Positions 1-41,340 of a stretch of 41,340 nt of DNA are shown here, piece after piece. The translations under genes and the position numbers were made by a program. The notes beneath the pieces were generated by a model. It worked only from the letters and a program-made list of their open reading frames with translations. It made no database searches and was not told where the DNA came from. Location of the stretch: NCBI GenBank assembly GCA_016794805.1, contig JAEUJI010000048.1, forward strand, positions 1 to 41,340, in the 5' to 3' direction. Numbering within the stretch: position 1 is the first letter of the stretch; each line of letters opens with the position of its first letter. Source of the stretch: Gemmatimonadota bacterium. GTDB taxonomy: Bacteria; Gemmatimonadota; Gemmatimonadetes; Gemmatimonadales; GWC2-71-9.

Positions 1-1
1 G

Positions 2-663
2 CAGGCCATTCTCGAGGAGCATGGCCGGGTGGACGCGCCCGTCGCCCACGGGCTCCTCGACAAGACCTTCGGCCCGGCCACCGTCTCGGCGCAGCGGGTG
101 GTGACCGGGACCGTGGAGGAGGTGACCCTGCGGCTGCGCGAATACCTGGAGCGGGAGGAGGTACTCACCATCCAGCGGGAGCAGCCGGGGCGCATCACCT
201 GGGAGCCGCTCCGCGGCATCGAGGCCGTGCTGCGCCGCTCCACCGCCGCGTTCGGCGGCCGCAAGGCGCTGATGCTCAACAATGCTCACCTGGTGACGGC
301 CACGGTCACCGCCCTCGAACCGGGCTACTGCCACGTGAACCTGACCGCCGACCTCGGCAGTACCAGGCAGGGGTTCATCATCGGCGTTGCGGCCACGGGC
401 TTCGTCGGCGGGAGCGCGGCGGTGATCCTCGCCGTGCTCTCCCCGCTGGCGTGGCTGCCCGCCGCTCCGCTGGTCCTCGCCGCGGGGATCGGCTACGTGG
501 TGAAGGGCCAGTACCGGCCCGCGGCCGCGCGCGCGCTGCTCGGGGTGGAGCGGGCACTGGACCATGTGGAGCGAGGCAAGATCAAGCCGGCGCACCAGCT
601 GGGGCCCGGCGCACCCGGGGTGCTCGGGGCGATCGTCGAGGAAGTGCGAAGGGCGCTCAAGCC

Positions 664-667
<4 letters not shown>
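2..667 (+). CDS. Membrane-associated hypothetical protein (5' end outside window)
   Basis: The frame is open to the left edge, so the gene probably starts upstream; a GTG at 29 is the first possible start inside the window. The visible part is about 220 residues. The N-terminal half is soluble. The middle carries two adjacent hydrophobic stretches (roughly residues 115-160 counted from the GTG) that could form a membrane hairpin, followed by a short basic and acidic tail. I do not recognise the family. The stop overlaps the start of the next gene (ATGA at 664-667), so the two are probably translationally coupled. No function can be assigned. Confidence 0.7.
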
Positions 668-1542
<875 letters not shown>

Positions 1543-1602
1543 AGGGCAGGGGCGGAGCTGGTGGGCGTACGGAACCGAACTCACATTGAATCCCAGGGCC
1601 CC

Positions 1603-2076
1603 GTGACACGACGCATCCTGCTGCTCCTGCTCCTCACCGCCTGCAGCCCCTTCACCACCCGTCCCTATTTTCCCCCGGTGACCGGCGCCGCCCAGGCGGA
1701 GATCGAACTGGACCAGGAGGACGCGACGGAGACGCTCGCGGCGGTGCTCCGATCCGATTCGCTCCCCGTGACCCGGGTGGAGCTGCGGGACGGCTACATC
1801 GAGACCGCCTGGTTCGACGCCGCCACCAAGGCGCCCACCGGCTCCCGGCGTCTCGGCCCCGACGTGGTCCAGATCCGGGCCTGGGTGGACCCGAGCCGAC
1901 AGGGCTACAGCGTGCTCACCGTCGAGACCGTCTACCGCCCCCTCGCCGACCCGAGCCTCTCCCCGCGCGACCTCGACCGCCAGGTTCCACCGGACCATGT
2001 CGTCGGCAAGCGGGTCGCCGAGATCGTCACCGAACTGGCCCGGCTCTACTCCAGTGAGGCGCCGCCGGCGCCGTGA
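1603..2076 (+). CDS. Putative lipoprotein, unknown function
   Basis: A short exported protein of 157 residues. The GTG at 1603 gives a classic lipoprotein signal: two arginines, a run of leucines and a lipobox LLTAC, with the lipidated Cys at about residue 12. A GTG at 1561 in the same frame would push the signal inward and is less likely. After the signal comes a mixed alpha/beta domain with regularly spaced acidic and Val/Leu strands (for example VTRVELRDGYIETAWFD), which could be a small envelope scaffold domain. I do not recognise the family. The next gene begins 9 bp after the stop, so the two are likely co-transcribed. Confidence 0.75.
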   Translation: MTRRILLLLLLTACSPFTTRPYFPPVTGAAQAEIELDQEDATETLAAVLRSDSLPVTRVELRDGYIETAWFDAATKAPTGSRRLGPDVVQIRAWVDPSRQGYSVLTVETVYRPLADPSLSPRDLDRQVPPDHVVGKRVAEIVTELARLYSSEAPPAP

Positions 2077-2085
2077 GGGGCTGAC

Positions 2086-3174
2086 GTGGAAGCCTCCACC
2101 GCTCCGGCCGCCGTGCGAGAGGCGTCACCCGGGGTGGATGCCGGATCGGACTGGGTGTTCTGCCGGGCCATCCTCCCGCGGGTCTCCCGCACCTTTGCGC
2201 TCGGCATCCGGCTCTTGCCGGTGGAGCTGTCGCGTCCGGTGGCGGTGGCGTACCTGATTTGCCGGATCGCGGACACTGCGGAGGACCATCCCGCCCTCTC
2301 CGTGGACGCGCGCCGCGCCCTGCTGGCAGAGGTGGACCGGGCTCTCGGTGATCCGTCGGCAACCTTTACCGGCATCCGGGCCGTGACCTGGCCCGATGAC
2401 CTCGACCTCGGCGGCCTGATGGGGGGGGCGGACCGGGTGCTGCGGGAGTTCCGGCGGCTCCCAGCCGGGGACCAGGCGGCAGTGACGCCGTGGGTGCAGG
2501 AGATGGTACGGGGCATGGCCAGCTGCCTGCGCCCACCCAGCGGCGGCCCGGCGCCGCTCCTCGATACCCTGGCGGACCTCCGCCGCTACTGCTGGTATGT
2601 GGCGGGCACGGTCGGCCACCTGCTCACGGCTCTCTTCACCCGCCACATCGGCGGCATCGGCGCCGCCCGCCTGGAACGGCTGGAGCGGCTGGCGCCGCAG
2701 TTCGGGCTGGGCCTCCAGCTCACCAACATCATCCGGGATATCGCCGACGATCACCGCCACGGCCGGAGCTTCATCCCGGTCGAGCTGTGGCGGGGGGCGG
2801 GGATCGCCCCCGAGCAGTTCGGGGCACCCGAAGCGGCCCGGCAGGCATGGGCTATGGTGGCGCCGCTCCTGGCCGAGACGGAGCGCTGCCTCGAGGATGC
2901 GCTCGACTACTCAACCGCCCTCCCCCGCCACGCCATCCGGGTGCGGGTGTTCTGCCTGACCAGCCTCTTCTTCGCCTGCCGGACGATTGCCCTGATCCAC
3001 GCCCAGCCGGCCCGGCTGGTCCGGGGTGACCGGATCAAGATGCCGCGCGGCGAGGTCTACGCGATCCTGCTCGCCACCGCGCTGCTTGCCCCCTGTAACT
3101 GGGCGCTCCGGCTCTACTACCGGTGGCTGATCGGCGGGCCGCGCCCCGGCGCGGCCGCGCTGGACCGGCCGTGA
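2086..3174 (+). CDS. Squalene/phytoene synthase family protein, squalene synthase-like
   Basis: Predicted head-to-head condensation of two prenyl diphosphates. The two Mg-diphosphate-binding motifs are intact: DTAED at residues 63-67 and DIADD at 218-222 within QLTNIIRDIADD. The segments SRTFALGIRLLP and YCWYVAGTVGHLLT match squalene synthases (farnesyl-diphosphate farnesyltransferase type) better than HpnC/HpnD or CrtB. The C-terminus ends in a hydrophobic segment (LLATALLAPCNWALRLYYRWLIGG region) resembling the membrane anchor of squalene synthases. Length is 362 residues. The GTG start at 2086 follows the lipoprotein stop by 9 bp, and the stop overlaps the next GTG (GTGA at 3171-3174). No hopanoid or other isoprenoid genes are adjacent, so the product (squalene, dehydrosqualene or phytoene) is uncertain. 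Confidence 0.85.
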   Translation: MEASTAPAAVREASPGVDAGSDWVFCRAILPRVSRTFALGIRLLPVELSRPVAVAYLICRIADTAEDHPALSVDARRALLAEVDRALGDPSATFTGIRAVTWPDDLDLGGLMGGADRVLREFRRLPAGDQAAVTPWVQEMVRGMASCLRPPSGGPAPLLDTLADLRRYCWYVAGTVGHLLTALFTRHIGGIGAARLERLERLAPQFGLGLQLTNIIRDIADDHRHGRSFIPVELWRGAGIAPEQFGAPEAARQAWAMVAPLLAETERCLEDALDYSTALPRHAIRVRVFCLTSLFFACRTIALIHAQPARLVRGDRIKMPRGEVYAILLATALLAPCNWALRLYYRWLIGGPRPGAAALDRP

Positions 3175-4880
3175 GTGCCCCGGGCGTCCCGGCGCTCCAC
3201 ACCGAGCCGCGGATACGTGCCGCCTACTCCGAAGGCGCGGGGATCTATCGCGTGGTGCCACAGGCGGTGGCGCTCCCCGCGTCCGTGGAGGACCTCACAG
3301 CACTGGTGCGGTGGGCCCGCCAGACCGGCGCCCCTCTCACTGCGCGCGGGGCCGGCAGCGGGATTCCGGGAAACGCGGTAGGCTCCGGGGTGCTGGTGGA
3401 CCTTCGGGAACGGATGCCCCGCCGGCTCGACCTCGATGCCGCCGGCGCCACCGCCATCACCAGTGCCAACATCACCCAGCGGGAACTGAACGAGGCCGCC
3501 CTTCCCCACGGGCTCCGCCTCCCCCCCGACCCCTCGAGCAGCCGGTGGGCCACCCTTGGCGGCATGGTCGCCACCAATGCCGCTGGCGCGCGCACGGTGC
3601 GGTATGGGCCGGCCCGGGCGTGGGTGGCGGGGCTGGAGATCGTCACCGCCGACGGCGAGGTGGGGTGGGTGGAACGGGAAGGGAGGACGACCGGACGGCG
3701 AGACGACGGGACGCTGGCCGCCGTTCGAAGGTTCAGGCGGGAGGCCGCGCCGGCGATCCGGGCCGCCGCGGACCTGGTCCGGGCACGGTTCCCCAAGGTC
3801 CGGAAGAACACCGCGGGCTATGCCCTGGACCGGTGGCTCGAGTCTGGCGATGACCTGGACCTCCTGATCGGCTCCGAGGGGACCCTGGCGTTCATCACCA
3901 CGATCCGGTGGCGGCTGGCGCCGATCGCGCGGGCCCGGACCGGACTGCGGATCTCGCTCCGGTCGCTCGACGACCTGGAAGAAGCGGTGCGCGCGCTGGT
4001 GGCGCTCGACCCCTCCGCAGTGGAGCTGCTCGACCGGACCTTCCTGGATCTGGTGGGCTCGGCGGCTGGTGGGCTCGGCGGCTCGGCCGATCGGACGGCG
4101 ACCGAGCCGCCGAGCCGCCGAGCCGCCGAGGCAATCCTGCTTGTTGAATTCGAACGGGAGTCCGACACCGCCGCCCGGGGCGTGGTCGGGGACGCGGTCC
4201 GGGCGGTGGGCGGCCTCGCCACCGACGTGGAGACCGCCCTCAACGCCGAGGAGGAGCACCGGCTCTGGGCGCTGCGTCACGCGGCGAGCCCGATCCTGGC
4301 CAGCCTGCCGCCGGGGCGGCGCTCGCTGCAGGTGATCGAGGATGGCTGCGTGCCCCTCCCCCGGCTGGGCGAGTATGTGCGGGCCATCCGTGACGCCGCG
4401 GCGCGGCAGGAGATCGCCGTGGTGATCTTCGGGCACGCGGGGGACGGCAACGTGCACGTGAACGCGCTGCCGGAGGTCGGACGCCCCGACTGGCTCACCC
4501 GGGTGGGGGAGCTGTACCGGGAGGTCAGCGACGCGGCGATCCGGCTGGGCGGCACCGTCAGCGGCGAACACGGCGACGGCCGGCTGCGGGCGCCGCTGCT
4601 CGAGGCCCAGTACGGTCCCGAGGTCATGGCCCTGATGCGCGGGGTCAAGACGGCGTTCGATCAGGATGGTATCTTGAACCCCGGCGTGAAGCTCGAAGCC
4701 GGGCTCGCCCCCCTTGCCGCGCTCAAGCTGGGCCCCGACGCCGCCCCGATTCCGGACGATATCGGCCGGGCGCTCCGGGAGATCGAGCGGACCGGGGGGT
4801 ACGCCAGGAGCCGGATGGAGATCGCTGGTACAGCCGGGGAAACGGGGAAGCGGGGAAACGGGGCCGTGGAGCCTGTCTGA
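3171..4880 (+). CDS. FAD-binding oxidoreductase, GlcD / D-lactate dehydrogenase type
   Basis: FAD-linked oxidation of a 2-hydroxy acid (glycolate, D-lactate or 2-hydroxyglutarate are family substrates). The N-terminal FAD_binding_4 domain has ARGAGSGIPGNAVGSGVLVDL (about residues 60-80) and GGMVATNAAGARTVRYG. The C-terminal FAD-oxidase domain has GHAGDGNVHVNALPE and SGEHGDGRLRAPLLEAQYGPE, and ends near GILNPGVKLE. There is no C-terminal iron-sulfur domain, so an electron-acceptor partner would be separate. GTG at 3171 overlaps the upstream stop. Two oddities appear. About 25 residues rich in Ala/Gly/Arg (from DNA 4056-4131) interrupt the linker between LLDRTFLDLV and ILLVEFE. The last ~15 residues (GETGKRGNG...) are translated from a GGGGAAACGG repeat. 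Both look like repeat insertions that kept the frame. Confidence 0.85.
   Translation: MSAPGVPALHTEPRIRAAYSEGAGIYRVVPQAVALPASVEDLTALVRWARQTGAPLTARGAGSGIPGNAVGSGVLVDLRERMPRRLDLDAAGATAITSANITQRELNEAALPHGLRLPPDPSSSRWATLGGMVATNAAGARTVRYGPARAWVAGLEIVTADGEVGWVEREGRTTGRRDDGTLAAVRRFRREAAPAIRAAADLVRARFPKVRKNTAGYALDRWLESGDDLDLLIGSEGTLAFITTIRWRLAPIARARTGLRISLRSLDDLEEAVRALVALDPSAVELLDRTFLDLVGSAAGGLGGSADRTATEPPSRRAAEAILLVEFERESDTAARGVVGDAVRAVGGLATDVETALNAEEEHRLWALRHAASPILASLPPGRRSLQVIEDGCVPLPRLGEYVRAIRDAAARQEIAVVIFGHAGDGNVHVNALPEVGRPDWLTRVGELYREVSDAAIRLGGTVSGEHGDGRLRAPLLEAQYGPEVMALMRGVKTAFDQDGILNPGVKLEAGLAPLAALKLGPDAAPIPDDIGRALREIERTGGYARSRMEIAGTAGETGKRGNGAVEPV
4056..4131. repeat. GCCGAGCC palindromic repeat, copy 1 (inside a gene)
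   Basis: Arms made of GGCTCGGCGGCTCGG-type units face GCCGAGCCGCCGAG-type units across a short spacer (about 4088-4100), giving a strong hairpin. The element is in frame within the FAD oxidoreductase and has no stop codon. Similar copies lie at 12059-12129, 16662-16731 and 22636-22668. Confidence 0.85.
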
Positions 4881-4951
4881 GGCTACGCCGATACCGTCGC
4901 TCGCCACCTGATTGCCCTATTCCCCGTCTCCCCGTTTCTCCGTTTCCCTTT
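4837..4951. repeat. GGGGAAACGG hairpin repeat, copy 1
   Basis: A purine arm of GGGGAAACGG-like units (about 4838-4868) and a pyrimidine arm of CCCCGTTTC-like units (about 4920-4951) flank the stop codon of the FAD oxidoreductase. The transcript could fold into a long G-rich/C-rich hairpin and may work as a terminator. The left arm encodes the last residues of the protein. Confidence 0.75.
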
Positions 4952-4969
4952 ACCCGTCAGCCCCGACCC

Positions 4970-5722
4970 ATGGACATCATCCAATCCCCCCGGATCACCC
5001 TCCTCGCCCGGCCCCAGTTCCTGGAGCCCGAGCATCTCCCGGTGCAGTGGAAGGGGGACAGCTCGGACGGCGAGAAGCTGGCGGAGTTCGCCGGCCGGAT
5101 CTGCTACATGAGCCAGCACAATCCGGCGGGCCGGACCACGGCGGATTACCTGGAGAACATCCTGCGGCAGGGGCACGGCTCGGTGTTCGAGCACGCCGTG
5201 TACGTCCTGCTCATCGAGGGGATCAGCCGCTCCTGCAGCCATGAACTGGTGCGCCACCGGGCGGGGTTCGGGTACTCCCAGCTCTCCCAGCGGTACGTGG
5301 ACGAGTCCCACGCGGCCTTCGTCATGCCCCCGGCGATCATCGGGGATGCGATGCTGGAGCGGGAGTGGACCGGCCAGGTCCAGGCGGCGCAGCAGGCCTA
5401 CGTCCAGGCGGTGGACCACCTGATGGAGAAGTACAGCTGGGTGGAGGACAAGGTCCACCGGCGGAAGATGTCCCGGGAGGCGGCGCGGAGCGTCCTGCCC
5501 AACGCCACCGAGGTGAAGATCGTGGTGAGCGCCAATATCCGGGCCTGGCGCACGATGCTGGAGCTGCGGCTGGGGGAGGGGGCGGAACTGGAGATCCGGC
5601 GCATGGCGATCGGCTGCCTGCGGGCGCTCAAGGCGGAGGCCCCCTCGTTCTTCGCCGATTTCGAGATCTACAAGGCGGGAGACGGGACGGAGGCCGGACG
5701 GGTGGGGTATCACAAGGTCTGA
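4970..5722 (+). CDS. thyX: FAD-dependent thymidylate synthase ThyX
   Basis: Converts dUMP to dTMP using FAD and methylenetetrahydrofolate. The 250-residue length is typical. Early motifs ICYMSQHNPAGRT and HGSVFEHAVYVLLIEG are characteristic. The ThyX signature is present as RHRAGFGYSQLSQRYV; it has one residue more between RHR and the second Ser than the textbook RHRX7S form, although the QLSQRYV half is standard. Later segments YSWVEDKVHRRKMSREAARSVLPNATEVKIVVSANIRAW supply the conserved Arg that binds the substrate phosphate. No strong ribosome binding site precedes ATG 4970. It is flanked on both sides by GGGGAAACGG-type repeats, so it is probably transcribed alone. Confidence 0.95.
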   Translation: MDIIQSPRITLLARPQFLEPEHLPVQWKGDSSDGEKLAEFAGRICYMSQHNPAGRTTADYLENILRQGHGSVFEHAVYVLLIEGISRSCSHELVRHRAGFGYSQLSQRYVDESHAAFVMPPAIIGDAMLEREWTGQVQAAQQAYVQAVDHLMEKYSWVEDKVHRRKMSREAARSVLPNATEVKIVVSANIRAWRTMLELRLGEGAELEIRRMAIGCLRALKAEAPSFFADFEIYKAGDGTEAGRVGYHKV

Positions 5723-5730
5723 GTACCGCG

Positions 5731-5812
5731 AGCACGGGGAACGGATGACGGGGGCTCGCGGCATGCGACCCCCGTTCTTCGTTCCCCGTTCCCCGATCCC
5801 GATCCCCGTTCA
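5731..5812. repeat. GGGGAACGG hairpin repeat, copy 2
   Basis: CACGGGGAACGG on the left and TTCCCCGTTCCCCGAT-type units on the right surround the hairpin at 5748-5775. Same family as 4837-4951, 18208-18290 and 23231-23345. Confidence 0.7.
5748..5775 (+). terminator. Hairpin after thyX
   Basis: ACGGGGG (5748-5754) pairs with CCCCCGT (5769-5775), with an inner TCGC/GCGA stem and a GGCAT loop, 25 bp after the thyX stop and followed by TCTT. It is embedded in a GGGGAACGG repeat. Confidence 0.55.
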
Positions 5813-5833
5813 CCAAACTTCGCGGTCAAAGTT

Positions 5834-5886
5834 GCGAAAAAACTATTGTGTGTTTGGGAAGTGTTTCTTACTTTAGGTATGTAATC
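5834..5886 (+). promoter_or_regulatory. AT-rich promoter region of the ATP-grasp operon
   Basis: This 50-bp stretch is markedly AT-rich against a ~70% GC background. TTGGGA and GTATGT hexamers lie about 17 bp apart, a plausible -35/-10 pair. The downstream leader to the TTG start at 5967 is about 80-100 nt. It contains a 7-bp inverted repeat (GCGTCGG near 5899, CCGACGC near 5948) next to a run of T, which could affect translation or attenuation. Confidence 0.4.
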
Positions 5887-5966
5887 TGCAAGACACCGCG
5901 TCGGCTCGCTCCAGATGGGCGGCCTTTTTTACGAAGAACGCGGCGACCCGACGCAGAGAGGATCGT

Positions 5967-7070
5967 TTGGCAGTTCGCATAGGACTTGCCTTCAACCTGA
6001 GACCGGAAGCACCGGCTGCCACCGCCGGGGCCAGCATTGCCTCCCCCTCCACTTCCGGTTCCTCCCGCGATCTCCGCTACGACCTGCCCCAGCCTGATCT
6101 CTACGCCGAGTGGGATGAACCGGCGACGATCGACGCCGTTGAGCGCGCGCTCCGGCCGCTGGGCGAGGTCATCCGGCTCGAGGCGGTGGCCGACTTCCCC
6201 GCCAAGCTGGCCAGGGCGCGCCCCGATTTCGTCTTCAACATCGCCGAGGGGCTTTATGGGCCCAACCGCGAGGGGCACATCCCGGCGATCTGCGAGTTCA
6301 TGGGGGTGCCCTACAGCGCCTCGGACCCGCTGACCCTCTCCCTGGCGCTGCACAAGAGCCGCGCCAAGGAGATGCTCCAGCTCCGCGGGGTGCCGACCGC
6401 CCCCTTCATGCTGGCCCGGACCGTGGCGGATGCCCGGAGCTGCACCCTCCCCTTCCCGCTCTTCGCCAAGCCGGCGTTCGAGGGGTCGGGCAAGGGCGTC
6501 AGCGTGAAGAGCCTCTGCACCACCCGGAAGGAGCTGGTGAAGCAGGTGGATTACCTGCTCTCCACCTACCGGGAGCCGGTCCTGGTGGAGACCTACCTGC
6601 CGGGAGCGGAGTTCACCGTGGCCATCCTGGGCAACGGCAAGGACGCCCGCTGCCTCCCCATCGTGGGCATGCAGTTCAGCGAGCTCCCCGAGGGCGCCCC
6701 CCCGATCTACGGCTACGAAGCCAAGTGGATCTGGGACCGCCCCGACGACCCGCTGGAGATCTTCGAGTGCCCGGCGCGGGTGCCGGCTCGGCTCGCCAGC
6801 CAGATCCGGGCCGCGGCCCTGGGTGCCTATCACGCCCTCGACTGCCGCGACTGGTGCCGGGTGGACATCCGCTGTGACGCGGACGGGACCCCCAACGTGG
6901 TCGAGCTGAACCCCCTCCCCGGGATCCTCCCCGATCCCCGGGACAACAGCTGCTTCCCCAAGGCGGCGCGCGCGGCCGGCATGAGCTACGACGAGCTCCT
7001 CCGGACCGTGGCCGACATCGCCTGGCGGCGGATCAGCGGACGTTCACTCCTGGCAGAGGCGGCTGCGTGA
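5967..7070 (+). CDS. ATP-grasp ligase, D-Ala-D-Ala ligase-like (first of pair)
   Basis: A carboxylate-amine ligase fold. Visible elements are the N-terminal preATP-grasp motif FNIAEGLYGPNREGHIPAICEFMGVPYSAS (about residues 89-116), the ATP-binding segment LFAKPAFEGSGKGVS, and the metal-binding VVELNPLPGI near residue 312. Length (367 aa) matches the Ddl superfamily, but the N-terminus is extended by about 30 low-complexity residues. The start is TTG at 5967, preceded by GAGAGGA; no better start lies in frame. Its stop overlaps the GTG of a second ATP-grasp gene, and a GNAT acetyltransferase follows in the same way. A true cell-wall Ddl is usually single and sits with mur genes, so an amino-acid or dipeptide ligase role in a dedicated pathway is more likely. 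The substrate is unknown. Confidence 0.8.
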   Translation: MAVRIGLAFNLRPEAPAATAGASIASPSTSGSSRDLRYDLPQPDLYAEWDEPATIDAVERALRPLGEVIRLEAVADFPAKLARARPDFVFNIAEGLYGPNREGHIPAICEFMGVPYSASDPLTLSLALHKSRAKEMLQLRGVPTAPFMLARTVADARSCTLPFPLFAKPAFEGSGKGVSVKSLCTTRKELVKQVDYLLSTYREPVLVETYLPGAEFTVAILGNGKDARCLPIVGMQFSELPEGAPPIYGYEAKWIWDRPDDPLEIFECPARVPARLASQIRAAALGAYHALDCRDWCRVDIRCDADGTPNVVELNPLPGILPDPRDNSCFPKAARAAGMSYDELLRTVADIAWRRISGRSLLAEAAA

Positions 7071-8083
7071 AGGTTGCGGTTCTGTACGACGGCGGCTGGG
7101 ATGAATGGGACGCGAAGGACGTGGCGTCCGTCTGGGAGAGTGTCAAGGAAGTCCAGTCGGCCCTCCGGGGCCGCGGCTACGAGACCTGCTCCATCCCCGT
7201 CCGCGCCCCGAACGACTTCTCCTGGCTCCCCAAGGTCCGCCGCGCCGACGCCGTCTTCAATCTCTGCGAGGGGATCGGCGGACATTCGCGGTTCGAGGAC
7301 TTCGTGGTGGCCACCCTCGAGCTCACCGGCGTGCCCTACACCGGCTGCCGCCCTTGGGCGGTCAGCGTGGCCCACCGGAAGCACGTCGCCAACACCATCC
7401 TGGCCCGGAGCGGGACCCCGATCCCACCCTTCGTGGTCTGTGACGGCAACAAGATTCCCGCCGACCTCACCCTGCCGGTCATCGTGAAGCCGGCCGCCGA
7501 GGACGCCAGCGTCGGGATCGACGCCGGCTCGGTGGTCACCAGCAAGCGCGCGCTCCGGAAGCGGCTGGCGGAGACGGTGGAGCAGTGGGAGACGGTCCTG
7601 ATCCAGGAGTACGTGGCGGGGCGGGAGTTCAATATCGGCTTCGTCGGCGACCAGGTCCTCCCCATCGCCGAGCTCTGCTTCGACAACATGCCGGAGGGGA
7701 GCTGGCCCATTCTCACCTACGCCGCCAAGTGGGACGTGGGGAGCCCGGAGGACCTGGGCTCGGTGCCGGTCTGCCCCGCCGCGATCACCCCCGAGCTGCA
7801 GAAGCGGATGGTCATCGTCGCCCGGCAGGCGTGGGAGGAGCTGTGCGGCGCCGAAGGATATGGCCGGGTGGACCTCCGGGTGGACGCCGCGGGCCAGCCG
7901 TTCGTGCTCGAGGTGAACCCCAACCCCGACATCTCCGACTCCGCCGGCCTCTCCCGCATGGCCAAGGCCTTCGGCTGGGAATACGACGACCTGATCTGCC
8001 GCATCGTGGACGAGGCCCTCTCCCGCTCCAGCAGCCGCCAGGCCGCCGCCGCCCTGGTCGCCCCCGCGCTCCCGGCACAGTGA
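7067..8083 (+). CDS. ATP-grasp ligase, D-Ala-D-Ala ligase-like (second of pair)
   Basis: Second carboxylate-amine ligase, 338 aa. Motifs: VFNLCEGIGGHSRFEDFVVATLELTGVPYTG (about residues 62-92), the ATP-binding VIVKPAAEDASVGID, IQEYVAGREFNIGFVGD, and the metal-binding LEVNPNPDIS near residue 280. The GTG start at 7067 overlaps the previous stop, so translation is coupled. The two ligases are clearly related but diverged, which fits sequential or different substrates rather than a recent duplication. The next gene starts at GTG 8080 inside this stop. The trio could make and N-acetylate a small peptide or pseudopeptide; that is inference from order and overlap only. Confidence 0.8.
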   Translation: MKVAVLYDGGWDEWDAKDVASVWESVKEVQSALRGRGYETCSIPVRAPNDFSWLPKVRRADAVFNLCEGIGGHSRFEDFVVATLELTGVPYTGCRPWAVSVAHRKHVANTILARSGTPIPPFVVCDGNKIPADLTLPVIVKPAAEDASVGIDAGSVVTSKRALRKRLAETVEQWETVLIQEYVAGREFNIGFVGDQVLPIAELCFDNMPEGSWPILTYAAKWDVGSPEDLGSVPVCPAAITPELQKRMVIVARQAWEELCGAEGYGRVDLRVDAAGQPFVLEVNPNPDISDSAGLSRMAKAFGWEYDDLICRIVDEALSRSSSRQAAAALVAPALPAQ

Positions 8084-8607
8084 CCCCCCGCGTCGGGCCT
8101 CGTCTTCGGGACCTGACGAGCGCCGACGCGGGCCGCATCCTCGACATCACCCGCGCCACCGGCGTCTTCCGCGAGGAGGAGCTGGCCATCGCGGACGAGG
8201 TGTTCCACGACGCCGTGGCGCCCACCGGGCCGTCGGGGGGGTCTGCGGACCCCTCAAGGGGCCCCCACGAGGGGCGCCCCTACTATGCGTTGGGGGCCGA
8301 GGTGGATGGTGAACTGGTCGGCTGGATCTGCTGGGGGAAGACCCCCTGCACCGAGGGGACCTGGGATCTCTACTGGCTGGCGGTGGATCCGGCCGCCTAC
8401 CGGGGCGGGATCGCCAGCGCGCTGGTCACCGAAATGGAGCGCCGGCTCGCCGGAGTGGCCCGGCTCATCTCGGTGGACACCTCCGGCCGTCCCGACTACG
8501 GCCCCACCCGCGCCTTCTACCTTTCCCGTGGCTATCGCGATGTGGCCCGGGTCCCCGACTTCTACGCTCCCGGCGATGACCAGGTGATCTTCACCAAGGT
8601 GCTCTGA
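8080..8607 (+). CDS. GNAT-family N-acetyltransferase
   Basis: Acetyl-CoA-dependent acyl transfer to an amine is predicted. The 175-residue protein has the GNAT fold order: an N-terminal RLRDLTSADAGRILDITRATGVF helix, the strand LVGWICWG, then LYWLAVDPAAYRGGIASALVTEMERRL (motif A; the acetyl-CoA loop appears as YRGGIAS, a slight departure from Q/RxxGxG/A), and finally TRAFYLSRGYRDVARVPDFY. GTG 8080 overlaps the preceding ligase stop. Between strands, residues about 50-66 (GPSGGSADPSRGPHEGRP) are translated from a GC-rich palindrome at 8232-8281 and look like an in-frame insertion. It ends 9 bp from the convergent amidohydrolase gene. Confidence 0.85.
   Translation: MTPRVGPRLRDLTSADAGRILDITRATGVFREEELAIADEVFHDAVAPTGPSGGSADPSRGPHEGRPYYALGAEVDGELVGWICWGKTPCTEGTWDLYWLAVDPAAYRGGIASALVTEMERRLAGVARLISVDTSGRPDYGPTRAFYLSRGYRDVARVPDFYAPGDDQVIFTKVL
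8232..8281. repeat. GC-rich palindromic insert inside the GNAT gene
   Basis: GGGGGGGTCTGCGGACCCC followed by CAAGGGGCCCCCACGAGGGGCGCCCCT forms overlapping short inverted repeats with no stop in the coding frame. It differs from the other repeat families and only one copy is present here. Confidence 0.5.
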
Positions 8608-8616
8608 CCGGCCCGG

Positions 8617-9921
8617 CTACCGGAGCAGCGCCTTTCCTCCCTGCAGCACCACCTCTCCCCCCTTCATCACGAACTCCGGCGTCATGAAGCTCCGCAGGTC
8701 GGCCAGGGCATCCCCGCGGACGGCCACGATGTCGGCGAGCTTTCCCGGGGCCAGGCTGCCGAGCTCCCGGTCCCAGTCCATCAGGCGGGCGGCCTCGATG
8801 GTAGCCGACTGGATGGCCTGCATCGGCGTCATGCCGTAGCGCACCATGTAGGGGAGCTGGGCGGCGTTGAGGCCGTGGGGAAAGACGCCGGCGTCGGTCC
8901 CGTAGGCAATCCGTACCCCGAGCCCCACGGCCTTCCGGAAGGCCGTCCGCTGGGTCTCGGTGGTCTCCCGGTTCTTTCGCAGGATCTCCGCCGACCAGCC
9001 ATCCCGGGCGCCGACCGAGTCGATGTAGTCGCCGTTGAAGATGTCGGCCACCAGCCAGGTACCCTGCTGCCGCATCAGGTCGAGGGCCTCGTCGTCCGCC
9101 AGCGACCCGTGCTCGATGCTCCGGACCCCCGCCCGCACCGCCCGCTTGATGCCCTCCGCGCCGTGGGCATGCGCCGCCACGAACGCCCCGTAGTTGCCCG
9201 CCTCCACCACCGCCGCCCGCAACTCCTCCTCGGTGTACTCCGGGGTGCCCGGCAGCGTCCCGGGGGCCAGCACCGCCCCGGTGGCGATGATCTTGATGAA
9301 GTCCGCCCCCCCGTTGAGCAGCTCCCGCACCCGCTGCCGCACCTCGGCGGCCGTATTGGCGACGCCGCGGCGGAAGTCGGGCGGGGGGATGACGTCCGGG
9401 GCCAGCCCGGTGACCTCGCCGCCGCCGCTCGACACGGTGACGTAGGCGGCGGCCACCTTCATCCGGGGCCCGGGCACGGTGCCGTCGTTGATCGCGTCCC
9501 GGAGGGCCGCGTCCACGTAGGCCCGGTAGGTACCCACGTCCCGGACCGTGGTGAACCCGGCCAGGAGCGTGGCCCGCGCGTGGCGTACCCCGGTGAAGGC
9601 GTTCCGGGCCGCGCTGCTGGTGAGCGGGTCGGCGTTGCTGGCGCCCTGGATCGGGTCGGCGAGGTGGGTGTGGGCATCGATCAGCCCCGGCAGCACGGTT
9701 GCGCCGGAGAGGTCGATCACCCGGGCGCCGCGCGGGATCGGCTGGCTGCCCGGCTGCACCGCCTCGATCCGGTCGCCCCGGATCAGGATGACCTGGTTGG
9801 CGCGGACCTCCCCGCGCTCGACATCCACCAGCCGGCCGGCGCGGATAGCGGTGAGGTCCTGGGCGGTCGCGTCCACCGGTGCGAGGAGCAGGGCTGCGAG
9901 CAATAGCTGCCTTGGCTTCAC
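8617..9921 (-). CDS. Exported amidohydrolase (imidazolonepropionase / Xaa-Pro dipeptidase-like)
   Basis: A metal-dependent hydrolase of the amidohydrolase superfamily with a signal peptide (MKPRQLLLAALLLAPVDATAQ), so it likely acts in the periplasm. Metal ligands and catalytic residues are present: His84/His86 in DAHTHL, Lys210 in FIKII (probably the carbamylated lysine), His251 or His253 in AAHAHG, His271 in IEHGS and Asp343 in YGTDAG. Length is 434 aa. Close families include Xaa-Pro dipeptidases, aryldialkylphosphatase-like and carboxypeptidase-like amidohydrolases, so the substrate (dipeptide or cyclic amide) is not determined. It lies downstream of the CehA/McbA-type gene on the same strand, 127 bp away. 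Confidence 0.88.
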   Translation of the reverse strand: MKPRQLLLAALLLAPVDATAQDLTAIRAGRLVDVERGEVRANQVILIRGDRIEAVQPGSQPIPRGARVIDLSGATVLPGLIDAHTHLADPIQGASNADPLTSSAARNAFTGVRHARATLLAGFTTVRDVGTYRAYVDAALRDAINDGTVPGPRMKVAAAYVTVSSGGGEVTGLAPDVIPPPDFRRGVANTAAEVRQRVRELLNGGADFIKIIATGAVLAPGTLPGTPEYTEEELRAAVVEAGNYGAFVAAHAHGAEGIKRAVRAGVRSIEHGSLADDEALDLMRQQGTWLVADIFNGDYIDSVGARDGWSAEILRKNRETTETQRTAFRKAVGLGVRIAYGTDAGVFPHGLNAAQLPYMVRYGMTPMQAIQSATIEAARLMDWDRELGSLAPGKLADIVAVRGDALADLRSFMTPEFVMKGGEVVLQGGKALLR

Positions 9922-10048
9922 GGAATGCTCCTCCCATCATGTTTGACGACCCCTGCGGCCATCGCCCCCGGAGCGGCATGCCAAAGCCTTAGACTGGCAG
10001 GCCGCGGAGGGGGCGAGGGCCGCCGGGTCCGCCTCACGATCTCTGCTG

Positions 10049-12640
10049 TCATCGCAGTTCAGCGAACCGCGCTCTCGCCACCCGCAGCCGCTCCAGCACC
10101 TCGCGCCTCTCCTGCGCGGTGTTCCACCCCGGATGCGACTCCGCCGCCGGCACCAGCCGGTCGATCCACCGCAGGAAGTACTCCACGTCTGCCGTGCTTC
10201 GCACCGGCTTCCCCGCCACCGTCACGTACACCGGGCTGGTGCTGGCAAAGGGGTAGAGATCGAGGATAGGCTCTGCCGGTTCGGCGCTCCACGCCCGGAG
10301 CACGAACCAGCCGCTGGCCGCCACCGGCACCGTGATGGTGGTATCGGCACTGGTGCGGTCCCCGCGCAGCGGGATGGTGGCCACCACCTCGCCGCCGCCG
10401 ATCACCTCGAGGTGCTCCACCGGGACGTTGGACCGGAGCATGACCTTGAGCGGCAGCCGGTGGCTCCCGGCCGGGAGCGTCACTGCTCCGCCAGGGCCGA
10501 CCCCCCCGGCCGAGAACTGCAGCACGGGGCCGGTGGTCACGAAGGTCTTCCCCGCCTTGAGCGCCGCGTACCACCGGCCCCGGTCCAGGGGGAGCGGAGA
10601 CTCCACGTACACCCGCGTCGTGCCGAGCGGGCCGCGGAGGCTGGCGTAGTTGGTCATGGCGTCGGTGCCGGCGCCGGCCGGAATCCGGAAGCCGCAATTG
10701 AGCAGCCGGTACCAGACCTGCGAAGTAATCAGGTGGTCGCTGAATCCCATCACCTCGAGGTAATCCACCTTGCCGAGCGCCACGTCCACCGGGAGGGCAT
10801 AGGTGAAGGGTGGGGCGCTGTCGGCGAGGTTGGGCGCCTCGTCGAAGGGGTGCACGTAGCCCAGCAGCCCCCCCTGGGCCCGCGCCTGGTCGGCGACCGT
10901 GGCGTTGTCGGGATACAGGCTGGCCACCGCCGTTCCCGCGTACCCGGAGTAATCGGGCAGGAGCAGGTGACTGGTGAGGCCGATGGCCGCGGTGTGACCC
11001 CACCAGCTGGTGTGGAACTCCTGGTCGTGCAGGATCAGCAGGTCCGGGGTGGAGACCGGGTCGGGACGGCCGGTGAAGTAGCTCACGTCCGGCACCCGGT
11101 CTTCCTTGTTGACGATCAGGTTCTCCACCAGGTTGAGCCCCTCCGCCCGCGCCTGCAGCGCGAGGCTCGTCGGCGTGGCCCGGTAGTGGCCGCCGTAATT
11201 CATGTGGACGTGGAGGTCCCCCGAGGTCCAGCCGGGGAGCCGCACCAGCCGCGCCAGCCGGACAGTCCGCTCCATGGCCGCATTGGCGACCACCGTCACC
11301 CGCTCACGCACGATGCGGAACTCCGGCCCCCGGCTCACCTCGATGCTCAGCTCGCCGGCCGGAACCGTCAGCGTGCTGCGCCCTGCGGTGTGGAAGTAGG
11401 TGGCCTCGAAGCGGCGCTGCGTCCGGTCAAAGGCCTCGTCGGCGTGGCGCCAGGCATCATCCGGGGCGGCGCCGCGTCCATCAGAGAGGGTCACCGAGAC
11501 CCGGGCCGGCGTCGGCCTCCCGGTGACGGCGTCCACGACCGAAATCGTGAGCCGGCCCACCGGCTCCCGGTACACTCGGCGCCGGGCCTCGATCTTCTGC
11601 CGGCTGCCGCCGGGAATCCCCACCACCCAGAGGGCGGTGTTCCCGGCCTCGTTGCTGATGTAGGCGATGCGCCGACCGTCCGGTGCCCAGCGCGGACTGG
11701 TTGCGTCGAAGTCGCCGTAGGTGAGCTGGAGCGGGTCGCCGCCGTCCGCGGTGGTGAGCCAGAGCTGGTGCCACTGGCGGCCGAGGTAGCTGGCATAGAC
11801 CACCCGGCGGCCGTCGAGGGCCCAGTCGGGGCGCATCCGCCAGGTGGATTCCTCGTCGTGGACGGCGGTCAGGCGGTCGGACGGACAGGCGGACGGGGGA
11901 CAGACGGGCAGGCGCCAGATGCCGCCGGAGCCCCAGATCTTCCCCCGGTTCGAGACCACCAGCAGTTCCTTGCCGTCCGGGGACCACGCAGGGGAGATGT
12001 AGTGGTCGAAGCGGCTGTAGTAATAGCGGGGGAGGCCGGAGTCGTGGTCTTCGGTCAGGCGGCTCGGTGACTCGGCGACTTGGCGGCTCGTATCCGCTGC
12101 CGAGTCGCCGAGCCGCCGAGCCGCCGAGACGACGAAGACATGGAACCGCCCCTCATACGCCGTACTCACGAACGCGATCCGGCTCCCATCAGGAGACCAG
12201 CGCGGCTCCACGTTCACCGCGCCGTCACGCACCAGCGGCCGGGAGACGAGGGTCCCGAGATCGAGCAGCCGGAGCTCGACCGCATCCTCCCGGTAGGAGG
12301 CGTACACCACCTGGGTGCCGTCGGGCGAGACGTCCGGCTGGTGGTCGTAGCCGGGACCAGTGGTGAGCTGTTCCGCCACCGAGTCGCCGATCCGCTGGCG
12401 CCAGAGGCTCCCCTGCATGGCGTAGATCAGGGTCTGGCCGTCGGCGCCCCAGGCCACGGCCGAGGGGCCGCTGGTCACCTGCGGCAGGTACATCTCGCGG
12501 AAGTAGTAGTTGTGCGGAAGCTTGACCTGCTTGAGCACCGGCTGCCGCTGCGCGCCGACGGCTTGTGGGAAGGCAGTCGCGAAAAAGACGAAACCGCCAA
12601 GACCGCAAAGACCGCGAAGACACCACTCCATTCTCATCAT
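10049..12640 (-). CDS. PD40 propeller protein with CehA/McbA-type metallohydrolase domain, exported
   Basis: About 863 residues. After a signal peptide come TolB/PD40 beta-propeller repeats (many WSPDGxxIAF-type blades: VSPDGTQVVY, WSPDGSRIAF, WSPDGKELLV, WAPDGRRIAY) over roughly the first 380 residues, then a small carboxypeptidase-regulatory-like beta domain. A PHP-type metallohydrolase domain of the CehA/McbA family follows: SGDLHVHMNYGGHY, LILHDQEFHTSWWGHTAAIGL, GYVHPFDEAP, EVMGFSDH and AGAGTDAMTNY supply metal ligands. Three near starts (ATG 12640, 12637, 12631) and a GTG at 12655 are possible. All lie upstream of, or inside, a repeat arm, so the signal peptide is itself encoded by repeat DNA (12591-12621). 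A GCCGAGCC palindrome at 12059-12129 adds an Arg/Ser-rich loop inside the propeller. Confidence 0.85.
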   Translation of the reverse strand: MMRMEWCLRGLCGLGGFVFFATAFPQAVGAQRQPVLKQVKLPHNYYFREMYLPQVTSGPSAVAWGADGQTLIYAMQGSLWRQRIGDSVAEQLTTGPGYDHQPDVSPDGTQVVYASYREDAVELRLLDLGTLVSRPLVRDGAVNVEPRWSPDGSRIAFVSTAYEGRFHVFVVSAARRLGDSAADTSRQVAESPSRLTEDHDSGLPRYYYSRFDHYISPAWSPDGKELLVVSNRGKIWGSGGIWRLPVCPPSACPSDRLTAVHDEESTWRMRPDWALDGRRVVYASYLGRQWHQLWLTTADGGDPLQLTYGDFDATSPRWAPDGRRIAYISNEAGNTALWVVGIPGGSRQKIEARRRVYREPVGRLTISVVDAVTGRPTPARVSVTLSDGRGAAPDDAWRHADEAFDRTQRRFEATYFHTAGRSTLTVPAGELSIEVSRGPEFRIVRERVTVVANAAMERTVRLARLVRLPGWTSGDLHVHMNYGGHYRATPTSLALQARAEGLNLVENLIVNKEDRVPDVSYFTGRPDPVSTPDLLILHDQEFHTSWWGHTAAIGLTSHLLLPDYSGYAGTAVASLYPDNATVADQARAQGGLLGYVHPFDEAPNLADSAPPFTYALPVDVALGKVDYLEVMGFSDHLITSQVWYRLLNCGFRIPAGAGTDAMTNYASLRGPLGTTRVYVESPLPLDRGRWYAALKAGKTFVTTGPVLQFSAGGVGPGGAVTLPAGSHRLPLKVMLRSNVPVEHLEVIGGGEVVATIPLRGDRTSADTTITVPVAASGWFVLRAWSAEPAEPILDLYPFASTSPVYVTVAGKPVRSTADVEYFLRWIDRLVPAAESHPGWNTAQERREVLERLRVARARFAELR
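12059..12129. repeat. GCCGAGCC palindromic repeat, copy 2 (inside a gene)
   Basis: GGCGGCTCGGTGACTCGGCG on the left pairs with GCCGAGTCGCCGAGCCGCCG on the right. In frame within the propeller of the CehA/McbA-type gene, encoding an Ala/Arg/Ser-rich loop between two blades. Confidence 0.85.
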
Positions 12641-12693
12641 TCTTGGCGCATCCACCGTTCACCCCTTGGCGGTCTTCGTGGTCTTGGCGGTTG
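12591..12693. repeat. ACCGCCAAGACCGC inverted repeat spanning a gene start
   Basis: The left arm (12591-12621: AAACCGCCAAGACCGCAAAG and continuing) is complementary to the right arm (12665-12693: CTTGGCGGTCTTCGTGGTCT and continuing). Each arm is itself a tandem of ~9-bp units. The left arm encodes residues of the CehA/McbA-type signal peptide; the interior holds its candidate start codons. Confidence 0.75.
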
Positions 12694-12751
12694 AATGCAG
12701 TTGGCGCCAACCCGAGCTTGCGCCTCCGCACGGTGGTGGCAACCTTCCACC

Positions 12752-14143
12752 ATGCCCATCACTATTCGCGCCTTAGTCTGCGCCGCCATCGCCCTCGGCG
12801 CCAGTGCGCCGGCCGCCGCCCAGGATGCCGCCGACCCCATCGTTACCCAGTACCGTGACGTCGCCGATCGCATCATCCAGACGGCGCTCGCGGACAGCTC
12901 GGCCTGGGACCGCCTGGCCCGCCTCACCGATGCCTTCGGCCACCGGCTGAGCGGCTCCCGGAGCCTGGAGCAGGCCATCGACTGGGTCCTGGCCGAGATG
13001 AAGAAGGACGGCCTCGACAGCCCGCGCACCGAGCCGGTGAAGGTGCCCCACTGGGTGCGGGGCGTCGAGTCCGCCGAATTGGTCTCCCCCCGCCATGTTG
13101 CCCTGCCCATGCTCGGCCTGGGCGGGAGCATCGGCACCCCGGCCAGGGGGATCACCGCCGAGGTGCTCGTGGTCTCGGACTTCGACGAGCTCCACGCGCG
13201 CGCGGGGGAGGCGAAGGGCAAGATCGTCCTCTTCGATCCCGAGTGGAAGAACTATGGGGAAACCGGCCGCTACCGCCGGGTCGGCGCCATCGCGGCCGCC
13301 AAGGCGGGGGCCGTTGCCCTGCTGATCCGCTCGGTCGGGCCCTATGGCATCCGCACCCCGCACACCGGCGTCATGAGCTACGACAGCACCGTCACCCGGA
13401 TCCCCGCCGCCGCGATCACCATGGAAGACGCGATGATGCTCCACCGGATGCAGGACCGGGGGGAGCGGGTCGTGGTGACACTCAAGATGCAGGCGAAGAC
13501 CCTGCCGGACGCGATGAGCCGGAACGTCATGGCGGAGATCACCGGTTCCGAGCACCCGGAGGAGGTCGTGGTGCTGGGCGGCCACATTGACTCCTGGGAC
13601 GTCGGCACCGGGGCCATGGACGATGCCGGCGGCGTCGTGGTCTCCTGGGAGGCGATCCGGCTGATCCGGCGGCTGGGCCTCAAGCCGAAGCGCACCATCC
13701 GGGCGGTGGGCTGGACCAACGAGGAGAACGGCCTCCGCGGCGCGCTCGCCTACCGCGACGCGCGGGGTGCGGAGGTCGCCAACCACGTCATGGCCATCGA
13801 GTCGGACGCGGGGGTCTTCCGCCCGGATGGCTTCAACATGACCGGGAGCGACAGCGCGGTGGCGATCGTCCGGCGGGTGGCTGCCCTGCTCGCCTCGATT
13901 AACGCGGACAGCATCTCCACGCCGGGCGGCGGAGCGGACATCGGCCCGCTGATGGAGCGCGGCGTTCCCGGACTGGGGCTCGACGTGGATGGGGAGCGGT
14001 ACTTCTGGTATCACCACACCCCGGGCGACATGGTGGACAAGCTCGATCCCGCGGATGTGGCCCGGTGCGTGGCGGCGATGGCGGTGATGGCGTATGTCAT
14101 CGCGGATCTGCCGGAGCGGCTGCCGCCGACGGCGGTGCCGTAG
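12752..14143 (+). CDS. Exported M28-family metallopeptidase (carboxypeptidase Q-like)
   Basis: A zinc aminopeptidase or carboxypeptidase of family M28 with an inserted PA domain, 463 aa. ATG 12752 begins a signal peptide ending near ASAPAAAQ. The PA region is about residues 120-235 (GKIVLFDPEW, RVGAIAAAKAGAVALLIRS). The two-metal site is complete: His in GGHIDSWDVGTGAMDDAGG with the bridging Asp, Glu-Glu in TNEENG, Asp in IESDAG, and His in YHHTPGDMVD. The domain order matches glutamate carboxypeptidase/PGCP-like proteins. It is divergent from the CehA/McbA-type gene across the 12591-12693 repeat. The substrate is probably a peptide in the periplasm. Confidence 0.92.
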   Translation: MPITIRALVCAAIALGASAPAAAQDAADPIVTQYRDVADRIIQTALADSSAWDRLARLTDAFGHRLSGSRSLEQAIDWVLAEMKKDGLDSPRTEPVKVPHWVRGVESAELVSPRHVALPMLGLGGSIGTPARGITAEVLVVSDFDELHARAGEAKGKIVLFDPEWKNYGETGRYRRVGAIAAAKAGAVALLIRSVGPYGIRTPHTGVMSYDSTVTRIPAAAITMEDAMMLHRMQDRGERVVVTLKMQAKTLPDAMSRNVMAEITGSEHPEEVVVLGGHIDSWDVGTGAMDDAGGVVVSWEAIRLIRRLGLKPKRTIRAVGWTNEENGLRGALAYRDARGAEVANHVMAIESDAGVFRPDGFNMTGSDSAVAIVRRVAALLASINADSISTPGGGADIGPLMERGVPGLGLDVDGERYFWYHHTPGDMVDKLDPADVARCVAAMAVMAYVIADLPERLPPTAVP

Positions 14144-14234
14144 GCGGGGGTGGGAGGAGTCGCCCGCGTTCGCGGGAACCGAGGCGCGTTTGATTGATGG
14201 TCACCCCGCGTCGCGACCCGCCGAACTTGCAGTT

Positions 14235-14252
14235 GCGGGGGGGGCCCCCCGC
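14235..14252. terminator. GC hairpin between convergent genes
   Basis: GCGGGGGG pairs with CCCCCCGC around a GG centre (14235-14252). It lies between the convergent M28 peptidase and CoA-transferase B genes. A second small stem, CCCGCG-TT-CGCGGG, lies near 14171. No T-run is present, so termination strength is unclear. Confidence 0.4.
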
Positions 14253-14257
14253 GCGGC

Positions 14258-15025
14258 TCACCCCAGGAACAGCTTCCTGGGATCCAGCACCTCCCGCAAC
14301 AGCCGAAGCTCCTCGCCCGTCGGCGGCGCCACCGCGCCCAGCTCCGCCCGGGACTGCAGCGGCCAGCCCACGTTGGCCTTCACATCCTCGAGGGTGACGC
14401 CGGGGTAGAGCGCCGTGAGGACCATCTCCCCGCTCTCCGGGTCGCTCTCGAGGATTCCCTTGTCGGTAATCACCTTGACCGGCCCGGCGCCGGGCATCCC
14501 CAGCTCCTGGCGGGTCTTGCCCTTGCAGCGCTGCCCGGGGCTGGTGAGGAAGTCCAGCTCCGCCGGGAAGGCGCGCGGGTTGAGCCGGCTGATGATCAGC
14601 ACCCGCTGGGCATGTACGGCGATCTCCGCCGCGCCGCCGGAACCGGGGAGCCGCACCTTGGGCTTCTCGTAGCCGCCGATGACGGTGGTGTTGATGTTGC
14701 CGTAGCGGTCCACCTGGGCCCCGCCGAGGAAGCCCACCTCGATCTTCCCATTCTGCAGGAAGAGCTGGAACACATCCGCCATGGAACAGATCATCAGGGA
14801 CCCGGTCACCAGCGATGGGTCCCCGATCGACACCGGCAGCCGCTCCGGCACCGCCCCGACCGCCCCCGATTCGTAGATCAGCACCAGGTCCGGCGCCTGC
14901 AGCGCCCGGGCCAGGTTGCAGGCCAGGTTCGGCAGCCCGATTCCGACGAAGACCACCTCCCCGTTCCCGAGCTCGCGCGCGGCCACGGCGGCCATCATCT
15001 CTGACGGGGTGTACTCAGAAGCCAT
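14258..15025 (-). CDS. CoA-transferase family I, subunit B (GctB-like)
   Basis: Beta subunit of a two-subunit CoA-transferase, 255 aa. The YESG motif (Glu52) in LVLIYESGAVGAVPERLPVSIGDP matches the catalytic Glu motif of glutaconate CoA-transferase beta subunits, which the IpdB-type hydrolases lack. So transferase chemistry is retained. Other hallmarks are VGIGLPNLACNLA, GFLGGAQVDRYGNINTTVIG and LPGSGGAAEIA. Its start overlaps the end of the subunit A gene, so the two are translationally coupled. The acid substrate cannot be read off. Family members act on glutaconate, 3-oxoadipate, acetoacetate and similar acids; neighbouring genes make a dicarboxylate such as 3-oxoadipate plausible. Confidence 0.9.
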   Translation of the reverse strand: MASEYTPSEMMAAVAARELGNGEVVFVGIGLPNLACNLARALQAPDLVLIYESGAVGAVPERLPVSIGDPSLVTGSLMICSMADVFQLFLQNGKIEVGFLGGAQVDRYGNINTTVIGGYEKPKVRLPGSGGAAEIAVHAQRVLIISRLNPRAFPAELDFLTSPGQRCKGKTRQELGMPGAGPVKVITDKGILESDPESGEMVLTALYPGVTLEDVKANVGWPLQSRAELGAVAPPTGEELRLLREVLDPRKLFLG

Positions 15026-15920
15026 AGTTCACCCCTTCGCAGTACTGATCCTTGGCGGTGAGCCGCGCCTTGAGGTCAGGCTGGCGGGCCAGGTACTCGG
15101 CTCGGTCCTTCACGCCATACACCCACTGCTCCAGGTACTCCTGCAGCTTCGCGGGATCGCGGGAGATGTCCTCCCACGCCACGTAGAAGTCGTTGTCCCG
15201 GTCGTAGTAGCCCTGCGCGTAGCTCGGATGACAGCCCCACGGCTCCACCACCACCGCGTCCACGATCATCCCGGGAATCAGGGTGCGGTTGGGATCGGCG
15301 CGGATGACTGATTCGTCCACCAGCTCCTCCACCACGACGATCACCCTCTTCGAGGCGAACGCCGCTTCCTTCTGCACCCCGAGGAGGCCCCAGACCTGGG
15401 CGTTGCCGTACTGGTCGGCGCGCTGGGCGTGGATGACGGTGACATCGGGGTTGAGCGCGGGTACCGTGGCCAGGACTTCGCCGGTGTAGGGGCAGGTGAC
15501 GGTCCGGATCCGCGGATTGGCCACCGGGAGGTCGGTGCCCATGTAGTTCCGCATGGTCCAGAAGGGGAGCCCCGCCGCGCCGGCGGACATCCGCGCCACC
15601 ATCCCGAAGTGGCTGTACTCCTCGATCTCGAGCTTCGGCGTGCCTTTCTCCACCGCACGCCGGAAGGCGTGCAGCGACCCGGCGCCGGGATTCCCCGCCC
15701 AGGAAAAGACCAGCTTCCGGGCGCAGCCGGCCGCGATCATCTGGTCGTAGATCAGGTCCGGGGTGAGCCGGGCGATGGTGAGATCCCTGCGCCGCTGGCG
15801 GATGATCTCGTGCCCCGCCGCGAAGCAGATGAGGTGGGTGAAGCCCTCGATCACCACCGTGTCGCCGTCCCGCACATGGGCGGCGACAGCCTCCTGCATG
15901 GAGACGACCTTGGAATGCAT
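15015..15920 (-). CDS. CoA-transferase family I, subunit A (GctA-like)
   Basis: Alpha subunit, 301 aa, partner of the overlapping subunit B. Motifs: DGDTVVIEGFTHLICFAAGHEIIRQ (N-terminal CoA-binding turn region), KLVFSWAGNPGAGSLHAFRRAVEKG, and NPDVTVIHAQRADQYGNAQVWG. These match the GctA-like (glutaconate / 3-oxoacid) class rather than AtoD-like small subunits. ATG 15920 lies 7 bp after the GntR stop, so gntR, subunit A and subunit B form one leftward operon transcribed from the region shared with the KamA-like gene. Confidence 0.9.
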   Translation of the reverse strand: MHSKVVSMQEAVAAHVRDGDTVVIEGFTHLICFAAGHEIIRQRRRDLTIARLTPDLIYDQMIAAGCARKLVFSWAGNPGAGSLHAFRRAVEKGTPKLEIEEYSHFGMVARMSAGAAGLPFWTMRNYMGTDLPVANPRIRTVTCPYTGEVLATVPALNPDVTVIHAQRADQYGNAQVWGLLGVQKEAAFASKRVIVVVEELVDESVIRADPNRTLIPGMIVDAVVVEPWGCHPSYAQGYYDRDNDFYVAWEDISRDPAKLQEYLEQWVYGVKDRAEYLARQPDLKARLTAKDQYCEGVNYGF

Positions 15921-15926
15921 GATGCG

Positions 15927-16631
15927 CTAGGCTCCTGGTCCGTGCGCCGCCGTATGTGCCTCCCCCGCCTCGATCTGCCCCACCAGCAGCTCCGCCGCCC
16001 CCGCCAGGTGGGCCTGCAGCAGGTCGCCGGCGCGCCCCGCGTCCCTTGCGCCCAGCGCGGCGAGGATCTCGCGGTGCTCCCGCTCGAACCGCTCCCGGTA
16101 GGTGAGCATCAGGCCGTGGATCAGCCAGTAGCGATCCACCCGGCGCAGCAGCCCGTCGATCAGCTCCTGCATCCGTGGCCGGTCCTCGAGCCCGTAGATC
16201 AGCTCATGAAATTCCACATCCTGCGTCCCCCATGCCGCGCCATCCGTGGCCGACTCGGCGGCATCCAGGATCTGCGCCGCCCGCGCCAGCTGCGCCGGCG
16301 CCAGCCGCGGCGCCGCGCGGCGCACCGCGGCGGTCTCGAGGATGGCGCGGATCTCGTAGATCTCCCGGATTTCCCCGGGGGTCAGGGCGCTCACGGTGGC
16401 GCCCCGGTTGGGCTGGTAGGTGACCAGCCCCTCGGACTGCAGCTGGCGCAGCGCCTCCCGGACCGGGATGTGACTCACCTGCAGCTGGGCCGCGATCTCG
16501 TCCTGCGGCAACGGGGCGTTGGCGCGCAGGTGCCCGCTCGTGATCGCCTCGCGCAGCACTTCGGCCACCAGCTCGTGGGTGGCGAGCTTGCGGCGTCGGG
16601 GGAGGCGATCGCGGAGCTGGTCGAGGTGCAC
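15927..16631 (-). CDS. GntR-family transcriptional regulator, FCD (FadR/VanR-like) class
   Basis: A 234-residue one-component regulator. The N-terminal winged helix (about residues 17-85) contains ELVAEVLREAITSGHLRANAPLPQDEIAAQLQVSHIPVREALRQLQSEGLV, typical of GntR. The C-terminal helical FCD ligand/metal domain has EIREIYEIRAILE, DVEFHELIYGLEDRPRM and EREHREILAAL. FCD regulators usually sense carboxylic acids. GTG 16631 is the first reasonable start; a GCCGAGCC repeat lies just upstream. It is first in an operon with the CoA-transferase genes and divergent from the KamA-like gene, so it probably controls both directions through the AT-rich palindrome at 16741-16761. Confidence 0.92.
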   Translation of the reverse strand: MHLDQLRDRLPRRRKLATHELVAEVLREAITSGHLRANAPLPQDEIAAQLQVSHIPVREALRQLQSEGLVTYQPNRGATVSALTPGEIREIYEIRAILETAAVRRAAPRLAPAQLARAAQILDAAESATDGAAWGTQDVEFHELIYGLEDRPRMQELIDGLLRRVDRYWLIHGLMLTYRERFEREHREILAALGARDAGRAGDLLQAHLAGAAELLVGQIEAGEAHTAAHGPGA

Positions 16632-16661
16632 CGTGTTGGGGATCCGGGTGAGTGGTGGTGG

Positions 16662-16731
16662 GGCGATTGGGCGGTTGGGCGATTTGCCGCCGAGCCGCCG
16701 AGCCGCCGAGCCGCCGAGCCGCCGAGCCGCC
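16662..16731. repeat. GCCGAGCC palindromic repeat, copy 3 (regulatory region)
   Basis: Five GCCGAGCCGCCGAG-type units (16687-16731) with a degenerate partner arm (about 16662-16682). It lies in the divergent promoter region between gntR and the KamA-like gene. Confidence 0.75.
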
Positions 16732-16740
16732 TGGTTGCGC

Positions 16741-16761
16741 GATGATATATTATATATTATC
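16741..16761. promoter_or_regulatory. AT-rich near-perfect palindrome, probable GntR operator
   Basis: GATGATATAT and ATATATTATC face each other around a central T; only one pair of positions is mismatched. In a GC-rich genome such an AT-only dyad stands out. It sits 48 bp upstream of the KamA-like start codon and 110 bp upstream of gntR. FCD-class GntR proteins bind short dyads in such divergent regions, so it is the best candidate operator. An ATTAATAT sequence at about 16787 could be the -10 element of the KamA-like gene. Confidence 0.5.
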
Positions 16762-16809
16762 GTTCCAAAGTCAAGCCGGACAACGCATTAATATACGACC
16801 GAGGGCCCC

Positions 16810-18201
16810 ATGCGCGACACCGATACGCCGATCAAGGCCGGCCAGCCTATCCCCTACCCGCCCAAGCGCGAGTACGTGGAGCCGGACTGGACCCGGCTGC
16901 CGGGCTACAAGGGTGTCACCCAGGAGGAGTGGGAGAACGCCACCTGGCAGCGCAAGCACACCGTCAAGAACCTGCGCGAGTTCAAGGACGCCCTGGGCCA
17001 CCTGCTGCCCGAGGACCTGGCCCTGAGCATCGGCCAGGACATGGAGCAGCGCGCCACCATGTCCATGCTCATCCCCCCGCACATGCTCAACACCATGAAC
17101 ATGGCGGACCTCTGGCACGACCCGGTGCGGCGCTACATGGCGCCGGCCCTGGCCGACCGGCTCACCGAGTGGGCCAACCATCCCAAGGCCTCACGGGACA
17201 GCCTGCACGAGCATGACATGTGGGTGGCGGAGGGGCTCACCCATCGCTACCCCACCAAGGTGCTGGCGGAGATGCTCTCCACCTGTCCCCAGTACTGCGG
17301 CCACTGCACCCGGATGGACCTGGTCGGCAACGACGTCCCCCAGGTGACCAAGCTCAAGTTCGCGATGCCGCAGAAGGACCGGCACCAGGCCATGCTGGAT
17401 TACCTGCGGAAGACGCCCAGCGTCCGGGACGTCGTGGTGTCCGGCGGCGACATCGCCAACCTGCACATCACCCAGCTGGAGCCGTTTGTCTCCGCCCTGC
17501 TGGACATCCCGAACATCCGCGACATCCGGCTCGCCTCGAAGGGACTGATCGGGCTGCCGCAGCATTACCTGCAGGACGGTGTGCTCGCCGGGCTGGAGCG
17601 GCTGGCGAAGAAGGCCTTCGACCGCGGCGTGGACCTGGCGCTCCACACCCACGCCAACAGCGCCCAGCAGGTGACCCCGCTCGTGGGCAAGGCCACCAAG
17701 AAGCTGCTGGAGATCGGCTTCCGCGATGTGCGCAACCAGGGCGTGCTGCTCCGGGGGGTGAACGCCACCACCCAGGAGCTGCTCGACCTCTGCTTCATGC
17801 TGCTCGATCATGCCAAGATCATGCCCTACTACTTCTACATGTGCGACATGATCCCCAACAGCGAGCACTGGCGGGTGTCGGTGGCGGAGGCCCAGCAGCT
17901 GCAGCACGACATCATGGGCTACCTCCCCGGGTTCGCCACGCCGCGCATCGTCTGCGACGTGCCCTTCGTCGGCAAGCGCTGGGTGCACCAGGTGGCCGAG
18001 TACGACCGGGAGAAGGGCATCAGCTACTGGACCAAGAACTACCTCACCAGCATCGAGTGGGGCAACCACGCGGCGCTGCAGCAGCAGTACGCCTACTACG
18101 ACCCGATCCACACCCTGCCCGAGTCGGGGCAGCGCTGGTGGCGCGCGCACGAGGCCGAGATGGCCCGGGCGTCCGAGGGCACGCACGCGGTGCACGCGTA
18201 A
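16810..18201 (+). CDS. KamA-family radical SAM 2,3-aminomutase, divergent subtype
   Basis: Predicted PLP- and SAM-dependent migration of an alpha-amino group to C-3, as in lysine 2,3-aminomutase. 463 aa, the size of full-length KamA rather than the shorter EpmB. The Fe-S ligand motif CPQYCGHC supplies Cys159, Cys163 and Cys166; the following Thr-Arg keeps Arg168, which aligns with the carboxylate-binding Arg134 of clostridial LAM. The PLP-binding lysine is probably Lys389 (VPFVGKRW). Differences from classical LAM: CTRRR is CTRMD here, SRTPVVLPQR is SKGLIGLPQH, and GVND is GVNA, while the YxxCD Asp (Asp346) is kept. The substrate may be lysine or another amino acid. ATG 16810 has GAGGG upstream. 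It is followed by a class III aminotransferase on the same strand. Confidence 0.85.
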   Translation: MRDTDTPIKAGQPIPYPPKREYVEPDWTRLPGYKGVTQEEWENATWQRKHTVKNLREFKDALGHLLPEDLALSIGQDMEQRATMSMLIPPHMLNTMNMADLWHDPVRRYMAPALADRLTEWANHPKASRDSLHEHDMWVAEGLTHRYPTKVLAEMLSTCPQYCGHCTRMDLVGNDVPQVTKLKFAMPQKDRHQAMLDYLRKTPSVRDVVVSGGDIANLHITQLEPFVSALLDIPNIRDIRLASKGLIGLPQHYLQDGVLAGLERLAKKAFDRGVDLALHTHANSAQQVTPLVGKATKKLLEIGFRDVRNQGVLLRGVNATTQELLDLCFMLLDHAKIMPYYFYMCDMIPNSEHWRVSVAEAQQLQHDIMGYLPGFATPRIVCDVPFVGKRWVHQVAEYDREKGISYWTKNYLTSIEWGNHAALQQQYAYYDPIHTLPESGQRWWRAHEAEMARASEGTHAVHA

Positions 18202-18207
18202 CCGCCG

Positions 18208-18290
18208 GGAAAAGGGAAGCGGGAAACGGCGCGCACGATCGGCCCCGAGCTCCGTTTCCCGTTTCCCGTTTCCCGTTTCCCGTTTCCCGA
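18208..18290. repeat. GGGAAACGG hairpin repeat, copy 3, with five GTTTCCC units
   Basis: A purine arm (18208-18229) faces five exact tandem GTTTCCC heptamers (18254-18288) across a ~25-bp spacer. It lies between the KamA-like gene and the following aminotransferase gene, so it could attenuate read-through. Confidence 0.85.
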
Positions 18291-18320
18291 AGTTGACTCC
18301 AGCAGTTGGTAAGGTGACCC

Positions 18321-19628
18321 ATGACCACCCGCGACTACCCCCGGATCCTCACCCCGCCGCCCGGCCCCAAGGGGCGGGCCATCATCGACCGCGACACGGC
18401 GTGGACCTCGCCCTCCTACATCAAGGAGTATCCGCTGGTCATCGCGGGCGGGAAGGGCGCCATGGTGGAGGACGCCGACGGCAACCGCTATATCGACTAC
18501 ATGGCGGGGATCGCGGTCTCGGCCACGGGCTACAACCACCCGAAGGTGGTCGCCGCCATCCAGGAGCAGGCCGGGAGGTTCCTGCATATCTGCGGCACCG
18601 ACTTCTACTTCGAGGGCTTTGCCCAGCTGGCCGAGCGGCTCGCGCGCCTGGCCCCGGGGCCGAGCCGGAAGCGGGTGTTCCTCTCCAACTCGGGGACCGA
18701 GGCCATCGAGGGGGCGATCAAGCTGGCGCGGTATCACACCCGGCGCCCGGCGCTCATCGCCTTCCAGGGCTCGTTCCACGGCCGGACCTACGGGGCGATG
18801 TCCCTCACCTCGAGCAAGGCGCGGCAGCACAAGCACTTCGGCCCGCTGCTCCCCGAGGTGTACCACGTCCCCTACGCCAACCCATACCGGATGACCGACC
18901 CGATCGGCGAGTCGCTCGACGCGCTGCACGATCTCTTCGGCCGCCATGTGGACCCGAGCGACGTGGCCGGGATCTTCGTCGAGCCGGTGCAGGGAGAGGG
19001 GGGCTACGTCATGCCGCCGATGGGCTTCCTGCGCGCGCTGCGGGAGGTCTGCGACCAGCACGGCATCCTGCTGGTGGCGGATGAGGTGCAGAGCGGGGTG
19101 GGCCGCACCGGGAAGATGTGGGCCTGTGACTGGGAGGGGGTCGAGCCCGACATCCTGGTGAGCGCCAAGGGGCTCGGCAGCGGAATGCCGATCGGGGCGT
19201 TCATCGCGAAGGAATCGGTCATGACCTGGGAAGCCGGGAGCCACGGCTCCACCTACGGCGGCAATCCCGTCGCCTGCGCCGCCGCGCTCGCCACCCTGGA
19301 GATCGTGGAAGGGATGCTGCCCCACATCCAGCAGATGGGCGACCGGATGCTGGGCCACGCCCGGCGGATGCAGGAGAAGTACGCCGTGATCGGCGATGTG
19401 CGCGGCCGCGGCCTGATGCTCGGCATCGAGTTCGTGAAGGACCGGGCCACGAAGGAGCCGTACCACGACATCATTGACCGCATCACCGAGCGCGCCTTCC
19501 GGAAGGGGCTGCTGCTCCTGGGCTGCGGCAAGAGCACCTTCCGGCTGGCCCCGCCGCTGGTGCTGGATCAGTATGACGTCGATACCGGGATGGAAATCTT
19601 CGAGGCCTGCCTGAAGGAAGAGGACTAG
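18321..19628 (+). CDS. Class III aminotransferase (GabT/ornithine aminotransferase-like)
   Basis: PLP-dependent transfer of a terminal amino group, fold type I, 435 aa. Key features: FLSNSGTEAIEGAIKLAR (PLP phosphate loop, about residues 120-137), EPVQGEGG, Asp254 in LVADEVQSGVGRTG, and the Schiff-base Lys283 in SAKGLGSGMPIGAF. The closest named relatives are 4-aminobutyrate/ornithine-type enzymes of the archaeal GabT group, which take omega-amino acids. ATG 18321 has AAGGTGA at good spacing. It shares strand with the KamA-like gene, so removal of a distal amine from a KamA product (for example C6 of beta-lysine) is an attractive but unproven role. A strong palindrome at 19651-19683 ends the unit. 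Confidence 0.9.
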   Translation: MTTRDYPRILTPPPGPKGRAIIDRDTAWTSPSYIKEYPLVIAGGKGAMVEDADGNRYIDYMAGIAVSATGYNHPKVVAAIQEQAGRFLHICGTDFYFEGFAQLAERLARLAPGPSRKRVFLSNSGTEAIEGAIKLARYHTRRPALIAFQGSFHGRTYGAMSLTSSKARQHKHFGPLLPEVYHVPYANPYRMTDPIGESLDALHDLFGRHVDPSDVAGIFVEPVQGEGGYVMPPMGFLRALREVCDQHGILLVADEVQSGVGRTGKMWACDWEGVEPDILVSAKGLGSGMPIGAFIAKESVMTWEAGSHGSTYGGNPVACAAALATLEIVEGMLPHIQQMGDRMLGHARRMQEKYAVIGDVRGRGLMLGIEFVKDRATKEPYHDIIDRITERAFRKGLLLLGCGKSTFRLAPPLVLDQYDVDTGMEIFEACLKEED

Positions 19629-19650
19629 ACGGTTCGGGATCCCGAAACAC

Positions 19651-19683
19651 GCGACCCTCCGGCTCCGGGAGCCGGAGGGTCGC
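19651..19683. terminator. Bidirectional terminator hairpin
   Basis: GCGACCCTCCGGCTCC (19651-19666) is exactly complementary to 19668-19683. It sits between the convergent aminotransferase gene (ends 19628) and the secreted protein gene (ends 19696), so it can stop transcription from both sides. Confidence 0.75.
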
Positions 19684-19695
19684 TGGCGTCCGTGG

Positions 19696-20217
19696 TTACT
19701 GCCGCACCAGGTGCCAGGTCACCGTCACGCTGCCCGAGACCCCGTTGGCCTCGTCGGCGTCGGGGTGCTCATAGGTGGATTTCCCGTCCAGCTTCCCGTA
19801 GTCCGCGGCCTGGAGATCAGCCATCTCCATGATCGGGTAATCCCCACGCCGGGGGCGCTTGCCGGCCTCCTCGGGGCACCAGACCTGGAAGTCGTACTCG
19901 CCGGCGTTCTCGGTGGTGGCGTGCCCCACGACCAGCATGCCGGGCCCCTCGAACTCCGGCGCCCCCGCCGGCTTCACCCGGCAGGTGACCCGGCCCGCGG
20001 CAATCGTCGCCGTGACAGTGGTCACCTCGTCCTTGCCGCTCACCTTGAGGGTGGAGGTCTGGGCCACGGTGCCGCTGTAGTACATGGCGCAATTCCAGGT
20101 CGCCAGGGAGTCCATGTTGCACCGCTTCCAGTCGGCTGACACCTGGCCGTCGAGGGCCGGCTGCCACAGCAGCGCCGGCAGCAGGAGCAGCGTGAATCCG
20201 CGCGTGGCAAAGGTCAT
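19696..20217 (-). CDS. Secreted protein, unknown function
   Basis: 173 residues with a signal peptide (basic start, TLLLLPALLWQPA core, likely cleavage near LDGQVS). The mature part has four cysteines (about residues 33, 43, 79 and 114) that could form two disulfides, and a beta-rich sequence (STLKVSGKDEVTTVTATIAAGRVTCRVKP), suggesting a small Ig- or OB-like beta sandwich. ATG 20217 is chosen because it opens the signal peptide. It is the last gene of the leftward aminotransferase/dehydrogenase group, 38 bp after the dehydrogenase. Family not recognised. Confidence 0.75.
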   Translation of the reverse strand: MTFATRGFTLLLLPALLWQPALDGQVSADWKRCNMDSLATWNCAMYYSGTVAQTSTLKVSGKDEVTTVTATIAAGRVTCRVKPAGAPEFEGPGMLVVGHATTENAGEYDFQVWCPEEAGKRPRRGDYPIMEMADLQAADYGKLDGKSTYEHPDADEANGVSGSVTVTWHLVRQ

Positions 20218-20255
20218 GGAATCGGGTCCTCCCTGGTCTCTGGTGGAGACACCAA

Positions 20256-21836
20256 CTACGAGGTCACTATCGTCCGGCTCTGCTCCCGCATGAACTGCTG
20301 CACGTACCACGGCCCGCAGCCCCCCTTGCCGCTGCCGCCGCTCCCCTTCCAGCCGCAGAAGGCCTGCGCCCCCGGCCAGGCCCCGGTGGTGGCGCCGCTG
20401 CGCTTGTTCACATAGCAGACCCCCGCCTCGACTTCGTCGAAGAAGCGGTCGATCTCCTCCTGCCGCCCCGAGAACAGGCCGGCGGTGAGGCCAAACTCCA
20501 CCTTGTTGCTTTCGGCGATCGCCTGGTCGAAGCTGTCCACCGTCGCCACCGCCAGGAAGGGGGCGAACAGCTCCTCGAGGAAGAGGGTGCTCTCCAGCGG
20601 CAGCTCGGCGATCGTCGGGGCGACGAAGTGGCCCTTGTCGAAGGCCTCGCCCCGGAGCCGCTGGCCGCCCAGCACCACCTTTCCCTCCCGGCCGGCCTGG
20701 TTCACCGCCTTCTCCCAGCGCTGCACCGCCTTCTCGTTGATCACCGGCCCGAACCAGACGTCGCGCTGGGTCACGTCGCCCATGCGGATGGCCCTGGTCT
20801 TCTCGATCAGCTTCTCCATGAACGGCGCGGCCACCTTCCGGTGCACGTACACCCGGCTGGTGGCGCTGCACTTCTGGTTCTGCAGCCCGAAGGCCGACTT
20901 CATCACCCCTTCGGCCGCAGCTTCGAGGTCGGCGGTGTCCATGACGATCGCGGCGTTCTTTCCACCCAGCTCCATGAGGCAGGGCTTCACCCACTTCTCC
21001 GAGAGCCCGTGGAAGATCCGCATCCCCACCGGCTTCGAGCCGGTGAACACCACCCCGTCGGTGAGCGGGTGCTGCCACATCGGGTCGCCGATCTCGCGGC
21101 CGTGGCCCGACACGAACTGGAACACCCCCGCGGGGACACCGGCATCCCGGTACACCTCGTACAGCTTGAGCCCCGTCCAGGGCGTGTCCTCGGCCGGCTT
21201 GTACACCACGGCGTTGCCGCTCATGAGCGCGGCGGAGGACATGCCGGTGGAGAGCGCCAGCGGGAAGTTGAACGGCGCGATGCAGACGAAGACGCCGTAG
21301 GGACGGAGGATCTCGGTATTCCGTTCGATCGGGGTCATCTTCGCCATCTCGACGGTGAACCCGTTGTGGTCCTCCACCTGCTGGCAGTAGTAGTCGATGA
21401 GGTCCGCCGACTCCTCGGTGTCCCCCATGGACTCCAGCCGGTTCTTCCCCACCTCATAGGCCATGATGGCGCTGAGCAGGAACTTCCGCTCCCGGATCAG
21501 CTCGGCGGCGCGGCGGAGGATGCGGACCCGCTCCCGCCACGGCAGCGCCGCCCACCCCTTCTGCGCCGCCTTGGCGCCGCGCACCGCCTGGTCCACGTGC
21601 GCCGGCGTGGCGCAGGCGAACTTCCCCAGCACCAGGCCGGTGTCGAGGGGGGACACGTCGGTGATCGGCTCGACGCCCTTCACCTCCACCGCCTGGCCGT
21701 TGATGTAGAGCGGATAACTCCTCCCCGCCGTGGCGCGGACCTCGGCGAGGGCCGCGTCGAAGGCCCGGTGAAAGGCCTCCATGTCCACGTTGGTGGAGGT
21801 GTAGGTGATCTTCTGCTGCGGGGCGGTGGCGGTCAT
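20256..21836 (-). CDS. Aldehyde dehydrogenase, 1-pyrroline-5-carboxylate dehydrogenase (PruA/RocA) family
   Basis: NAD-dependent oxidation of an amino-semialdehyde to an acid. 526 aa, single-domain P5CDH length (no proline dehydrogenase fusion). Catalytic Glu289 (MELGGKN) and Cys323 (GLQNQKCSATSR) are present. The GVFVCIAPFNFPLALSTGM loop and VFTGSKPVGMRI are typical, and the C-terminus has NKRSGATTGAWPGAQAFCGWKGSG. In ordinary P5CDH the substrate is glutamate-gamma-semialdehyde in equilibrium with pyrroline-5-carboxylate. No proline dehydrogenase or arginase is nearby. ATG 21836 overlaps the stop of the upstream aminotransferase (ATGA), a tight pair suggesting that the aminotransferase and the dehydrogenase act in one pathway. 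Confidence 0.92.
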   Translation of the reverse strand: MTATAPQQKITYTSTNVDMEAFHRAFDAALAEVRATAGRSYPLYINGQAVEVKGVEPITDVSPLDTGLVLGKFACATPAHVDQAVRGAKAAQKGWAALPWRERVRILRRAAELIRERKFLLSAIMAYEVGKNRLESMGDTEESADLIDYYCQQVEDHNGFTVEMAKMTPIERNTEILRPYGVFVCIAPFNFPLALSTGMSSAALMSGNAVVYKPAEDTPWTGLKLYEVYRDAGVPAGVFQFVSGHGREIGDPMWQHPLTDGVVFTGSKPVGMRIFHGLSEKWVKPCLMELGGKNAAIVMDTADLEAAAEGVMKSAFGLQNQKCSATSRVYVHRKVAAPFMEKLIEKTRAIRMGDVTQRDVWFGPVINEKAVQRWEKAVNQAGREGKVVLGGQRLRGEAFDKGHFVAPTIAELPLESTLFLEELFAPFLAVATVDSFDQAIAESNKVEFGLTAGLFSGRQEEIDRFFDEVEAGVCYVNKRSGATTGAWPGAQAFCGWKGSGGSGKGGCGPWYVQQFMREQSRTIVTS

Positions 21837-23206
21837 GCGTGCCTCACCTTCGTCAGGGTTGCTTCCAGCGCGACGGTGAACCGCCGCACCAGTTCGTCAA
21901 TCTCGGATTCCTCGATCACGAACGGCGGGGCCAGGCAGGAGAGGTCCCCGTTGGTGCCGTCCGCCTGGCCCATGTTGGCCCAGGTCATCAGCCCCGCCGC
22001 CAGCGCCTGTTCGCTGAAGGTCTCGGCGAACTTGAGCTTCCGCGGCCAGGGCGCCCGGGTGCCCTTGTCCGCCACGAACTCGATCCCCGCGAGGAGCCCC
22101 CGGCCGCGGACATCCCCAACGTGGGGCAGTTCTCGGAGCGCCGCCAGCTTCCGGTGGAATACCTCGCCCATGCGGCGGCAGCGTTCCACCAGTCCGTGCG
22201 CCTTGAGATAGCGGACCGCGGCCAGCCCCGCCGCGGCGAGCACCGGGTGGTGGCTGAAGGTCTGCGCGTGCAGCAGCGCCCCCGATCCCTTCGCGATGGG
22301 GTCCAGCAGCCGGCGGGGCGCCGCCACCACGGAGAGGGGGGCGTAGCCGCCGGTGATGCCCTTGCCGAAGGTCATGATGTCCGGCGCCACGCTGTACTGC
22401 TCGATCGCCGACCAGGTCCCGGTGCGGCCGGCCCCCACCAGCACTTCATCCGCGATGAAGAGCACCTGGTGCCGGTCGCAGATCTCACGGATGCGCCTGA
22501 AGTAGCCCGGCGCCGGCACCGAGTGCCCGGTGCTGCTCCCCCCGACCGGTTCCGCGATGAACGCGGCCACGTTGTCGGCGCCGAGCTGGAGGATGGCGGC
22601 TTCGAGGGCGGACCCGGAACAGACCGGGCAGTCGCTCGAGCCGCCGAGCCGCCGAGCCGCCGAGCCCCCACACTCACACCGATACGAATACGGCGCCGGG
22701 ATCCGGTGGATGTCCACCAGCCACTCGCGATAGTAGGTCTTGTAGTGCTCCCGCGCCGACGCGGAGAGCGCGAGCAGGGTATTGCCATGGTAGGCGGGGA
22801 AGAGCGCGATCACCTTGTGCTTGGACGGCTTGCCGGTTTCGACCCAGTACTGCCGCGCCAGCTTGAGCGCGGCCTCCACCGCCTCGGAACCGCTGCCCAG
22901 GAAGTAGAACTTGTCGAGCTCGCCGGGGAGCAGCTCGGCCAGCGCGTCCGCCAGCGCCTCCACCGGCTCGTTGGTGAACGCGGTTCCGTTCAGGTAGGCG
23001 ACCTTCGCGGCCTGCGCGGCCATCGCCTGGCCGATCTCGGCCACGCCGTGTCCCAGGTTGGCGACGAACGCGCCGCCCGAGCCGTCGAGGTAGCGCCGGC
23101 CGTCCGCGTCCACCAGCCAGCACCCCTCGCCGTGGGTGATGAGCGGAAACCGGCGGGTCAGCTTCCGGTAGAAGACGTGGGAGTCGGGGAACTGGTAGGT
23201 TGCCAT
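21833..23206 (-). CDS. Class III aminotransferase (omega-/beta-amino acid:pyruvate type) with repeat in a Cys loop
   Basis: PLP-dependent aminotransferase, 457 aa. Features: FLGSGSEAVEAALKLARQYW, AYHGNTLLALSAS, Asp253 in FIADEVLVGAGRTG, Lys282 in TFGKGITGGYAPLS, and the PLP-site THR-equivalent FSHHPVLAAAG. The sequence resembles omega-amino acid:pyruvate transaminases, which accept beta-amino acids. A loop with two cysteine pairs, CEC (177-179) and CPVC (193-196), could bind metal or form disulfides. It is split by ~11 residues (GGSAARRLGGS) from the repeat at 22636-22668. The gene lies upstream of, and overlaps, the P5CDH-like gene. Substrate uncertain. Confidence 0.9.
   Translation of the reverse strand: MATYQFPDSHVFYRKLTRRFPLITHGEGCWLVDADGRRYLDGSGGAFVANLGHGVAEIGQAMAAQAAKVAYLNGTAFTNEPVEALADALAELLPGELDKFYFLGSGSEAVEAALKLARQYWVETGKPSKHKVIALFPAYHGNTLLALSASAREHYKTYYREWLVDIHRIPAPYSYRCECGGSAARRLGGSSDCPVCSGSALEAAILQLGADNVAAFIAEPVGGSSTGHSVPAPGYFRRIREICDRHQVLFIADEVLVGAGRTGTWSAIEQYSVAPDIMTFGKGITGGYAPLSVVAAPRRLLDPIAKGSGALLHAQTFSHHPVLAAAGLAAVRYLKAHGLVERCRRMGEVFHRKLAALRELPHVGDVRGRGLLAGIEFVADKGTRAPWPRKLKFAETFSEQALAAGLMTWANMGQADGTNGDLSCLAPPFVIEESEIDELVRRFTVALEATLTKVRHA
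22636..22668. repeat. GCCGAGCC repeat, copy 4 (inside a gene)
   Basis: A one-armed run of GAGCCGCCGAGCCGCCGAGC. It is in frame inside the aminotransferase gene and encodes GGSAARRLGGS between two Cys pairs. The complementary arm is not evident. Confidence 0.75.
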
Positions 23207-23230
23207 TGGAGGGGGAAATCTACAGGAGAA

Positions 23231-23345
23231 GCCGGGGAACGGGGGAACGGGGAAACGGGGAAAAGGAAAAGGGGGAGGGATGCCGTCTGCGGGGCTCTGC
23301 CCGCCTACCGGTTTCGCCGTTTCCCGTGTTCTCCGTTTCCCCGAT
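23231..23345. repeat. GGGGAAACGG hairpin repeat, copy 4
   Basis: A purine arm (about 23231-23276: GGGGAACGGGGGAACGG and continuing) faces a pyrimidine arm (about 23309-23345: GTTTCGCCGTTTCCC and continuing). It fills the gap between csaA and the aminotransferase gene on the leftward strand and may reduce read-through. Confidence 0.75.
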
Positions 23346-23359
23346 TGTGCAGGCCACCC

Positions 23360-23701
23360 CTAGATCAGTCTCGCCCCGTTCGGCACCGGCCGTTCCGGCA
23401 CCGCCAGGACGATGGCGCCGGTCGCGTCCGCGAAGCCGGTGACCAGCACTTCGGAGCGGAAGGGGCCGATCTGCTTGGGCGGGAAGTTGAGCACGCCGAG
23501 GACCTGCCGCCCCAGCAGGTCCTCCTTCCGGTAGTGCACCGTGATCTGGGCGCTGGAACGCCGGACCCCGATGTCCGGGCCGAAGTCCACCGTGAGCTTC
23601 CAGGCCGGCTTCCGCGCCTCGGGGAAATCCTCCACCGCGAGGACCGTCCCGACCCGCAGCTCGACCCGCTCGAACTCGGCCCAGCTGATCGGAGCGGTCA
23701 C
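23360..23701 (-). CDS. csaA: CsaA-type tRNA-binding (OB-fold) protein
   Basis: 113 residues, typical for stand-alone CsaA, a dimeric OB-fold protein with chaperone and tRNA-binding activity. Motifs: [32 protein letters not shown] at the start, [15 protein letters not shown], and the terminal [13 protein letters not shown] loop. The start is GTG 23701, which overlaps the stop of the upstream NTF2-like gene (GTGA); a longer reading to 23896 only adds frame-shadow residues. Confidence 0.9.
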
Positions 23702-24171
23702 AGCTCGGGGCAGCCTTCGCGGCGGCGGGTGTCCGCCAGCGAGATGATCTTCCACTCCGCGCCTTCCTTCGCGATGAGGAACGCATCCACCCCGCAGTGG
23801 CTCAGCTTGGTCCCGAGGTAGAAGGTGTAGTCCATCCAGACCGTGGCGAGGGTACCGTCCTGGTGTACCACCTCGTTGGCCACCCGCTCGTCCCACACCT
23901 CCGCATGCGGCGTGCCCACCGCCTTCACGAAGCCGTCCACCCCGCCATCCACGTTGACCGTGGGCGTGCCCTGCCGCACGAACGCCGAGGCCATGAACAC
24001 CTTGGGATGGAAGACGGAGCGGACCATGGCGCTGTCGCCGGCGCGCATGCCGTCGAAGAGCCGCTTCGTCACCGCCAGGATCGCGTCACGGTCGGGGGCC
24101 TGCTGCGCGGCAAGTGGGGCGGCGACGGTGAGGGAAGCCAGCAGGAGGGTCGCATGTCGAAGCATCAGCAT
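23698..24171 (-). CDS. Exported NTF2-like (DUF4440/SnoaL-like) protein
   Basis: 157 residues. A signal peptide from ATG 24171 (or ATG 24165) has the core [14 protein letters not shown]. The domain is a cone-shaped NTF2-like fold: [29 protein letters not shown], then [47 protein letters not shown]. Such domains serve as small-molecule binders or weak enzymes, so no specific role can be given. It overlaps csaA and lies 43 bp after cutC. Confidence 0.8.
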
Positions 24172-24214
24172 TCTCAGGATTCCGGGGTTGAGGGTGCGGG
24201 ATGTACGGTGGCCG

Positions 24215-24904
24215 TCAGGTCCGGGTTTCCGGCGTGGTGAGTGCCCGGATGACGCCTTCGAGTTCGGCGACGTCGAGCCCGGCGCCATCGGGCAGGCGCG
24301 GTCCGAGGTGAATCTCCCGGACGCCGGTCAGCTGCACCAGGCGGGCGACGTGATCGGCGCGGACCCCGCCGCCGGCGAGGATCGTCACCGTGGCCCCGAA
24401 CCGCTGGACCAGCCGACGCAGCGTGTCGGCGCCCGCCAGCGCGGTCGGCGCCCCGCCCGAGGTGAGTACCCGGCCGATCCCGAGCTCCGCCAGCGTGGCC
24501 ACCGCCGCCCCGAGGTCCGGGACCTGGTCGATGGCGCGGTGGAAGCTGACCGCGAGGGGCCGCGCCCGCGCCACGAGCCGGGCCACCAGGTCCCGATCCA
24601 CTCCGCCCTCCGTGCTGAGCGCGCCGATGACCACGCCATCGGCCCCCGCCAGCTTCAGGTCGTGGAGGTCGGTGAGCATGGCATCCACGTCCCCGTCGTC
24701 ATAGCGGAAATCGCCGGGGCGGGGACGGAGCAGCACCTGCAGGGGCAGCTCCACCCGCCGGCGCACGGCCCGCACCAGGCCGGCGCTCGGCGTGACGCCC
24801 CCCTCCGCCAGGCCGGCGCAGAGTTCCAGGCGGCCGGCGCCCGCGCGCCCGGCCGCCACCGCGCCCGCGACACTCTCCACCGCCGCTTCGACCAGCACAT
24901 GCAT
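24215..24904 (-). CDS. cutC: CutC family protein
   Basis: 229 residues forming a TIM-barrel. Hallmarks: VLVEAAVESVAGAVAAGRAGAGRLELCAGLAEGGVTPSAGLV near the N-terminus, VLLRPRPGDFRYDD, GADGVVIGALSTEGGVD, FHRAIDQVPD and VLTSGGAPTALAG. The family is named for copper homeostasis, though its biochemical activity is unsettled. ATG 24904 gives the usual start; an in-frame codon at 24946 is less likely. Confidence 0.92.
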   Translation of the reverse strand: MHVLVEAAVESVAGAVAAGRAGAGRLELCAGLAEGGVTPSAGLVRAVRRRVELPLQVLLRPRPGDFRYDDGDVDAMLTDLHDLKLAGADGVVIGALSTEGGVDRDLVARLVARARPLAVSFHRAIDQVPDLGAAVATLAELGIGRVLTSGGAPTALAGADTLRRLVQRFGATVTILAGGGVRADHVARLVQLTGVREIHLGPRLPDGAGLDVAELEGVIRALTTPETRT

Positions 24905-24917
24905 CAGGACCGCCTCG

Positions 24918-24972
24918 GATAGTGCGCCCCGCAACCCCGGGGTCAACTTGCGGAAGCGCCGGGCCCTGTCAA
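24918..24972 (-). promoter_or_regulatory. Putative leftward promoter(s) of cutC
   Basis: On the minus strand TTGACC (24941-24946) lies 17 bp from ACTATC (24918-24923), a passable -35/-10 pair. A second TTGACA (24967-24972) lies 26 bp further upstream and makes an AGTTGAC direct repeat. The -10 elements are weak. Confidence 0.3.
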
Positions 24973-25035
24973 CTTACGCGCACGGGGGCGCCGGCGGACC
25001 CCGCCCTCCTACCCCCGCCCCGCCCCAGCGAGACG

Positions 25036-26079
25036 ATGATGCAGCAGCTGTTCGACCGGTCTCTCTTTTCCGTGGGCGGGGTGACCTATACCTGGAAGGA
25101 CGTGATCCTCTTTGCCATGCTGAGCGGCCGGTGGCGGCCGCTGGAGCGGGCCATCCGGGAGGGGCTTGCCTGCGTCCGCCGCGTCGAGGCGGACGACATC
25201 GAGGAACCGGAGGAGGCGGTCGATGCCTATGCCGCGGAGTTCCGCTACGCCCGGGATCTCATCACCGCCGAGGAGACGGAGGCCTGGCTCGAGGAACGGG
25301 GGGTCGAGACGTCGGAGTGGATGGACTGGGTGCGGCGCGAGGCGCTGCGCACCCTGTGGGCCGCGGAGCTCCCCGCCCTGGTCCTCCGGTTCCCGGCGGA
25401 TGCGGCGGAGGTCGCCGAGGCGGCCACCGCCGACCTGCTCTGCTCCGGCAAGGGCGAGGCGTTTGCGAACGGGCTGGCGGAACGGGTGGCCGCGACGGCC
25501 GCGCTGCTGGAGGCCGGCGAGGAACTGGAGGTGGAGTTGCCCGACGGGGCGCTGGAGCGGGTGCTGGACCACCTCCCCGAGCTGGACCCGGAGGAGACCG
25601 AAGCCACGCTGCTCCACCTCGCCGTGCTGGACCAGGGGCTGGCCCGCTTCCGGGAGCTCGCCGCCACCCCCGAGCTCATCCACCGGGAGCTGGAGCTGGG
25701 CCGCCTGGAATGGATCCGGCTGGATTGCCGGGTCATCCAGTTCCCCACCGAGGCGCTGGCCCGGGAGGCGGTGCTGTGCGTCCGGGAGGACGGGATGGGG
25801 GTGGACGAGGTCGCCGAGAGCGCCCACGCCCAGGTCCACGAAATGCGGTTCTACCTCGGGGAGCTGGACCCCGACCTGCAGCCCCGGCTGCTCGCGGCCC
25901 TGCCCCAGGAGCTCATCGGGCCGGCCCCCTTCGAGGAGCAGTACGCCCTGTTCCTGGTGCTGGACAAGGTGCTGCCGGACGAGCGGGCCCCCGCCCTCCG
26001 CCGGGAGATCGAGCGCCGCGCGGTGGACCGGGCGGTGGCCGAGCAGGTCTCCCGCCGGGTCCAGTGGCAGGCGGGCTGA
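25036..26079 (+). CDS. Parvulin (PpiC)-like peptide-export accessory protein
   Basis: 347 residues, acidic, no signal peptide. The N-terminal half is helical and resembles SurA/PpiC-type chaperone segments (GGVTYTWKDVILFAMLSGRWRPL). The C-terminal third fits a degenerate parvulin domain: RVIQFPTEALAREAVLCVREDGMGVDEVAE, FYLGELDPDLQPRLLAALPQELIGPAPFEEQYALFLVLDKVLPD. Catalytic PPIase residues are not clearly kept, so it may be a binding protein rather than an isomerase. Such proteins occur beside C39-type peptide transporters. Here it directly precedes the transporter gene, suggesting help in handling the exported peptides. ATG 25036 is followed by a second ATG at 25039. Confidence 0.65.
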   Translation: MMQQLFDRSLFSVGGVTYTWKDVILFAMLSGRWRPLERAIREGLACVRRVEADDIEEPEEAVDAYAAEFRYARDLITAEETEAWLEERGVETSEWMDWVRREALRTLWAAELPALVLRFPADAAEVAEAATADLLCSGKGEAFANGLAERVAATAALLEAGEELEVELPDGALERVLDHLPELDPEETEATLLHLAVLDQGLARFRELAATPELIHRELELGRLEWIRLDCRVIQFPTEALAREAVLCVREDGMGVDEVAESAHAQVHEMRFYLGELDPDLQPRLLAALPQELIGPAPFEEQYALFLVLDKVLPDERAPALRREIERRAVDRAVAEQVSRRVQWQAG

Positions 26080-26211
26080 CCCTCCCGGCCGGCCGGATCG
26101 CCTTGCGAAGCGGTCAATCGGCGGCATACTACCCAAGACCCCGACCCCTCAGCCCAGAACCACCCAGGCCAGACTGTTCCCTGAGCCGCGCCCTGGACAC
26201 GCGACCCGGGA

Positions 26212-29200
26212 GTGGCGCACGCCGGAGCGTTCGTGGAGAGCAGCGAGCTCGAGACCATCCTGCAGCAGGTGAGCATCCTCCAGTTCCTCCCGCCGGACGT
26301 GCGGGACCTGGTGGAGGCCAGCTTCGTGCCGGCCAGCTACAGCTTCGGCCAGGAGATCATCCGCGAGGGTGAACCGGCCGATGCGCTGTACGTGCTGGTC
26401 GCGGGCCGCGCGCGGGTGCTCAAGCGCTCCGATACCGGCGATGAAATTTCCCTCGGTACCATCCGGGCCGGCGAGACCTTTGGCGAGGGTGACCTGCTCG
26501 GCGCCGGCACCCGGGCTACCACGGTGCGGGCCAGCTCCGACGTGGAAGTGCTGCGCCTGGACCAGTCGGTCGTGGATGCGCTGATCCGGAAGCGGCCCGA
26601 GATCCGGCAGTACCTCGAACTCCAGTCCCGCCACCGCCACCTGCAGGGCTTCTTCCGGCAGTTCGCCGTCTTCGCCACGCTGCCGCCCGAGGCCACCGCG
26701 GCGCTGCTCCGGGCGCTGGAGCCGGTGGAGGTGCCGGCCGGCGCCGACATCGTCCGCGACGGGGACCCGCCCGGTCCCATGTACATCATCGAGGAGGGGC
26801 GCTGCCGGGTCCACATCGGGGTGGACGGCCGCCGGCGCAATGTGGCCTTCCTCCGGCGGGGGGAGTTCTTCGGCGAGTTCTCGGTGTTCCGCGACATGCC
26901 CCGGACCGCGACGGTGGAGTCCGTCACCCCCTGCCGCCTGCTCCGGCTGACGCAGGAGACCTACCGGGGGCTGCTCGATGCGTACCCCGAATTCCGCGAC
27001 GCGATCGAGGCCCGGATCGCGCAGTACGACTTCCGGCACACGGCGCAGATCCCGATCGACCTGTTCCAGGAGCTGCTCCCCGCCGACGCCGCGCGCCGGG
27101 ACACCGTCGGCCACGACCAGATCGACGAGGACGTGAGCGGGCCGGCGCGGGGGCGGGCGGACGCCGAGGAGGCGCCCTTCGCCGACGACGAGGGCCGGTT
27201 CGTCAAGCACCGGAAGCGGATCCGGCGCTTCCCGCACCTGTGGCAGATCGACGAGATGGACTGCGGGGCCACCAGCCTGGCGATCATCTGCCGCCACTTC
27301 GGGAAGGCGATCAGCCTGGCCCGCATCCGGCAGCTGGTTCACACCGGCCTGGATGGCGCCAGCCTGCGCGCCATCTGCCAGGGCGCCACCGAACTGGGGC
27401 TGGCCGCGCGGGCCGTGAAGGCCTCGCCCACCAACGTCCACCAGATGCCGCTGCCGGCCATCGTGCACTGGGAGGGCAACCACTGGGTGGTGCTGTACGA
27501 CGTGGGCAAGGACCACGTGCGGGTCTCGGACCCCGGGGTGGGGAAGCGGCGGATCCCGCGGGCGGAGTTCGACGCGAAGTGGACCGGCTACGCCGCGCTG
27601 TTCGACTACACCACCGAGTTCGAGAAGAACGAGGAAAGCCGCCTCGGCATCGCCTGGCTGCTGCCGTTCTTCCAGCCGTTCCTGGGGCTGATCGCGCGGT
27701 GCACCGCGCTGGCGCTGATCGTGAGCGCCCTGCAGATGGTGATCCCGGTCTTCACCCAGGTGATCGTGGACCGGGTGCTGGTGGAGGGCGACCTCCAGCT
27801 GCTCAACATCCTGATCATCGGCATGGGGCTGGTGATCCTGATGTCGCTGGTGGCCGCCCTGGTGGAGCGCTACCTGCTGGCATGGATGGCGGTGCGGATC
27901 GACTCGGGCACCCTCGACTTCCTCACCCGGCGGCTGCTCAGCCTCCCGATGTCCTACTTCAACAGCCGCCGCACCGGCGACATCCAGCGGCGGCTGGCCG
28001 GCATCTGGCAGGTGCGCGAGTTCCTGGTGGAGCATGGCAGCGCCGGCCTCACCGCCGCCGCCCAGCTGCTCTCGGCGCTGGGGCTGATGCTGGTGTACAG
28101 CCCCAAGCTCACGCTGGTCTTCCTGGCCACCGTGCCGGTGTTCGTGGTCGTCCTCAAGGTGAGCGCCAACTGGCTCTACCCGCTCTACGCCGAGCTGGAG
28201 GAGACCTACGGCAAGTACCAGTCGTTCCAGATCGACGCCATCAAGGGGATCGAGACGGTCAAGTCGCTGGGGGCGGAGTACTCCTTCCGCGACCTCATGC
28301 TGCGGCAGTTCAACAGCGTGGCGCGCAGCCGGTTCAAGGCCGACTACACCCTCATGACCTACAACGGGGTGGTGCACAGCATCACCCTCGTCTCGATGGT
28401 GCTGTTCCTGCTGGTGGGCGCCCGGGAGGTGCTGGCGGGGCACATGTCCATCGGCGCGCTGGTGGCGTTCAACGCCCTGGTGGCGCTGGCGAACGCCCCG
28501 ATCCTGACGCTCATGTACCTGTGGGACGACATGCAGCAGGCGGCGGTGTACCTGAACCGGCTGGACGACATCTTCCAGCAGGAGCCGGAACAGGGACACG
28601 ATCGCTCCCGGCTGCTGCCGGTCCGCTCGCTCGAGGGCCGGATCGGGGTGCGGCACATGAGCTTCCGGTACGGCGGACCGGAGTCGCCGGCGATCCTCGA
28701 GGACCTCACGTTCGAGGTGCCGCCCAACACGATGGTCGCCATCGTGGGCCGGAGCGGCTCGGGCAAGACCACGCTGATCAAGATCCTCGCCGGGCTGCTG
28801 GAGCCGACCGAGGGCACCATCCTGTACGACGGCATCGACCTCAAGACGCTCAACTACCGCGAGCTGCGCCGCAAGATCGGCTTCGTGCTGCAGGAGAACC
28901 ACCTCTTCGACGATACCGTGGCCCGCAACATCGGCTTCGGCGAGGAGGAGCCCGACATGGACAAGGTGATGTGGGCGGCGCAGGTCGCGAACGCGCGCGA
29001 GTTCATCGAGCGGCTGCCGCTGGGCTACGACACCCGCATCGGGGAATCGGGGCTGGGCCTGTCCGGCGGCCAGCGGCAGCGGGTGGCGATCGCGCGGGCG
29101 ATCTACAACCGCCCCCCGGTCCTGATCTTCGACGAGGCCACCAGCGCGCTCGACACCGAGAGCGAGCGGGCGGTGAAGGAGAACATCGACCAGCTGCTCG

Positions 29201-29367
29201 AGGGGCGGACCTCGTTCGTGATCGCCCACCGGCTCTCCACCGTGCGCGACGCCGACCTGATCCTGGTGCTGGAGAAGGGCAGGCTGGTCGAGCAGGGCAC
29301 GCACGACGACCTGATGCGCCGCCAGGGACTGTACTACTTCCTGGTCAGCCAGCAGCTGCAACTCTAG
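26212..29367 (+). CDS. Peptidase-containing ABC transporter (C39) with two N-terminal cNMP-binding-like domains
   Basis: 1051 aa if started at GTG 26212; GTG 26233 has the better GGAG spacing. Order: two cyclic-nucleotide-binding-like domains (about 20-135 and 145-270; SFGQEIIREGEPADALYVLVAGRARV and GADIVRDGDPPGPMYIIEEG), an acidic linker, a C39 peptidase (about 335-455), about six membrane helices (480-750), and the ATPase. The C39 site is intact: Gln345, Cys351 (DEMDCG), His424 (GNHWVV), Asp440 (VSDPG). In the ATPase, Walker A Lys852, signature LSGGQ at 950-954, Walker B Glu975 and H-loop His1006 are all present. The protein should cut double-glycine leaders in the cytoplasm and export the peptide. 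The HlyD gene follows 6 bp later. Confidence 0.95.
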   Translation: MAHAGAFVESSELETILQQVSILQFLPPDVRDLVEASFVPASYSFGQEIIREGEPADALYVLVAGRARVLKRSDTGDEISLGTIRAGETFGEGDLLGAGTRATTVRASSDVEVLRLDQSVVDALIRKRPEIRQYLELQSRHRHLQGFFRQFAVFATLPPEATAALLRALEPVEVPAGADIVRDGDPPGPMYIIEEGRCRVHIGVDGRRRNVAFLRRGEFFGEFSVFRDMPRTATVESVTPCRLLRLTQETYRGLLDAYPEFRDAIEARIAQYDFRHTAQIPIDLFQELLPADAARRDTVGHDQIDEDVSGPARGRADAEEAPFADDEGRFVKHRKRIRRFPHLWQIDEMDCGATSLAIICRHFGKAISLARIRQLVHTGLDGASLRAICQGATELGLAARAVKASPTNVHQMPLPAIVHWEGNHWVVLYDVGKDHVRVSDPGVGKRRIPRAEFDAKWTGYAALFDYTTEFEKNEESRLGIAWLLPFFQPFLGLIARCTALALIVSALQMVIPVFTQVIVDRVLVEGDLQLLNILIIGMGLVILMSLVAALVERYLLAWMAVRIDSGTLDFLTRRLLSLPMSYFNSRRTGDIQRRLAGIWQVREFLVEHGSAGLTAAAQLLSALGLMLVYSPKLTLVFLATVPVFVVVLKVSANWLYPLYAELEETYGKYQSFQIDAIKGIETVKSLGAEYSFRDLMLRQFNSVARSRFKADYTLMTYNGVVHSITLVSMVLFLLVGAREVLAGHMSIGALVAFNALVALANAPILTLMYLWDDMQQAAVYLNRLDDIFQQEPEQGHDRSRLLPVRSLEGRIGVRHMSFRYGGPESPAILEDLTFEVPPNTMVAIVGRSGSGKTTLIKILAGLLEPTEGTILYDGIDLKTLNYRELRRKIGFVLQENHLFDDTVARNIGFGEEEPDMDKVMWAAQVANAREFIERLPLGYDTRIGESGLGLSGGQRQRVAIARAIYNRPPVLIFDEATSALDTESERAVKENIDQLLEGRTSFVIAHRLSTVRDADLILVLEKGRLVEQGTHDDLMRRQGLYYFLVSQQLQL

Positions 29368-29373
29368 GACGCC

Positions 29374-30587
29374 ATGCCGCGCACCGACCTGGACGCCTCC
29401 GCCGAGTTCCTCGACACCGAGCCCCCCCACTGGGCGGCGCGGGGCCTGGCCTGGGTCATCATCGGGCTGGTCCTGATCGCGGTGCTCGCCGCCATCGTGG
29501 TGCAGGTGCCGGAGACGGTGAGCGGGCGCTTCACCCTGGCCCCGGTCGATGGCGCCGACCCCGTCCGGGTGCGCAAGGATGGCATCGTCACCGCGGTCAC
29601 GGTGCGGGAGGGGGACACGGTGCCGGCCGGGGCCACCCTGGTGATGCTGCGCTCCCCCTCCCTCAGCGATCGCGCCGGGGAGCGGCGGACCATCGAGACC
29701 CAGCGCCGGGCCGACCAGGACCGCCTCCGGATCCTCGGCAGCCAGTACCAGACCCGGAAACGCGCCGACGAGGCCGAAGCCCGGCGGCTGCGCGCCCGGA
29801 TGGAGTCGCTCAAGCGGCTGATCACCTCGAAGGAGCGCCGGCTGGCGCTGATGCGGGAACTGGCGGACAGCGCGGGTTCCGGCTTCCGGAGCGGCGCCGT
29901 CAACCGGCTGGAGGTGGCCCGCATGGACCTCGAGGTGTCCACGTTGCAGGAGGAAGTCCAGAACGCCGGCAACGACCTCGAGGACGCCGCCGCCGACCTC
30001 GCCCGGCTGGGCCGGGACGGCCAGGCGCGGGATCTCGAGTACGAAGACGCGCGCCGGAGCCTGGAGGAATCGGTGGAGACGGCGGGCATCCGGATCGAGG
30101 CGCTGGGCCGTGACCTCGAGGGGTTGACGGAGGATGGCCTCGCCGTCACTGCCCCCTGCCGGGGCACGGTGCTGCGGCTCCATGTCAGCGCCGCCGGGGC
30201 CCTGGTCCGCGAGGGGGAGGTCATCAGCGAGATCGCCTGCGCCGGCGCGCGGCTCCAGGCGGAGTTCGCGGTGCCGCAGAGCGGCCTCCCCCAGATTCGC
30301 GCGGGACAGCGGGTGAAGCTCCGCTACGACGCCTTCCCCTACCAGCGCTACGGGATCCGCTTCGGCCAGGTGCGCTGGGTGGGGCCCGCCGGCCTCGGCG
30401 ACCGCGACAGCAGCTTCCGGGCGGTGGTGGACCTGGCCGAGGATTCGATCCGGGTGCGGGGCCAGGAGCGGGCGCTGCTGGCGGGGATGCAGGGACAGGC
30501 GGACGTGGTGGTGGGCCGGCGGTCGCTGGTGAGCTATGCCATCGAGCCGATCCGGGCGCTGCGGGAAAACTTCCGGGACCCGCCGCC

Positions 30588-30591
<4 letters not shown>
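29374..30591 (+). CDS. HlyD-family membrane fusion protein
   Basis: Periplasmic adaptor that connects the ABC transporter to an outer-membrane channel, 405 aa. One N-terminal membrane anchor (about residues 22-48, AWVIIGLVLIAVLAAIVV) is followed by a lipoyl/barrel-sandwich half (GIVTAVTVREGDTVPAGATL), a long coiled coil (about 90-235, rich in Arg/Glu heptads), the second lipoyl half (APCRGTVLRLHVSAAGALVREGEVISEIA) and a beta-barrel. ATG 29374 begins 6 bp after the transporter stop, and the stop overlaps the sigma-54 activator start at 30588, so the three are one operon. No outer-membrane factor gene is present in the window. Confidence 0.93.
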
Positions 30592-31592
<1,001 letters not shown>

Positions 31593-31601
31593 ACCGCGCC
31601 T

Positions 31602-31618
31602 GGTAGCGCACCGCTACC
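31602..31618. promoter_or_regulatory. Palindrome after the activator gene: possible activator site or terminator
   Basis: GGTAGCG and CGCTACC are perfect inverted halves around CAC. It starts 10 bp after the activator stop and lies about 120 bp upstream of the predicted start of transcription for the peptide genes. That is the usual distance for enhancer sites of sigma-54 activators. A short terminator is the alternative; no T-run follows. Confidence 0.4.
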
Positions 31619-31713
31619 CCTGGCCCCGTCCTGCAACCACACCCACGGCGCCCCGCCACTCCGCCCGGAGCCAATTCCCTGTGAACGCGGCAGTTGACTC
31701 GTGCGGCGCCGTG

Positions 31714-31729
31714 TGGTCCGGGGTTTGCC
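31714..31729 (+). promoter_or_regulatory. Candidate sigma-54 (-24/-12) promoter of the peptide genes
   Basis: TGGTCCGGGGTTTGCC matches the consensus TGGCACG-N4-TTGCW at TGG, CG and TTGC, with GG and GC separated by exactly 10 bp. Transcription would start near 31740, leaving a ~47-nt leader with GGAGG before the first peptide gene. It sits between a sigma-54 activator gene and the peptide genes. Confidence 0.55.
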
Positions 31730-31786
31730 AGTACCATGAGCATCACGCAGCACCGTCGTACCCCTCACCCCACTCCGGAGGTTACC

Positions 31787-31909
31787 ATGGCGGACAAGAA
31801 GAAGATCAAGGACCTGCCCAAGAAGTCCGTAAGCAGCAAGAAGGCCGGCGCGGTCACCGGTGGCGCCAAGAAGAAGGCCCCCTCGCTCCTCCGTCGGCGC
31901 GCGAACTGA
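31787..31909 (+). CDS. Double-glycine leader peptide precursor 1, cationic (40 aa)
   Basis: A 40-residue precursor. Residues 1-26 read as a leader: Lys-rich start, then IKDLPKK, ending VTGG, which fits the GG cut site of C39 peptidases (DLP-x-V-x-GG pattern). Cutting after Gly26 releases AKKKAPSLLRRRAN, 14 residues and strongly positive. ATG 31787 has a near-ideal GGAGG seven bases upstream and a sigma-54-like promoter further up. Nothing else in the window looks like a substrate for the C39 transporter encoded 2.4 kb upstream except the next small gene. The core has no Cys, so lanthionine-type modification is not expected. Function (antimicrobial, signal, other) is unknown. Confidence 0.75.
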   Translation: MADKKKIKDLPKKSVSSKKAGAVTGGAKKKAPSLLRRRAN

Positions 31910-31932
31910 TTCTCCGCGGGTGCCCGAAGCGT

Positions 31933-31954
31933 GGGCGGCCCCCTGGGGCCGCCC
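31933..31954. terminator. GC hairpin between the two peptide genes
   Basis: GGGCGGCCCC and GGGGCCGCCC form a perfect stem around CT, 24 bp after the first peptide stop. A T-run is missing. It could be a partial terminator or an RNA-stabilising element that makes more of the first peptide than of the second. Confidence 0.5.
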
Positions 31955-31988
31955 GCGCGCTCACCCGACCTTTCCGCACGAGTCCGCC

Positions 31989-32153
31989 ATGACAGAGCGC
32001 AAGCCGCGCAAGACCCGATCCACCCGGACCAAGGAAGGGGAGATCGTGCGGCTGGAGGACCTGGCCCCGCCCGAAGATGTCCGCGGCGGGGGCCGGAAGC
32101 GGCTGTTCGGCGAAGAGACCCCCCGCCGCCCACCCCGCAAGCCCGGCGGCTGA
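31989..32153 (+). CDS. Double-glycine leader peptide precursor 2, cationic (54 aa)
   Basis: A 54-residue protein from ATG 31989. Residues 18-34 (EIVRLEDLAPPEDVRGG) resemble a C39 leader with its double glycine at 33-34; the first 15 residues are basic. Cutting would give a 20-residue Arg/Pro-rich product beginning GRKRLFGEE. It follows precursor 1 by 79 bp on the same strand, and the two share the DL-P-x-V-x-GG leader pattern but not the core. The ribosome binding site is weak. Its downstream end faces the BTAD regulator gene. As a short, basic, low-complexity reading frame it is less certain than precursor 1. Confidence 0.6.
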   Translation: MTERKPRKTRSTRTKEGEIVRLEDLAPPEDVRGGGRKRLFGEETPRRPPRKPGG

Positions 32154-32186
32154 CCCCTCCGCGGGGCGGGGCGGACGCCACGGGAC

Positions 32187-35100
32187 CTACTGGCGGCGCT
32201 CCAGCATCAGCATCGCGCGGCCGCGCGCGTTGGCGATCCGTGGCGTGAACCTCGGATCCGCCCCCTCCCAGGCCTTGACCAGCCGCTGGTAGTGGTAGGC
32301 GGCGCTGTCCCGCTGGCCGGCGGCCTCGAAGGCCTCCGCCAGGGCCTCGCCCAGGTCGGTATGGGTGACGTACAGGTTGGACCCCTCGAACATCCCGCGC
32401 AGCGCGCTCTGCAGGATCGCCACCGCCTCCCGCGGCCGCCCCAGCCGGGTCAGGGTCCGGCCCAGGACCAGGTTGACCCGGGTATAGCCGACGTTGGGGG
32501 ACAGGATCGAGCGGCGGAACAGCTGGACGGCCTCACCTTCCCTGCCGCGCGCCAGGGCCAGCAGCCCTTCCACGTAATAGTGCAGCCGCTGGTCCCGCGC
32601 GAAGGCGCTCTGCCGGCCCAGCACCCGGATGGTGTCGGCCAGGCCGGCGAGCCGGGTGGTGTCTCCCTGCGCGGCAAGCACTCCCGCGGCGTGGGTCAGC
32701 GCCCAGACCCGGTTCCGGGAAACGGCCGAGGAATCCTCCCCGCTGACCCGCCCCCGGGCGACGGAATCGAAGAGCGCCGCCGCGGCCCGGTAGGCGCCCT
32801 GCTCGAACAGCACCTGGGCCTCGAGCAGCGCCGTGGTGGGCGCGGCCCCGGGCCGGCTCTGTTCGCCCCGGGTGGCGCGGTAGCGGCGCGCGGCCACCAG
32901 CGCCTCTTCCAGCCGCCCCTGCTGCCGGAGTACCACCGCCAGCATCCACGACGCCTCGACGCGCTCATCCGGGTCAGCGGAATGCAGCTGGCCCCGCACC
33001 ACCTCCGCGGCGGTTGCAAAGTCCCAGCGCCAGAGCTGATTCGCCGTGTGATAGCGCCAGGTCTTCGGGTCCCGCGGCAGCAGGCTGTCCGCGCGCGCCA
33101 GCGCGGAATCCGCCGCCGCGAACGCCCCGGACTGGGCCAGCAGCATGGCCAGCGTGCGCCACGCGACCCCGGATCCGGGCTGCAGCCGGGTCCATCGCCG
33201 GCCAACGGCGACCGCCGCGGCGATGGAGTCCTCCTGGATGTAGGAGGAGTAGAGGGCCGGCATCGCCTCGCAGGCCAGGCAGCGCGGGGTGCTCCCCCGG
33301 AGCCCGAGGGAGTCCCGCGCGATGACGGTCTCGAGCGGGCCGTGCGCCGCCTCGTAGTCCCCGGCGAGGATGGCCGCCTGCCCGGCCATCAGGTACCCCT
33401 CCAGTTCCGCGGGGTAGCGGACCATGAGCGTTTCCGCGATGGCCCGCAGGGAGGGGGAGGTGTTGACGAATGCCCACGCGGCGTTGACCAGCAGCCGTTC
33501 CCGGTCGCTGGCCCGCCGCGCCAGGTCCACCGCGCGCCGGAGCCGCGCCACCGTCTCGGTGCGCAGCCCGGGCGACGTGCTCAGGGCGTAGAAGAACTGC
33601 GCCATCGCAAACGCCGAGTCGGCCTTGAGCGCCTCCTGGAACTGCCGCTCGGCTTCGGCACGCTCCCCCGCGTAGTAGAGCCGGAGCCCCGCCTCGTACA
33701 GCTGGTAGGCCCGCACCGAGCGGGTGGAGACGTCCGCCAGCGAGCCGGCCAGCGGCGTGCCGCCGAGATCGCGGAGCAGGCGGGCGGTGCCGCTGTCGGC
33801 CAGCAGGAAGAGGTTCTCCCCTTCGACCGTATACGCCTCGAGCACCGCGCCGCTGGCCAGGTCCGTGCGGCGGAGGTCGAGCCGCATCCGTCCGGGCGCG
33901 AGGTCGTAGAGGGCGCCATCCACCAGTTCCGTGGCGCCGGATTGCCGCGCCGCCGCGACGCTCGCGACGGCGGTGTCGGCGGCGTCCGGCAGCTGGCGCA
34001 TCACCTCGACCATGCGGGCGTTGCTCACCACCCGGAGTCCGCGGGTCCGGGCCAGGTTGGTGGCCAGCATGTCCGCCATCGGCGCGCCCAGCGCGCCCGC
34101 GCCGGCGGCGGCGTAGTGGCTGATCCGGCCGACCGCCACCACCCGCTCCGGCGCAGCCATCGCCGCGGAGCGGACCAGGTGGGCCCGCCAGACATGCCTG
34201 GCCAGCGGCACCAGGAGGGCGGCGACCACGGCCACGAGCACCCACCGGGCCCGGCGCCGCCACGCCTGCCTCGGCTGCGGTGGCGGCTCCGCCGGCGCCC
34301 CCAACCCGAAACCGCCGCCGACGGCCCATCCGCTGGTATGTCCCAGGTCGAGGGAACCGCTCGGGCGGCTGGGGCGTGAGGGGGGATCCACGGCGGTGCG
34401 CCCTGCCGGGGCGCTTGCTGCCTGGGGCTCGGGCGGTGAGGAAGGCGCTGGAGGGGGTGAGGTGGGCGCGGCCGCCGGCGCGCCCTGCCGCTGTCCGCCG
34501 CGGAGCTGCTCCGCCAGCGCCACCACCTCCCGGTCGGGAGCGAGGTCCAGCTCCTGCCGCACCAGCGTCTCGTAGACGCGCGCATGCTGCAGCGCCCCGG
34601 CCACGTCCCCACCCGCGGCCAGCGAACGCATCAGGCGGGCGGCGACCTGGGCATTCATCGGGTCCTGGGCCGCCAGCTTCCTGAACCACCCCACCGCACC
34701 CCGATGGTCCCCACGCTCGTTGCAGCGGGCCGCGAGCTGCTCCAGCAGGTCGGACCATTCATGGGCCAGCCCGCTGCGCTGTTCTTCCGCCCAGCGCTCG
34801 AAGGGATCCGCCTCCGGCAGGTGGAAGCCATCCAGAAACGGCCCGCGATAGCACTCGGCGGCGCGCTCCAGGTCCCCTGCGGCGAGGGTGTCATGGAACT
34901 CGGCGTAGTCGCTGGTGACTTGATCGGGGTTGAGGCGCAGGTCCTTGAGGCCGAGCAGTGCCTCGTCCGAACCGAGGTCCCGGCGGAGGGCGTAGAGCGC
35001 CTGGGTCAGGGCGCGACGGCCACGTTCCTCATCGGCGTCGGGCCAGAGATAGGCGATCAGGGCGTCGCGAGTTGCGCCACGATCCCCGGCCACCGCCAGC

Positions 35101-35201
35101 AGGGCAAGGAGGGCCAGCCGACGGGGCTGGGCGGCGGCCCCGGTGAGGGGGCGCCCCTCACCCGTCACGAACAGCCCGCCTAAGACGTTGATCCTGAGCA
35201 C
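32187..35201 (-). CDS. BTAD/SARP-like transcriptional regulator with TPR domain and membrane segment
   Basis: 1004 residues. The N-terminus is an OmpR-type winged helix (RRLALLALLAVAGDRGATRDALIAYLWPDADEERGRRALTQALYALRRDLG, about residues 25-80) joined to a bacterial transcriptional activation domain (about 95-240). A Pro/Ala linker leads to one membrane helix (about 315-340, RWVLVAVVAALLVPLA). A long C-terminal part contains a TolB-like region and many TPR-like helices. This large SARP-like, membrane-attached form is typical of Gemmatimonadota. GTG 35201 is the apparent start, and no clear Shine-Dalgarno sequence is visible, so the mRNA may be leaderless. It is divergent from the 35392-39720 genes and may regulate them. 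Confidence 0.88.
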   Translation of the reverse strand: MLRINVLGGLFVTGEGRPLTGAAAQPRRLALLALLAVAGDRGATRDALIAYLWPDADEERGRRALTQALYALRRDLGSDEALLGLKDLRLNPDQVTSDYAEFHDTLAAGDLERAAECYRGPFLDGFHLPEADPFERWAEEQRSGLAHEWSDLLEQLAARCNERGDHRGAVGWFRKLAAQDPMNAQVAARLMRSLAAGGDVAGALQHARVYETLVRQELDLAPDREVVALAEQLRGGQRQGAPAAAPTSPPPAPSSPPEPQAASAPAGRTAVDPPSRPSRPSGSLDLGHTSGWAVGGGFGLGAPAEPPPQPRQAWRRRARWVLVAVVAALLVPLARHVWRAHLVRSAAMAAPERVVAVGRISHYAAAGAGALGAPMADMLATNLARTRGLRVVSNARMVEVMRQLPDAADTAVASVAAARQSGATELVDGALYDLAPGRMRLDLRRTDLASGAVLEAYTVEGENLFLLADSGTARLLRDLGGTPLAGSLADVSTRSVRAYQLYEAGLRLYYAGERAEAERQFQEALKADSAFAMAQFFYALSTSPGLRTETVARLRRAVDLARRASDRERLLVNAAWAFVNTSPSLRAIAETLMVRYPAELEGYLMAGQAAILAGDYEAAHGPLETVIARDSLGLRGSTPRCLACEAMPALYSSYIQEDSIAAAVAVGRRWTRLQPGSGVAWRTLAMLLAQSGAFAAADSALARADSLLPRDPKTWRYHTANQLWRWDFATAAEVVRGQLHSADPDERVEASWMLAVVLRQQGRLEEALVAARRYRATRGEQSRPGAAPTTALLEAQVLFEQGAYRAAAALFDSVARGRVSGEDSSAVSRNRVWALTHAAGVLAAQGDTTRLAGLADTIRVLGRQSAFARDQRLHYYVEGLLALARGREGEAVQLFRRSILSPNVGYTRVNLVLGRTLTRLGRPREAVAILQSALRGMFEGSNLYVTHTDLGEALAEAFEAAGQRDSAAYHYQRLVKAWEGADPRFTPRIANARGRAMLMLERRQ

Positions 35202-35210
35202 GTTAGGGCA

Positions 35211-35228
35211 GGTGACTTCCGGGTGACA
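35211..35228. promoter_or_regulatory. 11-bp-period direct repeat near the BTAD regulator start
   Basis: GGTGACT (35211-35217) and GGTGACA (35222-35228) are separated by 4 bp, giving an 11-bp period. A weaker third unit (GGCGAGG) begins at 35233. SARP/BTAD regulators of Streptomyces bind heptamer direct repeats with this spacing. It lies 10 bp upstream of the regulator's own start codon, so autoregulation or control of the divergent genes is possible. Confidence 0.35.
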
Positions 35229-35391
35229 TCGGGGCGAGGGGAGCCGGAGATCGGCGTGAGTTGCGCTCCTATACTAGGCGCCGTTCACCCGGTCGGCAAC
35301 CGATTGCGGCCCCCGCCTTCGGGCAACGCCTGGAATTGTCGGGCGGTCCAGGGCAACGACGCATTACCCCCTGATGTGGAAGGAGTCACCG

Positions 35392-36354
35392 ATGCGGTTC
35401 CCGCTGCTGTGCTCGATCGCCGGACTGACCCTGTTGGTCCCCGGCATGGCCCCGACCCGGGAGGCGACCCACACGGCCACGGTCTCCGGCGCCATGACCG
35501 CCACCCTCGCCGGGTCGGCCGTCTTCGGGCCGGTGCGCCAGACGCGCTCGGCGCTGGGCGCCAGCTTTTCCCTCGAGCTGGGGACGCGGTCGGAGCGGGG
35601 AGCGGTGGTCTTCAGCCGCGTGAACGGCGAGCGGCCGGGGGTGGGGACCTACCGCATCACCCCGCTGGGCCCGGGAGCGGAGGGGCCGAACGACTTTCAT
35701 GCGGTAGTCTCGCTCGGCTCGGTGGAACTGCCGGTGGGCGTGTTTCATGGCATGAGCGGCAGCGTGACGATCACCCAGTCCAGTGAGGACCGGATCGTGG
35801 GCCGATACGAACTCAAGGCCACCGGCTTCCTGGCGAGTGATCCGGAGGTGGAGGACCGGGAGATCACCGTCCGGGGTGGCTTCAGCGCGGACCGCGCGGA
35901 GGCGCCGTCCCTGTTCGAGGCGACCATCAGCGGCGCCGCCCCCACGGTGGCGCGGGGCGCGGCGGAGTTTGGTGAGGCGGGGCCGGAGGCGGAGCGCTCC
36001 TTCTCCCTCACGCTGGGCGCCTACGCGGAGCAGGGCGCGATCGTCCTGACCCGGAACGGCGGCGGGCGGCCGGGTGTCGGGATCTACCGGGTGACGCCCT
36101 CGGTGACGCGGACCGGAGAGTTCCACGGCCTGGTGGTGACCGGATCGCCAAGCCATCCGACGGGGGTATTCCGGGTGGAGCGCGGCACCATGAGCGTGAC
36201 GGCCAGCTCGGCGGAGCGGATCAGCGGCACCTTCGAGTTCCAGGCGACGGGGTTCCTCGCGGCCGATCCGGCGCGGGAGGACCGGCGGGTGACGGTGAGC
36301 GGCAGTTTCACGGCAACCCCGGGCGGAGAGGTCACCGCCCTGACCATCAACTGA
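35392..36354 (+). CDS. Secreted protein with two tandem copies of one domain
   Basis: 320 residues. ATG 35392 has AAGGAG at good spacing and opens a signal peptide (FPLLCSIAGLTLLVPGMA). The mature part is two similar beta-rich domains (about residues 20-165 and 170-315). Both contain the same landmarks: a GERPGVGTYRITP or GGRPGVGIYRVTP strand, FHAVVSLGS or FHGLVVTGS, GVFHGMSGSVTITQSSEDRI or GVFRVERGTMSVTASSAERI, and ATGFLASDPEVEDREITVRGGF or ATGFLAADPAREDRRVTVSGSF. That indicates an internal duplication. I do not recognise the family. It begins a rightward run of closely spaced genes. Confidence 0.85.
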   Translation: MRFPLLCSIAGLTLLVPGMAPTREATHTATVSGAMTATLAGSAVFGPVRQTRSALGASFSLELGTRSERGAVVFSRVNGERPGVGTYRITPLGPGAEGPNDFHAVVSLGSVELPVGVFHGMSGSVTITQSSEDRIVGRYELKATGFLASDPEVEDREITVRGGFSADRAEAPSLFEATISGAAPTVARGAAEFGEAGPEAERSFSLTLGAYAEQGAIVLTRNGGGRPGVGIYRVTPSVTRTGEFHGLVVTGSPSHPTGVFRVERGTMSVTASSAERISGTFEFQATGFLAADPAREDRRVTVSGSFTATPGGEVTALTIN

Positions 36355-36365
36355 ACGGAGCAGCG

Positions 36366-36557
36366 ATGCCGGTGCGTGACGCGATCCAGAGCCTGAGGGC
36401 GTGGTACCACGCCCTCCGCTCCCTGGACCAGATCCTCGCGGCGCAGGAGCGGGCCGCGGTCAACTCGAGGGCGGTGGCGCGGCCGCAGGCACAGCCGCGG
36501 CCATCCCTCTCTCCCACCCTGCACGGCCTGCCGGTCGTTTCGCAGGCGCGGCACTAG
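36366..36557 (+). CDS. Small hypothetical protein (63 aa)
   Basis: 63 residues, starting ATG 36366 with CGGAG at good spacing, 11 bp after the previous stop. The N-terminal half is helical (IQSLRAWYHALRSLDQILAAQERAAV), the rest Arg/Pro/Ser-rich and probably disordered. Its regular position and ribosome binding site support a real gene. No family recognised. Confidence 0.55.
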   Translation: MPVRDAIQSLRAWYHALRSLDQILAAQERAAVNSRAVARPQAQPRPSLSPTLHGLPVVSQARH

Positions 36558-36566
36558 GCGGGGACC

Positions 36567-37004
36567 ATGACCGACGAAGGACTGCGCCTGCTGCAGCGCA
36601 CCTGGCGGACGCTGGATCCCGCGAAGGTGGCGGCGCAGTGGCGGGCTCGCCTCGGGGCGCTCGATCCGGAGCTGGCGGCACGCGCCGGGGCGGTGCCCCC
36701 GGCGGAGCTGGTGGAGGTCCTGCAGGCGCTGCTCAACGCCCTGGACGATCCGGAGCGGCTGGTCGAGCTCGCCGCGGAATGGGGCAGCCAGCCGGTGGCC
36801 CTGGAGCTCAGCTCCCGGCATCATGTGCTGCTCGGCGACGCGCTGCGGGAGAGCCTGCGCGAGCTGCTCGGCCCGGCGTGGAATCCGGCGCTGCAGGCGG
36901 CCTGGCTGGAGGCGGCGATCCTGGTGTCGTCGGTGATGCGGCGCTCGGCCCTCCGCGCATCGGGGGAGTGGCCCCGGCCGGTGGCACCGGTGGAACGCGA
37001 GTAG
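36567..37004 (+). CDS. Degenerate globin-fold protein (haem ligands missing)
   Basis: 145 residues. By eye it matches bacterial single-domain globins and flavohaemoglobin globin domains over most of its length: LDPEL at 32-36, the E/F region, and SSRHHVLLGDALRESLRELLGPAWNPALQAAWLEAAILVSSVM against the G/H helices of Vitreoscilla haemoglobin. Aligned without gaps in this region, the proximal F8 histidine is Pro76, and Phe CD1 is Ala40. Without these a normal haem pocket is unlikely, so it may be a non-haem sensor or structural globin. His85/His86 are nearby but in the wrong register for F8. ATG 36567 is chosen; the next gene begins 3 bp after the stop. Confidence 0.65.
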   Translation: MTDEGLRLLQRTWRTLDPAKVAAQWRARLGALDPELAARAGAVPPAELVEVLQALLNALDDPERLVELAAEWGSQPVALELSSRHHVLLGDALRESLRELLGPAWNPALQAAWLEAAILVSSVMRRSALRASGEWPRPVAPVERE

Positions 37005-37007
37005 GAG

Positions 37008-37562
37008 ATGGCGCGACAACTGGACGAGATCGTGGCCGAGCTGGAACAGGCCCGGCACCACGCGGAGGCGCTGCTGGCCGCGACGCCGGAGGGGGAGTTT
37101 GCGCGCCGCCCGGCGCCGGGGCGCTGGTCGGTGGCGGAGTGCCTCGATCACCTGAACCTGACGACGCTGATCTTCCTGCCGCTCCTCGACGCGGCCCTGG
37201 CGGAGGCCCGCCAGCTTCCGCCGGCGGGGGCGCGGCGGTTCCGGCGCGACCTCACCGGCTGGCTCCTCTGCACGATGTCGGAACCGCCCATCCGGCACCG
37301 GGTGGCCACGACCGCGCTCTTCACCCCGGCGCAGGTTGGCAGCCGGGACGAGGTCCGCGCCGCGTACCAGCGGCTGCAGGGGGAGCTGATCGAGCGGGTG
37401 CGGCGCTCGGACGGGCTGGCGCTGGACCGGGTGACGATCGTCTCGCCCTTCAATGCGCGGATCCGCTATCACGCCTATTCCTGCTTCCGGGTGCTCGCGG
37501 CGCACCAGCGGCGGCACCTCTGGCAGGCGGAGCAGGTGCAGCGGATGGTGCGCACGGCCTAG
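37008..37562 (+). CDS. DinB-like four-helix-bundle protein
   Basis: 184 residues of the DinB/YfiT-like superfamily. N-terminal LEQARHHAEALLAATPEGEFARRPAPGRWSVAECLDHLN is typical, with His48 followed by a C-terminal HQRRH pair (His166 and His170), together a plausible three-histidine metal site. Such proteins include thiol-dependent transferases, though most are uncharacterised. ATG 37008 follows the globin-like stop by 3 bp with TAGGAG upstream, so the two are co-translated. Confidence 0.85.
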   Translation: MARQLDEIVAELEQARHHAEALLAATPEGEFARRPAPGRWSVAECLDHLNLTTLIFLPLLDAALAEARQLPPAGARRFRRDLTGWLLCTMSEPPIRHRVATTALFTPAQVGSRDEVRAAYQRLQGELIERVRRSDGLALDRVTIVSPFNARIRYHAYSCFRVLAAHQRRHLWQAEQVQRMVRTA

Positions 37563-37623
37563 CGCATCCCCTTGCCCGCCCCGCCGGGACCGGCGATCAT
37601 CGGGGACCCTGACCGGACTCTCC

Positions 37624-39720
37624 ATGCGTCGCCTCCTGTTGCTTGTCCTTGCCGCCCTCGCCCCGGCCGCCCTGGTGGCTCAGGGCTCCGCCCCACGCCG
37701 GATCGCGATTGAGGACCTGCACCGCTTCCGGGATGTCAGCGACCCGCAGCTCTCGCCCGAGGGCAACTGGGTGGCGTACACCGTGAGCGTCGCGGATCTC
37801 GGGGAGGACGGCACCGCCAGCGACCTGTGGATGACGAGCTGGGACGGCCGCACCACGCTCCGGCTCACCACCACGCCCTCCGAGAGCGAGCACACCCCGC
37901 GGTGGAGCCCCGACGGCCGCTACCTCGCCTTCCTGTCCGGCCGCGGCAACGACGACGGGGTGGATCAGCTCTGGCTGCTGCCGCGCGCGGGCGGCGAGGC
38001 GGAGCAGGTGACCCATCACCGGACCGGCGTCGCAGACTTCTCCTGGTCCCCGGCGGGGGACCGGCTGGCGCTGGTCATCGAGGACGGGGACTCGGTCGAG
38101 GTGCACGCGGTGCTCCCGCCGAAGCCGGAGGATGGCGGCACCGACCCCGGGATCGCGGACGAGGGAGCGCAGCCGCCGCGCGACAGCGCCAGCCGCAAGA
38201 CCGCGCCACCGATCGTGATCGACCGGTACTACTTCAAGGAAGACTACGTCGGCTACGTCCGCCGGAAGCGGTCCCACCTCTACCTGCTGGAGCTGGCCAG
38301 CCGGTCGGTGGAGCAGGTGACCTTCGGGGAGTTCGACGAGTACCTCCCCGCCTGGTCCCCGGACGGCCGCTACCTCGTCTTCAGCAGCAAGCGCGTCGGC
38401 GCGGACCCCGACCGCGGCAACAACTTCGACCTCTGGTTCATGCCGGCCACGCGGGGCGCGGTGCCGCGGCCGGTGACGACCTTCACCGGCCCCGACGGCG
38501 CCTCGGACTGGGAGAGCCCGGCGGCGTGGAGCCCCGATGGGCGAACCCTCGCCTATCTGCAGGGTGGGGCAGACTCCCTGATCTACTACGCCGGCCCGCG
38601 GCTGGCGGTCACGCCCTGGGGAGGCACCGGCCGGCCCACCGTGCTCACCGAGGCACTCGACCGGCACGTGACCCAGCCGGCCTGGTCCTCCGACGGCCGA
38701 CACCTCTATTTCCTGCTCGAGGACGATCGCTCGCAGTACCTGGCGCGGATGCCGTCCGCCGGCGGCGCGATCGAGCGCCTCGCCGGAGAGGGCGGTGTCG
38801 TCCAGAGCTACAGCATGAGCCGCGACGGGCGCATCGCGTACCTGCTGGGCACCCCGGCGCGGCCGGCCGAGGTCTACGTTCTGGGGCCGGAGGGGCCGCG
38901 GATGCTCTCCCGGCAGAACGACAGCCTGATGGCGATGCTGCGGCTGGCGCCGGTCGAGGAGATCAGCGTGAAGAGCCCTGACGGCACCATGGTCAACGGC
39001 TTCCTGATCCGGCCGCTCGACTACGCCGCCGGGACCCGCTACCCCACGGTGCTCACCATCCATGGCGGGCCGGTGAGTCAGTTCCAGCGCGAGTTCGATT
39101 TCTACTGGCAGCTGCTCGCCGCCGAGGGGTACGCGGTGGTGGCGATGAACCCGCGCGGGAGCTCGGGGCGGGGGGAGAAGTACTCCCTCGCCATCTGGGC
39201 CGACTGGGGCAGCAAGGACGCGAAGGACGTGATCGCCGGGGTGGACCACGCGATCCGGATCGGAGTGGCCGACCCGGCGCGGCTTGGCGTGGGCGGATGG
39301 AGCTACGGCGGCATCCTGACCAACTATGTCATCAGCCAGGACCAGCGATTCAAGGCGGCGGTGAGCGGCGCGAGCATCTCCAACATCCTCGCGGGGTATG
39401 GCACCGACATGTACGTCCGGGAGTACGAGGCCGAACTGGGGCCGCCGTGGAAGAACACCCAGGCCTGGCTGCGGCTGTCGTCCCCCTTCCTCAAGGCGGA
39501 CCGGATCCGGACCCCGACGCTGTTCCTCTGCGGCGAACAGGACTTCAACGTGCCGCTGCTCAACTCGGAGCAGATGTACCAGGCGCTCCGGAGCCTCGGC
39601 GTCCCGACCCGGCTGGTCATCTACCCAGGGCAGTTCCACGGCATCGAGAAGCCGAGCTACCAGCGGCACCGCTACGAGCAGTACCTCGCCTGGTACGGGG
39701 AGTACCTGCGGACGCAGTAG
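37624..39720 (+). CDS. Exported S9-family prolyl oligopeptidase
   Basis: 698 residues. Signal peptide MRRLLLLVLAALAPAALVAQ, then a beta-propeller with WSPDG-type blades (RWSPDGRYLAFLSG, AWSPDGRYLVFSS, AWSPDGRTLAYLQ), then the alpha/beta hydrolase. The triad is Ser560 (GWSYGG), Asp640 (GEQDFNVP) and His672 (GQFHGIEKP). The oxyanion/loop segment TIHGGPVSQF is also present. Probably a periplasmic dipeptidyl- or oligopeptidase. ATG 37624 opens the signal peptide; longer readings add only shadow residues. It ends at a GC hairpin (39720-39743). Confidence 0.95.
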   Translation: MRRLLLLVLAALAPAALVAQGSAPRRIAIEDLHRFRDVSDPQLSPEGNWVAYTVSVADLGEDGTASDLWMTSWDGRTTLRLTTTPSESEHTPRWSPDGRYLAFLSGRGNDDGVDQLWLLPRAGGEAEQVTHHRTGVADFSWSPAGDRLALVIEDGDSVEVHAVLPPKPEDGGTDPGIADEGAQPPRDSASRKTAPPIVIDRYYFKEDYVGYVRRKRSHLYLLELASRSVEQVTFGEFDEYLPAWSPDGRYLVFSSKRVGADPDRGNNFDLWFMPATRGAVPRPVTTFTGPDGASDWESPAAWSPDGRTLAYLQGGADSLIYYAGPRLAVTPWGGTGRPTVLTEALDRHVTQPAWSSDGRHLYFLLEDDRSQYLARMPSAGGAIERLAGEGGVVQSYSMSRDGRIAYLLGTPARPAEVYVLGPEGPRMLSRQNDSLMAMLRLAPVEEISVKSPDGTMVNGFLIRPLDYAAGTRYPTVLTIHGGPVSQFQREFDFYWQLLAAEGYAVVAMNPRGSSGRGEKYSLAIWADWGSKDAKDVIAGVDHAIRIGVADPARLGVGGWSYGGILTNYVISQDQRFKAAVSGASISNILAGYGTDMYVREYEAELGPPWKNTQAWLRLSSPFLKADRIRTPTLFLCGEQDFNVPLLNSEQMYQALRSLGVPTRLVIYPGQFHGIEKPSYQRHRYEQYLAWYGEYLRTQ

Positions 39721-39743
39721 GGGCGGAGCCGGAGCCCCGCCCC
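39720..39743. terminator. Terminator hairpin after the S9 peptidase
   Basis: GGGGCGG pairs with CCGCCCC across AGCCGGAGCC, starting at the last base of the peptidase stop codon. Confidence 0.6.
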
Positions 39744-39759
39744 TCGAGCATGTGCCGGT

Positions 39760-39966
39760 TGTCGGCGGGCGGCTGTTGAGCCGCCAATGGGTGAGCGCGG
39801 CCATGCGATGGCATGCGTTCGCTCAGGTCCCCCGGGATGGGGCTGACCGCCGTCCATCCCTCATGGGTAGCGCGGAGTCCTGCGGGCGGTGTCCATAGCG
39901 GGGCGTCCGTGACGGGATATCTTCCCCGACGGCGGGCCCCATCGTCCCTCGATTCCTTCGGTGGGC
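39760..39966 (-). ncRNA. Candidate structured RNA, leftward (in the 310-bp gap 39744-40053)
   Basis: This gap has no convincing gene. On the minus strand a near-consensus promoter (TTGACA at 39995-40000, 16-bp spacer, TATCGT at 39973-39978) points into a ~200-nt stretch with strong pairing. One long stem joins 39928-39943 with 39836-39854 (16 bp, 3-nt bulge). A second contains GAGCG/CGCTC with an inner CATGC/GCATG. A third, GGCGGCT-GTTG-AGCCGCC at 39768-39785, could end it. The size is like that of 6S RNA, but I cannot show homology. It could instead be a regulatory leader or a chance GC-rich structure. Confidence 0.35.
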
Positions 39967-39972
39967 AGCTCC

Positions 39973-40000
39973 ACGATAGGGCGTGTCCCGCCGCTGTCAA
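39973..40000 (-). promoter_or_regulatory. Near-consensus leftward promoter
   Basis: On the minus strand TTGACA (39995-40000) and TATCGT (39973-39978) are 16 bp apart, the best -35/-10 pair seen in the window. No good protein gene follows leftward before the convergent S9 peptidase. Confidence 0.5.
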
Positions 40001-40053
40001 CGGGAAATTTCTGCCCCCGCAGCCTGCCGCACTCAGAACCGGGCAACACTTTC

Positions 40054-41340
40054 ATGATTCGTTCCGCCGTCCCCGTCCTCGGCAAGGTGGGCCTCCCCGC
40101 GCCGGTGGCCGAGCTGGCGCGCCGCCCGTGGGACGCCATCGTGGTTGGCGCCGGCCACAACGGCCTCACGTGCGCCTTCTACCTGGCGCGCGCGGGACGC
40201 CGGGTGCTGGTGCTCGAGTCCCGGGAGCGGATCGGCGGGGCCTGCACCCTGGAGGAGACCTGGCCCGGGTACCGGGTCTCCCCCTGCGCCTACGTCGTGG
40301 GCCTGCTGCACCACCGGGTCATCGAGGAAATGCGACTGCCGGCGCGCGGTTACCGGTGGACCCCGGCGAGTGGCGGGTACTTCGTGCCTTTCGAGGACGG
40401 CACCAGCCTCCAGCTCTGGGATGACGAGGCGAAGGCGGAGGCGGAACTGCGGCGCTTCGCGCCGCAGGACGTGAAGGGCCGGCACGAAATGCACGGCCTG
40501 ATGAAGAAGATCGTGTATGCCCTTCGGCCCCTCGACGACTCCGACACCTGGCTGCACCGGGCGCCGTCGCGGGAGGCGATCGAGGCCCGGCTGGGGCACG
40601 ACCGGGATGCCATTGGGCTCCTGTTCGAGTGGTCGATGGCGGAACTGATGGACCGCTACCTCAGCGATCCCCGCATGCAGATGGCCTACATGGGCCAGGG
40701 CGTCGTGGGGAGTGCCGCGAGCCCGTACGATCCCGGCACCGCCTCCCTCTACTATCACCACTTCCAGGGCCGGCTGGATGACGGGGAGCCCGGGGGGTGG
40801 GGCTACGTGCAGGGCGGGATGGGCATGGTGAGCTTCCTGATGCACGACGCGGCGGTGGAGGCGGGCGCCGTGGTGGCGGCAGGGGTGCCGGTGGCGCGCA
40901 TCGTCCCCGGCGTGGGCGTGGAGCTGGCGGGCGGGGACCGGATCCCGGCCCCCGTGGTGATCAGCAACGCCGACCCGGTCGCGACACTCCGGCTCCTCGG
41001 CCCCGCCGCCGACGCCGGCTGGCGGGCCCGGGTCGAGGCGGTGCCAATGAAGAGCGCCACGGTCAAGTTCAACGCCGCGCTCGCGGAACTGCCAAACTTC
41101 ACCGCGCGCCCCGGCACCCGGATGCCGCACCATACCGCCACGATCAACACCCCGCTCACCCACGCGGAGTGGCGGGCGGGACATGCCGCGGCCATGGCCG
41201 GGCGGCTGCCGGCGCGGGTCTGGACCGAGATCTACCTGCAGACCGCCTACGACCCGAGCGTGGCGCCCGGTGTCAAGCACCTGATGAGCGTCTTCTCACA
41301 GTATTTGCAGCAGACCTTTGCTTCGGGTTGCTGGGACGAT
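40054..41340 (+). CDS. CrtI/COG1233-type FAD oxidoreductase (3' end outside window)
   Basis: 429 residues visible, open at the right edge. The N-terminal dinucleotide fold has AIVVGAGHNGLTCAFYLARAGRRVLVLESRERIGGAC (about residues 29-66), the classic FAD motif of phytoene desaturase-like and PYROXD2-like proteins. Later GGWGYVQGGMGMVSFLMHDAA and the substrate-domain strands PAPVVISNADPVATLRLLG agree. Among this group only some members desaturate carotenoids; the early motif and the wide substrate region also fit uncharacterised oxidoreductases, so I do not call it a carotenoid enzyme. ATG 40054 is in frame with the fold and gives a ~30-residue lead-in; no ribosome binding site is convincing. 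Confidence 0.8.
   Translation, partial: MIRSAVPVLGKVGLPAPVAELARRPWDAIVVGAGHNGLTCAFYLARAGRRVLVLESRERIGGACTLEETWPGYRVSPCAYVVGLLHHRVIEEMRLPARGYRWTPASGGYFVPFEDGTSLQLWDDEAKAEAELRRFAPQDVKGRHEMHGLMKKIVYALRPLDDSDTWLHRAPSREAIEARLGHDRDAIGLLFEWSMAELMDRYLSDPRMQMAYMGQGVVGSAASPYDPGTASLYYHHFQGRLDDGEPGGWGYVQGGMGMVSFLMHDAAVEAGAVVAAGVPVARIVPGVGVELAGGDRIPAPVVISNADPVATLRLLGPAADAGWRARVEAVPMKSATVKFNAALAELPNFTARPGTRMPHHTATINTPLTHAEWRAGHAAAMAGRLPARVWTEIYLQTAYDPSVAPGVKHLMSVFSQYLQQTFASGCWDD

Follow-up and report, generated by a model that had tools for sequence, protein, structure and literature searches.

A predicted pair of double-glycine peptides beside a cNMP-C39 exporter and a sigma-54 activator in Gemmatimonadales

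A Gemmatimonadales genome carries two short genes, P1 and P2, at the end of an operon for a SurA-like protein, an ABC exporter with a C39 peptidase domain, an HlyD-type adaptor and a sigma-54 activator. We consider it quite probable that P1 and P2 encode double-glycine peptides which the neighbouring transporter cleaves and secretes and which are switched on through sigma-54. Taken separately, export is highly likely for P1 and fairly likely for P2. A preliminary description of this DNA had proposed exported double-glycine peptides. The adjacent C39 ABC exporter with HlyD, similar leaders beside homologous exporters and a synonymous bias in P2 all bear that proposal out. Below, the window is the whole stretch of DNA analysed, 41,340 nucleotides long.

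The operon runs on the plus strand in the order SurA-like partner, exporter, HlyD adaptor, sigma-54 activator, P1 and P2. The partner is a SurA/PpiC-like ("maturation") protein of 347 amino acids (25036..26079, start codon picked by homology), a distant relative of NCBIfam TIGR04500. According to Pfam, the exporter (26212..29367, 1051 amino acids) has two N-terminal cNMP-binding domains, a C39 peptidase domain, and ABC membrane and ATPase domains. The HlyD-type periplasmic adaptor (29374..30591; PF13437, TIGR01843) and the sigma-54 activator (30588..31592), an AAA+ protein with a GAFTGA loop and a Fis-type HTH (PF00158, PF02954), follow. After the end of the activator at 31592 come 194 bp, P1, 79 bp and P2.

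Both open reading frames were present as previously placed, and the lengths given for the parts after Gly-Gly, 14 and 20 residues, were correct. P1 (31787..31909) encodes 40 amino acids: a 26-residue leader ending in VTGG, MADKKKIKDLPKKSVSSKKAGAVTGG, and, after the cut, a basic core of 14 residues, AKKKAPSLLRRRAN. P2 (31989..32153) encodes 54 amino acids, with a 34-residue leader ending in VRGG, MTERKPRKTRSTRTKEGEIVRLEDLAPPEDVRGG, and a 20-residue core beginning GRKRLFGEE, GRKRLFGEETPRRPPRKPGG. P1 is preceded by a GGAGG ribosome-binding site (31777..31781); that of P2 is weak. No Pfam or NCBIfam family matched P1 or P2.

From the SurA-like gene through P2, the operon yielded no modifying enzyme of the lanthipeptide or graspetide type, the remaining window being partly annotated; nor did we recognise a gene for a receptor or for immunity. 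Two neighbours were dropped from the system. The ORF at 23843-24922 overlies the real minus-strand genes, which encode CutC and a lumazine-binding-like protein. The BTAD/TPR gene at 32187-35201 on the minus strand is convergent with P2, and in the relative G010 an aminotransferase-like frame, judged by eye, stands after P2 in its place. The BTAD-domain TPR protein matches TIGR04510 (putative peptide modification system cyclase) weakly, at 50.6 versus 400 bits. Elsewhere in the window (16810-18198), a radical SAM gene of the KamA/lysine 2,3-aminomutase family lies beside aminotransferase genes; it is metabolic by annotation and unlinked to the peptides.

The C39 domain spans about residues 335-470 of the exporter. 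Its Cys/His/Asp, C351, H424 and D440, and both cNMP domains are kept in six homologues; at the level of sequence, the catalytic residues are intact. SurA-like protein, long C39 exporter and HlyD lie together at 25036-30591, all three homologues occur in the relatives G001, G104 and G180, and in relatives the SurA-like homologue is beside or near the exporter. The window's SurA-like protein scores 35.1 bits against TIGR04500 (PpiC_rel_mature), under the 180-bit cut-off. Its AlphaFold model, folded with homologues, reached a pLDDT of 92.5. Foldseek matched the model to SurA/PrsA chaperones (best E 6.7e-5) with whole-chain TM-scores of ~0.2-0.3, and therefore the domain arrangement differs; it also matched parvulin domains (TM 0.69 to 3gpk, target-normalised). 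The modelling supports a SurA-like fold. The protein is probably cytoplasmic, because no signal peptide was seen by eye. The genome has many matches to OEP-family genes, which are candidates for a TolC-type outer-membrane channel.

The genomes compared were mostly fragmented assemblies, and the named records are MAGs. Searching 61 genomes with single sequences recovered P1 along with P2 from G001, of the same genus, and from G010, of another genus in the same family. When a P2 profile was run over the order (250 genomes), it brought in G243 (E 1e-12) and G180 (E 1e-7). Confident matches (E<1e-6) thus stood in five genomes and no others; three of these seeded the profile, and G180 and G243 are independent finds. 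The exporter, searched for separately, was present in 7 of the 250: G000 (the window's genome in our five-locus comparison), G001, G002, G010, G104, G180 and G243. All five confident P2 genomes have it. A naive hypergeometric calculation gives 3e-9 for this, though the genomes are interrelated and three of them served as seeds for the profile; counting the two independent finds only, the value is ~2e-4 (4/247 x 3/246). Weak P2 profile matches (E 7.7e-4 to 0.05, e.g. G191) were mostly partial and inside long frames and were put down to chance, and a match in G213 (1.4e-4, second profile) was treated likewise. No precursor was found on the G191 contig.

Four other Gemmatimonadales genomes (G001, G010, G180 and G243) therefore keep the set. 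G180 has all six genes, in this order, on a single contig. The set of G001, G010 and G243 is divided between two contigs each, whose ends fit, which suggests adjacency there. The activator homologues of all four relatives are 64-74% identical to that of the window. It had been proposed that short frames near C39 transporters be searched for similar leaders, and such leaders were found beside the homologous exporters of relatives; their absence, named beforehand as a refuting outcome, thus did not occur. In a 395-genome sample of the phylum, the exporter occurred in members of this order only. With one genome per GTDB species, four P2 loci were found, all in records named as Gemmatimonadota MAGs, by a pattern strict enough that distant relatives could escape it.

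The two remaining exporter genomes, G002 and G104, had no sigma-54 gene on the stretches read; other short ORFs with GG leaders lie within a few kb. In G002 (L101:6482-8353), the exporter, 84% identical over the protein, is near genes for a LanC-like protein, a Ser/Thr kinase-TPR protein and an ECF sigma factor. A precursor near the LanC-like gene, whose leader ends in DLPLAPGDAAKVKGG and is followed by KLYEQCTTGTHIKAVTIETSA, has Cys, Thr and Ser; this may be a lanthipeptide-like cluster served by an exporter of the same clade. Two more GG-leader ORFs of G002 (VRGG/IRGG; L101:15231-15622) are convergent with the SurA-like gene, and their cores end in LKYKQPGP and LSFGKLGMEYKPQ. In G104 (L102:4541-4947), two tandem GG-leader ORFs ~3 kb upstream of the exporter have near-identical leader ends (TLSAKNAKQVKGG) and differing cores.

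We compared the leaders of P1 and P2, which had been described as sharing a DL-P-x-V-x-GG spacing. Both do contain DL, a Pro close by and V-x-GG, but the distance is not shared: DL to GG spans 14 residues in P1 and 7 in P2. In the P1 of G000, G010, G180 and G243, 14 residues separate DL (or NL/SL) from GG, and 13 in that of G001; the P2 distance of 7 becomes 9 in G180. A profile comparison of P1 with P2 aligned 17 columns only through a 7-residue gap, with 37% probability. On these two grounds a single leader family with equal spacing was rejected. P1 and P2 leaders appear to be distinct classes (spacers of 13-14 and 7-9), at best two related ones. All 16 precursors of the five genomes have V or I at -4 plus GG, for some by construction of the motif search, and in P2 the GG and Val -4 are invariant. 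The P1 leaders of G000, G001 (copies a-d) and G010 also have Ala at -7 and V/I/M at -12. P2 has no hydrophobic residues at -7 and -12, and the P1 leaders of G180 and G243 have none or only part of them; this and the very short P1 cores count against export. RtgAB-type exporters depend less on leader hydrophobics at -7, -12 (and -15).

The view that the leader is conserved and the core variable held for P1 and broke down for P2. G001 has four P1 copies, of which c and d agree in 84/84 nt of leader DNA, followed by cores that bear no relation to each other, GISTSPGKTKK and KRTGWRQP. The four copies lie in 1.5 kb (L093:16089-17600) with similar surrounding DNA and hairpins after several of them, which looks like recent duplication with core replacement. 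P2 conservation, in contrast, runs past the cut site into the core as [KR]xLFGE or RFGE (KRLFGE in the window). Because it crosses the cut, and because the spacer classes differ, the picture of one leader family with swapped cores fails for P2.

The same block could mean that only P1 is exported and that P2 is a non-exported accessory which binds the exporter or its partner, with the residues across GG as its docking motif. In favour are the conservation of P2 to either side of GG, its lack of the -7/-12 hydrophobics and its charged tails, which vary at both termini. Against this, its GG and Val -4 never vary, and a fifth short ORF of G001 (G001e), DLIPRNTSSIKGGRRIF, has the P2-like motif together with a short leader and core, and looks like the P2 class by its DL-GG distance. 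We regard the accessory explanation as fairly unlikely and retain export of both peptides.

As to what the exported peptides do, we lean slightly towards signalling. The released peptides resemble signals or small modulators more than they do bacteriocins that form pores: the cores are short (14 and 20 residues; 5-14 in the P1 of relatives), have no Cys and are accompanied by no modifying enzyme found in the operon. An antimicrobial role, perhaps as a class IIb-type two-peptide pair leaving through the same exporter, is unlikely in our judgement. It would suit the presence of two GG precursors side by side, the C39 exporter and the basic cores. Class IIb bacteriocins, however, consist of two complementary amphiphilic peptides of ~25-50 residues, and P1 and P2 cores, at 5-20 residues, are hydrophilic and well under that size, apart from one P2 core of 32; a class IIb pair was rejected on core size. 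No immunity gene was recognised in the P1/P2 gap, the number of P1 copies varies (one in the window, four in G001), and P2-type genes are not paired with them one to one. The equivalent cyanobacterial clusters have nevertheless been named bacteriocin clusters (PMC3140520).

We also asked how firmly P1 and P2 stand as genes. Their GC content at codon position 3 (0.90 for P1, 0.85 for P2) resembles that of neighbouring genes. When ATG ORFs of 25-65 amino acids were scanned for DL-x(3-18)-V-x-GG, exactly two were found in the 41-kb window, P1 and P2, in the same 594-bp gap; shuffling predicted 0.17 per window (60 shuffles). In the conserved block of P2, the window and G001 differ by 10 synonymous and 5 non-synonymous codon changes, against 11.4 non-synonymous changes expected, and 0/2000 simulations gave so few. 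The other five pairs gave p <0.0005 to 0.0095, the pairs not being independent. These counts indicate purifying selection on the P2 block. The suggested check for synonymous bias therefore succeeded in P2, and the pairwise counts for P1 were too small or the sequences too diverged. We take P1 and P2 to be real genes and, because relatives have the same gene set, very probably real secreted peptides. Spurious frames do abound in GC-rich DNA, and P1 and P2 are both short and basic, with P1 N-termini rich in Lys and Ala, but chance frames, or small Lys-rich intracellular (nucleic-acid-binding) proteins unrelated to the exporter, are very improbable in view of the motif count, the selection on P2, the recurrent V/I-x-GG, the confinement of confident P2 matches to exporter-positive genomes and the acidic or near-neutral leaders of G180 and G243.

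A sigma-54-type -24/-12 promoter, TGGTCCGGGGTTTGCC, is predicted at 31714..31729, 57 nt before P1. A TGG-N10-GC site was found before P1 in 5/5 loci, at distances of 57 (G000), 99 (G180), 52 (G243), 58 (G010) and 79 nt (G001), with shuffle p values of 0.029, 0.135, 0.001, 0.008 and 0.004, respectively. Combined, the five loci give p ~1.7e-6. Support from a single locus is modest, and because scores just as high turn up at other places in the GC-rich window, the strength of the promoter evidence is its recurrence. The GAFTGA of the activator is also present in its homologues, and no N-terminal sensor domain was found in it. RpoN is encoded in the genome, so that the -24/-12 site, the GAFTGA activator and RpoN of a sigma-54 regulated gene are all there in sequence. 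A perfect 7-3-7 palindrome without strand, GGTAGCG-CAC-CGCTACC (31602..31618), lies ~95 bp upstream of the sigma-54 box and is, speculatively, a candidate enhancer site for the activator; no enhancer consensus common to the relatives was found. Between P1 and P2 is a strong RNA hairpin with a 13-bp stem and no visible T-run (31929..31958). Its z is -2.9 in the window; hairpins after G001 P1 genes have -4.3 and -5.7 and that of G010 -2.4, and in G180 and G243 the hairpin is weak or absent. That it sets the level of P1 over P2 is a guess.

From these features we infer how the system may work. P1 and P2 would be transcribed by sigma-54 RNA polymerase under the drive of the activator, whose gene lies immediately before them. 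The C39 domain of the adjacent exporter would bind each leader and cut after Gly-Gly, and the core would leave by way of HlyD and an outer-membrane channel of the TolC type, whose gene lies elsewhere. The probable task of the SurA-like protein is to present or protect the precursors. Export is probably gated at the tandem cNMP-type domains, in response to a nucleotide signal from the cytoplasm. P1 would be the variable peptide and P2 its constant companion, with P1 RNA perhaps favoured by the intervening hairpin. A tentative elaboration, which we put well below the export proposal itself, is sigma-54-switched and nucleotide-gated signalling: the activator would turn on the precursors in response to a starvation-type signal, the tandem cNMP domains would open the exporter in that same state, perhaps by sensing ppGpp like that of HetC, and the variable P1 messenger would be released with constant P2. 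If true, a cNMP-domain C39 exporter would gain identified substrates.

The exporter core of SurA, CAP_ED-C39-ABC and HlyD is already known; it was described in cyanobacteria in 2011 (PMC3140520). The sigma-54 module, the P1/P2 pair and the Gemmatimonadales lineage are new here. None of these three was found in the open-access literature searched, and we therefore regard the system as a variant of a known exporter kind. The same literature held nothing on point for sigma-54-controlled GG peptides and no description of a secreted peptide family in Gemmatimonadota, to which this locus adds a predicted one. Since a cNMP-C39 exporter recurs in relatives beside two candidate substrates, substrate recognition, nucleotide gating and sigma-54 control become directly testable.

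In gene content, the locus resembles the cyanobacterial "bacteriocin" clusters of groups I, II and VI, where a SurA-type protein, a long-type exporter with N-terminal CAP_ED/cNMP, C39 and ABC domains, and HlyD adjoin small unannotated precursors (PMC3140520; groups also used in PMC4558948). Unlike those clusters, it has two cNMP domains by Pfam, a sigma-54 activator and promoter, and precursors that match no Pfam or NCBIfam family, and it belongs to another phylum. For HetP-like proteins of cyanobacteria, the motif KIxDLxYLEx10GG was described close to long-type C39 clusters (PMC3140520); the KIxDL start and 14-residue DL-GG distance of P1 match it as a pattern, without implying homology.

In the rosaritide cluster (PMC13097080), MirC/MirD (TIGR04500/TIGR03796) likewise place a SurA-like partner beside a C39 exporter. 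MirC, which is required for graspetide synthesis (PMC13097080), also resembles our partner in its likely cytoplasmic place. Rosaritide has an ATP-grasp graspetide synthetase, whereas none was found in the window operon, and the window partner reaches 35 versus 180 bits. The pneumococcal ComAB/BlpAB/RtgAB peptides (PMC7018657) share the GG leader and hydrophobic -4, and the window P1 also has the hydrophobic -12 and Ala -7; those systems are Gram-positive with other regulators, and P2 differs at -7/-12. In the EbfG1-4/PteB system of Synechococcus elongatus (PMC4997328), likened here by description, one C39 transporter exports several small GG proteins in a Gram-negative-type cell, and a biofilm function has been shown there.

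The characterised relative of the window exporter is HetC of Nostoc PCC 7120, which has the same HetC-type architecture of cNMP, C39 and ABC in one chain. In vitro, the HetC cNMP domain binds ppGpp, and in vivo HetC function needs this domain; HetC has no known substrate, and no GG precursor is encoded nearby (PMC10986499). That paper describes one cNMP domain in HetC, whereas the window exporter has two, with its candidate substrates adjacent.
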